Positions 1 through 64,000 of a DNA stretch of 64,000 nucleotides are shown in pieces. A program made the translations under genes and the position numbers. Within the stretch, counting starts at the first letter, position 1, and every line of letters starts with the position of its first letter. The stretch spans positions 372,001-436,000 of the forward strand of contig NZ_MASR01000001.1 in NCBI RefSeq assembly GCF_001758195.1, given 5' to 3'. The notes under the pieces were generated by a model that was given only the letters and a program-made list of their open reading frames with translations, had not been told where the DNA came from and ran no database searches. Origin of the DNA: Pseudohongiella acticola (GTDB taxonomy: Bacteria > Pseudomonadota > Gammaproteobacteria > Pseudomonadales > Pseudohongiellaceae).

Positions 1-1974
1 GGTCTTTTTAACCGTACCCATGGCGGTTGCCATGAAGATGAAATAACCCTCAGTGTATTCGCGTATCGGCAACATGCTGGTGATTCGCTCACCTTCTTCC
101 AATGGCAGAATATTGACCAGAGGACGCCCCCGCGATGCGCGGCTGGCCAGCGGGATATTGAATACACGCAGCCAGTAAACTTTGCCGGTGCTGCTGAAGC
201 ACAACAGGGTATCGTGACTGCTGGCAATCAACAGGTGCTCGACCACATCTTCATCTTTCACGGCAGCCGCTGCTTTACCCATGCCGCCGCGACGCTGGGC
301 GTGATAATCGGTCAGTGGCTGCGATTTGGCATAACCACTTCGTGAAATCGTGACCACACGGTCTTCCTCGGATATGAGGTCCTCCATGCTCAGGTCCAGC
401 TGCGATCCGACAATTTCGGTGCGGCGCTTGTCGCCATAATTGTTGCGCACCAGGTTGAGCTCTTCCCGCATTACTTCGAACAGGCGAACATCACTGCCCA
501 GAATCTCAAGAAAGTCCGCAATTTGTTGCAGCAAATCCTTGTAATCATTGATAAGTTTCTCGTGCTCCAGACCCGTCAGGCGGTGCAGACGCAGATCCAG
601 AATGGCTTGTGCCTGAGCGGGAGACAGATAGTACTCCTCGCCTTTCAGGCCAAATTCAACCGGTAATTCTTCCGGCCGGCACGAATCCGCACCGGCCTCG
701 CCCAACATGGCCAGGACGCTGGTCGACAGCCACGAACGTGCAAGCAGCTTTTCTTTTGCTTCTGCCGAACTGGGCGACTCCTTGATAAGCTGGATGACTG
801 CATCAATATTGGCCAGTGCGACCGCCAGACCTTCCAGAATATGGCCTTTTTCGCGGGCCTTGCGCAGCAGATAGATGGTCCGGCGTGTGACCACTTCCCG
901 GCGGTGACGGATAAAAGACTGCAGTATTTCTTTCAGGTTCAGCAGCTTCGGCTGACCATCTACCAGCGCCACCATGTTAATGCCAAACACCGATTGCATC
1001 TGGGTCTGGGCATACAGGTTATTCAGCACCACTTCACCAACTTCTCCACGGCGAAGCTCTATCACCACGCGCAAACCGTCTTTGTCCGATTCGTCACGCA
1101 GTTCCGTGATGCCTTCTATCTTCTTTTCCTTGACCAATTCGGCAATTTTTTCCACCAGCCGCGCCTTGTTCAGCTGATAGGGTATTTCCGTGATGATAAT
1201 GGTGGGCTTGTTGCTCTTTTCATCTTCGATGATTTCCGCGCGTGCACGCATGTAGATGCGGCCACGACCGGTTTTGTAGGCTTCGACAATGCCAGCCCGG
1301 CCATTAATGATGGCCGCCGTGGGGAAATCAGGGCCCTTGATATGCTCCATCAGATCATCAATGGAGATATCCTCGTCATCCATCAACGCCAGGCAGGCAT
1401 CCACAACCTCCGTCAGGTTGTGAGGCGGAATATTGGTTGCCATGCCGACAGCGATGCCCGAGGAGCCGTTTACCAGCAGATTGGGAACCTGTGTCGGGAA
1501 AACATCGGGAATACGTTCGGTGCCATCATAGTTGTCGGAGAAATCAACCGTTTCCTTGTCCAGATCTGCCATCAGATCGTGGGCGATTTTGGCCATGCGA
1601 ATTTCGGTGTAACGCATTGCTGCAGCCGAATCACCGTCTATCGAGCCAAAGTTACCCTGGCCATCAACCAGCGGGTAACGCAGGGAGAAGTCCTGTGCCA
1701 TACGTACGATGGTGTCATAAACAGCAGAATCGCCATGTGGATGGTATTTACCGATAACATCACCGACCACACGAGCGGACTTTTTGTAGGGCTTGTTCCA
1801 GTCGTTCGACAGCACGTTCATGGCAAACAGCACGCGTCTGTGTACAGGCTTGAGCCCATCCCTGACATCCGGTAACGCACGACCAACAATTACGCTCATG
1901 GCGTAGGCAAGGTAGGATTCACGCATCTCGCTTTCGAGCGAAACAGGCGATATCTGGTTTGTAGATTCCGTCAT
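1..1974 (-). CDS. gyrA: DNA gyrase subunit A, 5' part (cut by the left edge)
   Basis: Breakage-reunion subunit of DNA gyrase, which with GyrB introduces negative supercoils. Translation from the ATG at 1974 stays open through 658 codons to the edge, so the start of the C-terminal DNA-wrapping domain is included and the end lies outside. The N-terminus has E. coli numbering: the active-site tyrosine in AAMRYTEIR is residue 122, and the quinolone-determining positions in HGDSAVYDT are Ser83 and Asp87, the sensitive wild-type residues. The segment matches the tower and coiled-coil parts of GyrA in order. It is divergent from the mtaD operon. Identification is certain; only completeness is unknown. 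Confidence 0.98.
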
Positions 1975-2025
1975 ATTTTACAGGCTCTCATACGGACTGT
2001 AAGCGGCTCATCCAAGCGCGCCCGG

Positions 2026-2061
2026 GGCAGTCCTTTCGGCAGTTCTTTCGGCAGTTCTTAA
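2026..2061. repeat. Three tandem 12-bp repeats in the gyrA leader
   Basis: Three adjacent 12-base units of the form GGCAGTYCTTWM lie at 2026-2037, 2038-2049 and 2050-2061, differing at one to three positions. They sit about 50-90 bases upstream of the gyrA start, so they would be in its leader or promoter. No function is evident. Replication slippage is the simple explanation. Confidence 0.7.
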
Positions 2062-2169
2062 AGTAGCAATCGCCGATCGATAAAATTGATCAATACTACC
2101 ACAAATGCCCCGCAGCCGGACACAAAAATACGGTTTAATATCAAGCTCCTGCTTTACTGCAATATTCGT

Positions 2170-2175
2170 TATAAT
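2170..2175 (+). promoter_or_regulatory. Sigma-70 -10 element for the mtaD operon
   Basis: A perfect TATAAT lies 31 bases before the preferred mtaD start at 2207. No good -35 hexamer is seen at the normal distance. Transcription would begin near 2182, which leaves a short leader containing the GGAG at 2198-2201 and argues against the longer upstream reading frame being translated. Confidence 0.45.
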
Positions 2176-2206
2176 CGCCGCTCTGATGACCTCAACCGGA
2201 GCCGCA

Positions 2207-3565
2207 ATGAGCCCCAGCGAAAACCAGCCCGACGTCGATCTCGTAATACATGCACGCTGGATAATTCCGGCTACCGATGACCAGGCGATTCTGGAAAACC
2301 ACAGCATAGCGGTGCGCAATGGCAGTATTGTCGGGCTGCACCCGACCCCTGATATAGCACGGCATTATAGCAGTGCGCGCCGGGAATTGACGCTGGATCA
2401 GCATGCGCTGATCCCCGGCCTGATCAACGCACATGGCCATGCCGGCATGACGCTGATGCGCGGCATAGCCGATGACCTCCCCTTGCAGACCTGGCTGCAT
2501 GACCACATCTGGCCACTGGAAGGCAAGTGGATCAGCGAAGAGTTTGTCTACCAGGGAACGCAGCTGGCCATTGCTGAAATGATTCGCGGCGGCACCACCT
2601 GTTATGCCGATATGTATTTTTTTCCTGAGGCCAGCGCCAGGGCTGCCAGCGAGGCGGGTATTCGTGTCCAACTGGCAGCGCCTGTCATCGATTTCCCGAC
2701 ACCTTGGGCAGCCGATGCCGATGAATGCATCAGCAAGACCACGGAGCTGCACGACGCCTGGCGTAACAGCGAACTGGTCAGTACCGCGTTTGGCCCTCAT
2801 GCGCCCTACACTGTGTCTGACGAATCCCTGCGCAAGGTCCTTACCTTCGCTGAAGAGCTCGATCTGCCTATTCACATGCATGTGCACGAAACTGCTTTTG
2901 AAGTTGAAGACGCGCTCAAAAACACGGGGCAACGACCGATACGGCGCCTGCATGATCTTGGTCTGCTGGGCCCCCGCCTGCTCTGTGTACATGCCACCCA
3001 GCTGGATGACGACGACCTGGCGTTACTGCAGCAGACCTCCACTCATGTGGTGCACTGCCCTGAATCCAATCTGAAACTGGCCAGTGGGTTCTGCCCGGTA
3101 CACCAATTGCAGACCACCGGTATCAATGTCGCATTGGGCACCGATGGCGCGGCCAGCAATAATGATCTGGACATGTTTTCGGAAATGCGCACAGCGGCCT
3201 TACTGGCCAAAGCCTGTGCCGGTGATGCCAGTGCGCTGCCAGCCTACGGTGCCCTGCAGATGGCAACCATTAATGGCGCCAGAGCGATGGGCCTCGAGCA
3301 TTTGACAGGGACACTGGAATCGGGCAAACGCGCCGATATGACGGCAGTCCGCCTCGACAGCCTGAACGCCATGCCGGTTTATAATCCAGTGTCACAACTG
3401 GTGTATTCAACCCAGGCCAGCCAGGTCAGTCATGTCTGGGTCAATGGCAAAGCCTTGTTAGACGACGGCGAACTGACCACTATCAATCGGCGCCAGATAC
3501 AGGAGTTGGCACGCACCTGGCAACAACGATTGCAGCACTCAACCAACGATGGAGAAAATGCATGA
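2207..3565 (+). CDS. mtaD: 5-methylthioadenosine/S-adenosylhomocysteine deaminase family amidohydrolase
   Basis: Metal-dependent amidohydrolase of the TRZ/ATZ group that deaminates methylthioadenosine or S-adenosylhomocysteine to the inosine derivatives in purine/methionine salvage. Visible family motifs in order: metal-binding NAHGHAG, IHMHVHET, the histidine in VVHCPESNLKLASG, and the aspartate in LGTDGAASNNDLDMF. The reading frame is open back to 2105, but that would add 34 residues; the ATG at 2207 has GGAG five bases upstream and gives 452 residues, close to the usual length. Its stop overlaps the ubiG start (ATGA). The order mtaD-ubiG-mupP-SDR next to gyrA is the Pseudomonas arrangement, without mtnA. 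The exact substrate is inferred from the family. Confidence 0.9.
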   Translation: MSPSENQPDVDLVIHARWIIPATDDQAILENHSIAVRNGSIVGLHPTPDIARHYSSARRELTLDQHALIPGLINAHGHAGMTLMRGIADDLPLQTWLHDHIWPLEGKWISEEFVYQGTQLAIAEMIRGGTTCYADMYFFPEASARAASEAGIRVQLAAPVIDFPTPWAADADECISKTTELHDAWRNSELVSTAFGPHAPYTVSDESLRKVLTFAEELDLPIHMHVHETAFEVEDALKNTGQRPIRRLHDLGLLGPRLLCVHATQLDDDDLALLQQTSTHVVHCPESNLKLASGFCPVHQLQTTGINVALGTDGAASNNDLDMFSEMRTAALLAKACAGDASALPAYGALQMATINGARAMGLEHLTGTLESGKRADMTAVRLDSLNAMPVYNPVSQLVYSTQASQVSHVWVNGKALLDDGELTTINRRQIQELARTWQQRLQHSTNDGENA

Positions 3566-4272
3566 ATGCGCAGCACGGCAATCGCGATGACGCAGAAATA
3601 CGCAAATTCGAAGCCCTGGCCGCGCGCTGGTGGGATCCCAACAGCGAATTCAGGCCACTACATGAAATAAATCCGCTGCGTATGGGATTTATCAGCGGCA
3701 AGATCAATCCTGCCGGCCAGCATTGTATCGATATTGGCTGTGGCGGTGGCATTCTAAGCGAAGCCCTGGCGCATCAAGGCGCTCAGGTCACGGCCATCGA
3801 TCTGGCTGAGGCATCACTTGCGGTTGCCCGCCTGCACAAACTGGAAAGCGGTCTCGATATCCGCTACGAGAACATAGCCGCCGAAACCATGGCTGAGCAG
3901 GAACCCGGGCAGTACGATATCGTCACCTGCCTGGAAATGCTCGAACACGTGCCCGACCCTGAAGCGATCGTGGAAGCCTGTGTCAAACTCGCCAAACCCG
4001 GCGGCCATATCTTTTTTTCCACGCTAAACCGGAATCCAAAATCATGGCTGTTTGCAATTGTCGGTGCCGAATATGTTCTTAATCTGCTGCCCAAAGGCAC
4101 ACATGACTATGCCAAGTTCATCAAGCCGTCTGAACTGGCTTCATGGTGTCGTCATTACGGCCTGGAACAGGGTGAACTGACCGGGATGGGTTACAACCCG
4201 CTGACAAAGCGCTACCGTCTGCAGAATGATATTGATGTCAATTACCTGGTTCACTACCGGAAGCCGGCATGA
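3562..4272 (+). CDS. ubiG: Ubiquinone biosynthesis O-methyltransferase UbiG
   Basis: SAM-dependent methyltransferase that carries out both O-methylations of the ubiquinone ring. Its 236 residues show the SAM-binding loop DIGCGGGILSE near residue 58, the acidic end of beta strand 2 in AIDLAEAS, and the post-motif LEMLEHVPDP. The region around TLNRNPKSWLFAI and KGTHDYAKFIKPSEL is characteristic of UbiG rather than generic methyltransferases. It overlaps mtaD and mupP by four bases on each side, so the genes are probably translationally coupled. Identification is firm. Confidence 0.96.
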   Translation: MNAQHGNRDDAEIRKFEALAARWWDPNSEFRPLHEINPLRMGFISGKINPAGQHCIDIGCGGGILSEALAHQGAQVTAIDLAEASLAVARLHKLESGLDIRYENIAAETMAEQEPGQYDIVTCLEMLEHVPDPEAIVEACVKLAKPGGHIFFSTLNRNPKSWLFAIVGAEYVLNLLPKGTHDYAKFIKPSELASWCRHYGLEQGELTGMGYNPLTKRYRLQNDIDVNYLVHYRKPA

Positions 4273-4988
4273 CCACGATGACCGGAAATCAGACTGCGGC
4301 CGTGCTTTTTGACCTGGACGGCACCCTGATTGACACCGCGCCAGACTTTAGCGCCGTCTTGCATCAGCTGTGCGCGGATCAGGGCGTGACACCCCCGAGC
4401 GATAACGCCATTCTGGCCACGGTTTCCAGCGGTGCCCGGGCCCTGGTGGAGCTGGCCTTCGGCCTGCGACCGGATGCGCAGGGCTTTGATGCGCTGTTTC
4501 AGACGCTGCTGAATCAATACATGGACCAGCTCCAGAACACGCGCTCCGTGCTGTTTGCCGACATGGACGTGTTATTGGGCCAACTGGAAGCAAGCGGCAT
4601 AGCCTGGGGCGTTGTTACCAACAAGCCTGAGCGTTTCAGCATCCCGTTAATGCAGCGACTTGATCTGGCACATCGCTGCTCGATTCTGATTTGCCCGGAT
4701 CATGTCAGTCAGACCAAGCCCCATCCCGAACCGCTGCTACTGGCATGCGACCGCCTGGGCTGTGATCCGGCCCACAGTATCTACGTGGGCGATCATCCAC
4801 GCGATATCGAGGCTGGTAATGCTGCCGGTATGCGCACCATAGCAGCCGCCTACGGCTACCTGCCGCCCTTTCCTGCCATCAGTGAGTGGGGAGCAGACCA
4901 CATTTCGCCATCGGTTGCTGACATTGCACTCTACCTGAGCAACCATCTCATTTTTTCTGCCCAGAAAGGACTCACTCATGAAAATTGA
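4269..4988 (+). CDS. mupP: HAD phosphatase, probably N-acetylmuramic acid 6-phosphate phosphatase MupP
   Basis: HAD-superfamily phosphatase of 239 residues with all four motifs: FDLDGTLIDT with the nucleophilic aspartate, VTNKP, QTKPHPEP with the conserved lysine, and YVGDHPRDIEAGNAAGM. By sequence alone it could be called phosphoglycolate phosphatase (Gph). The position directly after ubiG and before an SDR gene is that of MupP in Pseudomonas, where the enzyme dephosphorylates MurNAc-6-phosphate in peptidoglycan recycling. The MupP call therefore rests on gene order plus family. It overlaps ubiG by four bases and the next gene by eleven. Confidence 0.82.
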   Translation: MTTMTGNQTAAVLFDLDGTLIDTAPDFSAVLHQLCADQGVTPPSDNAILATVSSGARALVELAFGLRPDAQGFDALFQTLLNQYMDQLQNTRSVLFADMDVLLGQLEASGIAWGVVTNKPERFSIPLMQRLDLAHRCSILICPDHVSQTKPHPEPLLLACDRLGCDPAHSIYVGDHPRDIEAGNAAGMRTIAAAYGYLPPFPAISEWGADHISPSVADIALYLSNHLIFSAQKGLTHEN

Positions 4989-5793
4989 ACCCGCCCGCAA
5001 CCATGACAACAGCGACACCGAGAACACCGCGCTGACAATTCCGGTCAATGACAGCTTGCAGGGTCGCACCATACTGGTCACGGGTGCCGGCGACGGCATA
5101 GGTAAGGCCGCAGCGCTCACCTATGCGCGTAGTGGCGCGACAGTGATTCTGCTTGGGCGTACACAAAGCAAACTGGAGGCTGTTTACGATGCCATTGCCA
5201 GTGAAAAGCTACCCGAAGCTGTCATTCATCCGCTGGATCTGGCGATCGCAGGCAGTGAAGACTACGACGTACTGGGTCGATCCATTATTGATCAGTTCCC
5301 GGCGCTGGACGGCCTGCTGCACAATGCCAGCGAACTGGGCGCGCTGGGGCCCATCCAGTACTACGCACCGGAAAGCTGGATGAAGCTCATGCAGATCAAC
5401 GTCAATGCTGTTTTTCTGTTGACCCGCGCGCTATTGCCAGCGCTGGAAAAATCCGACGAAGCCCGCATTCTGATGACCTCCTCCAGTGTCGGCCGCAAAG
5501 GCCGGGCATACTGGGGCGCCTATGCGGTCAGCAAATTTGCCACCGAAGGGCTTATGCAGGTGCTGGCCGATGAGCTGGCTGACACTACCAATATACGCGT
5601 CAACAGCATCAATCCGGGGGCCACTCGCACAGAAATGCGCCGATCCGCCTATCCCGCGGAAAATCCCTTGTCATTGCCCACGCCCGAGTCTTTGATGCCG
5701 GCCTACCTGCACCTGATGCAGGCTGCCAGTCACCCTCTGCATGGTCAGGCCATCGATATCCGGACGTTATTGACTGAACTGTCCGCCAAGTAA
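4978..5793 (+). CDS. Short-chain dehydrogenase/reductase, YciK type
   Basis: SDR-family oxidoreductase of 271 residues. The Rossmann glycine motif reads TGAGDGIGKA near residue 36, the NAS motif is present as HNAS, and the catalytic pair is in YAVSK, preceded by the serines of MTSSS. The architecture fits the YciK-like SDRs that follow mupP in Pseudomonas; their substrate is unknown. The start at 4978 lies inside the end of mupP, with GGA upstream; the first 25 residues are polar and are not part of the fold. It is the last gene of the operon. Confidence 0.85.
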   Translation: MKIEPARNHDNSDTENTALTIPVNDSLQGRTILVTGAGDGIGKAAALTYARSGATVILLGRTQSKLEAVYDAIASEKLPEAVIHPLDLAIAGSEDYDVLGRSIIDQFPALDGLLHNASELGALGPIQYYAPESWMKLMQINVNAVFLLTRALLPALEKSDEARILMTSSSVGRKGRAYWGAYAVSKFATEGLMQVLADELADTTNIRVNSINPGATRTEMRRSAYPAENPLSLPTPESLMPAYLHLMQAASHPLHGQAIDIRTLLTELSAK

Positions 5794-5838
5794 AACGGGT
5801 GATGCCAATACCCGACGGCAAACTGGCACTCCCGGAAC

Positions 5839-5888
5839 GGCAAGCGTCAGTAAACCGGCAATTTATTGCCGCTGATGCTTGCCAGCTT
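5839..5888 (+). terminator. Imperfect hairpin after the SDR gene, probable terminator
   Basis: Arms GGCAAGC-n-TCAG and CTGA-n-GCTTGCC enclose an inner pair CGGCAAT/ATTGCCG, with a five-base bulge on the left arm; the stem spans 5839-5883 and is followed by AGCTTTT. It lies 46 bases past the stop of the mtaD-ubiG-mupP-SDR operon. The U-run is short, so termination may be partial. Confidence 0.5.
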
Positions 5889-5978
5889 TTGCACTCAACC
5901 CTCCGCCGGTTCTTCCAAAGCATTAAAAAATCCTGTACCACGCTGTATTTATTACCTTTATTTAGTACTTAACAATTC

Positions 5979-5993
5979 TGGCACAATAATCGC
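5979..5993 (+). promoter_or_regulatory. Sigma-54 promoter for the GGDEF gene
   Basis: TGGCAC-N5-TCGC matches the sigma-54 consensus TGGCAC-N5-TTGC at nine of ten positions, with GG and GC ten bases apart. The predicted start is near 6005, about 23 bases before the GGDEF start codon. This suggests control by a sigma-54 activator such as FleQ. A single mismatch leaves some chance of coincidence. Confidence 0.55.
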
Positions 5994-6027
5994 TTGTCTT
6001 CGGTAGACGCTAACTCCGGAGACTCAC

Positions 6028-6984
6028 ATGGCTATGCCACTCAGCTCGGCCACAGCAGTAGAAATTACGACACAGGGGCGTGCCCAACTCACGCTGCTTC
6101 CGGCTGCCAATGAGTATCAGCTGCCCGACGGTAACAAACCGCTGTCGCAAACGCGTTACCGCCTGTTGACCAAACTGCAGACATCTCTGGACCTGAACAC
6201 AATACTGTCGCTTTTCCACGAAGAAAGCAGTGCGCTGGTCGACTATTGCGGCCTTGTCTACGTCAACGAAACCATGAATCTGCAATTGTCTGTAGGCGAC
6301 GTCGAGCTGCACAGCTGCAGCTATCGGCTGATCACCCAGCGCGACAATCTCGGCGAGATCGTGCTTTACCACCAGGCGCGATTCAGTGAGCCAGATCTGG
6401 ACACTATTGAGACCCTGTTAAGCACCCTGCTCTGTCCGCTCCGCAATGCTTTGCAATACCGTGCCGCTATTGATGCCTCCACGACCGATGCACTGACCGG
6501 GGCCGGCAATCGTCTGGCCATGATGGCCGACCTGGACCATGAGTTAAATCTGGCGCGCCGTTATCAGCACGACCTGTCAGTACTGGTCATTGATATTGAT
6601 AGATTCAAGAAGATAAACGACACCGAAGGTCACGCCACCGGCGATACCGTGCTGAAGGAAATGGTGCGTCTGATCACCAAGGTCAATCGCAACACGGATC
6701 GGGTCTATCGCTATGGTGGCGAAGAATTTGTGGTCCTGCTGAGTAAAACTGACAAATACGGCGCGCTCGTTATTGCTGAGCGCTTACGAGAGGCTGTTGC
6801 CGGTCTCAGGGTTTGCGCCGATACAGGGTCACTAAGCATTACCATCAGCATCGGCGCCTCGACGTTCACTGACAGTGACACCACAGAGGGTCTGTTAAAG
6901 CGGGCAGACAAAGCCATGTACGAAATAAAAAACAAGGGCGGAAATGGATCCGCTTTCAAACCGGGTGACCAGGGGAACGTTTGA
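6028..6984 (+). CDS. Diguanylate cyclase with an N-terminal GAF-like sensor domain
   Basis: Makes cyclic di-GMP from two GTP. The C-terminal half (about residues 150-312) is a GGDEF domain with active-site GGEEF at 230-234, the metal-binding aspartate in VIDIDRFKKIND, and the product-inhibition site RNTD at 221-224, five residues before GGEEF. The N-terminal part (about 40-145) has no membrane segment and looks like a small GAF-type sensor; it ends in CPLRNALQ. The same domain recurs alone in the next gene. A sigma-54 element precedes the gene, and CCGGAG sits at a normal distance before the ATG. The protein appears active and feedback-inhibited; its signal is unknown. Confidence 0.9.
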   Translation: MAMPLSSATAVEITTQGRAQLTLLPAANEYQLPDGNKPLSQTRYRLLTKLQTSLDLNTILSLFHEESSALVDYCGLVYVNETMNLQLSVGDVELHSCSYRLITQRDNLGEIVLYHQARFSEPDLDTIETLLSTLLCPLRNALQYRAAIDASTTDALTGAGNRLAMMADLDHELNLARRYQHDLSVLVIDIDRFKKINDTEGHATGDTVLKEMVRLITKVNRNTDRVYRYGGEEFVVLLSKTDKYGALVIAERLREAVAGLRVCADTGSLSITISIGASTFTDSDTTEGLLKRADKAMYEIKNKGGNGSAFKPGDQGNV

Positions 6985-7427
6985 TGACTGCGTATCTGCA
7001 CAGCACATTAGAAAACACGGAACAACAACCTGCGACAAAGGATGCACAGGCATCACTCAAGCGTAAACAACGAGAGCAGGAACTGCGTCAATTGCTAAGC
7101 GAAAACCTTGGCGGAACTCTGGAAATTTCGGCACTGCAGCAACGCCTGTTGAACAGCATGACCAGAGGCGTTGCACTGGACGGTCTGCATTATCACCATG
7201 AGGCACTGGATGTTGATATCCGCATTGGCAAACAGTCATCACACAGCTGCGGCTATCGCCTGTTATGCACCGACGAATACCTGGGCGAAATCGTTTTTAA
7301 ACGCAATCGCAAGTTTACCGAACGTGAACTGCAACTGATTGAAGCACTCATCCCTGCGCTGGTGAGCCCGCTTCGCAACAGCCTTCGCTCAAAGCAGCAA
7401 TCCGCTACAGACACACCAGTCCGCTGA
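6984..7427 (+). CDS. Stand-alone paralogue of the preceding cyclase's sensor domain
   Basis: Protein of 147 residues of unknown function. Its second half aligns with the N-terminal domain of the GGDEF protein: HSCGYRL, LGEIV, and SPLRNSLR against HSCSYRL, LGEIV, and CPLRNALQ. There is no GGDEF domain. The first 40 residues are charged and could form a helix. The ATG at 6984 shares one base with the cyclase stop (TGATG) and has AGGGG eight bases upstream, so the two are translated together. A partner or competitor of the cyclase's sensor domain is a reasonable inference. It may be called hypothetical in databases. Confidence 0.8.
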   Translation: MTAYLHSTLENTEQQPATKDAQASLKRKQREQELRQLLSENLGGTLEISALQQRLLNSMTRGVALDGLHYHHEALDVDIRIGKQSSHSCGYRLLCTDEYLGEIVFKRNRKFTERELQLIEALIPALVSPLRNSLRSKQQSATDTPVR

Positions 7428-7437
7428 TTAATACGGT

Positions 7438-7466
7438 AACGCTGCTGATATCGCGTCAGCAGCGTT
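7438..7466. terminator. Perfect 11-bp hairpin between convergent genes
   Basis: AACGCTGCTGA and TCAGCAGCGTT pair perfectly across a seven-base loop, exactly between the ends of the sensor paralogue (plus) and rluB (minus). It can fold in either transcript. Neither side has a long U-run, so it may act as a weak two-way terminator or mRNA end protector. Confidence 0.55.
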
Positions 7467-7471
7467 CAACA

Positions 7472-8290
7472 CTAGCCACGACCGGGACGACCATCTTTAC
7501 GCTTTCTGGCAACGGTGCGCTTTCTGGTAGCAACAGGTGGCGTCATCCCTACCGTCTCGTATAACCCTGCGATCTCCGCATTCTTCATTTCGTAAAACTG
7601 ACCCTTCTTGACCCGACTGGGAATAAACACCGGCCCATATCGAACACGTTTCAGCCGACTGACCTTGACCCCTTGTGACTCCCACAGCTTTCTTACTTCA
7701 CGATTTCGTCCTTCCATAATCACAACGTGGTACCAGCTGTTGCGTCCTTCACCAGCAAAAAACTGAACATCGGTAAAGCGACAAAGGTGCTCTTCAATCA
7801 TCACCCCTTTCTGCAGATTGGCAATCATCTCGTCACTGACATCACCCAATACCCGCACGGCATATTCACGATCGATATTGGCAGAGGGATGCATCAGACG
7901 ATTGGCCAACTCTCCATCGGTGGTAAACAACAACAGACCGCTGGTATTGAAGTCCAATCGGCCAACGGCAACCCAGCGTCCATGCTTGATCATGGGCAGG
8001 TGATCATAAACAGATTTTCGGCCTTCCGGGTCACGACGCGAACAAATCTCGTTTTCCGGCTTATTGTAAACAAGAACGCGTGGCGCGCTATTGTCAGGCG
8101 CCGTATTGGAGACTTTTTTGCCATCGACAATCAGTTTGTCGTCAGGACCGGCCCGGTCACCCAGCGTTGCCACATTGCCATTCAGGCGCACACGCCCCTG
8201 ACTGATCCAGCTTTCCATTTGTCGACGCGAGCCGAACCCGGCACGCGCCAATACTTTCTGGATTTTTTCATCCTGTACAACATCATTCAT
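7472..8290 (-). CDS. rluB: 23S rRNA pseudouridine synthase RluB
   Basis: Converts U2605 (E. coli numbering) of 23S rRNA to pseudouridine. An N-terminal S4 RNA-binding domain (IQKVLARAGFGSRRQME, about residues 10-70) is followed by the RsuA/RluB catalytic domain with the aspartate in GRLDFNTSGLLLFTTDG and the EGRNREVRKLWE motif. The frame is open upstream, but the ATG at 8290 has AGGA eight bases before it, overlaps the scpB stop by eight bases and starts at the family's usual place; this gives 272 residues. It has a basic C-terminal tail. Last gene of trpS-scpA-scpB-rluB. Confidence 0.93.
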   Translation of the reverse strand: MNDVVQDEKIQKVLARAGFGSRRQMESWISQGRVRLNGNVATLGDRAGPDDKLIVDGKKVSNTAPDNSAPRVLVYNKPENEICSRRDPEGRKSVYDHLPMIKHGRWVAVGRLDFNTSGLLLFTTDGELANRLMHPSANIDREYAVRVLGDVSDEMIANLQKGVMIEEHLCRFTDVQFFAGEGRNSWYHVVIMEGRNREVRKLWESQGVKVSRLKRVRYGPVFIPSRVKKGQFYEMKNAEIAGLYETVGMTPPVATRKRTVARKRKDGRPGRG

Positions 8291-9149
8291 TGTCGTTTTC
8301 CTGAGAGCCGGAGACATCAGAGTCTCCCGTCGCTTCATCTTTTTTGCGGCCGTAGCCAAGAATGTCATCAAGCGGACGCCTGGCCAGTGCCATGGCTTCG
8401 TCCTCATCCAGCAACTCTGGCTGTTCGCCGTCTTCGTCCACGTTGTCTTCGTCGACCGGCTCTTCCGGTAACACCAGCACCCGCCCTTCGTCGTCGCTCA
8501 GGTCAAGCTCCGGATTCAATTGGTCCAGGTCACGTATTTCAGACAACGGTGGCAGTTCCTGAAGATTTTTCAGATTAAAGTAGTCGAGAAAATGGCGCGT
8601 GGTGGCAAACATTGCAGGCCGGCCAGGAACATCCCGGTGCCCTACGACACGAATCCATTCACGATCCAGCAAGGTCCTGATAATAGTTGAGCTGACCGCG
8701 ACACCACGGATCTCTTCGATATCACCGCGGGTAATCGGTTGCCGATAGGCGATCAGGCCAAGCGTTTCAAGCAATGCGCGCGTGTAGCGCTGTGGCTTTT
8801 CTTCAGACAGGCGTGATATCCACGGACTCAGTTTCTGTCGAACCTGAAAGCGGAATCCTGAGGCAACTTCCTTCAATTCAAAGCCCCGGCCCTCGCAGTC
8901 CAGTGCAATAACATTCAGAATTTCCCTGATCTGTTCATTCGTGGGACGCTCCCCTTCCACGAACAGTTCAGACAACGCGGTTACTGACAGTGGCCGCCCC
9001 GCGCTCAGCAGCAAGCCTTCAATGATCTGCTGAAGCATCTCTGGCTCAAGCGCCTGCACGGGATAGGTTACGTCCTCAAAAGCGGCATCGGCTTCCTGCG
9101 TGTTGTCGATGTCGGCGTCATTGCCTGTGCTCATGTTGTCACTCGTCAT
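8283..9149 (-). CDS. scpB: Segregation and condensation protein ScpB
   Basis: Kleisin-associated subunit of the SMC-ScpAB complex in chromosome organisation. The winged-helix core covers about residues 35-190, with LLLSAGRPLSV, the family segment YRQPITRGDIEEIRGV and PGRPAMFATTRHFLDYF. The C-terminal 90 residues are very acidic and probably disordered. Starts are possible at 9215, 9149 and 9134; 9149 is chosen because it follows the scpA stop by 25 bases, while 9215 would lie inside scpA; the ribosome site is weak for each. It overlaps rluB by eight bases. Confidence 0.9.
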   Translation of the reverse strand: MTSDNMSTGNDADIDNTQEADAAFEDVTYPVQALEPEMLQQIIEGLLLSAGRPLSVTALSELFVEGERPTNEQIREILNVIALDCEGRGFELKEVASGFRFQVRQKLSPWISRLSEEKPQRYTRALLETLGLIAYRQPITRGDIEEIRGVAVSSTIIRTLLDREWIRVVGHRDVPGRPAMFATTRHFLDYFNLKNLQELPPLSEIRDLDQLNPELDLSDDEGRVLVLPEEPVDEDNVDEDGEQPELLDEDEAMALARRPLDDILGYGRKKDEATGDSDVSGSQENDNE

Positions 9150-9174
9150 GTCAATAATCTGTAAATGGTTGGCG

Positions 9175-10011
9175 TTAGCTTCGGGCCTTGATGTGGATAG
9201 GCGCAAATGGTTCACTCTGTACGATGTCGACCAGCGAGTCCTTGATCAGCTCCATCACTGCCAGGAAAGTCACCACCACACCCAGGCGGCCCTCCTCACG
9301 CATCAGCAAAGATACCAGTGGAACGAATTTTTCAGATGACAGACGCACCAGGATTTCTGCCATTTTCTCGCGTGTCGATAAGGTTTCGCGCTGTATCTGA
9401 TGGTGCTCAAACATATCTGCACGCCGTAAAGCACCTGAAAGCGCCATCAGAATTTCCTGTAACTCAACAACAGGGTCAGGTGTATTACGTTCCAGCTGCG
9501 GCCCCTGAGCTCCAGCCAGAAAAACATCACGATCCAGCCGGGGCATCTGATCCAGGTCTTCCGCCGCTTTCTTGTAGCGCTCATATTCCTGCAGTCGACG
9601 AATCAACTGGGCACGCGGATCCTCTTCATCATCTTCTTCCTGGGTACTGCGCGGTAACAGCATGCGCGACTTGATTTCAGCAAGCATGGCTGCCATGACC
9701 AGATACTCAGCGGCGAGTTCAAACTGGTGAGACTCCATCAGGTCGACGTACGCCATATACTGCTCGGTAATCAACGCGACATCGATATCGAGAATATCAA
9801 TGTTCTGGCGTTTAATCAGGTACAACAACAGGTCGAGTGGTCCTTCAAACGCTTCCAGGAATACTTCCAGTGCATCTGGTGGTATGTACAGATCCTGAGG
9901 CAATTGAGTGATCGCTTTACCGGCAACATACGCAAACGGCATTTCATGTTGTGGTGGTGCGGCCACAATCTGAATATCGTTGCTATCGGACGATTCTGCC
10001 TGTTCGCTCAT
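9175..10011 (-). CDS. scpA: Segregation and condensation protein ScpA (kleisin)
   Basis: Kleisin that bridges the two SMC heads. The N-terminal signature is clear: EAFEGPLDLLLYLIKRQNIDILDI, then AAEYLVMAAMLAEIKSRMLLPR; the winged-helix end is near FLAVMELIKD. The open frame extends to 10206 inside trpS, but the ATG at 10011, with GGAG about nine bases upstream, gives the normal N-terminus and 278 residues. It follows trpS by 25 bases. The local smc gene is not in the window. Confidence 0.93.
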   Translation of the reverse strand: MSEQAESSDSNDIQIVAAPPQHEMPFAYVAGKAITQLPQDLYIPPDALEVFLEAFEGPLDLLLYLIKRQNIDILDIDVALITEQYMAYVDLMESHQFELAAEYLVMAAMLAEIKSRMLLPRSTQEEDDEEDPRAQLIRRLQEYERYKKAAEDLDQMPRLDRDVFLAGAQGPQLERNTPDPVVELQEILMALSGALRRADMFEHHQIQRETLSTREKMAEILVRLSSEKFVPLVSLLMREEGRLGVVVTFLAVMELIKDSLVDIVQSEPFAPIHIKARS

Positions 10012-10036
10012 CACAAATTTCTCCGTTGCGTCCGCT

Positions 10037-11251
10037 CTAACGGTACGACAACCCCATGGCTTCCCGGACATCCTGCAGGGTTTCGCGAGCGGACTCCCGC
10101 GCCTGCTCACATCCTTCGGCGATAATGCTGCGTACAATATCCGGGTCTTTCTCGTATTGCCGGGCGCGCTCCTGTATTGGCTCCAGTTCAGCTGCCACGG
10201 CATCAATCACTGGCTTTTTACAGGCCAGGCAACCGATCCCGGCACTGCGGCAACCCTGTTGCACCCAGGCCTTAGTGTCGTCATCTGAATAAACGTCGTG
10301 TAATTGCCAGACTGGACACTTGTCCGGATCACCGGGGTCTTTGAGGCGCACCCGGGCCGGATCCGTGGGCATGGTATTGATCTTTTTTGCCACATCGTCA
10401 ATCGGTTCACGCAAGGCAATGGTATTGCCATAAGACTTGGACATTTTCTGGCCATCCAGACCGGGCATTTTAGCTGCCGGGGTCAACAGAGCCTGGGGTT
10501 CGGCGAGAATCATTTTGCCACTCCCCTCAAGGTAGCCCAGCAAACGCTCGCGATCACCCAGAGAGATATTCTGCTGCTCTTTGATGAGCGCCTGCGCCCG
10601 TTCCAGCGCGTCATGATCGCCCTGCTCCTGATAGGCCGTTCGCAGATTGTTATAGATCCGCGCCGCCTTTTTACCCATTTTCTTCACCGCCGCTTCGGCG
10701 TTGTCTTCGAAGCCGGGCTCACGACCATATAAATGATTAAAGCGACGCGCGACCTCCCGGGTCAGTTCCACATGTGCCACCTGATCAGCGCCCACGGGTA
10801 CCTGACCGGCGCGATATATCAGTATGTCAGCACTTTGCAGTAACGGATATCCCAGAAAGCCATAGGTTTCCAGGTCCCTGTCACGCAGTTTTTCCTGTTG
10901 ATCCTTGTAGCTGGGTACACGTTCCAGCCAACCCAGCGGTGTCATCATCGACAGTAACAGATGCAGCTCTGCGTGTTCTGGCACTCTGGACTGAACAAAA
11001 ATCGAAGCGGAACCCGGGTTAACACCCGCGGCTAACCAGTCAATGACCATACTCAGAGCATTGTCACCGATCACCTGCGGGGTCGCATAGTGAGTGGTCA
11101 GTGCGTGCCAGTCGGCTACAAAAAAGAAACACTCGTACTCGTGCTGCAATTTTACCCAGTTTTTCAGAACACCGTGATAATGACCCAAATGCAGCTGTCC
11201 TGTCGGACGCATACCCGACAACACCCGTTTCTGCGATTCCACTGTAGACAA
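10037..11251 (-). CDS. trpS: Tryptophanyl-tRNA synthetase
   Basis: Class I aminoacyl-tRNA synthetase charging tRNA-Trp. The HIGH motif appears as HLGH in GQLHLGHYHG and the KMSKS loop as GQKMSKSYG. At about 400 residues it is the longer form found in Pseudomonas relatives, with an extended C-terminal part compared with the 334-residue E. coli enzyme. The frame opens with TTG at 11251; a GTG at 11242 is an alternative start, and both follow an AAGGGG-rich leader. It begins the trpS-scpA-scpB-rluB run. Confidence 0.95.
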   Translation of the reverse strand: MSTVESQKRVLSGMRPTGQLHLGHYHGVLKNWVKLQHEYECFFFVADWHALTTHYATPQVIGDNALSMVIDWLAAGVNPGSASIFVQSRVPEHAELHLLLSMMTPLGWLERVPSYKDQQEKLRDRDLETYGFLGYPLLQSADILIYRAGQVPVGADQVAHVELTREVARRFNHLYGREPGFEDNAEAAVKKMGKKAARIYNNLRTAYQEQGDHDALERAQALIKEQQNISLGDRERLLGYLEGSGKMILAEPQALLTPAAKMPGLDGQKMSKSYGNTIALREPIDDVAKKINTMPTDPARVRLKDPGDPDKCPVWQLHDVYSDDDTKAWVQQGCRSAGIGCLACKKPVIDAVAAELEPIQERARQYEKDPDIVRSIIAEGCEQARESARETLQDVREAMGLSYR

Positions 11252-11365
11252 ACCCCTTCCCTCTGCCAGCTGAGTGCCAGCCAGTCAAATATAGTTAATA
11301 CCTTAGCATTATCGCACGAAACACAGCGACAACCGCATCATCCTGTAATTCTGAACTTATCCGGA

Positions 11366-11986
11366 TCAGGTAAATGGAGCCGGATCACCTTTGCCGACAC
11401 GAACCACCACCGGTGCCCCGTCAACCAGGTCAATGACTGTTGATGGTTCAATCCCACAGGCGCCACTTTCAATAATCAGATCAACCAACTTGCCCAGCTT
11501 TTCTTCAATGTCATAAATTTCGGAAAGCGGCTGATCGTCGTCAGGCAGTATCAGACTGGTGCTCAATATCGGTTCGCCGACAGCTTCCAGTAATGCCTTT
11601 GCCACCGGATGCTCGGGGATTCGCAGACCGATTGTTTTTCGTTTCGGGTGCATCAGCCGACGCGGCACCTCAGCGGTGGCTGCCAGAATGAAGGTATACG
11701 GGCCTGGCGTGTACGCCTTTAACAATCGATAGGCGCTGTTGCTGACCTTTGCATAAGTGGCAATCGCCGACAAATCAGAGCAGATCAGCGTCATATTATG
11801 TTTTTCGCCGAGTTTGCGGATACGACGCACACGCTCCAGCGCGGCTTTATCGCCTATGTGGCATGCCAGCGCATAGGTCGAATCAGTCGGGTACACAATA
11901 ACCCCGCCTTGCTGCAGGCACTCTGCTGCCTGTTTTATCAGCCTGGGCTCGGGGTCAACTGGGTGAATTTCCAATGATAGTGCCAT
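11366..11986 (-). CDS. yciO: YciO-type Sua5/TsaC-fold protein
   Basis: Protein of 206 residues with the Sua5/YciO/YrdC fold that binds nucleotide and threonine-carbamoyl intermediates. It has the YciO-type pattern rather than the TsaC one: VIVYPTDSTYALAC, RRIRKLGEKHNMTLIC, PRRLMHPKRKTIGLRIPEH, and LSTSLILP. TsaC/Sua5 makes the threonylcarbamoyl-AMP for tRNA t6A; the role of YciO itself is not settled. It stands 114 bases upstream of trpS, so it may be the first gene of that transcript. Divergent from yciI. Confidence 0.9.
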   Translation of the reverse strand: MALSLEIHPVDPEPRLIKQAAECLQQGGVIVYPTDSTYALACHIGDKAALERVRRIRKLGEKHNMTLICSDLSAIATYAKVSNSAYRLLKAYTPGPYTFILAATAEVPRRLMHPKRKTIGLRIPEHPVAKALLEAVGEPILSTSLILPDDDQPLSEIYDIEEKLGKLVDLIIESGACGIEPSTVIDLVDGAPVVVRVGKGDPAPFT

Positions 11987-12182
11987 ACCGAATCGCTTTC
12001 TCTTTCGTGAATCCTGTAACCTGAAAAAAGAGCAGCCGCCGTATCAGCATTGCCTTCCGGACAACGATTTTCTATCATGCCGGTGGCTGCAAACCGGCAA
12101 CAATAACAGGCCGCTTTGCCAAAGTCGATGACTTGATCCAAGCCCCCATGCCATAGCTGCTGACACCTGCAAAAGGAATATT

Positions 12183-12482
12183 ATGTACTACGCCATTATC
12201 AGTGAAGACGTTGACAACAGCCTGCCCCTGCGCATTCAGGCCAGGCCCGCCCACCTGGTCAGAGTGGAAGCGCTGAAAGCATCCGGCAAACTCGTTATTG
12301 CCGGGCCGCATCCAGCCATTGACGATGAAAACCCTGATGCGGAAGGATTCTCCGGCAGTCTGATCATCGCCGAGTTCGACTCGATGGCGGCAGCCGAAGC
12401 CTGGGCGGCGGATGACCCCTATGTCGCGGCGGGTGTTTACAAAAAAGTGACCGTTAAACCCTTCCGTCAGGTCCTGCCCTGA
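12183..12482 (+). CDS. yciI: YciI family protein
   Basis: Small dimeric alpha/beta-barrel protein of 99 residues, related to muconolactone isomerase-fold enzymes. Family features are MYYAIISEDV at the start, the histidine/aspartate region AGPHPAIDDEN, and the C-terminal DDPYVAAGVY segment. AAGGA lies just upstream of the ATG. YciI function is not known in most bacteria. It is a single-gene unit divergent from yciO and convergent with the cyclophilin gene. Confidence 0.9.
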   Translation: MYYAIISEDVDNSLPLRIQARPAHLVRVEALKASGKLVIAGPHPAIDDENPDAEGFSGSLIIAEFDSMAAAEAWAADDPYVAAGVYKKVTVKPFRQVLP

Positions 12483-12542
12483 ACGTCGGAGCCAGACTAC
12501 TCTGAACCCGCGCCCGAACCCAAGACAGGGCCCGCCCGGAGT

Positions 12543-13142
12543 CTAGGGGGTCGGCGCCGGGCGGAGATCGGGGTAATTCTCATTGAGAACGGCATTCCAG
12601 CTCTCCAGCTGTCCCGCTTTCTGAGCCCACAAGGCACTGATATCGCCGGATATTGTGATGCGCTCAATGATATCGCCAGCACGCAGACTATTGACAACAT
12701 CCATACCCTGAGTCACCCCACCGAAGACTGAATGCAGGCCATCGAGATGTGGCGTGCGCACATGCGTGATGAAGAACTGGCTGCCCTCTGTACCGGGCCC
12801 CGAATTAGCCATGGAGATCACACCCGGTCGATTGTGGCGCAAGTGAGTCTCACCGCTGAAGCGATAACCCGGCGTTCCGGTGCCGGTACCCAGTGGATCG
12901 CCACCCTGAATCATGAAGCGCGGCTCAAACCGATGAAAGCTTAAGCCATCGTAAAAGCCACGACGAGCGAGGTTAACAAAGTTGGCAACGGTCGTCGGCG
13001 CTGCGCGCGCGTTCAACTCCAACTCAATTTCTCCCTTACTGGTACTGATAAGCGCCGATAAAGGCTGGCCAAACGCATTTGGCACAGGCGCCAGCAGCGT
13101 CACCGCCAGCAAAACAATAGACACAAGATTGCCTGTTTTCAT
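12543..13142 (-). CDS. Exported cyclophilin-type peptidyl-prolyl isomerase
   Basis: Cyclophilin of 199 residues that catalyses proline isomerisation, here probably in the periplasm. Residues 1-25 form a Sec signal peptide with a hydrophobic core and a likely cut after AFG. The mature part has FHRFEPRFMIQGGDP with the catalytic arginine and phenylalanine, GSQFFITHV, and LDGLHSVFG, as in PpiA/PpiB. The start overlaps the xthA stop by four bases, so both are expressed together, which is an odd pairing of a periplasmic foldase with a DNA repair enzyme. Confidence 0.92.
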   Translation of the reverse strand: MKTGNLVSIVLLAVTLLAPVPNAFGQPLSALISTSKGEIELELNARAAPTTVANFVNLARRGFYDGLSFHRFEPRFMIQGGDPLGTGTGTPGYRFSGETHLRHNRPGVISMANSGPGTEGSQFFITHVRTPHLDGLHSVFGGVTQGMDVVNSLRAGDIIERITISGDISALWAQKAGQLESWNAVLNENYPDLRPAPTP

Positions 13143-13954
13143 GATATAGCCTCCTCCAGCGGGTCCTTCTGTTGCAGTAGCGACAGCGTAACCGGCGCAT
13201 GGTCCGAAAAATACGCGTCAGTATATATGGTTGCCGACGCAACCGCAGGCGCCAATGCCGGGCTAATGACATGATAGTCGAGCCGCCAACCAACATTTTT
13301 GGCTCTGGCCTGCCCCCGGTTGGACCACCAGCTGTACTGGCCTTCTGATTTATTTACCAGTCTGAACGCATCAACAAAACCCAATTCGTCATATAACTGG
13401 TCCAGCCAGGCCCGCTCCTCCGGCAGAAACCCGGGGTTCTTGCGGTTTGCTCGCCAATTTCTGAGATCAATCTCCTTATGACACATGTTCCAGTCCGCGC
13501 AAATCACATAATCTCTGCCATCAGTGCGCAATGCCTGCAAGTGCTGCATAAACAGGTCCAGAAAACGGAATTTAACTGCCTGCCTGACTTCACCACTGGA
13601 GCCTGAGGGCATATACAGCGAGATCACGCTAAGGTTGCCAAAATCAGCCTGAATAAAGCGACCTTCTCTGTCCGCAAAATCCCAGCCCAGGCCTTTGATC
13701 ACACGGTCGGGTTTCTGCCGACTGTAAATGGCGACACCTGCGTAACCCTTTTTCTCTGCATCATAGTAGTGGCAATGATAGTTCTCTGGAAAGAATGGGC
13801 CTTCCCGTAGTTGCGCCTCGTGTGCCCGAGTTTCCTGAAGGCAAACCACATCCGGCGCATGCTGCTCCAGCCAATCAAAGAAGCCTTTTCTGGCCGCAGA
13901 GCGCACGCCGTTGCAATTAAACGTGGTGATGCTGATCTGTTTACCGCATTTCAT
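13139..13954 (-). CDS. xthA: Exodeoxyribonuclease III family AP endonuclease
   Basis: Member of the exonuclease III/AP endonuclease family in base-excision repair. Visible catalytic residues: the asparagine in TFNCNGVRSA, the glutamate in CLQETRA, the tyrosine in YMPSGSS, DWN in ICADWNMCHKEIDLRNW, and the terminal SDHAP. Length is 271 residues, normal for the family. The segment KEIDLRNWRANRKNPGFLPEERAWLD is typical of the XthA/ExoA branch. The ATG at 13954 has no clear Shine-Dalgarno. Its upstream region contains the GTTACT repeats. Confidence 0.93.
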   Translation of the reverse strand: MKCGKQISITTFNCNGVRSAARKGFFDWLEQHAPDVVCLQETRAHEAQLREGPFFPENYHCHYYDAEKKGYAGVAIYSRQKPDRVIKGLGWDFADREGRFIQADFGNLSVISLYMPSGSSGEVRQAVKFRFLDLFMQHLQALRTDGRDYVICADWNMCHKEIDLRNWRANRKNPGFLPEERAWLDQLYDELGFVDAFRLVNKSEGQYSWWSNRGQARAKNVGWRLDYHVISPALAPAVASATIYTDAYFSDHAPVTLSLLQQKDPLEEAIS

Positions 13955-13963
13955 CGTTTAAAC

Positions 13964-14070
13964 GTTACTTTCTATCGGAAATGTGAATATTTAACCATAT
14001 ATGTGTTACTTATAGCCCCATTTGTGTTACTATGCGCACAGTTACTGAGGTGCACAACGCCAAAAGTAAC
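13964..14070. promoter_or_regulatory. GTTACT repeat array between xthA and small membrane ORFs
   Basis: GTTACT occurs in direct orientation at 13964-13969, 14005-14010, 14026-14031 and 14041-14046, and inverted (AGTAAC) at 14065-14070. The middle two are part of a nine-base TGTGTTACT repeated with a 21-base period (14002-14010 and 14023-14031), two helical turns. They lie between the divergent xthA and the small ORF at 14114. A binding site for an unidentified regulator is inferred; chance in an AT-rich promoter is the alternative. Confidence 0.4.
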
Positions 14071-14113
14071 AAAAACCCAAATATGAACGTCTCACCCACA
14101 AGGAGAACACCTC

Positions 14114-14215
14114 ATGAGCGAACTTATCATCAGCGCACGAGCCGCATTAGTTACTGCAGCCATCGTTACCGCGTCTGTTGCAGTCCCTGTTCTGACCATT
14201 CTGGCAGCGCAGTAA
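14114..14215 (+). CDS. Small hydrophobic membrane peptide, 33 residues
   Basis: Not recognised. ATG at 14114 follows AAGGAG (14100-14105) at eight bases, a near-ideal ribosome site, and the frame ends at a TAA. After MSELIISAR the product is almost entirely Ala, Val, Thr, Leu and Ile, fitting a single transmembrane helix. The N-terminal acidic and arginine residues are the only charges. A second small hydrophobic ORF follows 88 bases downstream. Candidate roles for such peptides include membrane-complex subunits and type I toxins, but nothing here decides between them. Confidence 0.6.
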   Translation: MSELIISARAALVTAAIVTASVAVPVLTILAAQ

Positions 14216-14303
14216 AAATAAGCACCTGGCGATAAACCCGCTGCATTCAGAGGATTATCACTAGGGGGTCTTACAGACAGCCCACCCTGAACGGGAGCTT
14301 ATT

Positions 14304-14417
14304 ATGATAGATCAGATCAGCCACGAGTCTGCAGGCGTATTGATGTTGAATATGCTGGCCGTGACTCTGTTTTTAGCATTACCCGCGTGGACGGTTTTTA
14401 CAGCATCAGCCCTCTGA
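14304..14417 (+). CDS. Second small membrane peptide, 37 residues
   Basis: Not recognised. The ATG at 14304 has GGGAG six bases upstream; the stop is TGA at 14415-14417. After a polar start (MIDQISHES) the chain is hydrophobic to the end, including LAVTLFLALPAWTVF, so one transmembrane helix is expected. It is not similar by eye to the 33-residue peptide beyond its hydrophobic nature. It is followed directly by a hairpin and the end of moaB on the other strand. Confidence 0.55.
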   Translation: MIDQISHESAGVLMLNMLAVTLFLALPAWTVFTASAL

Positions 14418-14440
14418 ACTTTTCGTCTCGATTGAAAAGT
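14418..14440. terminator. AT-rich hairpin between the small ORF and moaB
   Basis: ACTTTTC and GAAAAGT form a seven-base-pair stem with a nine-base loop immediately after the stop of the small ORF and touching the moaB stop. It could serve as a weak two-way transcript end. The stem is AT-rich and lacks a distinct U-run beyond itself. Confidence 0.35.
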
Positions 14441-14961
14441 CAGCTACCGGGCTGGTGCACATTTTTCAGCTTATCCACGAAATGACAAGGCTTATGCCGA
14501 CTGTCCAGTTGTTGTTCGATCAACCCTTCCCATGCAGTACGGCATGCCCCGGTCGACCCCGGCATGCAAAATACGATAGCGCCATTACTCATTCCTGCAA
14601 ACGCCCTTGACTGTACTGTTGAACTGCCAATCTCGGCATGGGACAGGTAGCGGAAAATCTCACCAAAACCATCAATATGCATATCCAGTAACGGCGTCAC
14701 TGCCTTGACTGTATTGTCTCGCGCCGTGAACCCTGTTCCCCCGGTGACCAGAATCGCCTGCACCTGGTCGTCAGCAATCAGGCTCGCTATCAACGCTCGC
14801 AATTTGTAGGTGTCATCTTTGATAATGATTTTGTGGAGGAGACGGTGACCTGCATTTTCCAGTTGTTCCGCCAGATAACGGCCGGAACTGTCTGTGTCTT
14901 CGGTGCGCGTGTCGGAAACCGTTACAACGGCGGCATTTACCGCAATAGAGTTACTGCTCAT
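14440..14961 (-). CDS. moaB: Molybdenum cofactor biosynthesis protein MoaB
   Basis: Member of the MoaB/Mog family that in bacteria adenylylates molybdopterin or supports that step. Of 173 residues, the conserved parts are VSDTRTEDTDSSG near the start, ILVTGGTGFTARDNT, and the end loop FCMPGSTGACRTAWE that holds the substrate. Ten bases separate it from moaA upstream, so the two are one transcript. The family assignment is firm; MoaB versus Mog is based on length and the moaA neighbour. Confidence 0.93.
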   Translation of the reverse strand: MSSNSIAVNAAVVTVSDTRTEDTDSSGRYLAEQLENAGHRLLHKIIIKDDTYKLRALIASLIADDQVQAILVTGGTGFTARDNTVKAVTPLLDMHIDGFGEIFRYLSHAEIGSSTVQSRAFAGMSNGAIVFCMPGSTGACRTAWEGLIEQQLDSRHKPCHFVDKLKNVHQPGS

Positions 14962-14971
14962 CAGTGACCTG

Positions 14972-16045
14972 TCAGCCTCCTGTCATGTTCATCAGGCGCA
15001 CCGGTTGTGCGTAATCCTGTTCATAAAAATGATGTCGCTCCGGTTTCAGGTCCATTGCCGCAATTATGGCCTGCTTCAACGCATCGCTGACGGGCGTTTC
15101 GCTGGCTCGTTCCAGACTTGCCAGCTCGTCCTGAATCGCGGCGTCACTGCCCTGCCGCAGCACCGAGCGCAGATCGGCGGAGTGCTCGTTGCCCAGACAC
15201 AGCAGCAGGCGCCCTTCGACGGTGACGCGCACGCGATTACAGTCAGCGCAGAAGTTATGTGACATGGGGGATATAAAGCCAATACGACTTTTTTGACCCG
15301 GAATCTGAAAATACTTGGACGGGCCTGCTGTGGTTGCTGCGCTGTTAACCAGCGTGTAACGCGATTCAATTCGCTCACGGACCCAGTCATTGCTGCACAC
15401 AGTATCTTCACGGGCATGGTCTGAGGCCTGCCCCAGCGGCATTTCTTCAATAAACGCGATATCAATATCGTGATTTACCGCATAATCGGTCAGAGCAAGA
15501 ATTTCATCCTCGTTGTAACCTTTCATGATCACAGCGTTAAGCCGAATTCGGTCGAAGCCGACTTTGCGTGCGGCCTCAATGCCCGACAGCACCTTGTCCA
15601 GGCGCCCTACGCGCGTAATACGTTTGAAGCGCTCACTATCAAGACTGTCGATGCTGATGTTGATGCGATTCACCCCGGCATCCCGCAATGGAGCCGCCAG
15701 TTTGCCCAGCTGAGCGCCATTGGTTGTCAGCAGTAGCTCCTGCAAACCGGGCAAGCGACCCAATGCCTGAATAAGCGACATCACGTTGTTACGCACCAGG
15801 GGCTCGCCGCCCGTCAGCCGAAGTTTGGTGACACCCAGTTCGGTAAACGCACGGCCGACACTGTAGATCTCTTCCAGCGTCAGCACCTGTTGGCGAGGCA
15901 AAAATTGCATGTCTTCAGTCATGCAGTAAACACAACGGAAATCACATCGATCAGTCACTGACAGCCGCACATAATCAACTCGCCGACCAAAGCGGTCGAT
16001 CAGCGAAGGTGCTTGTGCTGTATCAGTATCATCAGGTCGGGGCAT
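14972..16045 (-). CDS. moaA: GTP 3',8-cyclase MoaA (radical SAM)
   Basis: Radical SAM enzyme starting molybdenum cofactor synthesis by converting GTP to 3',8-cyclo-GTP, which MoaC then turns into cyclic pyranopterin. The SAM cluster motif is CDFRCVYC near residue 33-40; [11 protein letters not shown] and NISIDSLD follow; the second cluster is in [11 protein letters not shown] plus the later cysteine in LLLCLG. The chain ends in Gly-Gly, which is needed for activity in MoaA. The polar N-terminal 18 residues are extra. No moaC, moaD or moaE is in the window. Confidence 0.96.
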
Positions 16046-16086
16046 AAAAACTCGAATTCTTTAGTAGCATGGGCCTACTGACTGCA

Positions 16087-17358
16087 TCAGGGCAGCGCAT
16101 CGGCAATTTGCATTTGCAGCCGGACCGGCTCATCGTCGGAGAGTTGCAGTGTCGGCGATCGCACCTGGAAGTCTCCTGATTGTACATCGGCTGACCCACT
16201 GAGCGAAACCGTCGCCACTATGGTGACTTCCTCAGCTGAAGAGAGATTAAAGGGTCCGACAGCATTGGCATCCGACAAGCTAACCACCGCAGGCAGATCG
16301 GCGACTGTCAGCACCTGTGCTGCCAGAGGCGGACCTGTCATCTCAACATTACGTGCGGACACAAACACCCGGGTATCAGGCGCAAACTCCAGTTCCGGCT
16401 GCAGCGACAGACTGATCTCGACTCGTGGACCCTGAAGACTATCAATCGTTTCTCCGGCCGCAGCCATTCGCTGCTGAGCCTCTGCCATCATCTGTTGCAG
16501 AAACTGCCTGTCATCCTGATTCCGGGACATGCCCAGCAATTGTTGCCAGTACGTTATTGCACCCTGATAGTTTTCATTCACAAAGGCATCAGCGCCCAGC
16601 AGTTGCAGCACCGATTGTTCTGCCGGGTTCAGGCGTTGAGCCTGATCAATAATTGCCTGGACTTCCTGTGTTATCTGTTGCCCGGAAGAAATGTAGGCAG
16701 CCTGCGCGTACTGTCCCAGAACAATAGCCCGATCCTGCTCATTTTCAATATTCGCCGCTGCCCGCTCAAACGCCTGGGCGGCCTCATTTATCTGACCGAG
16801 GCTGACCAGATGTCGAGCCAGGTAGTACCAGGCCCAGCCGTTCCGGGCGTCTTCCTCGATAATTGCACCCAATTCAAAAATCAGGTCTCGAAGCTCTTCC
16901 GGATCACCCTGGTTATCCCGACTGCGTTCAAATACATCCGCGATCTCCAGGTCTCGCTCAAAACCCCAGACGCCGTAGAGATAAAATGCCAGCGGCAGCA
17001 TCAGCACGATGGTTAATACCGGTAGCAACCGTGACGGTGCCAGCAATGCCGAAAACCCGGGCGTTTGTGCTCGTGCAGGAGCCGATTCTTTCTCTGCTGT
17101 TTCCGGTTTAATATCTGCCAGCAGGGTTCGTTGCAGTTCTGCTTTTAGTGCCTGATACTGCTCGTCATCCAGAGCCCCGCCCTCACGCTCTGCATCCAGC
17201 TCGGCCAGTCTTTCCTCAAAAATCATCAGATTCGCCGAGTCCCGATGAAATTGCCCACCACTAACCGCATGTTTCTGTTGCATCGCAAACCGCACGACCG
17301 GCACCAGCACAAAAAGTACCGCGAGCAACATGAGTAGCAGACTGACTATCCAGAACAA
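16087..17358 (-). CDS. ccmI: Cytochrome c maturation protein CcmI
   Basis: Apocytochrome c chaperone of the heme ligation complex. The product of 423 residues has two N-terminal membrane helices (about 1-25 and 100-125), a leucine-zipper-like stretch between them (FEERLAELDAEREGG..), periplasmic TPR repeats (about 160-290) and a beta-rich C-terminal domain. The start is a TTG at 17358 with AAGG seven bases upstream; starting at the next ATG would destroy the first helix. It is the last gene of the ccm run, 48 bases after ccmH. Confidence 0.9.
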   Translation of the reverse strand: MFWIVSLLLMLLAVLFVLVPVVRFAMQQKHAVSGGQFHRDSANLMIFEERLAELDAEREGGALDDEQYQALKAELQRTLLADIKPETAEKESAPARAQTPGFSALLAPSRLLPVLTIVLMLPLAFYLYGVWGFERDLEIADVFERSRDNQGDPEELRDLIFELGAIIEEDARNGWAWYYLARHLVSLGQINEAAQAFERAAANIENEQDRAIVLGQYAQAAYISSGQQITQEVQAIIDQAQRLNPAEQSVLQLLGADAFVNENYQGAITYWQQLLGMSRNQDDRQFLQQMMAEAQQRMAAAGETIDSLQGPRVEISLSLQPELEFAPDTRVFVSARNVEMTGPPLAAQVLTVADLPAVVSLSDANAVGPFNLSSAEEVTIVATVSLSGSADVQSGDFQVRSPTLQLSDDEPVRLQMQIADALP

Positions 17359-17406
17359 ATTATCACCTTCTTGGCAGTGGGAGGGGTTGGTAAGGGCGTC
17401 TTAGCG

Positions 17407-17916
17407 CTAGTCCTGTCCTGTTTTCGCTTTTTCAGCAAGAAGCTGTTTTAGCCGGACTTCTTCATCGTCGCTGAGCGACCCGGATGCTTGCGGGGTTTCT
17501 TTGCCGCTTCGTTTCATAATCGAATACGCAGCCCAGATACCGATGAGCAAGAACAGCAACGGACCAAACCAGAGCAGAACTGTCTCCAGCGTCAGTCGTG
17601 GTCGATACAAAATAAAGTCTCCATATCGGGCCAGCATGAACGCTTCAATTTCCTGATCCGTCTGCCCCTCAATGATCATGCGATAGATTTCGCGTCGCAG
17701 ATCCGCAGCAACGCCACCTGGCGAGCTGGTCAGATTGGCGTTCTGACACATGGGGCAACGAAACTCGTTGGACAGAGCACGGAAGCGCTGCTCCTGCTCT
17801 GCCGTTTCAAACTCATAAACATCAACCGCCGCCTGTGTGTCTTCGCTGTGCAGTGGTATCAGCAACACGAGTGATAATAGCAAGGCGAAGCTTTTTAGTA
17901 ATGAACGACGCATCAT
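17407..17916 (-). CDS. ccmH: Cytochrome c maturation protein CcmH
   Basis: Thiol-disulfide oxidoreductase that reduces apocytochrome c or resolves its mixed disulfide before heme attachment. The 169-residue product has a signal peptide, the active-site motif FRCPMCQN (usual form LRCxxCQN) in the three-helix periplasmic domain, then one membrane helix (about 112-132) and a cytoplasmic tail. The start lies within the ccmG stop (four-base overlap). Confidence 0.95.
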   Translation of the reverse strand: MMRRSLLKSFALLLSLVLLIPLHSEDTQAAVDVYEFETAEQEQRFRALSNEFRCPMCQNANLTSSPGGVAADLRREIYRMIIEGQTDQEIEAFMLARYGDFILYRPRLTLETVLLWFGPLLFLLIGIWAAYSIMKRSGKETPQASGSLSDDEEVRLKQLLAEKAKTGQD

Positions 17917-18455
17917 GAACCTGCCTCGGCCTGCACGGCATCAATAACGGGCAAAATTTCCTCGTCCCATGACTGATAATCAATCACACCGATATGTTTG
18001 TATCGAATGACACCCTGTGCATCAACAATGAAGGTCTCAGGTGCACCATAAACACCCAGGTCAATACCATAGCGCCCGGTGTCATCAATAATGCTCAGCG
18101 TGAACGGGTTGCCATTATCGTCCAGCCACTCGCGGGCAGCAGCGTCTGTATCTTTATAGTTCACACCGATAATGGGAATGACATCTGCTTCCTTGGCTGC
18201 CATGAAAATCGGGTTCTCCTGCAGACATGGCAGACAGTAACTACCCCATATATTAAGGATGAACGGTTCATCAGGCAGGTCCTGCACAGACAGCAGCTGA
18301 TCGCCTGTTTCCAGCGCTCTGAGCTCGAACTCGGGCAAGGGTCGGTCCAGCAGCATCGATGGCAATGTGCGCGAATCAAGGTACAACCCCCGCCACATCA
18401 GCACTGCCAGCGCAGCAAACCCAATCACGGGCAGATACAACTTCAGGTTCTTCAT
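17913..18455 (-). CDS. ccmG: Thiol:disulfide interchange protein CcmG/DsbE
   Basis: Membrane-anchored periplasmic thioredoxin-like protein in cytochrome c maturation. It has an N-terminal anchor (about residues 6-24), the active site as WGSYCLPC, a variant of the common WxxWCxxC with tyrosine before the first cysteine, and a cis-proline region in GVYGAPETFIVD. The acidic GxxxG groove region expected of CcmG is present. Length 180 is normal. Four-base overlaps with ccmF and ccmH show tight coupling. Confidence 0.95.
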   Translation of the reverse strand: MKNLKLYLPVIGFAALAVLMWRGLYLDSRTLPSMLLDRPLPEFELRALETGDQLLSVQDLPDEPFILNIWGSYCLPCLQENPIFMAAKEADVIPIIGVNYKDTDAAAREWLDDNGNPFTLSIIDDTGRYGIDLGVYGAPETFIVDAQGVIRYKHIGVIDYQSWDEEILPVIDAVQAEAGS

Positions 18456-20488
18456 GACGTCAACTCCCCGCCATGCTGTGTCGGTGCCGGGTCAGATGCA
18501 GTTCCATGAGAAGTCCCATCAGGACCGACACTGACTGCTTCCCCGCGCCGGACTTTGTAACGTCGATAACGTTTGTCGGTGACCGCGAGAATACCACCCA
18601 GAGCGATGAATAATGTTCCTATCCAGATCCAGCGTACAAAAGGTTTTACATACAGACTCATGGTCCAGGCACCACTGGCGCGTGGGTCCCCCAGAGACAC
18701 AAACAGGTCACGGAAGAATCGACCGTCTATTCCCATCTGCGTGGTGGGTGTGCCACTGGCCGTGTACAGACGCTTCTGCGGATACAGATCAAGCATGTAA
18801 GTATCGCCACGAATCACCGTGATGGATGCTTCGTCAGCAATAAAATTGGGACCTTGAACCGGCTCGGTGCCGTTAAAAACAAAGGTGTAGTTGCCCAGTT
18901 CCGCGCTCTGCCCTGGCTGCAGCAACACGCTGCGTTCGATACTGTAAATACTGGTCAGACAGGCGCCGGCCATGGTCATGACAAAACCGAAATGCGCCAG
19001 TTGCATGCCCCAGTAGCTTAGCGACAAACTCTTGAGTCCGGCCAGCCGGGTTGCCTTGTTGCCGGATTTACTCCAGAGATCCCTGAACATGGCAAACATC
19101 ACCCATAAGGCCAGCACTACGGTGCCGATGGCAGCCAGTGGTACTTCCAGTGTCAACACAACTGGAATGGCGACGCCCAGTGTCAGCGCAGCAATCAGTA
19201 CCTTCATCAACTGTTGTCGCAAATAACTGGCCGATGTTTTTTTCCATCGGCTGATGGGGCCAATGCCCATCAACACCACCAGAATTCCCATCAGCGGAAC
19301 AAAAATTGTATTGAAGTACGGTGGTCCGACAGAAATAAGGTCACCACCGGTGGCGGCCTGATAGACGATGGGGTACAACGTGCCCAGCAGTATCGCAGCA
19401 CTGGCCACAACCAGAATCATATTATTGGCCAGCAGGAAAACTTCTCTGGACCAGGAACCAAAACCGAATTCGCTTTTGAGTGCCGGGGCCCGCATCGCAT
19501 ACAGCAATAACGAACCACCAATTATCAGACCCAGGAAACCCAGAATATAAACACCGCGGGTCGGGTCAGTAGCAAATGCATGCACCGACGTCAGCAACCC
19601 CGAACGCGTAATGAACGTGCCCAGCAGACTGGATGCAAATGCCATGATGGCCAGCAGCACTGTCCAGCTTTTAAACACACCGCGCTTTTCGGTCGCCGCC
19701 AGCGAGTGAATCATGGCGGCCCCCAGCAACCAGGTAATCAGTGGTGGATTCTCTACCGGATCCCAGGCCCACCAACCGCCCCAGCCCAATTCGTAATACG
19801 CCCACCAGGAACCCAGAGACAGACCGAGCGTCAGAATCGCCCATGCCGCATTGGCCCAGGGCCGACACCAGCGCGCCCATGCTGCATCCAGACGACCGCT
19901 GATCAGCGCCGCAATGGCAAAGGCAAACACGACGGAGAAACCGACATAACCCATGTAGAGCGATGGCGGATGAATGATGAAGGCAAAATCCTGCAGCGCC
20001 GCATTCAGGTCAGCTCCATCAGCGGGAGCCAGTGGCAACACCCGGTCAAACGGGTTCGAAGTCGCCAGCATGAACAGGGTATAACCGACACAGATAAGGC
20101 CCATGATGGACAGCACACGGGCAACAAAATCGTCGGGCATGGCCTTGCTGAACACTGTGACCGCCAGCATCCACGCCGACAACATCCAGGTCCAGAACAG
20201 GAAAGATCCTTCATGACCACCCCAGACTGCGGTAATCTTGTACTGTATGGGCAATGCCGAGTTGGAGTGATTGGCGACAAATGCCACAGAAAAGTCATCG
20301 GTGACAAAACTGTAACCAAGAATCAGCAGGCTGATAGAGAGAAACACAAAAATGCCGGCAGTGAGCGGGCGCGCCAGTTTCATCCACAGCAGGTTGTCGC
20401 GTGCAGCACCAATCATCGGAATCACGCCCAGAATGATGCTCAGGCAGAATGCCAGTATCAGGGAGAAATTACCGAGTTCAGGAATCAT
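18452..20488 (-). CDS. ccmF: Heme lyase subunit CcmF
   Basis: Large polytopic membrane protein that attaches heme to apocytochrome c, receiving it from CcmE. Of 678 residues, the tryptophan-rich WWD motif is clear in ELGWGGWWAWDPVENPPL, flanked by the conserved histidine segments such as WGGHEGSFLFW and FIIHPPSLYMGYVGF. Around 15 membrane helices and a late periplasmic domain (about 540-625) are seen, as expected. It overlaps ccmE and ccmG by four bases each. Confidence 0.97.
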   Translation of the reverse strand: MIPELGNFSLILAFCLSIILGVIPMIGAARDNLLWMKLARPLTAGIFVFLSISLLILGYSFVTDDFSVAFVANHSNSALPIQYKITAVWGGHEGSFLFWTWMLSAWMLAVTVFSKAMPDDFVARVLSIMGLICVGYTLFMLATSNPFDRVLPLAPADGADLNAALQDFAFIIHPPSLYMGYVGFSVVFAFAIAALISGRLDAAWARWCRPWANAAWAILTLGLSLGSWWAYYELGWGGWWAWDPVENPPLITWLLGAAMIHSLAATEKRGVFKSWTVLLAIMAFASSLLGTFITRSGLLTSVHAFATDPTRGVYILGFLGLIIGGSLLLYAMRAPALKSEFGFGSWSREVFLLANNMILVVASAAILLGTLYPIVYQAATGGDLISVGPPYFNTIFVPLMGILVVLMGIGPISRWKKTSASYLRQQLMKVLIAALTLGVAIPVVLTLEVPLAAIGTVVLALWVMFAMFRDLWSKSGNKATRLAGLKSLSLSYWGMQLAHFGFVMTMAGACLTSIYSIERSVLLQPGQSAELGNYTFVFNGTEPVQGPNFIADEASITVIRGDTYMLDLYPQKRLYTASGTPTTQMGIDGRFFRDLFVSLGDPRASGAWTMSLYVKPFVRWIWIGTLFIALGGILAVTDKRYRRYKVRRGEAVSVGPDGTSHGTASDPAPTQHGGELTS

Positions 20489-20961
20489 TGATAGCTCCCC
20501 TGACCCTGCGCTGGCGCCTGACCCATGACCCGTTCCCGCTCTGCCGCGTCCATCGCAGCTTTGACTTCGACAGACATGTAGTTTTCATCGTGACGAGCCA
20601 GCACACGCGACGCAACAAACTGCCCTTCGGGTGTGACGCTGCCTTCAGCAACAATACCCTGCCCTTCACGGAACAGGTCCGGCAAAATACCGTTGTATTG
20701 CACATCAACATCGTTGGCATAATCCGTGGCTACAAAATTGACCTGCAACTGCTCTTCGCTGTGCAGAATGGAACCTTCCTTGACCATGCCACCTATGCGG
20801 ATTCGTTGCCCCGGTGCCACTTCACCTGCGGCAATCTGTGTCGGCGTATAAAAAAGATCTATGTTTGAGCTGAGTGCGTACAGCGACAGACCGATGGCCA
20901 CGCTCAGGCCAGCCGCGATGAACAGGATGATACCCAGGGTTTTTTTGCGATGCGCTTTCAT
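20485..20961 (-). CDS. ccmE: Heme chaperone CcmE
   Basis: Periplasmic heme chaperone that binds heme covalently and delivers it to CcmF. The 158-residue product has one N-terminal anchor helix (about 9-28), a beta-barrel (OB-fold) domain with RIGGMVKEGSI, and the heme-binding histidine in LARHDENYMS; the tyrosine of the H-D-E-N-Y motif is also conserved. The C-terminal tail is charged and flexible. Confidence 0.96.
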   Translation of the reverse strand: MKAHRKKTLGIILFIAAGLSVAIGLSLYALSSNIDLFYTPTQIAAGEVAPGQRIRIGGMVKEGSILHSEEQLQVNFVATDYANDVDVQYNGILPDLFREGQGIVAEGSVTPEGQFVASRVLARHDENYMSVEVKAAMDAAERERVMGQAPAQGQGSYQ

Positions 20962-21191
20962 CCTTCACCTCTGCTATGGCTGTCTTTACGGCGGGCAGCC
21001 TGAACCGTCAACTCTGCGTCGCGTTGCGCGCGGCGCTTCTGCTCGCTTACAAACTGTTTGCGCTGTAGTCCCGGCAACAGCAGATTGTAACCCACAAAAA
21101 CCGCAAACAGCAGGTAAACCACCCACACGTGAAAGCTGTACGCGCCCATCTGGATGAATTCGCTAACGCTGGAAAACTGCAATGTTGGCAT
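20958..21191 (-). CDS. ccmD: Heme exporter subunit CcmD
   Basis: Small membrane protein needed to release holo-CcmE from the CcmABC complex. The product of 77 residues has one transmembrane helix (VWVVYLLFAVFVGYNLLL, about 23-40) preceded by the family's MGAYSFHVW segment and followed by a basic cytoplasmic tail. It overlaps ccmE by four bases. It is identified by position plus this pattern, as CcmD is poorly conserved. Confidence 0.92.
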   Translation of the reverse strand: MPTLQFSSVSEFIQMGAYSFHVWVVYLLFAVFVGYNLLLPGLQRKQFVSEQKRRAQRDAELTVQAARRKDSHSRGEG

Positions 21192-21250
21192 TTTGGTCCC
21201 CGACTCCCCGGATACAAGGTGAATAGCGAGCTGATTCGTCTAATTGCGCA

Positions 21251-21997
21251 TCAACCCTGGCTGCGTGCAACTAATTCGGTCACCCATTGCGACCGGCGCT
21301 CACGCTGCAGAATTTCATTGCGTGTGCGTAAAATAAGCGAAATCACAAACAGCAGATAAACCGCCGCAATCATGATCAAGAGCGGCACCCATATCTCCGG
21401 CGGATTCGGCGCGGTGGCGTCCATGGAGATTGTGCTGGCGGGCTGGTGTAAGGTGTTCCACCATTCCACCGAATATTTGATGATGGGCACATTGATGGCG
21501 CCGACAATAGCCAGCACAGCACAGGCTTTGGCTGCCGCATCGGTACTTTCAATAGCTGAACGCAGTGCTATCACGCCGACAAACAGGAAAAACTGGATCA
21601 GCATCGATGTTAATCTGGCATCCCAGGCCCACCAGGTGCCCCATATCGGCTCGCCCCAGATCGCCCCTGTGGCCAGCGCCAGGCCGGTAAACCAAAGCCC
21701 TATCGGCGCCACACATTTGGCGACCATGTCGGCCAGTTTCATTTTCCATACCAGCGTGATGGCACCAGCAATTGCCATCAGTGGAAAGCAGGCCAGAGAA
21801 ATACTGGCTACCGGTACATGCACGTACATGATCCGGATTGTATTCCCCTGCTGGTAATCTTCCGGCACAAACAAAAGCGCCCAGGTCAGGCCCACCAGCA
21901 TCAGCACCGCCATGGCGGCGTAGAGCCAGGGCAGCCACTTGCTGGACAATTCATAGAACCAGCGTGGAGACCCCAGTTTTGAAAACCATAACCACAT
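21251..21997 (-). CDS. ccmC: Heme exporter protein CcmC
   Basis: Membrane protein that loads heme onto CcmE. Of 248 residues with six predicted helices, it carries the WWD-type motif WGTWWAWDARLT and the flanking histidines in YVHVPVAS and WWNTLHQPAS that ligate heme. The gap of 161 bases before it, after ccmB, contains a possible promoter; 59 bases separate it from ccmD. Confidence 0.97.
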   Translation of the reverse strand: MWLWFSKLGSPRWFYELSSKWLPWLYAAMAVLMLVGLTWALLFVPEDYQQGNTIRIMYVHVPVASISLACFPLMAIAGAITLVWKMKLADMVAKCVAPIGLWFTGLALATGAIWGEPIWGTWWAWDARLTSMLIQFFLFVGVIALRSAIESTDAAAKACAVLAIVGAINVPIIKYSVEWWNTLHQPASTISMDATAPNPPEIWVPLLIMIAAVYLLFVISLILRTRNEILQRERRSQWVTELVARSQG

Positions 21998-22087
21998 AGT
22001 TGCCTGTTTCTCTTTCTGTATCGGTTAAACTGATTTTAAGGTTAGCGCGCACCTGCAAGAACTTACGCTAAGCCGCTGATTACTTGA

Positions 22088-22096
22088 CTATAACAC
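22088..22096 (-). promoter_or_regulatory. Extended -10 element upstream of ccmC
   Basis: On the minus strand the bases read TGTTATAGT, an extended -10 (TGnTATAAT) with one mismatch, about 90 bases before the ccmC start. There is no clear -35, which extended -10 promoters can lack. It would allow ccmCDEFGHI to be transcribed apart from ccmAB. Confidence 0.35.
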
Positions 22097-22158
22097 GCTG
22101 ATCTCGGCACCCCTGTTACGCTTTGTAACGCACCTGTAGCCAGCACCAGAAGCCATTC

Positions 22159-22860
22159 TTAACTGACACTGATCCGCAATGCAGCAGCTGACGCCAGCGG
22201 CGCAATACTCAGCGCGACCGCCAGGATCGCCCCCAGCAAGGCAAAATGACTGCCCACTGGCAGCCCGAACATGACATCGCTGACTGCTTTGGCGCCGATT
22301 ATAAGCACCGGCATCGTCAACGGCAAAACAATCACCGCCAGAATAAGGCCGCGGCTACCCAGGCCTACGGTCAGCGCCACGCCGATGGAGCCAAACAGGC
22401 TTAATACCGGTGTACCTATCAATAACGTCAGCACCAGCGTCCAGTAGGCCGATTCAGGCAGATAAAGCATGTACGCAAGTAACGGGGACAATACCACCAC
22501 AGGCAGACCACTGATCAGCCAGTGTGCGATATTCTTTGCCAGCACCAGAAAAAACAGGGGCTGTGGCGATAACAGCAACTGCTCCAGGGAACCGTCCTCA
22601 TAATCGGCCCGGTACAGGTTGTCCAGAGACAGCATGGAGGCCAGCAACGCGGACACCCAGACCACACCTGCGGCTATCCGGGTCAATTCCAGAGGGTCCG
22701 GGCTCACGCCAAGCGGAAACAGCGTCACCACGATCAGAAAAAACATGATCGGGTTAAGCAGGTCGTTGCGGCGTTTAAAGGCAACCAGCAGATCACGTCG
22801 TAGCGTCGCCAGAAACGCGCCCCAGGTGCTGACCTCGGGTGTTGTTGAAGAGGCGCTCAT
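22159..22860 (-). CDS. ccmB: Heme exporter permease CcmB
   Basis: Six-helix membrane subunit of the CcmABCD transporter-like complex that releases heme-loaded CcmE. Family landmarks in its 233 residues are the N-terminal LRRDLLVAFKRRNDLLNPIMFF, the FPLGVSPDP loop, and LDNLYRADYEDGSLEQLLLSP. The start overlaps the ccmA stop by four bases. Confidence 0.96.
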   Translation of the reverse strand: MSASSTTPEVSTWGAFLATLRRDLLVAFKRRNDLLNPIMFFLIVVTLFPLGVSPDPLELTRIAAGVVWVSALLASMLSLDNLYRADYEDGSLEQLLLSPQPLFFLVLAKNIAHWLISGLPVVVLSPLLAYMLYLPESAYWTLVLTLLIGTPVLSLFGSIGVALTVGLGSRGLILAVIVLPLTMPVLIIGAKAVSDVMFGLPVGSHFALLGAILAVALSIAPLASAAALRISVS

Positions 22861-23543
22861 GCCGGTTGCTCCACGCCGTCCAGGTTCAGACGTTCAACCG
22901 CGCAGGGAACATTAAGCCGATGGTGCGTAGTGACCAGCACAGCGCCGCCCTTGCCGACATGCTCGGAAAGCAGCTGTTCCAGCTCGCGAACGCCGTAAAC
23001 ATCCAGAGTTGTGAAGGGTTCATCGAGGATCCACAGCACCGCTGGACTGATCAACAGTCGGGCCAGAGATACCCGCTGATTCTGACCGGCCGACAGATTC
23101 CGGCATGGCACATCCTCATAGGCCTTGAGGCCAACCCTCGCCAGCGCGCTGTCAATACGACTGTCGTCCACCGGCGTGTGCAGGGAGGCGCTCCAGCGCA
23201 GATTTTCACGAGGCGTCAGAATCCGGTTCACACCGACGCGGTGCCCAATATAAAGCAGCGAAGCCAGAAAGGTCTCGCGTTGTTCGCGAACCGGCTCGCC
23301 GCACCACAGGATATTGCCTTGGTAACTGTCATTGAGGCCACAGATGATACGCAGCAACGTGGTTTTGCCACTGCCATTGCTGCCCAGCACCTGCAACAGT
23401 TGTCCGGCTTGCAGGGAAAAGTTCAAATCCGAAAAAAGCACCCGCTCGTCACGCTCACAGAACAACGACTGTACCTGTAACAGTGAGTCTGTACCCGACT
23501 GCAGGTCGGTTTCGGTCGAAATCAGGGGTTCATCAGGGGTCAT
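22857..23543 (-). CDS. ccmA: Heme exporter ATP-binding protein CcmA
   Basis: ABC ATPase of the CcmABCD complex. The 228-residue product has Walker A GSNGSGKTTLLR, the signature NLSAGQNQRVSLARLL, Walker B LWILDEPFTTLD and the H-loop in VTTHH. The signature LSAGQ (rather than LSGGQ) is usual for CcmA. About 25 N-terminal residues precede the ABC domain. It starts the ccm run, 93 bases after the DUF2802 gene. Confidence 0.96.
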   Translation of the reverse strand: MTPDEPLISTETDLQSGTDSLLQVQSLFCERDERVLFSDLNFSLQAGQLLQVLGSNGSGKTTLLRIICGLNDSYQGNILWCGEPVREQRETFLASLLYIGHRVGVNRILTPRENLRWSASLHTPVDDSRIDSALARVGLKAYEDVPCRNLSAGQNQRVSLARLLISPAVLWILDEPFTTLDVYGVRELEQLLSEHVGKGGAVLVTTHHRLNVPCAVERLNLDGVEQPA

Positions 23544-23591
23544 AAGGCGAGTGATATGGCGATAGTTCTCGGCGGCTGCAATGAAGCCTCG

Positions 23592-23597
23592 ATTATA
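23592..23597 (-). promoter_or_regulatory. -10 element upstream of ccmA
   Basis: A perfect TATAAT on the minus strand lies about 50 bases before the ccmA start, in the 93-base gap after the DUF2802 gene. The -35 region is poor. It suggests a start point for the ccm genes independent of the chemotaxis genes upstream. Confidence 0.45.
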
Positions 23598-23636
23598 ACC
23601 ACAAAATCGCAGGAAATCTTGTTACCGGAGACTGAA

Positions 23637-24056
23637 TCAGGCAGGTTTGCCAACACCCCGGGCCGCCATCAGCGACACCAGTTTAGCTTCAGCCTGGGAC
23701 AGCCCGCAGGTTTTTACCAGATCCTCTGGGGCTGCGCCCATCTGAATCAGTTTGCTTGCCTGGTCGTAGGTCAGACTGCCCGCATCCTTGTTTTCCAGCT
23801 CCTGCTGTCGCCTGGCAGTCAGCGTCACCCGCTGCTCCAGGCTGTGCATGCTCTGGCCCAGCTTTACCACAGCGCCACCATTGGCGCGCATCAATGCTTC
23901 CTGACGCGTAGAGACTTCCGTCAACGCCTGATTCAATCGATTGACTTTACGCATGTTGACGATCTGCAAGGCGCCCAGGGTCAGGCCAAAACCAGCAATC
24001 AGGACCAGTGTCAGTGCCGTGCTTAAGGTCATCAACATCATCAAGCTCCAATTCAT
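23637..24056 (-). CDS. DUF2802 protein
   Basis: Protein of 139 residues with an N-terminal membrane anchor (about 6-30), a coiled-coil middle (about 38-90, with regularly spaced Leu/Val) and a C-terminal helix-turn-helix-like part, YDQASKLIQMGAAPEDLVKTCGLSQAEAKLV. It matches the DUF2802 proteins found beside cheW in Pseudomonas-like flagellar clusters. The function is unknown. Six bases separate it from cheW, so it is very likely co-transcribed. Confidence 0.85.
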   Translation of the reverse strand: MNWSLMMLMTLSTALTLVLIAGFGLTLGALQIVNMRKVNRLNQALTEVSTRQEALMRANGGAVVKLGQSMHSLEQRVTLTARRQQELENKDAGSLTYDQASKLIQMGAAPEDLVKTCGLSQAEAKLVSLMAARGVGKPA

Positions 24057-24062
24057 TCCAGA

Positions 24063-24536
24063 TCAATTATCGAGTTCGGCCAGTTCTTCTTCACTGAGCA
24101 GTTTGTCCAGCTCCACCAGGATCAGGAGCTGATCGTCGCGATGACAGACCCCCTGTATAAAACGAGCCGAATCGTCTTTATTTACTTGTGGCGGTGTTTC
24201 GATCTCGGAACGCTTCAGGTAAACCACCTCAGCCACACTGTCGACCACAATGCCAATAATATGCTGTCCAATTTCTATGATGACGATACGGGTATTGTCA
24301 TCTGGCTCACGGTCCGGCAAGCCAAAACGGCACCGGGTATTGATAACCGATATCACCGTGCCACGAATATTGATAATGCCCATGACATAGGAAGGCGCAC
24401 CAGGAACCGGCGCAATATCCTGAAATTTAAGCACTTCTTTGACGACCATGACATCAACGCCGTAGGTCTCATTCTCCAGTTGGAACGTTACCCACTGCAG
24501 TACCTGATCGTTATCCTGTTTCTTGACTTCGCCCAT
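24063..24536 (-). CDS. cheW: Chemotaxis coupling protein CheW
   Basis: Adaptor linking chemoreceptors to CheA. The single CheW domain of 157 residues includes QWVTFQLENETYGVDVMVVKEVL, VMGIINIRGTVISVINTRCRFGLP and IGIVVDSVAEVVYL, the two five-stranded barrels. A near-consensus sigma-54 element lies about 90 bases upstream. In the conserved arginine position INIRGTV the residue is kept, so receptor and kinase binding should be intact. Confidence 0.96.
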   Translation of the reverse strand: MGEVKKQDNDQVLQWVTFQLENETYGVDVMVVKEVLKFQDIAPVPGAPSYVMGIINIRGTVISVINTRCRFGLPDREPDDNTRIVIIEIGQHIIGIVVDSVAEVVYLKRSEIETPPQVNKDDSARFIQGVCHRDDQLLILVELDKLLSEEELAELDN

Positions 24537-24623
24537 GGGCTTCCCCGTTATTAAATGTCTATTATGACAAGCGTCAATTTTCCAGCGCTTCAGAAGACCA
24601 CACAGACATCCGCAATATATAAT

Positions 24624-24638
24624 GCAGGTTCTGTGCCA
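24624..24638 (-). promoter_or_regulatory. Sigma-54 promoter candidate upstream of cheW
   Basis: The minus strand reads TGGCAC-N5-CTGC, nine of ten consensus positions with GG and GC ten bases apart. The predicted start is near 24613, giving a leader of about 77 bases for cheW-DUF2802. It lies in the 135-base gap after parP, where a new transcript is plausible. Confidence 0.5.
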
Positions 24639-24671
24639 TTGTTTTAGTCCAGACTCGGCGCGCCGCTTTGT

Positions 24672-25511
24672 TTAATCTTCCTTAAGCAGGTCCGCTTTAA
24701 TCTGCCGGGCCGTATCACTGGCATCCAGCATGCTTACCAGCACTTCCACATCCAGCAGCGCGCACAAACGTCCCAACACGGTACCTGCCAGCCAGGGTCG
24801 TTTACCCGAAGTCTTGCGCCACCGAATGTCCGCGGGCTGCAGATGAGCGGACTGATCTGCGTTGTTGACCGCCAATGCCCAATGACTGTCGCCCAGCACA
24901 ACAATGCTCTGGTACTCGATCTGTTGTTCTGCGTCTACCCGTTCAGGCATGACAAAGCGCGCAGTATCGACCACCCGTATGGTTTTGCCGTTCCAGCGGA
25001 TCAGCCCCATAAACCAGTCGGCCTGCGCTACCATGGGCTGCAGCTTGTCTGCCAGGGGCATTATCCCGCCCAGTTCGTGCAGGGGCGCCGCCAGCTTCAG
25101 TCCCACCACATCAAATAACAGACTGGCAAAGGGTTTCTCGGCCCAGGGCATAGACGCCCCAGCCGGCTCCTGCTCCTGCTCCTGGTTCGTGGTTGGTGTT
25201 TCTACCCGCGACAGGTCAAGCGTCTGCTCAGGGGCCGGTATCGCCAGCTCAGGTGCCAACTCGGGCTCCGGCGCCACAACCTGCTGTAGCACCGGACTGG
25301 CGACCGGGTCGGCCGACCATTCTTCAAGAGAGGTGGCCTCTGATACAGTCGCAGCCATCTGCGTTGACACAGCTTGTGACGGTGACGTCAGGTCTGGTTG
25401 TGGCTCTTCATCTGGCAGAACATTGCGCAGCAATACATCCAGATAATCCTGGACAACACCCTGTGATGCCGATTTCGAATGCGTTTGTGTCGACACCTGT
25501 TCGTTAACCAT
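24672..25511 (-). CDS. parP: CheW-domain protein ParP
   Basis: Partner of ParC in placing chemotaxis arrays at the pole. The 279-residue product has a long Pro/Glu/Ala-rich N-terminal half (about 1-125), likely disordered, and a C-terminal CheW-like domain (about 128-275: FASLLFDVVGLKLAAPLHELGG..). In Vibrio and Pseudomonas ParP uses this domain to insert into CheA/receptor arrays. The ATG at 25511 has GGAG nine bases upstream and overlaps the parC stop by eight bases; the TTG two codons earlier is less likely. Confidence 0.88.
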   Translation of the reverse strand: MVNEQVSTQTHSKSASQGVVQDYLDVLLRNVLPDEEPQPDLTSPSQAVSTQMAATVSEATSLEEWSADPVASPVLQQVVAPEPELAPELAIPAPEQTLDLSRVETPTTNQEQEQEPAGASMPWAEKPFASLLFDVVGLKLAAPLHELGGIMPLADKLQPMVAQADWFMGLIRWNGKTIRVVDTARFVMPERVDAEQQIEYQSIVVLGDSHWALAVNNADQSAHLQPADIRWRKTSGKRPWLAGTVLGRLCALLDVEVLVSMLDASDTARQIKADLLKED

Positions 25512-26316
25512 GGACAACTGCTCCTGTTGCGACCAGCGGCGCCTCTGATGTCGTTTTCAACAAAGTCTTCAACAACGAGCCATAGGCCTGAATACCGCGA
25601 CTGTCGGGGTCCAGCGCCAGTGGCGTGACGCCTTTGGCACTGGCATCGCGCAGTCGAGTATCAACCGGAATCGCCGAATTCCAGACATGCTCAGGCCAGG
25701 TTTTGCGCATGTGCCTGAAGCTGCTGACGCCAGCCTGGGTGCGCCGGTCAAACAGCGTCGGCACTAACAGGTAGGGCAAAGGATGTCGCCGGGAGCGATT
25801 GATCATTTGCAGTGTATTAAGCATGCGTTCAACACCTTTGATCGCGAGAAATTCTGTCTGTACTGGCACAATGACCTGTTCTGATGCGGCCAGCGCATTG
25901 ACCAGCAGCACGCCCAGTGTCGGTGGACTGTCTATCAGAACATGGTCAAATCGATCCCACAGACAGGTCAGCGCGCGCGAGACCGCCAGGCCCATGCCTT
26001 CCTGAGAAACTGCATTGCGCTCCATGGTCGCGAGCGCGGTATTTCCGGGCACCAGACTGAGACCCGACGCGTCAGTATCATGAATGCTGGCATCAAGCTG
26101 CGCTGGGTCCAGTTTGCCTGGCGGCGCAAACCAGTCAAAGCTGCTATGCGATGTGGATTCAGGCGAATGACCAAAATAGCTGCCCAGAGACGCCTGCGGA
26201 TCCAGATCAAGCATCAGCACCCGCTTGCCTTGCTGAGCCAACAGGCAGCCAAGGGCAACCGTGGTAGTCGTTTTACCAACGCCCCCTTTCTGATTGGCTA
26301 CTGACCAGACTCTCAT
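25504..26316 (-). CDS. parC: ParA-like ATPase ParC for chemotaxis array positioning
   Basis: ParA/MinD-type ATPase of 270 residues. Deviant Walker A is NQKGGVGKTTTTVAL at residues 8-22, switch regions are LMLDLDPQASLG and VLIDSPPTLG. Next to parP and cheW it corresponds to ParC of Vibrio and the ParA-like protein of the Pseudomonas che cluster, which recruits chemotaxis arrays to the cell pole. No parB gene is near, which argues against chromosome partitioning. Only 34 bases separate it from cheB, so the motCD genes found at this spot in Pseudomonas are missing. The symbol is that of the chemotaxis protein, not topoisomerase IV. Confidence 0.87.
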   Translation of the reverse strand: MRVWSVANQKGGVGKTTTTVALGCLLAQQGKRVLMLDLDPQASLGSYFGHSPESTSHSSFDWFAPPGKLDPAQLDASIHDTDASGLSLVPGNTALATMERNAVSQEGMGLAVSRALTCLWDRFDHVLIDSPPTLGVLLVNALAASEQVIVPVQTEFLAIKGVERMLNTLQMINRSRRHPLPYLLVPTLFDRRTQAGVSSFRHMRKTWPEHVWNSAIPVDTRLRDASAKGVTPLALDPDSRGIQAYGSLLKTLLKTTSEAPLVATGAVVHG

Positions 26317-26350
26317 GTCAACAGGCCTCGCTGCGTATGTTTATGCGCGT

Positions 26351-27394
26351 TCAGTTGATTTCTTCACAAAGTCGTGGCGCAACGCGCCGCAGATCCAGTA
26401 CCTCGTCGACCAGCCCGGCTTTGGCGACAGCCATCGGCATCCCGTAGATAACACAACTTGCCTCATCCTGCGCCCAGATTGTAGCCCCTTCGGCTTTAAG
26501 CAGTCGCGCCCCTTCCCGGCCATCAGCCCCCATACCTGTGAGCACCACACCCAGGACTTTGCCGCCCAGATCCCGCGCAACGGACCCGAAGGTGACGTCC
26601 AGTGAGGGTTTGTAGTTGAGATGCGATTCACCTTCAGTCACCCGGATTCGCATATGACCATCAGACAACATCTGTTTGCCACCCGGTGCCAGATAAGCAT
26701 GCCCCGCTCGCAATACATCACCGTCTTTGGCTTCACTGACACTGATCTGACAAATCCGGTCCAGCCGCTCAGCGAACGCCTTGGTAAAAGTGCCCGGCAT
26801 ATGTTGTACCAGCAGTATGGGCAAGCGGAAGTTGGCAGGCAAGCGGGTCAGCACTTCCTGCAAGGCCATCGGCCCACCGGTAGAGGCCCCAATCACAACC
26901 AGTTGCGTTGAGCGCAGTCCGCCCCGTCGCGTCGGCGTTGCCGCGACCGCTGGCGCAGGGGCGGCCGTTGTTGGTGCAGCCGAAGCCACGGAAGTCCGGC
27001 TGCCGGACACCATAACGATACGGTCGCACAGTATTTTTTGTATTTCTTCCGGGTGCTTCGATATCTCTTCGAAGTTCTTGGGAAGATAGTCAACAGCCCC
27101 CGCCTCAAGTGCATCAAGCGTTACCCGTGCGCCCTCATAGGTCAGCGACGAAAACATCAACACTGGAATGCGCAGCTTGCGATGGATTTCACGCAAGGAG
27201 GTGATGCCATCCATCACCGGCATTTCATAGTCCATGGTGATGACATCTGGACGCAGGCGGCCTGCCTGGTCAATCGCTTCCTGGCCGTTACTTGCGGTAC
27301 CGATAACCTGCAACCGGCCATCCGCATTGATCAGTTCTGTCAGTCGACGCCGGAAGAAACCCGAATCATCGACCACCAACACCTTAATTGTCAT
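26351..27394 (-). CDS. cheB: Chemotaxis methylesterase/deamidase CheB
   Basis: Removes methyl groups from chemoreceptors for adaptation. Residues 1-120 are a receiver domain with the phospho-accepting Asp55 in VITMDYEMP; a proline/alanine-rich linker (about 135-160) follows; the esterase domain (160-347) shows the catalytic serine in VIGASTGGPMALQ, histidine in LLVQHMPGTFT and aspartate in VLTGMGADGREGA. The matching methyltransferase gene cheR is not in the window. Confidence 0.96.
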   Translation of the reverse strand: MTIKVLVVDDSGFFRRRLTELINADGRLQVIGTASNGQEAIDQAGRLRPDVITMDYEMPVMDGITSLREIHRKLRIPVLMFSSLTYEGARVTLDALEAGAVDYLPKNFEEISKHPEEIQKILCDRIVMVSGSRTSVASAAPTTAAPAPAVAATPTRRGGLRSTQLVVIGASTGGPMALQEVLTRLPANFRLPILLVQHMPGTFTKAFAERLDRICQISVSEAKDGDVLRAGHAYLAPGGKQMLSDGHMRIRVTEGESHLNYKPSLDVTFGSVARDLGGKVLGVVLTGMGADGREGARLLKAEGATIWAQDEASCVIYGMPMAVAKAGLVDEVLDLRRVAPRLCEEIN

Positions 27395-27467
27395 TGTTCA
27401 TTGTACCTGTTGGCGCTAATAGCGCCTTTGAAGCCAACCTTTACATTCCAGCTTTGCGTCGATGCCA

Positions 27468-29657
27468 TCAGGCAGCATAACGTTTAAGCAAACCGGGAAC
27501 ATCGAGAATCACTGCGATACGACCATCCCCGGTTATGGTTGCGCCGGCCATACCTGGCGTGCCGTGCAGCATTCGCCCCAGCGGCTTGATAACCACTTCC
27601 TCCTGGCCAATCAGCGTGTCCACTACAAAGCCGACCCGTTGTGCACCGACACTGACTATAACCACGTTAGCATCAGTTTTCTGTTCACCGGCACTCTGCG
27701 GCATATCCTGAGTCAGCCAACGCCGCAAATGAAACAGCGGCAAGGCTTTGTCGCGCACGGTGACAACCTGCTGTCCATCAACCACATGGGTACCGTTTAA
27801 ATCGAGGTTGAATATTTCGCTGACACTGGCCAGCGGCAAAGCAAAGGCCTGTTCGCCGACCAGAATCATCAATGTCGGCATTATCGCCAGCGTCAAGGGC
27901 ACCTTGATTTCGATGCGCGTGCCTTCGCCTGGCTTGGAGTCGATAAACACGGAGCCATTCAGTTGTGTGATTTTGGTTTTCACCACGTCCATACCAACAC
28001 CCCGGCCGGAGACATCCGAGACTTCGGTCTTGGTAGAAAAACCAGGTGCAAATATCAGATCAAAACACTCGCTGTTGCTGAGCCGGTCAGCGGCATCTTT
28101 GTCCATAATGCCTTTTTCCACGGCCTTGCCGCGCAACACATCGGGATCCATGCCATTACCATCATCACTGATGGTCAACAGGATATGATCACCTTCCTGT
28201 TCTGCCGCCAACAAAATTGTACCTTGTCGGGGTTTACCTCCCGCTGCTCGCTTGTCCGGCAATTCGATACCATGATCGACGGCGTTTCTGACCAGGTGGA
28301 CCAACGGGTCGGCAAGCGCCTCTACCAGATTCTTGTCGAGGTCGGTGTCTTCGCCGTGCAGTTCCAGTGTAACTTCTTTTTTCAAACTACGCGCCAGGTC
28401 TCTTACCACCCGGGGGAAGCGACCAAACACCTTCTTGATTGGCTGCATACGGGTCTTCATGACCGAGCTTTGCAAGTCAGCCGTCACCAGGTCCAGGTTG
28501 GCAACCGCTTTCGACAACATTTCGTCCGCAGCTGTTGATCCGATTCGAACCAGCCGGTTTCGAACCAGAACCAGTTCGCCGACCATATTCATGATGTCAT
28601 CCAGACGACGCGTATCAACGCGCACTGTGGTTTCAGCCGCAGGAGCCTGATCGGCCGCGGGCGTCTTGGTCTCGGGCTTTGTTGCCGGCTTGCTGCCTGT
28701 GGTGGGTACCGCTTTCAGAGTGGGCTTGGGTTGTGCTGCTGGCTGAACAGGTTCAGGTGTCGACGCGGGCTCCGGGGCGGTGTCGGAGGATTTTCCACCA
28801 TGGAGTTGATCGAGCAGAGCTTCAAACTCGTCATCGGTGATTTCGTCGTTATTGGGGTTGCTGGCGTCGGCTGAGGGCGCTTTATCCGCTGAGGGTGCTT
28901 TATCCGCTGAGGGCTCTTTCTTGGCTGACGGCTCTTTCTGAGCTGAGGGCTCTTTATCCGCTGAGGGCTCTTTACCAGCCGCAGACGCATTCGGCGCTCC
29001 CTGCAACTGGTCGAGCAGTGCTTCGAACTCGTCGTCGCTAATTTCATCGCCGCCGGCACCCTGGTCCGGAGCTGTCGTCGATTCGCTGGCACGGTTTTCC
29101 GCTTCCGCTTCAAAGTCCGCCGAGTCCAGTGCTGCCAGTAACTGATCGAATTCCTCGTCAGTCATGTCATCACCGGCACTGGCTTCAGCGGAAAGCTTCG
29201 CATCCTGTGGCGCCGTCACCTGAGCAACAACTGACGCATCCGGGCTCGCTGCTGCAGGCTCAAGGTCATCACCATTTGCCAGCATTTGCAACGCTTCCAG
29301 CAATTCGTCGCTTGCCGGTTCCGGCGGCACCCGCTCTTTGATCTGGGCGAACATGTTGTTCACACAATCAAGCGCCTGCAACACAATATCCATCAATTCC
29401 GAGGTCACCTGGCGCTTACCATTACGCAGGTTATCAAACAGGTTCTCAGTGACGTGGCAACAGTCGACCATTGGCGTTAGCTGCAGGAAACCTGCGCCGC
29501 CTTTGACTGTGTGAAAGCCGCGGAAGATCGCGTTCAGCAGATCTTTGTCTTCCGGTTGTTTTTCCAGCTGCACAAGTTGCTCAGAGAGCTGTTCCAGAAT
29601 TTCACCGGCCTCGACCAGGAAATCTTCCAGAATCTCTTCGTCATCAAAAAAACTCAT
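27468..29657 (-). CDS. cheA: Chemotaxis histidine kinase CheA
   Basis: Kinase that phosphorylates CheY and CheB. Domains: Hpt/P1 (1-110) with phospho-accepting His49 in RGFHTVKGG; a long acidic low-complexity linker (about 130-345) in place of a folded P2; dimerisation P3 (345-410); kinase P4 with N-box LVRNAVDHGIE and the G boxes; CheW-like P5 (600-729). The linker has six Lys/Asp-Glu/Ala-Pro-Ser-Ala hexapeptides and three copies of a D-E-[IM]-[ST]-D-[DE]-E-F-[ED]-x-L-L motif at 163, 204 and 271 resembling the CheY-binding N-terminus of FliM. AGGAG precedes the ATG by nine bases. 729 residues. Confidence 0.97.
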   Translation of the reverse strand: MSFFDDEEILEDFLVEAGEILEQLSEQLVQLEKQPEDKDLLNAIFRGFHTVKGGAGFLQLTPMVDCCHVTENLFDNLRNGKRQVTSELMDIVLQALDCVNNMFAQIKERVPPEPASDELLEALQMLANGDDLEPAAASPDASVVAQVTAPQDAKLSAEASAGDDMTDEEFDQLLAALDSADFEAEAENRASESTTAPDQGAGGDEISDDEFEALLDQLQGAPNASAAGKEPSADKEPSAQKEPSAKKEPSADKAPSADKAPSADASNPNNDEITDDEFEALLDQLHGGKSSDTAPEPASTPEPVQPAAQPKPTLKAVPTTGSKPATKPETKTPAADQAPAAETTVRVDTRRLDDIMNMVGELVLVRNRLVRIGSTAADEMLSKAVANLDLVTADLQSSVMKTRMQPIKKVFGRFPRVVRDLARSLKKEVTLELHGEDTDLDKNLVEALADPLVHLVRNAVDHGIELPDKRAAGGKPRQGTILLAAEQEGDHILLTISDDGNGMDPDVLRGKAVEKGIMDKDAADRLSNSECFDLIFAPGFSTKTEVSDVSGRGVGMDVVKTKITQLNGSVFIDSKPGEGTRIEIKVPLTLAIMPTLMILVGEQAFALPLASVSEIFNLDLNGTHVVDGQQVVTVRDKALPLFHLRRWLTQDMPQSAGEQKTDANVVIVSVGAQRVGFVVDTLIGQEEVVIKPLGRMLHGTPGMAGATITGDGRIAVILDVPGLLKRYAA
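28870..28977. repeat. Six 18-bp tandem repeats inside cheA
   Basis: Six consecutive 18-base units beginning GCTGASGGC/T occupy 28870-28977 with few differences between copies. On the coding strand they encode six hexapeptides of the type x-K-[EA]-P-S-A in the CheA linker. The unit length is a multiple of three, so copy number could change without a frameshift. Confidence 0.9.
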
Positions 29658-29708
29658 GTTGCTGCTCTCCTGCGATTCACCATCATCAGCCTCTGGCTGT
29701 TGCGTGAG

Positions 29709-30572
29709 TCAAAATCCAAGACTGGATAACAAATCGTCGACATCATCCTGGCCTGAAACCACGTCCTGATTATTCTGCTGATTGATTTGCGGCCCTTCAG
29801 CACGAATGCGTTGACTCTCGTCCCGCTCAGCCTTCTGGTCACTGCTGGCCGGCTTGATACCGGCAACCTCTTCAACATTACTGGCAAGTTTGACCAGCCG
29901 AACCAGATTCTGTTCTACGTCACTGACCAGCTCGATTACCCGCTTGATTACCTGGCCACTAAGGTCCTGATAACCTTGCGCCATCAAAATATCGGTGAGT
30001 CGGGTATGTATTCCCTGTCCGTCGTCGCTGATACGCTGCAGAAGCTCACCAACACGCTCAAACAACGCTGCCGAAGCGTCTTTCTGTGTCGCGCCTTCAG
30101 CCTGGAAGGCAATCCAGTCTTTATGAAGGTCGGCACTGTCATCAACGAGCTTTTGCACCATGGGCGCAGCTTCGTCGACACGGTCCATGGTCTGATTGGC
30201 AGCATCTTCTGTCATGGCAATAACATAGTTCAATCGACTGCGAGCATCCGCCATTTCCGACAGCTCGTGTTTGACCTCAGCACTGCCATGCAAACCAATT
30301 TCCAGATGAAAATCCTTCAGGGCATTGTGCAAGGCCCGGGTCAGTCGGCCCACTTCAACATAAAGCGTTTCATCTCGAGCGTGGTTTATCTGATGGATAT
30401 AATCGGCCACTGCCGCCATGTCGTCCCGTTGCAGCGCTTCCAACAGCTGCTGTTTTCGCTCAACCATGGCATCCATGAAGCTTTTAGCGCCGGCTGCAGC
30501 CAGCTCTGAAATTTCGGAATCCGACGGGACTTTGCCCGCTTTTGCCAATGTATTTTTCTTTGAATCTGACAT
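29709..30572 (-). CDS. cheZ: CheY phosphatase CheZ
   Basis: Dephosphorylates CheY-P. The 287-residue, largely helical product has the catalytic glutamine segment MAQGYQDLSGQVIKRV and ends in DDVDDLLSSLGF, the CheY-binding tail. A variable, Glu/Gln-rich linker joins the two. The reading frame is open to 30620, but the ATG at 30572 is preceded by AAGGGAAG and lies ten bases after the cheY stop. Located directly between cheY and cheA. Confidence 0.94.
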   Translation of the reverse strand: MSDSKKNTLAKAGKVPSDSEISELAAAGAKSFMDAMVERKQQLLEALQRDDMAAVADYIHQINHARDETLYVEVGRLTRALHNALKDFHLEIGLHGSAEVKHELSEMADARSRLNYVIAMTEDAANQTMDRVDEAAPMVQKLVDDSADLHKDWIAFQAEGATQKDASAALFERVGELLQRISDDGQGIHTRLTDILMAQGYQDLSGQVIKRVIELVSDVEQNLVRLVKLASNVEEVAGIKPASSDQKAERDESQRIRAEGPQINQQNNQDVVSGQDDVDDLLSSLGF

Positions 30573-30582
30573 TTGGCTTCCC

Positions 30583-30963
30583 TTAATTGTTGGCGTCGAT
30601 GCGCTCAAAGATTTTCTCAATCTTTTCCTGCAGCGCCGCTGCCGTAAAAGGTTTCACCACATAGCCATTCACACCTGCCTGGGCCGCTGCGATAATCTGA
30701 TCTCTCTTCGCCTCAGCCGTCACCATCAGTATAGGCAGGGTTTTCAGCTTTTCGCTGGCTCGGCAGGCCTTTAGCAAATCGATACCGGTCATGCCCGGCA
30801 TGTTCCAGTCGGTGATAAGGAAATCAAACTGCCCGTTCTCCAGCATTGGCAACGCGGAGCTACCGTCATCTGCCTCAGCGGTATTGGTGAACCCCAGGTC
30901 CCGTAACAGATTCTTGATAATCCGACGCATTGTTGAGAAATCATCAACAATGAGTATTTTCAT
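30583..30963 (-). CDS. cheY: Chemotaxis response regulator CheY
   Basis: Single receiver domain that binds the flagellar switch when phosphorylated. The phospho-acceptor is Asp52 in [10 protein letters not shown]; the acidic pair is in IVDDFS, with the threonine in MVTAEA and lysine in VVKPF. An in-frame GTG eight codons upstream exists, but [14 protein letters not shown] is the standard N-terminus, giving 126 residues. A sigma-28-type promoter lies about 80 bases upstream. Confidence 0.97.
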
Positions 30964-31041
30964 GTTCTTGTCCAAAACCGCCTCCACGTCGTGTGCTCAA
31001 CCCGGGGATACACGCCACCGGCGAGGTATCTCCCTAGCAGG

Positions 31042-31068
31042 TTATCGCTTGAAAGTTAAAAAAATTTA
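31042..31068 (-). promoter_or_regulatory. FliA (sigma-28) promoter for cheY
   Basis: On the minus strand TAAA at 31065-31068 is followed after exactly 15 bases by AGCGATAA (consensus GCCGATAA, six of eight), the spacing of FliA promoters. The start point would be near 31035, 70 bases before cheY. fliA is the next gene upstream. A TATAAT on the same strand at 31102-31107 offers a possible second, sigma-70 start. Confidence 0.7.
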
Positions 31069-31147
31069 GCACTAATAAGGAAATAAATTCAGATGGCGAG
31101 CATTATAGCTCAGCGCGAAGCGCTTGTGGTGTGGGATATCAGGTAGC

Positions 31148-31882
31148 TTAGCGCCATTCCTGAAGGCGCGCGCGCAGACGGAGTGCCGCCTGGCTGTGTA
31201 TCTGGCTGATACGGGATTCGCTGACGCCCAGAACCTCACCAATCTCTTTCAGATTGAGTTCTTCATCGTAATAAAGTGCCAGTACGAGCTTTTCACGCTC
31301 TGGCAGGCCTTCAATCGCTTTCGCCAGATGCGCCCGAAAGTCCTCGTCCTGAATTTCATCTGCCGGGCCTGATATTTCGCCCGACGCAGCTTCAAGCGCG
31401 GAGTCGTCCCCGCCTTCTGTCAGATCATCAAAGCTGAACAGCCGGCTGCCGGAAGCATCCTGCAGGATCGAGTAGTAGGTTTCCAGGTCAATGCCCAATT
31501 CTTCGGCTACTTCGGTGTCTTTGGCGTCACTGCCAGTGCGCATCTCTACCGATTTGACGGCCGCTGCCACCTCGCGTGACTTGCGGTGCACTGAACGTGG
31601 GGCCCAGTCACCACGACGAATCTCATCCAGCATGGCGCCACGTATGCGAATGCCGGCATAGGTTTCAAAACTGGCACCCTTGGACATATCATACTTGCGG
31701 GCAGCTTCCAGCAGGCCAATCATGCCTGATTGAATCAGATCATCAAGTTGCACACTGGACGGCATTCGCATAAGCAAATGATGCGCAATACGTTTCACCA
31801 GAGGAGCATGCTGCGTAACCAGCTCATTCATGCTTCCGGATTGCACGTCCTGATAGACTGAGGCGCCTGTAGATCCTGTCAT
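31148..31882 (-). CDS. fliA: Flagellar sigma factor FliA (sigma-28)
   Basis: Alternative sigma factor for late flagellar and chemotaxis genes. Region 2 is seen in LVKRIAHHLLMRMPSSVQLDDLIQSGMIGLLEAARKYD (given here as the segment start and motif only: DDLIQSGMIGLLEA), region 4 helix-turn-helix in LKEIGEVLGVSESRISQIH. The frame opens at 31936 inside fleN, but the ATG at 31882, beginning MTGSTGAS, fits the family length (244 residues). Confidence 0.95.
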   Translation of the reverse strand: MTGSTGASVYQDVQSGSMNELVTQHAPLVKRIAHHLLMRMPSSVQLDDLIQSGMIGLLEAARKYDMSKGASFETYAGIRIRGAMLDEIRRGDWAPRSVHRKSREVAAAVKSVEMRTGSDAKDTEVAEELGIDLETYYSILQDASGSRLFSFDDLTEGGDDSALEAASGEISGPADEIQDEDFRAHLAKAIEGLPEREKLVLALYYDEELNLKEIGEVLGVSESRISQIHSQAALRLRARLQEWR

Positions 31883-31904
31883 AAACAATCCCGTTGAGTC
31901 CTTA

Positions 31905-32711
31905 TCAGGACATCCCCTGAACGAGTCGCTCGACAAAAAACTCCATCTGACCGGTCGCCTGCGTTCTCACCGGCCACTGACTGACCTCCTTTGCCAGTCG
32001 ACGATAAGCGCCGGCAGCTTTACTGCCCGGATAGGAGTCCAGCGTCGGGCGCTGTCGCTGAACTGCCTTGCGAAGCGTTTCATCAAACGGTATATCACCC
32101 GCATAGCGCAGATTCACATCCAGAAACCGACCCGCAACGCCTGCAAATCGATTGAACATGTTGCGCCCCTCGCCTTCAGAGCGGGTCATATTGGCAACGA
32201 TTCTGAAGTCCTGCAAATGGCAGTCCCGGTGTAATAATTTAATCAGGGCATAAGCGTCTGTCATTGACGACGGCTCATCACAGACAACGACTAGCACTTC
32301 CTGCGCAGCTCTGACAAAACTGACGACAGAGTCAGAGATACCTGCGGCCGTATCGATCACCAGGACATCCAGTTCGTCCGCCAGTTCACTGAACGCGTTA
32401 ACTATACCAGCGTGTTGATTAGGGCCCATGGTGACCAGTGACTGCACACCAGAGGACGCCGGTATGACGTTAATTCCGTGTGACGGAACCATGATGTCAC
32501 GCAGTGAACATTCGCCAGAAAGGACATCAGCAATGGTACGTTGGGCCTTGATACCCAATAGAATATCGACATTGGCCAGACCGAGATCAGCATCCATTAG
32601 AACGACGCGCTTGTCCAGCTGTGCCAGCGCCAGGCTGAGGTTTACTGAAATACTTGTTTTGCCTACGCCACCTTTACCACCGGTCACTGCAAGCACTTGA
32701 ATGGGATGCAT
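31905..32711 (-). CDS. fleN: Flagellar number regulator FleN/FlhG
   Basis: MinD-type ATPase that limits polar flagellar number and in Pseudomonas restrains FleQ. The 268-residue product opens with the Walker A TGGKGGVGKTSISVNL and has LMDADLGLANVDILLG and VLVIDTAAGISDSV. The ATG at 32711 is preferred over a TTG six codons earlier. It follows flhF by 48 bases, the standard flhF-fleN-fliA order. Cyclic di-GMP links FleN, FleQ and the GGDEF gene in this window only by inference. Confidence 0.95.
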   Translation of the reverse strand: MHPIQVLAVTGGKGGVGKTSISVNLSLALAQLDKRVVLMDADLGLANVDILLGIKAQRTIADVLSGECSLRDIMVPSHGINVIPASSGVQSLVTMGPNQHAGIVNAFSELADELDVLVIDTAAGISDSVVSFVRAAQEVLVVVCDEPSSMTDAYALIKLLHRDCHLQDFRIVANMTRSEGEGRNMFNRFAGVAGRFLDVNLRYAGDIPFDETLRKAVQRQRPTLDSYPGSKAAGAYRRLAKEVSQWPVRTQATGQMEFFVERLVQGMS

Positions 32712-32759
32712 TCCCTGTTTTCTCCCCAACTGGTTACCGTCGGCCAGACCGTCAGCCCG

Positions 32760-33911
32760 TTAGTTCAGCCCTGCGACACGCAGTTCGGCTGGTGACTGAC
32801 TGCCATATTCGGTCATTAGCCGCTCTTTCTCAACAGGCACGGCCGCTTGTCTTCTGCCCAGGGCAACAGCGCGTTTTACCAGCGCCGAAGCCTGTGCCAA
32901 CGCAATATCATCGGGAATCGACTGTCCAAAGGTTTCATAAACCACGGGCAGATCGCGTTCGATGGTCAGCGCGAGCGCATCGCCAAGCACACATGCCTCA
33001 TCCAGATGAGTGAGAATACACGCAGAAACATCTGCCGTCGAACAGGTTTTCCATGCAGCCCGTAAAACCTGGGCCTGGCTTGTCGCCGGCAGGACAACCC
33101 ATTTTTGTACCTGTGGCTGATCACGCAGTAGTGTCAGTTGTCGTTGCTGCTCCGGATGATGAGACGGGAGGCCGGCAGTATCAACCAGAACCAGCTGTTT
33201 ATGGCCCAGGCTTTCCAGCGTATCGTCCAGGGAATGCTGGTTGTCTACTATCCGCACACTCACGCCCAGGATTCGTCCCAGTGTCCGCAATTGTTCATGC
33301 GCCGCCAGGCGAAAACTGTCAGTGGTAACGAGCGCAACATCCTGCGGACCGTGTTGCAAAACATACCGGGTCGCCAGTTTAGCGATGGTCGTCGTCTTGC
33401 CGGCGCCGGTTGGCCCCAAAAAGGCAAACACACCGCCCTGCTCAATCGGATCATGACCTAACACTGGCAGCGCCTTGACCAGGCTTCCCAATACCTGTTT
33501 CCAGACTTGATCCAGCGTTTTCCCCGGTTTGATTGCAGTCAGCAACTGCCGGCTCAGAAAACCCGGCACACCCATCGCCGATAACCGTTCCCAGATCACC
33601 GCCTGCAGTGGCGACTGGCTGCTAAATTGCTCCCAGGCCAGCCCGTTGAGACGCTGCTGGAGCAATGTACGTATACTGTGCAGCTCGCTGCGCATGGCGC
33701 CCATCTCAGCCTTGCTGACCGAAGGTGGAGGCACAGCTGCCGCTTCTGTCGGCTTTTTTACTACCGGCGCTGGACTCAGGGTCGCGATGACCTCAACTCC
33801 GCCTGTTGCCAGACTGCGCGTCGACAAAATGGCAGCATCTTCGCCCAGTTCCTCGCGCACTTGAAGAAGTGCTTGCCGCATATCTTTGGCCAGGATCTTT
33901 TTAAGCTGCAT
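32760..33911 (-). CDS. flhF: Flagellar biosynthesis GTPase FlhF
   Basis: SRP-family GTPase that places the flagellum at the pole. The 383-residue product has a variable basic N-terminal part, the N domain, and the G domain with P-loop GPTGAGKTTTIAKLA, TTDSFRLAAHEQL, the DTAGLPS motif and ILTHLDE at the usual TKxD place. GAGGAG is eight bases before the ATG. It follows flhA by 47 bases. Confidence 0.95.
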   Translation of the reverse strand: MQLKKILAKDMRQALLQVREELGEDAAILSTRSLATGGVEVIATLSPAPVVKKPTEAAAVPPPSVSKAEMGAMRSELHSIRTLLQQRLNGLAWEQFSSQSPLQAVIWERLSAMGVPGFLSRQLLTAIKPGKTLDQVWKQVLGSLVKALPVLGHDPIEQGGVFAFLGPTGAGKTTTIAKLATRYVLQHGPQDVALVTTDSFRLAAHEQLRTLGRILGVSVRIVDNQHSLDDTLESLGHKQLVLVDTAGLPSHHPEQQRQLTLLRDQPQVQKWVVLPATSQAQVLRAAWKTCSTADVSACILTHLDEACVLGDALALTIERDLPVVYETFGQSIPDDIALAQASALVKRAVALGRRQAAVPVEKERLMTEYGSQSPAELRVAGLN

Positions 33912-33958
33912 TGTTGCTCCTCACATCTCGTTTTTACGGTAGTTTCGAACCACGATCT

Positions 33959-36100
33959 TCACTGACCAATCGTGGCGACAATCGTAATTTGTTTGTTGTC
34001 CGGTACTTCCTGGTATGACAGCACTTTCACACCTGACAGAGTGAACCTGACAAACCGGCTCAGCAGAGGTCGCAGTGGCGCTCCTACTAACAACACTGCC
34101 GGATTGCCGGCAATTTCCTGCCGTTGTGCCGCCTGCATCAGCGACTGCTGCAAACGCTCGGCAATGCCGGGCTCGATAACCACGCTATCGTCGATGTAAC
34201 CACCGTCTTGTTGCTGAGCGCTTTGCTGTACTGCTTTAAGCAATATCTGTTCCAGAGTTGGATCAAGGGTGATAACAGGCAGCTCAGCCTTGTTACCGTA
34301 GATGCCCTGAACGATTACGCGTGCCAACGCCACACGCACCGCGGCGGTCAAAGTGACGGGATCTTGACTCCTGCCAGCGACAGACGCCAATGCTTCGCCG
34401 ATACTGCGCATATCTTTGACGGGGATGCCCTCCTGCAACAGGTTCTGTAGAACCTTGCGAAGCACATTGCCATTGAGTTGATTGGGTAACTCTTCCGCCA
34501 GTTTCTTCGACGACTTGGCAAGAATTCCCAACAGCTCGTGAACCTCATCATGTCCCAGCAATTCATGCGCGTGTTTGTGCAACAGCGTGTTCATATGAGT
34601 GGCAACAACCGTACTGGCATCTACCACGGTATAACCAAGCGACTGCACCTGATCACGTTGGGGTGGCTCGATCCACAGGGCCTCCAGCCCGAATGCAGGA
34701 TCCTTGGTAGCTATACCCTGGGCTTTACCGTAGACCTGGCCCGGGTTGATGGCCATTTCACGCTCAGGATGTATTTCCGCGCCACCGATATTGACCCCCA
34801 TCAAATTAATGCGGTATTCATTAGGTTGCAGATCAAGGTTGTCGCGAATGTGGACAGAGGGCACAAGAAACCCAAGCTCCTGTGACAGCTTTTTGCGTAT
34901 ACCCTTGATACGGGCCAGCAATTGTCCGCCCTGATCTTTGTCTACCAGCGGAATCAGTCGGTAGCCAACTTCAAGCCCAACAACGTCAACCGGCATGACA
35001 TCGTTCCAGCCCAGTTCCTGCTGCTCGGTTGTGGCTTTAACTTCTTTGGCGGATTGATCAGCAATGGCGGCCTCGTCGACTTCAGTGGCCTGCTTCTGTT
35101 GGCGCATGTAGATGGTCACTGAGCCAGCCACTGCTGCAAATGCCAGCGACAGGAACGCCAGATGCGGCATACCAGGCACGATGCCCATAACGAACAGGAC
35201 CATGCCCGCGATACCCAGTGAGCGTGGCGTAGCGAACATCTGACTGATGACCTGCGAGCCCATCATTTCCGAGTTATTGTTGCGGGTCACCATGATCGCC
35301 GCTGCCGTTGACAACACCAGTGCCGGGATCTGCGCGACCAGACCATCACCAATAGTCAGCAGGGCGTAGCGTTCGGTGGCAGTGCTGAAGTCCAGGCCGT
35401 GCTGCATCATGCCTATGGCCAGCCCGCCAATCATGTTGATGACCAGAATCAGAATACCGGCAATTGCATCGCCTTTAACAAATTTGCTGGCACCGTCCAT
35501 GGCACCGTAAAAATCAGCCTCTTGAGTAATGTCCTGTCGACGCACGCGCGCCTGCTCTTGATCAATAATGCCCGCGTTAAGGTCGGCATCGACGGCCATC
35601 TGTTTGCCCGGCATTGCGTCCAGCGTAAAGCGGGCACTGACCTCGGCGATTCGACCGGCACCTTTGGTGACAACAACAAAGTTGATGATAATGAGAATCA
35701 GGAATACGATGAGGCCAACGGCGTAGTTACCACCAATCACCACCTCACCGAATGACTCGATAACACGGCCAGCGGCCGCTCCACCTTCATGACCATTCAA
35801 CAGCACCACGCGCGTTGACGCCACATTCAGTGCCAGACGCAGCAGCGTCGAAATCAACAGAATCGTCGGAAAGACCGCAAAATCCAGTGGCCGCATCGCG
35901 TATACCGCAACACACAGAACCACCAGTGCAATGGTTATATTAAACGTGAAAAATACATCCAGCAGAATTGGCGGAATCGGCAATGTCATCATTGCCAGAA
36001 TCACCAGCAGCAAAACCGGTATCCCGAGATTACCTTCTGTCAGAGTACGGGCATTCGTTGCCAACGTCGCTCGGTTCAGATTGCCGCTAAAATTCAACAT
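33959..36100 (-). CDS. flhA: Flagellar export gate protein FlhA
   Basis: Largest membrane component of the flagellar type III export gate. The 713-residue product has about eight N-terminal membrane helices, the conserved FHIPEP region (seen as RFTLDAMPGKQMAVDADLNAGII, cited here by its core DAMPGKQMA) and a large cytoplasmic domain from about residue 350 that docks export chaperones. It is preceded by a 244-base gap with possible sigma-54 sites. The Shine-Dalgarno is weak. Confidence 0.97.
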   Translation of the reverse strand: MLNFSGNLNRATLATNARTLTEGNLGIPVLLLVILAMMTLPIPPILLDVFFTFNITIALVVLCVAVYAMRPLDFAVFPTILLISTLLRLALNVASTRVVLLNGHEGGAAAGRVIESFGEVVIGGNYAVGLIVFLILIIINFVVVTKGAGRIAEVSARFTLDAMPGKQMAVDADLNAGIIDQEQARVRRQDITQEADFYGAMDGASKFVKGDAIAGILILVINMIGGLAIGMMQHGLDFSTATERYALLTIGDGLVAQIPALVLSTAAAIMVTRNNNSEMMGSQVISQMFATPRSLGIAGMVLFVMGIVPGMPHLAFLSLAFAAVAGSVTIYMRQQKQATEVDEAAIADQSAKEVKATTEQQELGWNDVMPVDVVGLEVGYRLIPLVDKDQGGQLLARIKGIRKKLSQELGFLVPSVHIRDNLDLQPNEYRINLMGVNIGGAEIHPEREMAINPGQVYGKAQGIATKDPAFGLEALWIEPPQRDQVQSLGYTVVDASTVVATHMNTLLHKHAHELLGHDEVHELLGILAKSSKKLAEELPNQLNGNVLRKVLQNLLQEGIPVKDMRSIGEALASVAGRSQDPVTLTAAVRVALARVIVQGIYGNKAELPVITLDPTLEQILLKAVQQSAQQQDGGYIDDSVVIEPGIAERLQQSLMQAAQRQEIAGNPAVLLVGAPLRPLLSRFVRFTLSGVKVLSYQEVPDNKQITIVATIGQ

Positions 36101-36260
36101 AGATTACGGACCAGCCCGCTGTGGTAGCCAAAATTTTGTGAGGTCAATGCCACCAACAAGCGGATGCCGTCAGTGAACAGGCGCTTTGTCCAAAATCTTG
36201 ACGCTTTCACAGCGAACCAAGTCGAATCTGCAGCCTTTTATGTCCTACAGAGGGGGTGTT

Positions 36261-36275
36261 GCAAAAGTCGTGCTA
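36261..36275 (-). promoter_or_regulatory. Possible sigma-54 promoter for flhA
   Basis: The minus strand reads TAGCAC-N5-TTGC, nine of ten consensus positions, but the mismatch is in the important GG. A second weaker match, GGGCAA-N5-TTGC, lies at 36290-36304. Both face flhA in the flhB-flhA gap, and the flhA-flhF-fleN-fliA genes are sigma-54 controlled in Pseudomonas. The predicted leader is about 150 bases. Confidence 0.4.
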
Positions 36276-36278
36276 AGT

Positions 36279-36300
36279 TTGCCGTTGCGGCAATTTTTTT
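36279..36300 (+). terminator. Intrinsic terminator on the plus strand between flhA and flhB
   Basis: TTGCCG-TTG-CGGCAA forms a six-base-pair stem with a three-base loop, followed at once by seven T. This is a textbook intrinsic terminator on the plus strand, yet every gene nearby is on the minus strand. It could end an antisense or small RNA started within 36101-36270, or stop antisense transcription through flhA. Confidence 0.5.
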
Positions 36301-36344
36301 GCCCTCAAGCGGAAAAGTGTTGCCGCCACGGGGTGATCAGGGCA

Positions 36345-37478
36345 TCAATCGTGTTGCAGATCTTCCGGCACCAGCAGATTGTCAGCCAGCACCGGTCGCC
36401 GGCCGCCTTTATGTTTGTATTGACGCAGCTGAAACACATAAGCCAGAACCTGTGCCACAGCCTTGTACAGGCCTTCGGGTATTTCTTCATCAAGGTCGGT
36501 ATTGTAATAAATGGCCCGGGCCAGCACCGGCGACTCGACGATGGGGATGTCATGCTCTTTCGCCACTTCCCGTATGCGCAAGGCCATGAAGTCGATCCCC
36601 TTACCAATCATGATCGGTGCAGCGCTGCCTCCCTGCTGATATTTCAGAGCGACGGCATAGTGTTGTGGGTTGGTGACAACCACATCGGCCTCTGGCAGGT
36701 TGCCCAGCATCCTGTTCTGCGTCATCTGGTACTGCAGCTGCCTGATCTTCTGCTTAATCTCCGGCTTGCCTTCAGTATCCTTGCTTTCGTCCTTGACCTC
36801 CTGAAACGTCATACGCAGCTTCTGGGTATGGGAGTGAATCTGAAACGGGATATCAACAATGGTGATCAGAATCATGGCGCAGGACATCGCCAGCACTGAC
36901 CACCCGAGAATACTCAGCGCGTGGCGCATCGCAGGAAGAATGGGTTCTGACATAATGCTCAGAATTTCCTGCCAGTAAAACGCCATGATGACCAGGGCGA
37001 TCGCAGCAACAACCACAACCTTGGCCATCGCTTTCGCCAATTCCATAAGCGCCTTGGGCCCGAACATTCGCCCCAAACCGGACATGGGATTCATGCGACT
37101 GGCCTTGGGCATAACTGCCTTTGTGCTCAGATTCCAGCCGCCCAGACCAATAGGCCCCAGCAACGCCGCAACAAGCAAAACCCCGAACACCGGCAGCAAT
37201 GAACGCAGCCCCTGCATCGCCGATACGTTCAGATGACTGAGCATGGCGCTGGTGTCAAACACCTGCTCACGTTCAAGTACAAAATTATGCCCCATCAACC
37301 CCGCCAGCATCTGAATCATGAAGCCGCCAAACATCAATACTGCCGCTGTACCCGACAGTAGAATAGCCAGCGTATTGAGTTCCTTCGAGCGGACGGTATC
37401 CCCCTCCTCCTTCGCCTTCTCAAGGCGTTTGGGGGTGGGTTCCTGGGTTTTTTCTGACGAGGAATCCTGTTCTGCCAT
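36345..37478 (-). CDS. flhB: Flagellar export switch protein FlhB
   Basis: Export-gate protein that switches substrate specificity from hook to filament. The 377-residue product has four membrane helices (about 30-210) and a cytoplasmic domain with the self-cleaving NPHY-type motif, here NPQHYAV: an extra Gln splits Pro and His relative to the plain NPTH form, as in VVTNPQHYAVALKY of many FlhB proteins. The N-terminus EKTQEPTPKRLEKAKEEGD is typical. Last gene of the fliL-to-flhB run. Confidence 0.96.
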   Translation of the reverse strand: MAEQDSSSEKTQEPTPKRLEKAKEEGDTVRSKELNTLAILLSGTAAVLMFGGFMIQMLAGLMGHNFVLEREQVFDTSAMLSHLNVSAMQGLRSLLPVFGVLLVAALLGPIGLGGWNLSTKAVMPKASRMNPMSGLGRMFGPKALMELAKAMAKVVVVAAIALVIMAFYWQEILSIMSEPILPAMRHALSILGWSVLAMSCAMILITIVDIPFQIHSHTQKLRMTFQEVKDESKDTEGKPEIKQKIRQLQYQMTQNRMLGNLPEADVVVTNPQHYAVALKYQQGGSAAPIMIGKGIDFMALRIREVAKEHDIPIVESPVLARAIYYNTDLDEEIPEGLYKAVAQVLAYVFQLRQYKHKGGRRPVLADNLLVPEDLQHD

Positions 37479-37540
37479 TGTTTTCTCTGTCTCTTATTCC
37501 TTGCCGGCTGTCATGTTGCGCTTGCGGCCAATCAATTCTG

Positions 37541-38314
37541 TTAAGCAAGCAGTGCCCGCAATCGAATAAACATCTCGTTAAAGATCCCGGCGGCCGCATC
37601 CAGAAAGAAGCCCATGGTCAGCCAGATAACAAACAGCCCAAACATCAGGGCCACCGGAAAACCGAGGGCAAAAATATTCATCTGCGGTGCTGCCCGGGTC
37701 ATGATGCCAAAGGCAAAATTGGTCATCAACAGTGCCGTCAACGCGGGTAGCGCCAACAAAACCGCGCTGGAAAATACCCAGCTGATGGTGCTGATCAGTT
37801 GATAATACACATCCACATCAAGCCCGGTGGCCGCGATCGGGACCTGTACAAAACTGTCCGCAATCACTTCGATCATCACCAGGTGTCCGTCAAAGCTAAT
37901 AAACAGAACCGTGACAAACATCAGATAAAAAGTACTGACGATGGCAACGTTGACACCGTTCGCCGGATCGACCATGGAAGCAAAACCAAGGCCCATCTGC
38001 ATGGCGATCATCTGTCCCAGCAACACAAAAAGCTGAAACAACATCTGCAGAAAAAACCCCAGTGCCACACCGATCAGGAGTTGCTGCAGGATGATGATCA
38101 TCACAGTCAGCGACAAGCCGTCAAGCGCCGGTACCGGTGGCAATGTTGGTGCCACCAGCAGCGACACTGCCATGGCCAGAATCAGACGGACCCGAATCGG
38201 AACAAAGTTGGAACCGAGCACGGGTGCGGCAAGAAAGAATCCCATGATGCGGAACATCGGCCATAGAAAACTGCCGACCAGGGCACCTATTTCTGCATCC
38301 GAAAATTCAAGCAC
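37541..38314 (-). CDS. fliR: Flagellar export protein FliR
   Basis: Core membrane subunit of the export gate with FliP and FliQ. The open frame reaches 38548, but that would overlap all of fliQ; the GTG at 38314, five bases after the fliQ stop, gives the family N-terminus (LEFSDAEIGALVGSFLWPMFRIM, quoted by its start LEFSDAEIG) and 257 residues. Six membrane helices are expected, with the conserved MQMGLGFASMVDP segment. Confidence 0.94.
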   Translation of the reverse strand: MLEFSDAEIGALVGSFLWPMFRIMGFFLAAPVLGSNFVPIRVRLILAMAVSLLVAPTLPPVPALDGLSLTVMIIILQQLLIGVALGFFLQMLFQLFVLLGQMIAMQMGLGFASMVDPANGVNVAIVSTFYLMFVTVLFISFDGHLVMIEVIADSFVQVPIAATGLDVDVYYQLISTISWVFSSAVLLALPALTALLMTNFAFGIMTRAAPQMNIFALGFPVALMFGLFVIWLTMGFFLDAAAGIFNEMFIRLRALLA

Positions 38315-38319
38315 TTTTT

Positions 38320-38589
38320 TTATCCGACCAGCATCGGAATGCTGAGTACCAGTTGTTCGGTGAACTCCATGATCCGTCGTAACAGCCACGGTCCGGTGAT
38401 AATAATGACGATTAATGTGGTGAGCAGTCTGGGCAGAAAACTCAGCGTCTGTTCGTTGATTTGTGTGGCCGCCTGAAACGTACTGATAACAAGACCGATC
38501 AACAGGCTGGGCATAACAATGACAGCAACCAGCAACACAATCAGCCACATCGCTTCACGCCAGATATTAACTGCAACATCAGGTGTCAT
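38320..38589 (-). CDS. fliQ: Flagellar export protein FliQ
   Basis: Small export-gate subunit with two membrane helices in 89 residues. The family pattern includes AMWLIVLLVAVIVMPSLLIGL and FQAATQINEQTLSFLPRL. It sits between fliP (five bases) and fliR (five bases) in the invariant fliPQR order. Confidence 0.95.
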   Translation of the reverse strand: MTPDVAVNIWREAMWLIVLLVAVIVMPSLLIGLVISTFQAATQINEQTLSFLPRLLTTLIVIIITGPWLLRRIMEFTEQLVLSIPMLVG

Positions 38590-38594
38590 AAGCG

Positions 38595-39404
38595 TCAGAC
38601 TCCAAAACTCATCGCGAGCGTGCCGATAATCATGGCCCAGCCATCAACCAGCACAAACAGCATTATTTTAAAAGGCAGCGAGATAATAATCGGCGACAGC
38701 ATCATCATACCCATGGCCATCAACACACTGGCAACCACCAGGTCGATGACCAGAAAAGGAATAAAGAGGAGAAAACCAATCTGAAACGCGGTCTTTAATT
38801 CGCTGGTCACAAACGCCGGAATCAATACGGTCATTGGTACATCTTCAATACTGTTAACCGGGTCGGCGTTGGCCAGATCCAGGAACAACTGCAAATCCGA
38901 CTCCCTTGTCTGTGCCGCCATGAAAGTTCGAAACGGGCCTTCGGCCTGATCCAGCGCTTCCTGTACGCTGATTTCCTCATTGATATAAGGTTGCAATGCG
39001 TTCTCGTTAACCTGTTGCAACACGGGTGTCATGATAAAAATGGACAGAAACAAGGCCAGGCCCAACAGAATCTGATTGGACGGTGTCTGTTGCAGACCAA
39101 GCGCCTGACGCAAAATGGCAAAAACAACAATAATTCGGGTAAAGGACGTCATCATCATCGCCAGTGCCGGCAACAGAGTCAGCGCTGTCATGATGGCAAG
39201 AATCTGAATCGTCACTGTGTACTGCTGATTGCCGTCATCATCGGTGGTCACCGACAAGGCGGGTATACCACTGCTCAGGTTTTCACCACCCAACAGTGCG
39301 TCTTCTATCGTCGTGCTCTGACTGGTTTCCTGTTGTGCAGCCACAGGGGCCAGCACGAACGCCTGCATCAGTAGCAACAGCCCCAGTATCAGTGAACGTC
39401 GCAT
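38595..39404 (-). CDS. fliP: Flagellar export protein FliP
   Basis: Pentameric core of the export gate. The 269-residue product has a signal peptide (cut near VAAQ), the conserved [29 protein letters not shown] region (core [11 protein letters not shown]), [12 protein letters not shown], and [21 protein letters not shown]. Its ATG shares one base with the fliO stop (TAATG). Confidence 0.97.
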
Positions 39405-39898
39405 TAACGTGATTCTCCGGCTGCTGACTTGTTGCCGGCACCTGACGACTGCAGCGTACTGCGCAGTATCTGACTGAATCCGCGCGTGTGTGTGCCTGCG
39501 GACTGGCTCTGAATACCCATGCCCGGGTTTCCCATACCCGGGCTGCGAGCACTGGCATTTGGATCCACAACATTGTCATCAAAGACATGCAGGGTACTGA
39601 TATGACCTGGCGCTACGCCAATCAGTAATTGTTTGTCACCGACCTGCACCAGTGCAATGCGTTCACGGTTACCCACCGGCAGCGCGCTCAGCACTCGCAT
39701 TGCACCAACGCTTCTCGGACCAAGGTTGGTGAATCGTCGCACAGCCCAGGCCAGCACCAGTATGAGCCCGACAATCACCAGTAACCAGATCGCTGTCTGC
39801 AGCATCGCATCGGACCCGCCGACAAAAAAAGATCCCTGACCCGCGCCGCTTTCCGCGCTCTGTCGGGCCGTATTAACCATTGTTGCTGATTCAGCCAT
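39404..39898 (-). CDS. fliO: Flagellar export protein FliO
   Basis: Helps assemble the FliPQR gate. The 164-residue product has one membrane helix (about 34-52, [16 protein letters not shown]) and a cytoplasmic part with the FliO-family [23 protein letters not shown], cited by its core LPVGNRERI. The C-terminal 50 residues are Gly/Ser-rich. Low conservation is normal for FliO; position supports the call. Confidence 0.92.
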
Positions 39899-39948
39899 TT
39901 AGCTTTTCCAGGCGTTAAGACCAACGCAGCGTTGGTGCTTTACTGTAT

Positions 39949-40320
39949 TTAACGTAGCTTCTTGATGCGCTCTGACGGGCTGATCACGTCTGTCATACGA
40001 ATGCCGAACTTGTCATTGACCACAACAACTTCACCGTGCGCAATCAGCGTCCCGTTAACCAGAACATCAAGTGGCTCGCCCGCCAGCCGGTCAAGCTCGA
40101 TCACCGAGCCCTGATTCAATTGCAGCAGGTTTCGGATGGTGATCGCAGTACTGCCAACCTCCATGGAAATACGGACGGGAATATCCAGAATGACGTCGAG
40201 GTCCGGTGAACCTGATTTGCTCTCATTTGTGCTGCTACCAGCCACATCCTTGCCCGGTTGTTTGTCGTCTTCCATTGCTGCCGCCCATTCGTCGGCCATT
40301 GCCTGATCGTCTTTACTCAC
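39949..40320 (-). CDS. fliN: Flagellar switch protein FliN
   Basis: C-ring subunit with a single SpoA (surface presentation) domain at residues 48-120: DIPVRISMEVGSTAITIRNLL and GTLIAHGEVVVVNDKFGIRMTDV. The first 45 residues are acidic and flexible. The start is a GTG with GGAGG eight bases upstream. Length 123 is usual. Confidence 0.95.
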   Translation of the reverse strand: MSKDDQAMADEWAAAMEDDKQPGKDVAGSSTNESKSGSPDLDVILDIPVRISMEVGSTAITIRNLLQLNQGSVIELDRLAGEPLDVLVNGTLIAHGEVVVVNDKFGIRMTDVISPSERIKKLR

Positions 40321-40360
40321 CTTGTCTGCCTCCGCACGGCTTGCCGTGTATTTGATTCAT

Positions 40361-41329
40361 TTACGCTTCGCGCTCGCGATGTACGCCTTCGACGGTTAGT
40401 GCCAGATTTCCATTGGAGGTTCCCAGCCGGGTTTCGAACATGGGAATACCGTTCGCCTTCAGTACGATGGTTTCCGGCATTTCAACGGGGATAACATCGC
40501 CGGCCTCCAGATCAACCACATCACGAAGGGTTATCTTTCTATCGAACAGGTTACAACTGAATTCAACGGTTGCATCCTTGATCTGTTCTTTCAGAGCTTT
40601 GCCCCAACGCTCGTCATGTTCATCAACGTCACTTTGCATACCGGCATCGAGCAGATCACGGATGGGTTCGATCATGGCATAGGGTTGCGTCACGTGAATG
40701 TCACCACCACCACCATCGAGTTCGATGTGAAAACTACTGACCACAACGACCTCGCTGGGACTCACAATATTGGCCATCGATGGGTTGACCTCAGAGCGCA
40801 GGTGATCAAATTCAAGCTTGTATACATTCCGCCATGCTTCGCCAAGATCAAGGAAGACCTGATTAAGCACCATCTGCACTACCCGTAGTTCAGTCGGCGT
40901 AAACTCGCGACCTTCGATTTTTGCGTGACGACCATCGCCACCAAAATAGTTATCCACCAGTTTGAACACCAGCTTGGCATCCAGCACGATCAAGGCGGTG
41001 CCGCGCAGTGGCCTGAACTTCACCAGGTTTAGACTGGTAGGGACATAAAGCGTATGCAGGTATTCACCAAACTTGGTAATTTGTACCCCGCCCAGGGAAA
41101 CGTCGGCGGTCCTGCGCAGCAGATTGAACAGACTGATCCGGGTATACCGGGCAAAACGTTCATTGATCATTTCCAGCGTGGGCATACGACCACGCACAAT
41201 TCGATCCTGACTGGTCAGATCATAGGATCGTACCGACGCCGGATCATCGTCCAGATCAGTCTCAACGGCACCATCATCGACACCATGTAATAGCGCATCA
41301 ATTTCGTCTTGCGATAACAGGTCCTGCAT
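40361..41329 (-). CDS. fliM: Flagellar switch protein FliM
   Basis: C-ring protein that receives CheY-P and reverses the motor. The N-terminal LLSQDEIDALLHG is the CheY-binding peptide; the middle domain has GGVQITKFGEYLH and the FRPLRGTALIVLD region; the C-terminal SpoA domain follows (about 245-315). The N-terminal peptide is the template for the repeated motif in the local CheA linker. 322 residues. Confidence 0.97.
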   Translation of the reverse strand: MQDLLSQDEIDALLHGVDDGAVETDLDDDPASVRSYDLTSQDRIVRGRMPTLEMINERFARYTRISLFNLLRRTADVSLGGVQITKFGEYLHTLYVPTSLNLVKFRPLRGTALIVLDAKLVFKLVDNYFGGDGRHAKIEGREFTPTELRVVQMVLNQVFLDLGEAWRNVYKLEFDHLRSEVNPSMANIVSPSEVVVVSSFHIELDGGGGDIHVTQPYAMIEPIRDLLDAGMQSDVDEHDERWGKALKEQIKDATVEFSCNLFDRKITLRDVVDLEAGDVIPVEMPETIVLKANGIPMFETRLGTSNGNLALTVEGVHREREA

Positions 41330-41347
41330 GATTGCGTCTCCAATACC

Positions 41348-41848
41348 CTATTGCATCACGAAGTTGGTAAACAGCAATTGCTCAATGCCGTCGCGACCAA
41401 TCTCACGCTGCAGCACCTGATTGACTTCGTCGGTCGCCATCTGTCGCAGCCGCTCGATGCCGGCCGGATCTTCAAACACCAGAATCAGTTGGGCGCTAAG
41501 CAGGTTGATCAGGTTATGCCTGATCACAGGCATGTGCTGCGTAACTGCCTGCAGCGCCTCAGCATCACGCGCCATGATCGTCACTGTCGCCTGCATGAAA
41601 CGTTGTCGACCCTGATGAGGAAAATTGACGATAAATGCAGGTGACAACTCCATATACTGCACAGGCTCACGCGGCGCCACCGGCGGGGGCGCATCGGGGT
41701 CAACAACAACTTCTTCGCCACCGCTGAACAGAAAGAACCATGCCCCGCCGCCCGCAGCGGCCAACAGCACAACAGCAATGATGCCTATGAACAGTAATTT
41801 TTTACTTTTATTCGCAACCGGAACGGCTTCTTCATCATCATCGGCCAT
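41348..41848 (-). CDS. fliL: Flagellar basal body protein FliL
   Basis: Membrane protein that surrounds and supports the stator. The 166-residue product has one membrane helix (about 16-37), an acidic/proline linker and the periplasmic stomatin-like domain ending in IEQLLFTNFVMQ. A perfect sigma-54 promoter is 63 bases upstream and AGGA precedes the ATG, so it heads fliLMNOPQR-flhB. Confidence 0.95.
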   Translation of the reverse strand: MADDDEEAVPVANKSKKLLFIGIIAVVLLAAAGGGAWFFLFSGGEEVVVDPDAPPPVAPREPVQYMELSPAFIVNFPHQGRQRFMQATVTIMARDAEALQAVTQHMPVIRHNLINLLSAQLILVFEDPAGIERLRQMATDEVNQVLQREIGRDGIEQLLFTNFVMQ

Positions 41849-41910
41849 AAATAACTTTCCTGATGTCTACCTGACGTATAGTCACGTTGTACTCTTTGCA
41901 GTGAACAGAA

Positions 41911-41925
41911 GCAAGGCTTGTGCCA
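41911..41925 (-). promoter_or_regulatory. Sigma-54 promoter for fliLMNOPQR-flhB
   Basis: The minus strand reads TGGCAC-N5-TTGC, a perfect match at all ten conserved positions. The predicted start is near 41900, about 50 bases before the fliL ATG. The activator would be FleQ or FleR. No clear enhancer palindrome was recognised beside it. Confidence 0.85.
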
Positions 41926-42047
41926 CTCTCCTGACAAGTTGATAACTTATTAGGAATCAATTATATAGACATTGAGCAAAAAGGCACTCGCCAAATTAGT
42001 GACGCCAGCAAGCGAGTTGACAAGAAATATCAGACGGAGCTTTGACG

Positions 42048-42074
42048 CCTGCCGCGGTGGCTACCGCAGGCAGG
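42048..42074. terminator. Strong GC hairpin between fliK and fliL
   Basis: CCTGCC-GCGGT pairs with ACCGC-A-GGCAGG across a four-base loop (one bulged A). It lies 65 bases past the fliK stop and before the fliL promoter, so it can end fliK transcripts. There is no U-run on either strand, so it may instead stabilise the RNA end or help Rho. Confidence 0.45.
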
Positions 42075-42138
42075 GGTTACCGTCAGACAGGGTCAGGGTC
42101 AGACCCGGCCAGTGCAGAAGAAGTCAGCCGCAATGCGT

Positions 42139-43893
42139 TCAGGCGTAGAAATCGATCAGTGATTCGGACCGCACCAGAACCGGATCGCCAGCGGTTTCAT
42201 CCTGATCACCAGCCCGCTCTGTCCAGTCACCAGCACGCCCTTGCTCACCTTCAGCATCGGCATCCTGCTGTTGTGCCGTCTGATCTGATACTGACACATC
42301 GGCCAGGTCCAGTCCCTGTTCCCGGAACAGATCCTGTAACCGGTTCAGTTGTTGCTCCAGCACTTCGCGCACCACTGCGTGCTGGCTAACAAAATTGACG
42401 CTGGTCTGCTGGTCTGAGGACATCTGGATCTTGACGGTCAGACTGCCCAGTTCAGGCGGATCCAGGCGGATCTGTGCCGAACTGACACCCTGACTACTCA
42501 TGACCAGCAACTGCCGCCCCAAGCTGTCTGACCAGCCCTGCTGACCAAACGCAGTGTCCATGGCAAATCGTGGCAGGCCATCGGCGGTGCGAGTGACCGA
42601 TTGCTGAGTAGCCTGTGATTGCGCCTGTTGTGCAGTTTCTGCCGCCAACATCCGTTGCTCAGGCCGGTTCAGTACGGTGCTGGTGTCAGCCGGCGTCGGC
42701 ACCTGACTCTGGGTCGAATTGAGGTTTAGCGAAGTATCCAGCCCCGTACCCGTCGACAGAGGAGCGGACAGCTGGCTGGCGACGGCCTGGCTACGCTCCA
42801 GTGGAGCACTGGTTTTAATCAGATCTGCCGGTGCCTCCGGACCGCCATCGACCCCATTGCCGTCACCTCGGCCCGCCTGACTGAACTGGATGGACCTGAA
42901 CACGCTGGCATTTGCTGCATCAGACGAGACCTTCTGCGCGCCTGGATTCAACTGCGTGTCGGTTGCCTGTTTCACTGTGTCAGCGGAATTGGCCAATCCG
43001 GCCAAGCCTTCCTCGCCCGCCAGGCCACCCGGAATGCGCGATGCCGGATTTGCAGTTCGCTGACCATCAGTGTCGGCCTCGCCCGTTAACGCGGGATAGC
43101 CTTGCCCACTGCCTGTCCCACCCAGAACAGTGGCGCCGTTAGCAGCCACCAGGCCACCGGCGGACAGACCAGCAAGCACCTGTCCGCTATCGCCAGCCGA
43201 CGTCAACGGTTGCGTTAATACCTGGGCTGGGTTCTGAGCTGTGTTGTCGGCTGAGCCAGGCACTGAGGTCTGAGCCAGTGGCGACACCAATGACTGACCT
43301 GAAAGCTGCCCCTGCAATGTCAATAAGTCAGCACCTTCCGACAACTTGCCGGTCGCGCCGTCTGTCAGCAATCGCTGCGCCGGGCTATCTTCTGCCGCGG
43401 AATCGGAAGCCCCTGTTACTGCAGCTTCTCCGGTTGGTGACGAGAGCGCAGACAGCCATTGCCGCAACACAGACGGCAAAGATTGGTCATCAACAGGCAA
43501 ATTATTTCCGCCTGCAAGCGGACCCATGGACATTTGCAGAAGCTCATCAACACTCCAGTCCAGATCGGACAGGGCGCCATCAAACTTGGCCAGCATGTCA
43601 TCATTTCCAGCATGGGACAAGAGTACCGGGTCCGCGGCAATATCTACGCCGTGTGCGCTCAATAGCGCTCGCAAGTCAGCGGCAAAGCGACCCTCAGGAT
43701 TGGCTTCACCATCATTGGCGTATGACATAAAAAGCTTATTAATCATGCCATTACCATCGACAGAAGAATCCCCATCGCTGGCCGCCTGGAGCCAGGAATT
43801 CGCTGCACCGGCAGCCGGGCCGACGCCATCCCGGGCCTTGCCCGCTGGCGATACCGCGCTAACAACTGACATTAAATCAACAGGTACCAACAT
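42139..43893 (-). CDS. fliK: Flagellar hook-length control protein FliK
   Basis: Secreted ruler that sets hook length and triggers FlhB switching. Of 584 residues, the first ~430 are low-complexity (Gln, Ala, Ser, Gly rich) and the C-terminal domain is the conserved part: SSAQIRLDPPELGSLTVKIQM (core LDPPELGSL), then LREVLEQQLNRL-like helix EVLEQQLNRLQDLF. The frame opens at 43992, but MLVPVDLMSV from the ATG at 43893 has AGGA eight bases upstream. It has its own sigma-54 promoter. Confidence 0.93.
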   Translation of the reverse strand: MLVPVDLMSVVSAVSPAGKARDGVGPAAGAANSWLQAASDGDSSVDGNGMINKLFMSYANDGEANPEGRFAADLRALLSAHGVDIAADPVLLSHAGNDDMLAKFDGALSDLDWSVDELLQMSMGPLAGGNNLPVDDQSLPSVLRQWLSALSSPTGEAAVTGASDSAAEDSPAQRLLTDGATGKLSEGADLLTLQGQLSGQSLVSPLAQTSVPGSADNTAQNPAQVLTQPLTSAGDSGQVLAGLSAGGLVAANGATVLGGTGSGQGYPALTGEADTDGQRTANPASRIPGGLAGEEGLAGLANSADTVKQATDTQLNPGAQKVSSDAANASVFRSIQFSQAGRGDGNGVDGGPEAPADLIKTSAPLERSQAVASQLSAPLSTGTGLDTSLNLNSTQSQVPTPADTSTVLNRPEQRMLAAETAQQAQSQATQQSVTRTADGLPRFAMDTAFGQQGWSDSLGRQLLVMSSQGVSSAQIRLDPPELGSLTVKIQMSSDQQTSVNFVSQHAVVREVLEQQLNRLQDLFREQGLDLADVSVSDQTAQQQDADAEGEQGRAGDWTERAGDQDETAGDPVLVRSESLIDFYA

Positions 43894-43934
43894 GCTCAAA
43901 TTCCTATTCGTAATTGCCCGGGTGCCTGACCAGT

Positions 43935-43950
43935 GCCTGCTCACGCAGGC
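43935..43950. other. Hairpin in the fliK leader
   Basis: GCCTGC-TCAC-GCAGGC is a perfect six-base-pair stem. It lies 42 bases before the fliK start and downstream of the predicted sigma-54 start point, so it would be in the untranslated leader. A role in translation or RNA stability is possible but not shown. Confidence 0.4.
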
Positions 43951-44002
43951 GTGTTGCAGTCTGAAGGACAGGCGCCATTTCAAGAATGACATCAGAGACT
44001 CA

Positions 44003-44017
44003 GCAAGAAACCTGCCA
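44003..44017 (-). promoter_or_regulatory. Sigma-54 promoter for fliK
   Basis: The minus strand reads TGGCAG-N5-TTGC followed by T, nine of ten consensus positions with both GG and GC intact. The predicted start near 43992 gives a leader of about 100 bases. It lies in the 200-base gap between fliJ and fliK and separates fliK from the fliE-to-fliJ run. Confidence 0.65.
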
Positions 44018-44093
44018 ATCTGGGGAAAAGGATTTTACAGAGGGTATTTCGGGGCTGAGCAACCGCGCTACCGTGCTTCCGCGCTTCCCTGCT

Positions 44094-44540
44094 TCAGGAC
44101 CAACCTGAATCAGAGGCACGGCGCCGGGAAAATTCGTCGTGATTGCGCTGTTCGTTGCGCGCCTGTTGCACATCGGCGTCGCGCTTCAGTCGTTCGATCA
44201 TTTTTTCCAGGCTTTTGTGACGGATATCCAATTGACGCCAGTGCTCACGTACCCGCTCCTGATCCTGCTGCATATGATTGATCAGATCACGCTGGTGGCT
44301 AATGGCTCGATCCAGTTGCTGGTGAAAACCATCAAACAGTCGCAACCGCTCCACGGTCATGCCTGCCTGGCCTGAGAGCTGCATCTGGTTCCGGTAGTCC
44401 TGCTGATACGCGTACAGCTGCGACAGTTTGGTTTCCTCTGCCTGTATGCGCTGCTGCAGCATGGTCAGCGCTCGCCCTGCCTTGTCCGCTTCCAGCTCTG
44501 CCAGACGCAGGACAGGTTGCATGCGCTTGACACGGTTCAA
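44094..44540 (-). CDS. fliJ: Flagellar export chaperone FliJ
   Basis: Coiled-coil protein that joins the export ATPase to FlhA. The 148-residue product is helical almost throughout, with long heptad runs (about 8-75 and 80-130) and the segment [15 protein letters not shown] like FliJ of E. coli. The first codon is a TTG overlapping the fliI stop (TTGA); an ATG at 44522 is an alternative. Confidence 0.9.
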
Positions 44541-46003
44541 GACGCATTACCCGATTGTTTGTCGGGGGCTCCACGGTCGCTGCCACCCAATGTGGTGCGG
44601 GGTTGAAGCTGCGTCACATTGCCTGGCGCGTTGGTACCGCCTGCACCCGGCATGGTGCGACCCGGCGCGGGTGAAATCGCTTTGCCCAGACGCGCAACAG
44701 CATCAGCCAGACCAACATTCTCAGTCAGACCCTGTTGCAGAAACTGACGCAGGTGCGGCATGCGTTCAATGGCAAAATCGATATCCTTGTCGGCACCCAT
44801 AGTGTAGGCGCCGACGCTGATCAAATCGCGGTTCTGCTGATAGCGCGAATACACCCGCTTGAATAATTGCGCCTTGGCCAGGTGGTCAGCATTAACCACT
44901 GCTGGCATGACACGGCTTATCGACGCTTCAATATCAATTGCCGGGTAATGACCCTGCTCCGCCAGTGTCCGTGATAATACGATGTGACCGTCCAGAATGG
45001 CTCGTGCAGAATCGGCGACCGGATCCTGTTGATCATCGCCTTCTGTCAACACGGTATAAAATGCCGTGATGGTGCCTTCGCCACTGTCGGCATTACCGGC
45101 TCGCTCCACCAATTGCGGTATGCGCGCAAACACCGACGGTGGATACCCTTTCGTTGCCGGTGGCTCACCGATTGCCAGAGCGATTTCACGTTGTGCCATG
45201 GCATAGCGCGTCAGTGAGTCCATCAACATCAGCACGTCTTTGCCCTGATCCCGAAAGCCTTCTGCGATACGCGTGGTGATCATCGCCGCACGCAGGCGCA
45301 TAAGCGGAGAATCATCCGCCGGCGACGCCACAACGACAGACCGTGCCAGACCTTCTTCAGCCAGAATCTCGTCAATGAATTCCTTGACCTCACGACCCCG
45401 CTCACCGATCAGGCCGACGACGATGACGTCGGCTTCGGTGAACCGCGTCATCATGCCGAGCAACACACTTTTACCAACGCCACTGCCGGCGAACAAACCA
45501 ATGCGCTGGCCCCGGCCCACTGTCAGCAAACCGTTAATGGCGGTGATACCAACATCCAAAGTCTCCCGAATCGGCTGACGCTTCAGTGGATTGATGGCGC
45601 GTACCGGTCTGGCTTCCTGGCATTGCTGTTCCGATATCGGACCTTTGCCATCAATCGGCTCGCCAAAACCGTTTAGAACCCGACCCAACAGGCCATCGCC
45701 TACCCACAGACGTTGGGCACTTTGCGCGGGCACCACGCGGGCACCGGGCTGCAAACCTTCAACACTATATAGCGGCATAAGAAAGATACGTGGCCCGTCA
45801 AAGCCGACCACTTCAGCTTCAATTTCTTTGCCATTACTGTGACTGACAAGACAACGACTGCCCAGTGACACATTGCAGCCAACCGCCTCCAGCGTCAGAC
45901 CAACGACACGCGTCAATTTACCAACGATGACCGGGTTGACCGTTAGAGCTCTGCTCGGATAGTAGCGCCGAAGCCGTTGTGCAAGAGATTGCCGTTGCGT
46001 CAT
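44537..46003 (-). CDS. fliI: Flagellar export ATPase FliI
   Basis: Hexameric ATPase of the flagellar type III export apparatus. The 488-residue product has the F1-beta-like core: P-loop [48 protein letters not shown] and the arginine-finger region. The C-terminal 35 residues are a low-complexity extension. Overlaps fliH and fliJ by four bases each. Confidence 0.97.
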
Positions 46004-47037
46004 GATTTTCCTTCGTCACCGGGCGTTGCTGATTGCGAATTGGCGGGACTTTCGGTTGCGGTATCAGCGTCGGATATTGCTGCAGCCTCTTCTGCCAGAC
46101 TGCGTTTTTCAGAGGCCGGTCGTGTTTCACGAGCTGCCTTGACTACTGGCTCTGGTGCTTCTTCAAAATTCTCGCCTGCCGGAACATCGCTGGCAACATC
46201 ATCGTCAGCGAATTGACGCTGAACGATCTGTTCAATAACCTGGGAGAAGCGCTCGCTGGTGGTGAAATCTACGGCGCTCTGATCAGTCTCTACCCGACAG
46301 CCGCCACGGCCGATGTGCTGGTTTGCAACCACGCGCCAGTTCTCACCACCTTCATCTGCGGCTTGCTGCACCAGGGGCTGGTCCGCAGGATTAACCAGTA
46401 TTCGGACATTATCCCGACTCGGCGGCAACGTTGCCAACGCCTGCCGGACAATTTTCATAATGTGGCTGCTATCAATCATTAATTCTCGTTGAACCACATT
46501 GCGGGCGATTTCACGACTGAGGTCGAGAAGCGCCTTCTCCAGCTGATAATCCTGCTCGTTCACGGCATGACTAAGCTGGGTCAAAATGCCATTGAGTGTC
46601 TTCAGTGTCTGTCGCAGTTCAGCATCGGCTTTCTGCAGGCCTTCTTTATAACCTTGATCAGCGCCCTGCTTTCGACCCTCTTCCAGGCCCTGCTGCAGGC
46701 CGCGCTCCTGCCCCTGTCGTCTGCCTTCTTCCAGACCTTTCTCCAGGCCTTCCTGGCGACCAGACAATAGACCCTCTTCGCGCGCCTTGTCATAAGACTC
46801 GGCACTGTCTACTGCCGTGCTGCCAGCCCTGGCTGGCGTGTTGGGCGAGTCGGTTTCATCACTGGCACTGGCTGTCTGTCCAACGGCCTGACGCAACGGT
46901 GAATCCAGGCGTGGTTCAGCCTGAATAAGTTTGCCACCCGCCCCGATGGTCGGTGGCACCCAACGCATAACCGGAACCTCTTCCAGACTTTTCTGGCTGA
47001 CCCGGGTGGAGCCGTCAAATACATGCCGCTGCATCAT
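46000..47037 (-). CDS. fliH: Flagellar assembly protein FliH
   Basis: Dimeric regulator that holds FliI at the C-ring. The 345-residue product has an N-terminal variable part, a Gly/Glu/Gln-rich repeat region (about 90-130) with the GxxxG pattern [17 protein letters not shown]-type heptads, and the conserved C-terminal domain [16 protein letters not shown]. The last 70 residues are acidic/alanine-rich and extra to the family. Ten bases after fliG. Confidence 0.92.
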
Positions 47038-47047
47038 GCCGTCCTCA

Positions 47048-48073
47048 TCAGATCATTGCCTCGCCGCCGCCGCCAAGCTGAATTTCGCCAGCGTCTGCCA
47101 TACGTCGTGCCACCACCAGAATTTCTTTCTGCGCGGCTTCCACTTCAACAATACGAACGGGTCCTTTTGCTTCAAGGTCGTCACGCAACAGCTCGGCTGC
47201 CCGTTTCGACATATTGGCAAAGAATTTTTCCTTGAGATAATCATCAGCGCCTTTCAGCGCAAGTATCAGAACTTCAGACGACACTTCGCGCAGCAATGCC
47301 TGGATACCGCGGTCTTCGACCTCTCGCAAATTGTCGAATACAAACATCAGATCCTGAATCTGATTGCCCATGTCTTCATCGGCATCCTTGATCGACTGCA
47401 TCAGCTCCTGCTCTACCGCACCATCCAGGTTATTCATGATTTCAGCGGCAGTCTTGCGGCCACCTATGGTTGTCGATGGGTTTGAACCTTTGCCCGAGAA
47501 TTGCTTCTCAAGAATGACATTGAGCTCTTTCAGCGCCTCCGGCTGTACACTTTCCAGTGACGCGATGCGCATCATGATTTCCAATCGCACTTTTTCCGGA
47601 AAATTGGCCAGAATGCTGGCCGACTGATCCGGTTCCAGATAGCTAAGCACGACCGCCTGAATCTGCGGGTGTTCCTGTCGAATGACATCAGCAACTGAAC
47701 GCGGATCCATCCATTTAAGGCTATTGATGCCGGAACTGGAACCACCCAGCAGTATGCGATCCAGAAAACCGCGTGCACGTTCCTCGCCCAGCGCTTCGGT
47801 CAGCATATTCCGGATATAGCCTTCCGAGCCAACACCAAGCCCGCTCTGTGCGCCACATTCCGACAGAAACAAATTCAATACTGATGAGACCGTATCTTGA
47901 GACACAGACTTTAGGGCAGACATTGCCGCCCCAACCTTTTGCACCTCTTTCGGCCCCATCTGTTTGAGGATCTCGGCAGCGTCTTTCTCACCCATACTCA
48001 TCAACAGGATTGCTGCCCGTTCCAGCGATGAGACACCGCGGACCGACGTTTCCATTGCGTTATTCTCAGCCAT
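47048..48073 (-). CDS. fliG: Flagellar motor switch protein FliG
   Basis: C-ring protein that transmits torque from the stator. The 341-residue product has the N-terminal domain binding FliF, the middle EHPQ motif in RQEHPQIQAVVLSYL, and the C-terminal charged helix around KGADDYLKEKFFANMSKRA with RDDLEAKGPVR, the residues that contact the stator. Overlaps the fliF stop by eight bases. Confidence 0.97.
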   Translation of the reverse strand: MAENNAMETSVRGVSSLERAAILLMSMGEKDAAEILKQMGPKEVQKVGAAMSALKSVSQDTVSSVLNLFLSECGAQSGLGVGSEGYIRNMLTEALGEERARGFLDRILLGGSSSGINSLKWMDPRSVADVIRQEHPQIQAVVLSYLEPDQSASILANFPEKVRLEIMMRIASLESVQPEALKELNVILEKQFSGKGSNPSTTIGGRKTAAEIMNNLDGAVEQELMQSIKDADEDMGNQIQDLMFVFDNLREVEDRGIQALLREVSSEVLILALKGADDYLKEKFFANMSKRAAELLRDDLEAKGPVRIVEVEAAQKEILVVARRMADAGEIQLGGGGEAMI

Positions 48074-49760
48074 CGTTAGAAATCCAGTTTTTTACTACCT
48101 GGGCAGCGCGCGCAGGGTCTTCTGCTACCAGCCCCTTGATTGCACCAAGTTGTCGTTCGTAACTCTCAGCGGGACCCGCCAGCAGAATATCATCGCCCCC
48201 ACTCAAGGTCACTGAGTCTTCTTTCATCTTCTGTTCGGCCTTGATGTCCGCGTATCCAACCTCACCGCCAGAATCGCCACCTGAACGCGCGCTCCCACCC
48301 GCAACCGTCAGTCGTTTGAGCGATGGCATCAACACACCAAATACCAGTATCAACACGAACAGAGCGGCCGCAGCCTGACGCAAGGCGGGGGCAAACCATG
48401 ACGCCTGCCAGAAAGGCAGCGCCTCGTCAGTCATGAGCTCGGGTTGCGCAAAGGCCTTGTTGATCACGGTCACACTGTCACCACGACTGGCACTAAAACC
48501 CACCGCGTCGCGCACCAGCGCATTAATGCGTTCCATATCGTCTGCCGACCAACCCTGAGCGTCCTCGCCGGTTGGCTCATCAATAACCACGGCCACCGAC
48601 AACCGGCGCACCGACACCGGGTCATTGCTGGTATAGCTGATGGTCCTGTCAACTTCGTAATTGCGGGTTTCCTGAGTCCGTATGTTTTCCGGCTGCGCGG
48701 TCGCTACATCATCCTGTGCGCCGCCGTCAGCAAGGGTTTCCGGCGTTGTTGCGGCCGCTGGTGGTTGATTCGACAATGCGCCCGGGATGCCCGCAATCAC
48801 ATCACCGGTTGATCTGCGCTCATTCAGCGACTGCGAACTGCGTACGGTCGATGCATCCGGATTAAAGGTTTCAGCCGCCTGTTCAGTACGGGTGAAATCC
48901 ACATCGGCAGACACTTCCGCCGTAAATCTGCCGGCGCCCAGCAGCGGATGAAGTATGCGGTTAACCCTGCCCACCAGGGTTTCTTCATATCGACGGACAT
49001 AGGCAAACTGTTCCGATGCCATCATCATTTCGGCGTTTTCCCCAGTGCGCGACAACAGATTACCCTGCTGGTCTACGACAGTGACGTCTTCAGGCATCAT
49101 CTCGGGGACACTTGATGCCACCAGGTTGGCGATGGACTGAACCTGAATATCGGACAGCTGACGCCCGGAATGCAGCGCCAGAAATACCGACGCCGTGGGT
49201 TTGCGACTGTTGCGAACAAACACCGAGCGCTCGGGCGTCGCCAGATGGACTCGCGCTGACTGGACATGCCGGAAACTGGAGATGGTGCGCTGCAGCTCAC
49301 CTTCCATGCTGCGCTTATAACGATTCTCTTCCATAAACTGACTTGTGCCCAGACTCTGCTCCTGATCCAGGAATTCGTAGCCATAACCGTTGTCTCGCGT
49401 GATACCGGCACTGGCCACCTGCAGACGAATTGAATCCACTGAGTTCGACGGTACCAGCAGAACGCCGGAAGCCGGATCAATCCGGTACGGCACATTGGAT
49501 GTATCCATCACCTGCACCAGTTCAGACGTATCAAAACCCTGCATGCTCGGATACAACGGCTGGTAGCTCTCTTTCTGTGACCACAGCACGACTGAAAAAC
49601 CCAGCGCAATACTGGCAGCCAGCGCGATCATCAGACCTGCCTGACGGGCCAGATTCAGCCGGTTAAAGCCTTTCATGAAATTCGTATTGTAGGAAGATCC
49701 CTGGCCGCCCTCGGTGGGCACCATTGCATTTTGTGACTGCGCGGTATCTGCTGTTGCCAT
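48066..49760 (-). CDS. fliF: Flagellar MS-ring protein FliF
   Basis: Forms the MS-ring base of the motor. The 564-residue product has a first membrane helix (about 37-57), ring-building motifs 1-3 in the periplasm (with SRQLSDIQVQSIANLVASSVP and the beta-collar region), a second helix (about 470-490) and a C-terminal FliG-binding tail. Start ATG is 39 bases past fliE. Confidence 0.97.
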   Translation of the reverse strand: MATADTAQSQNAMVPTEGGQGSSYNTNFMKGFNRLNLARQAGLMIALAASIALGFSVVLWSQKESYQPLYPSMQGFDTSELVQVMDTSNVPYRIDPASGVLLVPSNSVDSIRLQVASAGITRDNGYGYEFLDQEQSLGTSQFMEENRYKRSMEGELQRTISSFRHVQSARVHLATPERSVFVRNSRKPTASVFLALHSGRQLSDIQVQSIANLVASSVPEMMPEDVTVVDQQGNLLSRTGENAEMMMASEQFAYVRRYEETLVGRVNRILHPLLGAGRFTAEVSADVDFTRTEQAAETFNPDASTVRSSQSLNERRSTGDVIAGIPGALSNQPPAAATTPETLADGGAQDDVATAQPENIRTQETRNYEVDRTISYTSNDPVSVRRLSVAVVIDEPTGEDAQGWSADDMERINALVRDAVGFSASRGDSVTVINKAFAQPELMTDEALPFWQASWFAPALRQAAAALFVLILVFGVLMPSLKRLTVAGGSARSGGDSGGEVGYADIKAEQKMKEDSVTLSGGDDILLAGPAESYERQLGAIKGLVAEDPARAAQVVKNWISNDG

Positions 49761-49799
49761 GTTGTTACCCTGCTAGTGAAATCAGCCCGTTATTATCGA

Positions 49800-50177
49800 T
49801 CAGATAGGCATATTCATGATGTCCTGGTACGCACTGACCAGGCGGTTGCGGACTTGTGTCATGGCTTCAAATGACACGCTGGCTTTCTGCATCTGAATCA
49901 TGACCTGGGTGATATCCACTTCCGGGTCACCCATCTCAAATGCGCGTTGCAGGGAACTGGACTGCATTTGTGTTTCGTTGACGGAATCAACCGCCTGCTT
50001 AAGCATGTCGGAAAACCCGACCTTGTCTGAAGCCTGTGTGCCATCAACGCCACGACCTTCGGTGACGGCGTTGGTCAGATCCGGCGCCTGCATCGCAGGC
50101 GTTTGCATCTGGCCACGTATATCTCGCATCTGGGTCAGCAATTGATTGATATCGACTCGATCAGTTACACCATTCAT
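49800..50177 (-). CDS. fliE: Flagellar hook-basal body protein FliE
   Basis: Adaptor between the MS-ring and the rod. The 125-residue product ends in the family region DPEVDITQVMIQMQKASVSFEAMTQVRNRLVSAYQDIMNMPI (core MTQVRNRLVSAYQDIM). AAGGAG lies eight bases before the ATG. Only 18 bases separate it from fleR, so it may be read from the fleSR transcript or a promoter inside fleR; no clear one was seen. Confidence 0.95.
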   Translation of the reverse strand: MNGVTDRVDINQLLTQMRDIRGQMQTPAMQAPDLTNAVTEGRGVDGTQASDKVGFSDMLKQAVDSVNETQMQSSSLQRAFEMGDPEVDITQVMIQMQKASVSFEAMTQVRNRLVSAYQDIMNMPI

Positions 50178-50195
50178 TCGCGTTTCTCCTTATAT

Positions 50196-51632
50196 TTATG
50201 CGCTAACCAGCGAATCAATATTGATACCCATGTCTCGCATGCGGGCGAGTTTGTAGCGAAGGGTTCGGGCACTGACACCCAGCGCCTCGGCGGTTTCTTT
50301 ACGCCGTCCACGCTGTCGCTTCAGAGTCTGCAGGATAACCTCGAACTCACGCTGCTTGAGATCATTACCCAGCGCCTGATTCCCTGCGCTGGCATGCATC
50401 GTCGAGGCTTCGTTGCCTGACTGCCCTGACTCGTCGTTGGCGTGACTGTCCTGAAGCATGGCAGCACCCTGCCCGGAAAAAATAGCGGTGGCATCGCCAT
50501 GATCGTTGCCCGAGTCAAGACCCAGGCTGGCGGCAGAAATAATATTGCCATCCTGAATAATCAACGCTCGCTGCAACACATTGTCCAGTTCGCGAACATT
50601 GCCCGGCCAGTCATAACTCATCAGATCCTGCCTGGCTTGCTCTCCCAGTGTTGTCACGCCGCGGCCCATGCGCGCAGCGTGTTGCTGCAGCAAGCGCTCA
50701 GCCAGGGGCACAATGTCCTGACGTCGGTGCCGAAGTGGCTGCCAGGCCAGCGGGAAAACACTCAGGCGATAGAACAGATCTTCACGGAAGCGACCATCGC
50801 GCACACAGGCACGCAGATCCCGGTTGGTAGTGGCGATAACACGCACATCAAGCTGAAGCGTCTTGCGGCTGCCCAGCCTCTCAACTTCACGCTCCTGTAA
50901 AACGCGCAGAATTTTTGCCTGCAAACCAATGTCCATTTCCGAAATTTCATCAAGCAGAATGGTGCCACCATCGGCCTGTTCGAATTTGCCCGGACTACTC
51001 TGATACGCGCCGGTAAAAGAGCCTTTTTCGTGACCAAACAGTGTCGCTTCAAGCATGTTTTCCGGTATCGCAGCGCAATTAATCGCTATAAAAGGACCAC
51101 TGGCACGTTTTGACTGCTGGTGAATATACTGGGCCAGTACTTCTTTACCGGTACCACTTTCACCAGAAATGAGGACCGTCGCATCGGATTGCGCCACTTT
51201 TTTTGCCAGCCCCAGCATCTGCTGACTGGAGGGTTCGATCGCGATTGGATCCGAGTGCGCCGCCACTTTCTGGGTCAGGTACTTTTCCACGGTTGCCAAC
51301 AACTGTTCTGGCTTGAAGGGCTTCAGCAGATAGTCTACTGCGCCTTCGCGCATGGCCCGAACCGAACTGCCAATGCTGCCAAATGCGGTAATCAGCACTA
51401 CTGGCATGACCGGGAAGCGCGCGCGCAATTGCTGTAGCAGCTCGTGACCGTCCATGCCGTCCATATTGATGTCGGAGACAACCATATCCACGCGCGATTG
51501 CGTCAGCAGATGCAGTGCGGCTTCTCCTGATTCAGCTGTCTTGACATCGTATCCGGCATATTCAAGCGTGTCGCTCAGGGCTTCACGCAGCTCCCAATTG
51601 TCTTCTACTACCAGAATGCTCGCTTTGCTCAT
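50196..51632 (-). CDS. fleR: Sigma-54-dependent flagellar response regulator FleR
   Basis: NtrC-family activator of middle flagellar genes, paired with FleS. Receiver domain (1-120) with phospho-acceptor Asp54 in VVSDINMDG; AAA+ domain (about 135-375) with GESGTGKEVLA and the sigma-54-contact loop as GSFTGA (Ser for the usual first Ala); C-terminal Fis-type helix-turn-helix in RRKETAEALGVSARTLRYKLARM. 478 residues. Overlaps fleS by four bases. Likely acts on the sigma-54 promoters listed here. Confidence 0.94.
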   Translation of the reverse strand: MSKASILVVEDNWELREALSDTLEYAGYDVKTAESGEAALHLLTQSRVDMVVSDINMDGMDGHELLQQLRARFPVMPVVLITAFGSIGSSVRAMREGAVDYLLKPFKPEQLLATVEKYLTQKVAAHSDPIAIEPSSQQMLGLAKKVAQSDATVLISGESGTGKEVLAQYIHQQSKRASGPFIAINCAAIPENMLEATLFGHEKGSFTGAYQSSPGKFEQADGGTILLDEISEMDIGLQAKILRVLQEREVERLGSRKTLQLDVRVIATTNRDLRACVRDGRFREDLFYRLSVFPLAWQPLRHRRQDIVPLAERLLQQHAARMGRGVTTLGEQARQDLMSYDWPGNVRELDNVLQRALIIQDGNIISAASLGLDSGNDHGDATAIFSGQGAAMLQDSHANDESGQSGNEASTMHASAGNQALGNDLKQREFEVILQTLKRQRGRRKETAEALGVSARTLRYKLARMRDMGINIDSLVSA

Positions 51633-52954
51633 TTGCTGCTCCGTGTTGCTGAAGTGCGCTTGTTCTCATGAACGCAGGGCAGAATAAAACCCGCTCGTAC
51701 GCCTGTGATGTTGGAGTCGGACCCGGTGTCCGCGATATTTTCGATAAAGAAACGACCGTTGTGGGCTGACGCTACGACCTGTGCCACCGCCAGTCCAAGT
51801 CCGGTGCCCTGGGCCCGCGTGGTATAGAAGGCCTCAGTTACCTGGTCGATAACAGTTGGATCTATGCCCGGGCCATTGTCCTGAACGTACAGACGAATCA
51901 TGCCCGCCTCTGTTTCATGATCAGTGCACACTTTCAGTTGAACCTGGCTGCCCGCATTCTGGATAGCGTTCTCCAGCAGATTGAGCAAGGCGCCGATCAG
52001 GGATTCCTTGTTGCATGACAATTGACAATCGGCAACACCGTTGACCCAATCGCAAGTCAGGGCTTCCTGGCGGGAATCCGGGCACAGCATGACGTCTGCG
52101 GCAACGCGCGCTTCCTCCAGAATCTGATGTACCGGCATGGTTTCATCCAGAACCGCTTCGCCACGTGCAAAAATAAGCATGTCACGAACCTGACGCTCCA
52201 TATTGTGAAGGCGCGACATCAGTCGTTCGTGTGTGCGGAGATTGCGACTATGATTAACGCCGAGATTGGCGCCCGAGTTGGCGTCCGTATCTGAGCCCCG
52301 CTCAGCGCCCAGCGACGTTGCCAGGTTACCGGCGTATAGCATCGCAGCAGAAAGCGGCGTACGGATTTGATGCGCAAGTGACGACACCATTTTGCCCATT
52401 TCCAGCAAACGTTGATGTCGGCTCAGGTGTTGCTGCAGGCGCCGGGTTTCGGTCTGGTCGGTAATCAGGATGATCTGCCCGGGTTCTTCCTCCAGTGACC
52501 TCGACAATAAACTGACGCGTTTGCCGTTGCTCAACGAGATTTCATGACCGTCATCACTGCGCGGCGCAAAACGGTCACGAATGATATTGACCCATCGCAG
52601 ACCGGTCAGTGGTTCGCCCAACAAAGCCAGCGCCGCGGCGTTGCATTCGGACACAACACCGTTGCCATTGAGCACCAGTACACCGCCTGGCAGCAGTTGC
52701 AGAAGGTTCTGCAACCGGCGGGCGATGCGCTCTTTCTCTGACAATTCCTGCAGTCGTTGTGCGTTCGCTGCTTCCAGTTCGTGCGTCAGATCAAGCACCC
52801 GGTTTTCCAACACCTGATAGCTCTGCGCCAGTTCACCGGAAATCTCATTAAAGGCCTTGAACGCGAGTTCAAGCGCCTTCGCACCTGGTGCGCCCTCATC
52901 ACCATGATGAGCATCGGAGAGTTGCTGAACTGAGTGTAGACTGGAAAACGCCAT
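51629..52954 (-). CDS. fleS: Flagellar sensor histidine kinase FleS
   Basis: Soluble histidine kinase partner of FleR. The 441-residue product has an N-terminal helical/coiled-coil region (about 20-85), a PAS domain (about 85-175), the HisKA histidine in LAHQIRTPLSAAMLYAGNL, and the ATPase domain with the N-box and DNGPGIDPTVIDQVTEAFYTTRAQGTGLGLA (core GTGLGLA). No membrane helix, so it senses an internal signal. A perfect sigma-54 promoter and a FleQ-box-like palindrome lie upstream. Confidence 0.94.
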   Translation of the reverse strand: MAFSSLHSVQQLSDAHHGDEGAPGAKALELAFKAFNEISGELAQSYQVLENRVLDLTHELEAANAQRLQELSEKERIARRLQNLLQLLPGGVLVLNGNGVVSECNAAALALLGEPLTGLRWVNIIRDRFAPRSDDGHEISLSNGKRVSLLSRSLEEEPGQIILITDQTETRRLQQHLSRHQRLLEMGKMVSSLAHQIRTPLSAAMLYAGNLATSLGAERGSDTDANSGANLGVNHSRNLRTHERLMSRLHNMERQVRDMLIFARGEAVLDETMPVHQILEEARVAADVMLCPDSRQEALTCDWVNGVADCQLSCNKESLIGALLNLLENAIQNAGSQVQLKVCTDHETEAGMIRLYVQDNGPGIDPTVIDQVTEAFYTTRAQGTGLGLAVAQVVASAHNGRFFIENIADTGSDSNITGVRAGFILPCVHENKRTSATRSSK

Positions 52955-53004
52955 CAGTGCCTGATCCTGTTGATTATGATTAATCGGGTATCAGGTATGA
53001 GAAA

Positions 53005-53019
53005 GCAATGTCTGTGCCA
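53005..53019 (-). promoter_or_regulatory. Sigma-54 promoter for fleSR
   Basis: The minus strand reads TGGCAC-N5-TTGC, matching all ten conserved positions. The predicted start is near 52994, about 40 bases before the fleS ATG. In Pseudomonas fleSR is switched on by FleQ with sigma-54, which fits. Confidence 0.87.
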
Positions 53020-53070
53020 CTTATTTTTAGCTATAAAAATCAGCTATATAAATATTTTGCGACGCGGCAA

Positions 53071-53086
53071 GGTCAAATATTTGACC
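53071..53086. promoter_or_regulatory. FleQ-box-like palindrome upstream of fleSR
   Basis: GGTCAAATATTTGACC is a perfect 16-base palindrome. Its inner GTCAAATATTTGAC fits the published FleQ-box form GTC-A-N-T-AAA-T-TGAC at the outer positions. It is centred about 60 bases upstream of the sigma-54 -24 element, a normal enhancer distance. FleQ itself is not encoded in the window, so the link is inference. Confidence 0.6.
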
Positions 53087-53115
53087 GAGAAGATGAGAGA
53101 CGGGACGGTTAGTTG

Positions 53116-53142
53116 ACGCCAGCGTTGCGAATCTGCTGGCGT
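53116..53142. terminator. Perfect 8-bp hairpin downstream of dcd
   Basis: ACGCCAGC and GCTGGCGT pair across an 11-base loop, 50 bases past the dcd stop and upstream of the fleS promoter region. It separates dcd from fleSR. No U-run follows on the minus strand, so it is a candidate only. Confidence 0.45.
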
Positions 53143-53192
53143 GTTCATCTGATAATTGACGGTGATCGTTGGCAACGTAATGGTGGAACCGA

Positions 53193-53762
53193 TCAGACTC
53201 TGGGCGTGGTCACACCGGTCTGGCCCATGTATTTGCCGCCACGCTGCTTGTAGGTGACCTCGCACTGCTCATCAGACTGATAGAACAGCATCTGCGCCAC
53301 GCCTTCATTGGCATATATCTTGGCCGGCAAGGTGGTGGTATTGGAGAACTCCAGGGTGACATGACCTTCCCACTCCGGTTCCAGTGGCGTTACATTGACG
53401 ATGATGCCGCAGCGGGCATAGGTGGACTTGCCCAGACACACAGTCAGCACATCACTGGGAATGCGAAAGTATTCCACCGTTCTGGCCAGCGCAAATGAGT
53501 TGGGCGGAATGATGCAGTACGGTTCATCGATACTGACAAAACTGCTTTCATCAAAGTTCTTGGGATCAACCACACTGGTGGTGTGAACATTGGTGAAGAT
53601 CTTGAACTCGGATGCGCACCGAACATCATAACCGTAGCTCGAGGTGCCGTAGGAGATCACCTTGTTGCCATCAATGTAACGTACCTGCCCTGGCTCAAAC
53701 GGCTCAATCATGCCGTGTTTTTGCGCCATTTCACGAATCCATCTGTCAGACTTGATACTCAT
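53193..53762 (-). CDS. dcd: dCTP deaminase
   Basis: Converts dCTP to dUTP for thymidylate synthesis. The 189-residue product carries the trimer and active-site motifs [41 protein letters not shown] and [20 protein letters not shown] (core PLEPEWEGH). The GTG six codons earlier is possible, but [13 protein letters not shown] is the standard N-terminus. Confidence 0.96.
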
Positions 53763-53933
53763 TGCGTGTTCTGTCTCCACCTGCCAGGTTCGGTCGTCAA
53801 TGCGGCGAACCGTCTGACCTTGCCTGGCGTTCTGCTTAAACCATTAAAACTGAAGCGCGCATCATACGATGGATCGCGCTCAAGATCACTAGATGCCTGC
53901 GAATCAGAGGTGATCGGCACCGCGGCACCGGCC

Positions 53934-55472
53934 CTATTGCGCCATCAACTGCACATCCTCAAACAGACCATCAGAATAGCTGGCCGGGATGCGGTAGCGC
54001 TGCAGGATATCATCTTCGCTGGCAATTGCTTCCAGGTGGTCTATGACCAGCTGAAAACCGGAATCACTGCGCAAAACCACAAATTCACTCTCGTTGCCGC
54101 GCAGCTGTTGCACAAAATCGTAGAAGTCCTGTATCGGCTCACCATTAACAGAATCCACAATCCAGTTGCGTACATCGTGGTAGCCCGAATTGACATCAGC
54201 GGCCAGCACCTGCAGGGCAACAACCATCTCGCGTCGTTCCGGTGAACTCCACTGACTGCGTGCGTGCAGCAGATTGACCGGGGCGCTGCGCGTCCAGTCG
54301 GAGCCCCAACGCTTGATCAGATTCATGTTCAGGGGCACAAACAGAATGCCGCCATAAATGTAATACTCGGGTATGGCATCAAACTCCTCACCCCGAACCA
54401 GGCTGTAGTTTTCCTGGCGACGGCGCGCCGTCAGGGTTACCGTACGTTCTTTACCGTGGCGGGACAGTGTCAACTCCACCTCATCCCCGATCTGCTTCAG
54501 ATCAATCGCGTGTTTGTAGTTGGTTTGCAGGGTTCGGCTCAGGCTGATGGTGCTGTCACCGGCAATGGCAACACCATCGATACTCAGCACCACATCATTT
54601 TCCTGCAACACACCGTCGGCCGGCGAATTACTGAACACTTTTATCACCAGAACGCCGCTTTGATCTTCACGCAGGCCATAGGCTGCTTTGGCTGCCGGAC
54701 TTTCCAGGTCCTGCGTACGAAAGCCGAGATCGGGAAAACCATCGTAACTGCCGTCGCTGGCATCCGTCAGCATGTGACGGAGAATATCCGGCGGCACAAA
54801 ATAACCCAACGATTCTGTGCGGCCGCCCGCAGCAGACTGCATAACAACACCGGCAATCTTGCCATCGACTATGACCGGACCCCCACTGTTACCGGGATTG
54901 ATGGCGGCATCTATCTGACCGGCCAGCAGGTATTCACCTGAATGTGCATACACCTGCTGTTCGACGCGTGACAATATGCCTTTGGTGACGCTCAGGGTGC
55001 GGCCCCCGACGGGGTAACCAAACACAAACACCTCAGTATTGGGTTCAGGCAGGTCGCCAATGGCAAGCGCAGGTGTGTCATTGAAGAAAGCCTCATCCTC
55101 AACCTCAAGCAGGGCCAGGTCAGAGGCATGGGAAACAAAACCAACCCGTGCCAGATAACGCTCCGGGTCATTGTGCTTTTGCACCTGCACATAACTGGCG
55201 TTGGCGACAACATGGGCATTGGTCAGAATGCGATTGCCGTCAATCACCGCCCCCGAGCCACTGCTTTGCCCCGGCGTCATCAGGCGCCAGGGAGTGAAAT
55301 AGTCAGGCGCAGCAGAGGTCGTGTAAATTTTGACAATGGAGCTTTCGATCTCACGGATTTCTTCAGTGATCTGTGCACTGGCTGCACTGCTGAACGTCAG
55401 CAGCCAAGTAAACGCCAGCACAGCAGACAATAAGTACTGCCGCGCGATTACGGCAGAGCCTGCTGCAACCAT
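53934..55472 (-). CDS. Deg/HtrA-type periplasmic serine protease with PDZ regions
   Basis: S1C serine protease, probably in periplasmic quality control. The 512-residue product has a signal peptide (about 1-33, cut near ASA), catalytic His87 (TNAHVV), Asp118 (ASDLALLEV) and Ser196 (NPGNSGGP), a PDZ domain (about 250-340, VFSNSPADGVLQENDVVLSIDG in part) and a C-terminal region (about 360-510) with a second PDZ-like segment. This is longer than DegP/DegQ in the C-terminal half and resembles the Deg9-like branch. ATG at 55472 has AGGGGG six bases upstream; the TTG before it is unlikely. Confidence 0.88.
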   Translation of the reverse strand: MVAAGSAVIARQYLLSAVLAFTWLLTFSSAASAQITEEIREIESSIVKIYTTSAAPDYFTPWRLMTPGQSSGSGAVIDGNRILTNAHVVANASYVQVQKHNDPERYLARVGFVSHASDLALLEVEDEAFFNDTPALAIGDLPEPNTEVFVFGYPVGGRTLSVTKGILSRVEQQVYAHSGEYLLAGQIDAAINPGNSGGPVIVDGKIAGVVMQSAAGGRTESLGYFVPPDILRHMLTDASDGSYDGFPDLGFRTQDLESPAAKAAYGLREDQSGVLVIKVFSNSPADGVLQENDVVLSIDGVAIAGDSTISLSRTLQTNYKHAIDLKQIGDEVELTLSRHGKERTVTLTARRRQENYSLVRGEEFDAIPEYYIYGGILFVPLNMNLIKRWGSDWTRSAPVNLLHARSQWSSPERREMVVALQVLAADVNSGYHDVRNWIVDSVNGEPIQDFYDFVQQLRGNESEFVVLRSDSGFQLVIDHLEAIASEDDILQRYRIPASYSDGLFEDVQLMAQ

Positions 55473-55556
55473 CAAGTGCCCCCTTATAGTTTGATATTAT
55501 TTCTATCGGACAAGAGACCGAGTAGACCTGAATAATTGCTCCGCCGTCAAATGCTT

Positions 55557-57641
55557 TTATAAAATGCGCATGCCCGGCTGTGCACCCTGGTCGGGGCTGA
55601 GCAGCCAGATATCCGAGCCGCCCGGACCTGCAGCCAGCACCATGCCCTGTGACAGACCAAACTTCATTTTGCGCGGTTTTAGATTGGCAACCACCACCGT
55701 CAGTCGGCCTTTTAGGTCGTCCGGCTTGTAGGCTGAGCGGATACCAGAGAACACATTAAGCTGGAACGGCTCACCATCCGCTCCCAACCCAAGGTCCAGG
55801 GTGAGTTGCAGGAGTTTGTCGGCACCTTCCACATAAGCGGCATCGGCGATCAGCGCAACGCGCAGGTCAACTTTGATGAAGTCGGGGAATTCGATTTCGT
55901 CGGCGATGGGGTCTTTGCTGACAGGGCTCTCTATGAGCTCAGGGCTGTTAATCGGCTCAGGGCTGCCTTTCGTTGCAGAGCTGCCCGCAGCCTGACTGGC
56001 TTCGGCCTGGCTCGCTGACAGCAGCGCTTCAACACTGGCCGGTTCAACACGCGTCATCATCGGCGCAAACGCATTGATGTTGTGGCCCAGTAGCAGGCTG
56101 TCAACGTCTGACCAGCCCAGGGCATCAACATTGAGGAAATTTTCTGCTTTTATTGCCATCGCCGGTAACACTGGCTTCAGGAATATCATCAACAGACGGA
56201 ATATATTGATGCCGGTGCTGCAGATTGCCTGCACTGCGGGATCCTGAGGATTCTGTTTGGCCAACGTCCACGGTTGCTGCTCGGCGATGTACTGATTGCC
56301 TTTGTCGGCCAGCGCCATGATCTGCCGTACGGCCTTGCTGTATTCGCGCTGTTCGAAGGCACTGGCGATGTCACTGGCAGCCGCCTGACATTCGGCCAGC
56401 AAAGCCGGGTTGGAGGGTTGCGCTGCCAGCTGGCCATCAAACCCACGCACAATAAAGCCGGCGCAACGGCTGGCGATGTTCACCACCTTGCCCACTAGAT
56501 CAGCATTAACCTTCTGACTGAATTCTTCAAAGCTCAAATCAAGGTCGTCCACACCCGCGCCCAGGCGCGACGCCAGGAAATAACGCAGGTACTCCGGGTT
56601 CAGGTGTTCCAGATAGGTGCCGGCATTAATGAAGGTACCGCGCGATTTCGACATTTTTTTGCCATTGACGGTCATGAAACCATGAGCGAACACAGCCGAA
56701 GGTGTGCGGTAACCTGCGTCGCTGAGCATCGCTGGCCAGAACAAGGCATGAAAATTGATAATATCCTTGCCAATAAAGTGATACAGCTCAGTGTCGCTGC
56801 CCGGCTTCCAGTAATCGTCAAACTTGTAGTCACTGCGATCGCAGAGGTTCTGGAAACTGGCCATGTAGCCAATGGGCGCGTCCAGCCAGACATAAAAGTA
56901 CTTGCCTGGCGCGTCCGGAATCTCGAATCCGAAATACGGCGCATCACGGCTGATATCCCATTCCTGCAGGCCTGAATCCAGCCATTCGCTGAGCTTGTTA
57001 GCCACCTGTGCCTGCAGCGCACCGCTGCGCGTCCAGGTCTTGAGCATGTCGGTGAATTCCGGCAAGCGGAAAAAATAGTGCTCCGACTCACGCTCTACCG
57101 GTGTCGCACCCGACAGCGTGGAGTACGGGTCAACCAGTTCAGCCGGTACATAAGTGGCACCACAGGCTTCACAGTTATCGCCATACTGGTCCTGCGTTCG
57201 GCACTTGGGACACGTGCCTTTGACAAAACGATCCGCCAGAAACAGTTCTTTTTCGGGATCAAACAGCTGCTTGATGGTGCGAGCTGCTATCCGGTCGTTG
57301 GCCCGCAGAGCCTTATAGATGGACTCGGAGTATTGTCGATTTTCTGGCGAATGCGTCGAATGATAGTTATCAAAGCCGATCAGGAAACCGTCATAATCGG
57401 CCCGGTGTTCGGCACGGACCCGGTCAATCAGCTGCTCTGGGGTGATGCCCTCATTTTCTGCCCGCAACATAATCGCCGTGCCGTGCGCGTCATCGGCGCA
57501 GACATAAACACAGTCTTCGCCGCGCATTTTCTGGAATCGCACCCAGATGTCGGTCTGCACGGCTTCGAGCACGTGGCCGAGATGGATGGGGCCATTGGCA
57601 TAAGGCAAGGCGCTGGTGACCAGAATTCTACGTTTTGACAC
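55557..57641 (-). CDS. metG: Methionyl-tRNA synthetase
   Basis: Class I synthetase for initiator and elongator tRNA-Met. The 694-residue product has HLGH in [12 protein letters not shown], the zinc knuckle [23 protein letters not shown] in GKKMSKSRG, and a C-terminal tRNA-binding EMAP/Arc1p domain (about 590-694) joined by a Ser/Ala/Pro-rich linker. The start is GTG with AAGGA eight bases upstream. Confidence 0.97.
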
Positions 57642-57667
57642 GGGGTTGTTTCCTTTTATAAAAGCCG

Positions 57668-57703
57668 GGGCTGTTTTTTTGCTCAGGGCTGTTTATTTGC
57701 TCA
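57668..57703. repeat. 18-bp tandem duplication at the rubredoxin end
   Basis: GGGCTGTTTTTTTGCTCA at 57668-57685 is repeated with one change at 57686-57703. The second copy ends on the rubredoxin stop codon. It lies between rubredoxin and metG and is probably a replication-slippage duplication. Confidence 0.8.
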
Positions 57704-57868
57704 GGGCAGCTCAATCATTTCGAAATCTTCTTTGCCGACGCCACATTCCGGGCACATCCAGTCCTCTGGCACATCCTCCCAGGTCGTGCCTGGCGCGATG
57801 CCATCGTCGGGCCAACCTTCCGCTTCGTCATAAATCAGTCCACACACAATACACTGCCATTTTTTCAT
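57701..57868 (-). CDS. Rubredoxin
   Basis: One-iron electron carrier of 55 residues, easily missed by length cut-offs. The iron ligands are Cys6 and Cys9 (CIVCG) and Cys39 and Cys42 (CPECGVGK), with the conserved GLIYDEAEG and [12 protein letters not shown] between them. ATG at 57868. It sits 60 bases upstream of the metG start and is divergent from the rnf-like operon, so it is a possible electron partner for it, though alkane hydroxylase or superoxide reductase partners are the better-known ones and none is in the window. Confidence 0.93.
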
Positions 57869-58020
57869 GTTGCCGCGCCACTCGGGTTAAATGCAGGTCA
57901 AAGATGACCCTCGTCGGTTATCGGGGTGCAGATGATACTTGATCAGAGCCGTTATGGGCAAAAGCACTGTCCGTGCTAGACTGTGTGCTTCCCCTGCAAC
58001 ATGGTTTGAACGGCCTGCGC

Positions 58021-58620
58021 GTGATAGATTTCTATGTGGTACTGGTAACAATCGCACTGATTAACTGCCTGAGTCTCAGCCGGATAACGGGGCCTGCCTC
58101 GTGGTTCGCTGCTGCCAGAACGCCCGGCATAGCGATCCTGTTCACCTTTTGCATGATCACCCTGTTGTTTGCCACGGCCCTGTTCACGGCCGCTGTTCTG
58201 ACTGTCGCGTCGCTAACGACTGAGTTTGTTGCCGCTCCCTGGCTGATTCTGATACTCAACGCCGGCGGCGCCGGCCTTTTACTGCTGCCACTGTCAGCCT
58301 GGCTGCACCGCCGTCATACCCTGACTTCACAGCGTCTGCGTTGGCTGCTGCCCGTTGCTGCGCTGGAAGTGACGCTACTGACCACGCTGCTGATACTGGC
58401 TCAATCAGGCCCCGCAACCAGTGAGGCGTTCCTGGCCGTATTGCTGTGGTCTGTGCTGGCCTGCGCCGGCATCGCTGTATTGATGCTCACCTATGCCGGT
58501 CTTCGCGCGCGGCTCAGCGTTGTCGACGCACCGCTGGCCTGGCGCGGCCTGCCTCTGGAACTGGTGATGATCGGCGTGTTTGCACTGGCATTGCTTGCCC
58601 CACTGAGGGCACTGTCATGA
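58021..58620 (+). CDS. Degenerate RnfA-like membrane protein
   Basis: Membrane protein of 199 residues with six predicted helices. The start ([14 protein letters not shown]) aligns with the TDYLLLFVGTVLVNN start of RnfA, and the end [16 protein letters not shown] aligns with IRERLAVADVPAPFRG. The two cysteines that hold the membrane [2Fe-2S] cluster with RnfE (in GLCPF and TTNCAVLG of RnfA) are absent at the matching places (ITGPAS and [10 protein letters not shown]). GTG at 58021 is chosen by alignment; a GTG at 57973 would add 16 residues; neither has a strong ribosome site. Followed by rnfB with an ATGA overlap. Confidence 0.75.
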
Positions 58621-59177
58621 TTCTGACTGCTCTGCTCATTGTTGCGGCCAGTGTTGCAGTACTTGCGCTGCTTTGCCTGATGCTGCGTAAACATCTCTCT
58701 AATACGCCCGAGGCATCAGGTCTTCAACAGGAACAGGTGGAACGTATCAATGCCCTGCTGCCGCAGACACAGTGTGGTCAGTGCGGTTTCCCGGGTTGCC
58801 GGCCCTACGCAGAAGCCATGGCCACCGGCGTCGCCATCAACCGCTGCCCACCCGGCGGCGCGCAAACCATCTACCGGCTGGCAACGTTGCTTGAACGTCC
58901 GGAGGTGCCACTGGACCCACGCCACGGCGTTGAATCCGCGCGCAAGATTGCGTTCATCCGTGAGGCCGAGTGCATTGGCTGTACCAAATGCATACAGGCG
59001 TGTCCGGTCGATGCCATCCTGGGCGCTCCCAAACGCATGCACACAGTCATTGCACGTGACTGTACCGGCTGTGACCTGTGCGTGGACCCCTGCCCGGTCG
59101 ATTGCATTGACATGCTGCCTGCCGTCAACCTGGGCAACGTATCCGAGCAGTCAGGTGTCACTGGGAGGCCGGCATGA
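58617..59177 (+). CDS. rnfB: Electron transport complex protein RnfB
   Basis: Ferredoxin-type subunit of the Rnf complex. The 186-residue product has an N-terminal membrane helix, the Fe-S domain with [16 protein letters not shown], and two [4Fe-4S] motifs [12 protein letters not shown] and [12 protein letters not shown]. All ligand cysteines are present, so this is the one apparently intact Rnf subunit of the operon. The ATG at 58617 overlaps the previous stop. The C-terminus is short. Confidence 0.95.
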
Positions 59178-59782
59178 CAGCGCATATCCATGACTGCATT
59201 CGTTGCGATTACTGCAGCGATGTCTGCCCCGAACAGTTACAGCCACAGCAGCTCTATACCTTCAGCCGGTTTCTGCAACATGAACAGGCGCTGCAATTTG
59301 ATTTACTGCAATGCACTGAGTGTGGTGCCTGCGAGTCTGTGTGCCCGAGCCGGCTGCCGCTACTGGCCTATTTCCGCGAAGAAAAACTCGCCCTGCACGA
59401 CCTGGAACAATCAGATGCGGAAGCCGCGCACTGGCAGACCCGCTTCGAACGCCATCAGGCGCGCGGCCAGCGCGATGCCATCGCACAGCAGGAGCGCAAA
59501 CTGCAGAAGTTGCAGGCCAAAACAGAAGCCCTGGCGGCAGGTGAATCAATCTCAAGACAGGTATCGGACACTCGAGTCGATGACAATGCCGACGCAACGC
59601 CAGTAGCCGCCAAAACACCGGCCCAGATTCAGGCAGACATTGCCGCCGCAGTAGCGCGCACACGGGCCCGCAAGGCCGCACTGCAACAGGAAAACAGCAA
59701 CCAGCAAAGCGCTGCAGCAGACAATAACAATTCGCAGGATGCCAGCTCGCCTGATGCTACGTCGCGGAAAACCGATTCATGA
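59174..59782 (+). CDS. RnfC-like protein reduced to its ferredoxin part
   Basis: Protein of 202 residues that matches only the C-terminal part of RnfC. Two [4Fe-4S] motifs, [12 protein letters not shown] and [12 protein letters not shown], start at residue 8 and are followed by the RnfC-type Glu/Ala/Lys/Gln-rich coiled tail. The N-terminal part that binds NADH and FMN in RnfC (over 350 residues) is missing, and the ATG overlaps the rnfB stop (ATGA), so it is not an artefact of a bad start choice. It may take electrons from a different donor. Confidence 0.82.
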
Positions 59783-60627
59783 CAAACGCAGCCAATACAC
59801 CGTCTTTACCGTCTTTGCCCAAGCGCCGGGTGACCACACCCGGCATCATGCTGACTGTGCTGATCGCATTGTTGCCAGCGATTGCTGTCAGAGCATGGTT
59901 TGCCGGTCACGCCTGGTTATTGATGCTGCTCGCCAGTTGCCTTGTTGCCATACTGCTGGAAACACTGGTGCTGCGTTTACGTGGCCGCCCTGTCAGTCTT
60001 GCGCGACTGGATGGCAGCGTTCTGATCACTGCGGTGTTATTGCTGCTGGTACTGCCGGCAGCAACGCCCTGGTGGCTGGCAGTCACTGGCACCGGCTTTG
60101 CCGTCATTGTCGGCAAACACATGTTTGGCGGTCTCGGCCAGAACATTTTTAATCCGGTGTTGGTCGGCTATCTGGGACTGCTGGCGCTATTTCCGATGCA
60201 CCTGACGTCACCGGCAGCAATGACCCTGGCAGGCAATCAGTCACTGGCAACGGTGTCGCTGTCACTGGCAATCATGGCAGGCGGACTGTTGCTGTTGGGA
60301 CGCCGTATCATCAGCTGGCATATTCCTCTGGCCGTGCTGCTGACAACCGGCCTCGTGTTTTATGTGTTTACCCCGGCGTTGAACAGTTACCTTGCACTGC
60401 TCCTTGTGTTTTTTATCGCGACCGAACCGGTCACCTCACCGGGCACACGGCGTGGCAAACTGGTGTACGGCGCTTTGATTGGACTAATGAGCACCGCCCT
60501 GACGATCTGGCTGCCCTATTCTGTGGCCATCGCTGCCACCGTTCTGGCCGCCAATGCTGTCACGCCCACACTTGACCAACTGATCAGGCATGATCGCAAA
60601 CGCCACCAACCGCAGGAAGGAGTGTGA
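59779..60627 (+). CDS. Shortened RnfD-like membrane protein
   Basis: Membrane protein of 282 residues (RnfD is about 350). Parts align well: FAVIVGKHMFGGLGQNIFNPVLVGY and VFFIATEPVTSPGTRRGKLVYGALIG, both RnfD hallmarks. The middle region that carries the covalently bound FMN in RnfD (SGAT-type motif) is replaced by a shorter hydrophobic stretch, and no SGAT is found. Overlaps the neighbours by four bases on both sides. Confidence 0.8.
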   Translation: MTNAANTPSLPSLPKRRVTTPGIMLTVLIALLPAIAVRAWFAGHAWLLMLLASCLVAILLETLVLRLRGRPVSLARLDGSVLITAVLLLLVLPAATPWWLAVTGTGFAVIVGKHMFGGLGQNIFNPVLVGYLGLLALFPMHLTSPAAMTLAGNQSLATVSLSLAIMAGGLLLLGRRIISWHIPLAVLLTTGLVFYVFTPALNSYLALLLVFFIATEPVTSPGTRRGKLVYGALIGLMSTALTIWLPYSVAIAATVLAANAVTPTLDQLIRHDRKRHQPQEGV

Positions 60628-60629
60628 CT

Positions 60630-60815
60630 GTGACAATGCTCACCGAGCTGTTAAGCCTATGGCTGCCTTTCGCTTTTCTGGCATCAGGCGTGATTCTAGC
60701 CACTTTCCAGTATTTTGGCAGGCGCCATGGCACTTTATTAGAACCGTCAAAACCTTCAGAACAGACAGAAGTTGATCCCGACATACGGGTACGAGTGACT
60801 GGCCGCATCTCATGA
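60630..60815 (+). CDS. Small membrane protein of the rnf-like operon, 61 residues
   Basis: Not recognised. One transmembrane helix (about 10-28, LWLPFAFLASGVILATF) is followed by a polar tail. AAGGAG at 60617-60622 is seven bases before the GTG at 60630; a GTG at 60624 and ATG at 60636 are alternatives. It sits where rnfG and rnfE are found in other gammaproteobacteria, and overlaps nth by four bases. Confidence 0.6.
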   Translation: MTMLTELLSLWLPFAFLASGVILATFQYFGRRHGTLLEPSKPSEQTEVDPDIRVRVTGRIS

Positions 60816-61450
60816 ACAAACTCAAACGGCAGCAGATATTTCAGCGCCTGCAGGCGGAAAACCCCAATCCCACAACTGAGCTGGAATACAATTCTACCTT
60901 CGAGCTGTTGATCGCCGTCATTCTGTCAGCACAGGCCACGGACGTCGGCGTCAATAAAGCCACACGAAAACTGTATCCGGTTGCCAATACGCCAGAGGCG
61001 ATGCTGGCTCTGGGCGTGGACGGTCTTAAGTCTTACATAAAAACCATTGGCCTGTTCAATACCAAAGCCGAGAATGTCATCAAAACCTGCGCTGCGCTGG
61101 TGGAACAACATGACTCAGTGGTACCCAATACGCGTGAGGCGCTGGAGGCCTTGCCTGGCGTCGGCCGCAAGACCGCCAATGTCGTACTCAATACCGCATT
61201 CGGACAGGCAGCCATGGCAGTTGATACCCATATCTTCAGGGTATCCAACCGCACCGGCATTGCCCCCGGCAAAAACGTACTGGAAGTGGAAAAACGACTG
61301 ATGCGCCTGGTGCCTGCAGAATACCTGCTGAATGCACATCATTGGCTGATACTTCACGGGCGTTATATCTGTATTGCACGCAAGCCGCGTTGCGCAGCTT
61401 GCGTGATCTACGATTTATGCGAGTTCCGACAGAAAACGCCTGTCGATTAA
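60812..61450 (+). CDS. nth: Endonuclease III
   Basis: DNA glycosylase/AP lyase for oxidised pyrimidines. The 212-residue product has the helix-hairpin-helix LPGVGRKTANVV with catalytic Lys120, Asp138 in AVDTHIFRV, and the C-terminal [4Fe-4S] loop of four cysteines in CIARKPRCAACVIYDLC. rnf and nth are adjacent in many gammaproteobacteria. Confidence 0.97.
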   Translation: MNKLKRQQIFQRLQAENPNPTTELEYNSTFELLIAVILSAQATDVGVNKATRKLYPVANTPEAMLALGVDGLKSYIKTIGLFNTKAENVIKTCAALVEQHDSVVPNTREALEALPGVGRKTANVVLNTAFGQAAMAVDTHIFRVSNRTGIAPGKNVLEVEKRLMRLVPAEYLLNAHHWLILHGRYICIARKPRCAACVIYDLCEFRQKTPVD

Positions 61451-61466
61451 CCCAGCATTAGCACCA

Positions 61467-62258
61467 TTAGTTGCGCGGACCTGACGGTGCGTGTGCAGGC
61501 AGTGCTGGCAATGAACCCACCATGCCATCGGGCCGTGCTTTTGCCAGCATGCGCTGATACGCGGGGCGCGCCTGAACCTTTTCCATCCAGGCATTAATCT
61601 GCGGGAACAGTTCGGAATCGACAATGTTCAGCTGGAAGGCAAAGTTGATCGGAAACAGCATCATGATATCAGCCGCTGAAAAATCATCACCGCCAAACCA
61701 GGGTTTCCCTTCCAGGAAACTCTCGGCGTACTGAACCACCTGTTGCGAGTCAACCAGCGGTGAGCGCTGTGTGGGTGGCTGTATCTGCCAGACCCGGTAA
61801 TCCGCGATGGCACGTGACGCCAGCGAGCCTTCGGAGTAATGCATCCACAACAGGTGGGTGGCAAAATCCGGGGAGTCCAGCGGCGGCACAAGCTGGCCGT
61901 TGCCATGGCGGGCCAGAATCATCTCCATGATGGCACCTGACTCAACCAGAACCTGGTCACCATAGGTTACTGTGGGCGCTACCGGCATGCCCGGGTTGAT
62001 GGCACGAATCGCTGCCATTGAACTCATCAGGTTACCGCGCTCAAACGCCAGCGTGTAAGGCAGTCCCAGCTCTTCCATCAACCAGACCAGACGCTCTGAG
62101 CGGCGGCCTTCCAGGTGATAGATAGTAAACTCGGGCATCTCCATGGCAGCGCCCTGCGCCGACACGTCAGATGGTGCCAATGCTGCCAGACCGGCTACGC
62201 CGACACTCAGCAGACCTGCGAGAATCAATGACCTTGTTGTTTTGCGATTGCTTTGCAT
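61467..62258 (-). CDS. GST-like protein with an N-terminal signal peptide
   Basis: Glutathione S-transferase fold of 263 residues. The thioredoxin-like N-terminal domain begins at about residue 42 (EFTIYHLEGRRSERLVWLMEELGLPY in part) and the helical domain follows (WFGGDDFSAADIMMLFP). Residues 1-36 look like a Sec signal peptide with cut after VSA, which GSTs do not normally have. GGAG is eight bases before the ATG at 62258. An internal ATG at 62144 with AGGG seven bases upstream could instead give a cytoplasmic form. Confidence 0.85.
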   Translation of the reverse strand: MQSNRKTTRSLILAGLLSVGVAGLAALAPSDVSAQGAAMEMPEFTIYHLEGRRSERLVWLMEELGLPYTLAFERGNLMSSMAAIRAINPGMPVAPTVTYGDQVLVESGAIMEMILARHGNGQLVPPLDSPDFATHLLWMHYSEGSLASRAIADYRVWQIQPPTQRSPLVDSQQVVQYAESFLEGKPWFGGDDFSAADIMMLFPINFAFQLNIVDSELFPQINAWMEKVQARPAYQRMLAKARPDGMVGSLPALPAHAPSGPRN

Positions 62259-62369
62259 CTTGGTGCTCCGATTTTTTGCGTTTTTATGGGTGTCAGGTTG
62301 CCCGGACCACTGTCACGGACAATCCAAAAGTGCAACGTGTATCCTAGCCCACTCGATGTCAAGATACCA

Positions 62370-62939
62370 TCAAGTTGCCTGGCCCTCCGTCGATTCGGCA
62401 AACGCTGCCAGTGAGGCCAGCGCGTCCCCGGTCAGGCGTTGCACCGTCCACTCATCCATGGGCTCGGCGCCAATGGAACGATAGAAGTCAATTGCCGGTG
62501 TATTCCAGTCCAGCACTGACCATTCCAGCCGACCACATTGCCGGTCCCGGGTGATCCCGGCGAGATGGCTCAACAGTGCCTTGCCGATGCCTTTGCCGCG
62601 CATGTCCTCCTGCACATACAGATCTTCCAGGTAGATACCGGGGCGACCGAGAAAGGTTGAGAAATTGTGGAAAAACAACGCAAAGCCCACCGCCTTCTGT
62701 TCCCATTCGGCGATAATCACTTCTGCCACCGGGTGTTTGCCAAACAGATACTCACTGAACAGCGCCTCGGTCGCCACAACTTCGTGTAGCAGCTTTTCGT
62801 AGATGGCCAGTTCACGCACAAAACCCAGAATAACGGGCACGTCATCGATTTCTGCTGGCCGGATGGTCAGTTTTTCATTAATTTTTTTCACGTTTTCAGG
62901 CTCTCTTACAGGTACAGTCGTAGTAATAGCAACAACCAT
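62370..62939 (-). CDS. GNAT family N-acetyltransferase
   Basis: Acetyl-CoA-dependent acetyltransferase of 189 residues. It has the acetyl-CoA loop VQEDMRGKGIGKALL with R/Q-x-x-G-x-G/A, LEDLYV, and the LDWNTPAIDFYRSIGAE segment, which resembles diamine acetyltransferases (SpeG/SAT-like); the substrate is not known. A GTG start at 62891 (KKINEKLTIRP follows) is an alternative, as the first 16 residues are not part of the fold. Convergent or antisense relations are not present; it is downstream of the ABC gene. Confidence 0.85.
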   Translation of the reverse strand: MVVAITTTVPVREPENVKKINEKLTIRPAEIDDVPVILGFVRELAIYEKLLHEVVATEALFSEYLFGKHPVAEVIIAEWEQKAVGFALFFHNFSTFLGRPGIYLEDLYVQEDMRGKGIGKALLSHLAGITRDRQCGRLEWSVLDWNTPAIDFYRSIGAEPMDEWTVQRLTGDALASLAAFAESTEGQAT

Positions 62940-62948
62940 ACCACGACT

Positions 62949-64000
62949 TTAACCAAGACGGATTATACGATCAGCAATCTCCAGCGGGGCCGGGCGATGC
63001 GTGACAAAGACGATGGTGGCATCAAGCTTTCGCAACTGCTGCAGTATCCTGGCCTCGGTGTCAGCATCCAGATTGGCCGTGGCTTCGTCGAGAAAAACAA
63101 ACGGCGCCTGTTTGTAGAATGCTCTGGCCAACAAAATGCGCTGGCACTGACCGGCAGACATCATGGAGCCCATGTCGCCAATCAGGCTGTTGTACCCCAT
63201 GGGCAGTCGGCTGATCAGATCAGATATGTCTGCCATGTCGGCCACACGTGCCAACCGGTCCTGGTCAACACGTTCAGCAAACAACGTTATATTATCGGCT
63301 ATGGAACCCGAGAGAAGCTGATCGCCCTGTAGTACACCAGCACAGCTATCACGGAACTGGCGCAAACCCAGTTGCCGAATATCAGTACCATCGACACTGA
63401 TCGTGCCCGCGTTCGCTGGCAGCAATCCGGCCATGAGTTTCATTAAAGTCGATTTGCCACAACCGGACGGGCCAGCGATTGCAATAAGCTCGCCAGGCCG
63501 AATAGCGACAGACAAATCGCTAAACACGAATTCTTCGGTCCCGGGATAGGCATAACTGACGCCGCACAAACGCAACTCTCCATCCAGTGGCCGACGCACA
63601 ACCGGCAACTGCAAGGTGTCAATTTCTTTCTCAGTGCAGGTAATATCCGAGACTCGTTCCAGCTGCAGCCTTACCAGGCGGATCTGTACCAGCTTTTCTA
63701 CAAAGGAACGGATAGAGGCTGAAAAATTTCCCTTCAATGCGATAAAGGCGGTCAGAAACCCGAGTGTAATCTCACCACCGAGCACCAGTCGCGCAGCGAG
63801 ATAGATTACCAGAATATTTTCCAGCGCAAACAGCAAGCCATAAACGGCGTCCAGGCCGATGGTAAACCGAGTTAACGCAACCTGAGCGTTAATCTGTTCT
63901 GCATATGCATTACGCCAAAGGGTCATTCGTTGCAGTTCACGACAATAAAATTTTATGATTTCAATTGTGCGCATATTTTCCATCAGGCTAGTGCTGGTTT
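62949..64000 (-). CDS. CvaB/bacteriocin-type ABC transporter, C-terminal part (cut by the right edge)
   Basis: Exporter with fused membrane and ATPase domains, like the colicin V/double-glycine peptide transporters. Visible are the last membrane helices (LDAVYGLLFALENILVIYL) and the ATPase: Walker A GPSGCGKSTLMK, signature MMSAGQCQR (variant of LSGGQ), Walker B FVFLDEATANLD and the H-loop VTHRP. The frame is open through the edge, so the peptidase domain, if any, is outside. The cargo is unknown. Confidence 0.85.
   Translation of the reverse strand, partial: TSTSLMENMRTIEIIKFYCRELQRMTLWRNAYAEQINAQVALTRFTIGLDAVYGLLFALENILVIYLAARLVLGGEITLGFLTAFIALKGNFSASIRSFVEKLVQIRLVRLQLERVSDITCTEKEIDTLQLPVVRRPLDGELRLCGVSYAYPGTEEFVFSDLSVAIRPGELIAIAGPSGCGKSTLMKLMAGLLPANAGTISVDGTDIRQLGLRQFRDSCAGVLQGDQLLSGSIADNITLFAERVDQDRLARVADMADISDLISRLPMGYNSLIGDMGSMMSAGQCQRILLARAFYKQAPFVFLDEATANLDADTEARILQQLRKLDATIVFVTHRPAPLEIADRIIRLG

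Follow-up and report, generated by a model that had tools for sequence, protein, structure and literature searches.

Origin and layout of a shortened rnf operon

Immediately upstream of nth in Pseudohongiella acticola is a set of genes that recalls the RnfABCDGE (RsxABCDGE) operon in gene order, in its place before nth, and in possessing RnfB, the RnfC ferredoxin domain and the RnfD fold. Unlike that system, it lacks RnfG, the [2Fe-2S] ligands of RnfA and RnfE, the NADH/FMN domain of RnfC and the FMN loop of RnfD, and its RnfE is reduced to one helix and a tail. The window analyzed here is a 64,000-nucleotide stretch of contig NZ_MASR01000001.1 (positions 372,001 to 436,000), and positions below are counted within it.

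The order, coordinates and open frames of the genes (Table 1) are all confirmed, in agreement with a sequence-only reading that had proposed a clean operon beside a diverging rubredoxin gene. That reading also placed four-base overlaps at every junction. ATGA overlaps are indeed found at A′/B, B/C, C/D and E-tail/nth, but the D/E-tail junction has a GTGA overlap only if the 63-codon start is used, and with the 61-codon GTG start the two genes are 2 bases apart. RnfA′ is assigned the start at 58021 rather than that of a longer open reading frame at 57973, because the first residues of its relatives align from residue 19-20 of that frame. The same six genes occur in the same order in three other species, which excludes a chance reading of the locus.

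Table 1. Genes of the reduced operon and its left flank in the window
Gene	Coordinates	Strand	Features
metG (presumed)	55557..57641	-	Conserved left-hand neighbor; source of the congener tree
Rubredoxin	57701..57868	-	Diverges from the operon; passes NF045768
RnfA′	58021..58620	+	Diverged RnfA, 199 aa from GTG; both [2Fe-2S] cysteines gone
RnfB	58617..59177	+	186 aa; N-terminal hydrophobic helix and ligand cysteines of the 4Fe-4S motifs retained
RnfC C-terminal part	59174..59782	+	Two 4Fe-4S motifs (8 Cys) and helical tail; without NADH/FMN domain
RnfD-short	59779..60627	+	282 aa, without the FMN-threonine loop; riboflavin site N125 and E216 (Asp in place of E216 in three relatives)
RnfE tail	60630..60815	+	61 aa (63 aa from 60624); last membrane helix and conserved RVRVTG tail
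nth, endonuclease III	60812..61450	+	Passes TIGR01083; last gene of the operon

Retained and missing redox sites

The cytoplasmic iron-sulfur components are the best preserved, and all 4Fe-4S ligands of RnfB and the RnfC piece are retained. RnfB had been singled out earlier as the intact subunit and is indeed full, scoring 225 bits against TIGR01944 (cut-off 68.7). The RnfC piece aligns with positions 366-542 of PRK05035 at 126.9 bits, below the cut-off of 345, as expected for a fragment. It includes the ferredoxin domain with both 4Fe-4S motifs and matches only positions 360-432 of the 435 in RnfC, leaving no NADH/FMN domain.

The membrane subunits have changed far more. RnfA′ is matched weakly by TIGR01943 (23.3 bits; cut-off 229.3) and by no Pfam model, and it keeps 21 of the 86 columns conserved in other RnfA proteins. 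With the A. woodii cysteines as reference (C25 and C113 of RnfA, C25 and C108 of RnfE), the canonical [2Fe-2S] positions in RnfA′ are occupied by Ala and Val. Its predicted structure, of moderate confidence (pLDDT 68.7; best structure match E 0.036), weakly resembles the RnfA fold. RnfD-short passes PF03116 at 201 bits, and its predicted fold clearly matches RnfD. The FMN-threonine site is an alignment gap in the RnfD of all four genomes that carry the reduced set, while the riboflavin residues, which correspond to A. woodii N123 and D249 when alignment positions are counted, are Asn in 4/4 and Asp in 3/4, with Glu in the window copy. The small gene before nth, previously taken for a new 61-residue membrane protein, has no match to any model in the profile scan, but is identified by hhalign (probability 95.6) as the end of RnfE, comprising its final helix and its tail. 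Full-length RnfE, including the region with the [2Fe-2S] cysteines, is absent from the locus. Of the proposal that rnfG and rnfE are both gone, the part concerning rnfG thus stands, as RnfG has no match in the window genome at E <= 0.001, whereas the end of rnfE persists. The suggestion that several redox sites of classical Rnf are missing holds for the RnfA/E [2Fe-2S] cluster, RnfG, the RnfD FMN loop and the RnfC NADH/FMN domain.

A search for a full rnf set elsewhere in this genome found none, and only Nqr is present. No other rnfB or rnfC exceeds its cut-off in the profile search; the second RnfC-type match, at only 38.5 bits and below the cut-off, lies inside the nqr cluster, in an open reading frame that we take to be NqrA-like. 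In the window genome, PF02508 matches just the two nqr proteins; of the three FMN_bind matches, one falls within the nqr cluster and the others belong to two frames 658-686 aa long.

Three states of the site within one genus

Among 15 Pseudohongiella genomes, all of which carry RnfB at this site, the complete reduced set of six genes in order is found in four, the window genome and the three other species, with every frame open. Six congeners have an A-B-C-D-E operon, and the remaining five possess a lone RnfB with an RnfC-type tail and no other rnf gene at the site; the idea that these five are rnf-less was rejected once this RnfB was found.

The A-B-C-D-E operon, which also occurs in sister genus g4, resembles the window set in its position before nth and in having RnfA and RnfE without canonical [2Fe-2S] cysteines, as in all six congeners. 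It differs in that RnfC, RnfD and RnfE are full-length and rnfG is elsewhere in the genome. RnfG matches occur in 6/6 of these congeners, in 0/9 of the other Pseudohongiella and in 36 g4 genomes. In each of the three congeners inspected, the displaced RnfG (213-217 aa) is encoded downstream of nqr, between genes that we presume to be sthA-like and gpsA. Of the 41 g4 genomes with RnfD, 32 have an RnfG match and nine do not (G024, G092, G114, G115, G132, G142, G145, G154 and G157, the last a single contig); an RnfG remnant with stops, and no RnfD match, occurs in four further g4 genomes. Loss of rnfG from the A-B-C-D-E congeners and g4, suggested by its absence from the nth operon, was accordingly rejected, as RnfG was found elsewhere in 6/6 and 32/41, respectively.

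Similar comparisons can be drawn with simpler forms. The lone RnfB beside nth, of which the NCBIfam entries PRK06991 and PRK08764, both seen in the profile scan, are presumably models, likewise retains the RnfB core and the RnfC-type tail, but the window RnfB has a membrane helix, the RnfC piece there has a gene of its own, ferredoxin domain included, and membrane subunits remain. RnfB-RnfC ferredoxin fusions (three RnfB in g2, five in g3 and two in g8) share the absence of an RnfC NADH/FMN domain from the stretch and the retention of the ferredoxin part and tail. They differ from the window arrangement in being fused to RnfB, in having RnfG in the operon, and in having the RnfA/E cysteines, of which only one, in RnfA of a single g8 genome, is missing.

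The metG tree sets the reduced clade apart from the lone-RnfB species. It places one lone-RnfB genome (G014) beside the A-B-C-D-E species (100/99) and keeps the remaining four separate (84/90), whereas the RnfB core tree, on few columns, joins all five (100/91); this disagreement may reflect two fusion events, transfer or convergence. When the four RnfD-short proteins were used as queries against the collection, at least 80 loci matched; among the 80 listed, which may not include the genome of the window itself, one is reduced, and it belongs to G013.

Selection on the reduced genes

Purifying selection, for which a dN/dS check had been proposed, is indicated by NG86 ratios below 1 among the four reduced genomes: 0.31-0.45 for A′, 0.11-0.17 for B, 0.09-0.15 for the RnfC piece, 0.22-0.39 for D-short and 0.09-0.63 for the E-tail. 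The corresponding values among four long-set congeners, for pairs with a value, are 0.10-0.17 for A, 0.07-0.20 for B, 0.09-0.14 for whole RnfC, 0.06-0.08 for D and 0.19-0.43 for whole RnfE, with dS close to saturation in many pairs of both groups. From this comparison, A and D are relaxed and B and C are not, while E was already fast. Third codon positions are the most changed in each of the five rnf genes and in both pairs tested (p 8.6e-18 to 0.011, by a crude chi-square); the excess includes the E-tail without its last 14 codons. The view that these are working, remodeled genes and not plain decay is supported by the third-position excess and by dN/dS < 1, with the qualification that RnfA′ and RnfD are estimated to be relaxed three- to five-fold relative to long-set congeners, yet not neutral. 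Judged from codon changes, selection persists on RnfA′, RnfD-short and the RnfE tail, at a lower level than in the long set for the first two.

Possible function of the reduced complex

The transmembrane and periplasmic leg has lost all its sites (RnfA/E [2Fe-2S], RnfG FMN and RnfD FMN), and the NADH/FMN end of RnfC is missing as well. On balance, we favor by a modest margin the reading that the operon encodes a predicted membrane-anchored, cytoplasm-facing Fe-S relay that no longer pumps ions or reduces NAD. RnfA′, RnfD-short and the RnfE helix would serve chiefly as a membrane base, and electrons from a soluble low-potential donor would be exchanged among the RnfB and RnfC clusters and then reach either a cytosolic client or quinone, the latter by way of RnfD riboflavin. 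The core duty would presumably be that of the RnfB with RnfC-type tail that stands alone in five congeners. The cofactor sites that remain are compatible with the earlier proposal that the set could be a compact ferredoxin-to-membrane device. A more specific version has a lower probability: a minimal non-pumping complex derived from the cytoplasmic half of Rnf and unlike known forms, in which RnfB and the RnfC ferredoxin domain would be wired to riboflavin in an FMN-free RnfD, low-potential electrons would pass to quinone or Fe-S clients, and RnfA′ and the single RnfE helix would form the base.

Other explanations share parts of this evidence. The complex could be a non-pumping ferredoxin:quinone oxidoreductase that conducts electrons from a soluble donor through RnfB, the RnfC clusters and RnfD-short riboflavin to the quinone pool. 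The riboflavin residues of reduced RnfD (Asn 4/4, Asp 3/4) agree with this, as do the placement of riboflavin in Rnf, with the RnfD FMN on one side and the RnfC clusters on the other (PMC11889175), and the reduction of ubiquinone by the RnfD homologue NqrB (PMC4014512); the Glu in place of the riboflavin Asp in the window copy and the relaxed constraint on RnfD-short speak against it, and we consider this exit rather improbable. Slow decay toward a lone RnfB, with RnfB and the RnfC piece as the only genes that still count and the membrane genes as remnants, seems unlikely to a similar degree. It would account for the few conserved columns left in A′ and for the relaxation of A′ and D, but every frame is open in four species, A′, D and the E-tail show a third-position excess, simulated neutral copies at distance 0.4 are rarely still open (A′ 29, D 3 and C 10 of 2000), and the metG tree separates the reduced clade from the lone-RnfB species.

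Two further readings have little to recommend them. The ATGA overlap between the E-tail and nth could mean that the upstream frames are retained only for translational coupling to nth, which is very improbable given that these frames are constrained at the amino-acid level and that the RnfE tail motif persists in L093, whose rnfE and nth are 48 bases apart. Slighter still is the chance of a SoxR-reducing system like E. coli Rsx, with which the operon shares descent and which reduces SoxR (PMC12174285). SoxR exceeds its cut-off of 116.9 bits in 5/15 Pseudohongiella genomes, but the four with the reduced set are not among them (best scores 60.4 in the window genome, 53.4, 50.9 and 42.4 bits), and RseC was found in 0/15, with a positive E. 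coli control; SoxR was dropped as an unlikely client on these grounds. A special partnership between rubredoxin and Rnf was also dropped, because rubredoxin is encoded at this position in 15/15 genomes regardless of rnf state.

Searches of a library with few subscription papers found no literature joining Pseudohongiella and Rnf and, among the matches listed, no title that concerns a reduced Rnf. The modules of Rnf are mostly probed by mutation, and in A. woodii neither activity nor growth survives the removal of the RnfA/E cluster, of the RnfG FMN or of the RnfD riboflavin (PMC11889175). Because one genus contains three selected states (the A-B-C-D-E operon with rnfG displaced, the reduced set, and RnfB with RnfC-type tail), the duty of the Fe-S part becomes testable apart from pumping, and the reduced operon would be a natural test of an Fe-S relay acting alone. 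This bears on the frequent persistence of RnfB beside nth. A second puzzle of this sort is posed by the long set of Pseudohongiella and g4, which lacks the canonical [2Fe-2S] cysteines.

Composition of the reduced rnf operon

In the window genome (3.6 Mb in 8 contigs), the interval from metG to the end of nth holds one diverging rubredoxin gene and six genes that overlap or nearly do so; the gene names metG, nqrA, sthA, gpsA and apbE are those we presume from the look of the proteins. A model scan of the window matched RnfB, the RnfC end, RnfD, nth and rubredoxin to their families and the RnfA-like gene (RnfA′) weakly to RnfA, and no model matched the small protein of the operon. A search of the window genome returned no second RnfB or RnfC above the model cut-off and no match to RnfG. 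Both PF02508 proteins and the second RnfC match lie in the nqr cluster, and the second RnfB match (39.6 bits, below the cut-off) is confined to the ferredoxin region of that model.

The small protein corresponds to the end of RnfE. Between rnfD and nth, six other Pseudohongiella genomes (congeners) encode a full RnfE of 234-244 aa (253 aa in G010 when read from the first start) that terminates in RVRVTGRI; the C-terminus of the window protein is DPDIRVRVTGRIS. Profile alignment of the small proteins of four species with the RnfE end gave a probability of 95.6 (E 1.2e-8). At locus L093, this tail motif is also present although 48 bases separate rnfE from nth, and so it is not only the nth start site.

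Cofactor sites and selection

Reference cofactor residues were taken from A. woodii Rnf (PMC11889175) and placed on the reduced-set proteins by alignment and counting. The ligand cysteines of RnfB and RnfC are complete in all four reduced sets, and RnfC begins at its ferredoxin domain. The RnfA [2Fe-2S] positions are Ala and Val in the window RnfA′; a cysteine occurs in only one of the four species, G013, and there at the second of the two sites. The RnfE region matching the [2Fe-2S] site is missing, and the RnfD FMN threonine falls within a deleted loop in every set. The model of short RnfD (pLDDT 84.4) matches RnfD in structure (E 6.7e-12). For the RnfA′ model (pLDDT 68.7), the five top-ranking matches are RnfA and NqrE structures, none with E below 0.036. 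Of the 86 columns that at least 70% of 22 further RnfA rows share, the protein retains only 21. Because the sites kept are all cytoplasmic, and those lost belong to the transmembrane, periplasmic and NAD steps, we lean slightly toward reading the reduced set as what would be an Fe-S relay that does not pump, seated on a vestigial base. Of the riboflavin residues of RnfD, the Asn persists in all four species and the Asp in three; it is conceivable, if rather unlikely, that electrons exit to quinone by way of riboflavin.

It could also be that the membrane base is in slow decay, to which we give a similarly low probability. Constraint on RnfA′ and RnfD, judged by dN/dS, is three- to five-fold lower than in four congeners with the longer A-B-C-D-E operon, where whole RnfE is already fast (0.19-0.43); that on RnfB plus the RnfC piece equals that on RnfB plus whole RnfC. 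All genes are open in the four genomes, and dN/dS is below 1 for every pair with a value (two rubredoxin pairs gave none). In two pairs that do not overlap, all five rnf genes change most at third positions (crude chi-square, p from 8.6e-18 to 0.011). Among 2000 simulated neutral copies per gene, 29 of RnfA′, 3 of RnfD and 10 of RnfC were still open at distance 0.4, and 3, 0 and 1 at 0.8; for the RnfE tail the counts were 297 and 138, so that for this gene an intact frame is by itself little evidence.

Distribution in the genus and family

The reduced set occurs in 4 of 15 Pseudohongiella genomes (G000, the window genome; G003; G011; and G013, sp. HyVt-330, on contig NZ_DRFV01000015.1), which form one clade in a metG tree (100/100). 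The A-B-C-D-E set occurs in six, forming another clade (97/97), with the G010 copy divided between two contigs. In the remaining five, RnfB stands alone at the site, flanked by rubredoxin and nth. Of the 137 genomes in the family, 71 match RnfD at E <= 1e-15; among the matches listed, only the four reduced-set genomes cover short RnfD nearly end to end.

Cysteine loss and displaced rnfG in related operons

In nth-linked operons (genus labels g1-g8 are those assigned by the analysis tool), both RnfA cysteines are gone in 36/36 rows of genus g4 (Ser at both positions in 35), 9/10 of g1 (the tenth keeps one) and 1/1 of g6; both are present in 3/3 g2, 5/5 g3 and 3/9 g8 rows, one g8 row being without data. 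RnfE lacks both cysteines in 6/6 g1 and 37/37 g4 rows with data, and a 38th g4 row lacks the first, with no data at the second. In 36 of the 37 g4 RnfE rows, and in none from g1, a Cys lies two residues upstream of the lost one; it might be a shifted ligand, which would count against a cluster-free g4. Pseudohongiella A-B-C-D-E subunits remain constrained despite loss of the canonical cysteines. A-B-C-D-E operons without these RnfA/RnfE cysteines include L056, L057, L061, L062 and L244 and, in g4, L085 and L091. A second cluster type, ordered C-D-G-E-A with intact RnfA/E cysteines, occurs at L212 and L214 (G093, G096); nth was not found in either stretch.

All six long-set congeners have RnfG at another place in the genome, as do 32 of the 41 g4 genomes that carry RnfD. 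Ser replaces its FMN Thr in all 19 motifs found (30 loci, 11 of which gave no motif). At the sthA-like/gpsA site, rnfG is absent from the window genome (L060) and G013 (L283). RnfG-like remnants with in-frame stops occur in four g4 genomes without an RnfD match (G083, G095, G140, G143), an apparent decay of the rnf set.

Loci of displaced rnfG, RnfB-RnfC fusions and lone RnfB
Feature	Locus	Coordinates	Context
Displaced rnfG	L280	5592-6245	sthA-like gene/gpsA interval downstream of nqr-apbE; Ser at FMN Thr
Displaced rnfG	L281	6775-7416	sthA-like gene/gpsA interval downstream of nqr-apbE; Ser at FMN Thr
Displaced rnfG	L282	14853-15494	sthA-like gene/gpsA interval downstream of nqr-apbE; Ser at FMN Thr
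RnfB-RnfC ferredoxin fusion	L078, L079, L086, L201, L204, L205, L206, L207, L196, L197		
Lone RnfB	L184, L186, L187, L189, L190		five congeners

RnfB fusions and lone RnfB

In the proteins read from g2 (3), g3 (5) and g8 (2), a single chain joins RnfB to the ferredoxin part and tail of RnfC; the RnfC NADH/FMN domain was not found in these ten stretches, and rnfG is kept at the loci. The lone RnfB of the five congeners (dN/dS 0.07-0.15) has no membrane helix and carries a helical tail homologous to that of RnfC (probability 99.2, E 2e-19). A class-wide search with this protein matched 164 of 185 genomes. RnfB stands without rnfA or rnfC within the stretch at 9 of the 30 loci kept, which were picked by similarity and so do not give a rate, and 8 of these 9 have an nth match.
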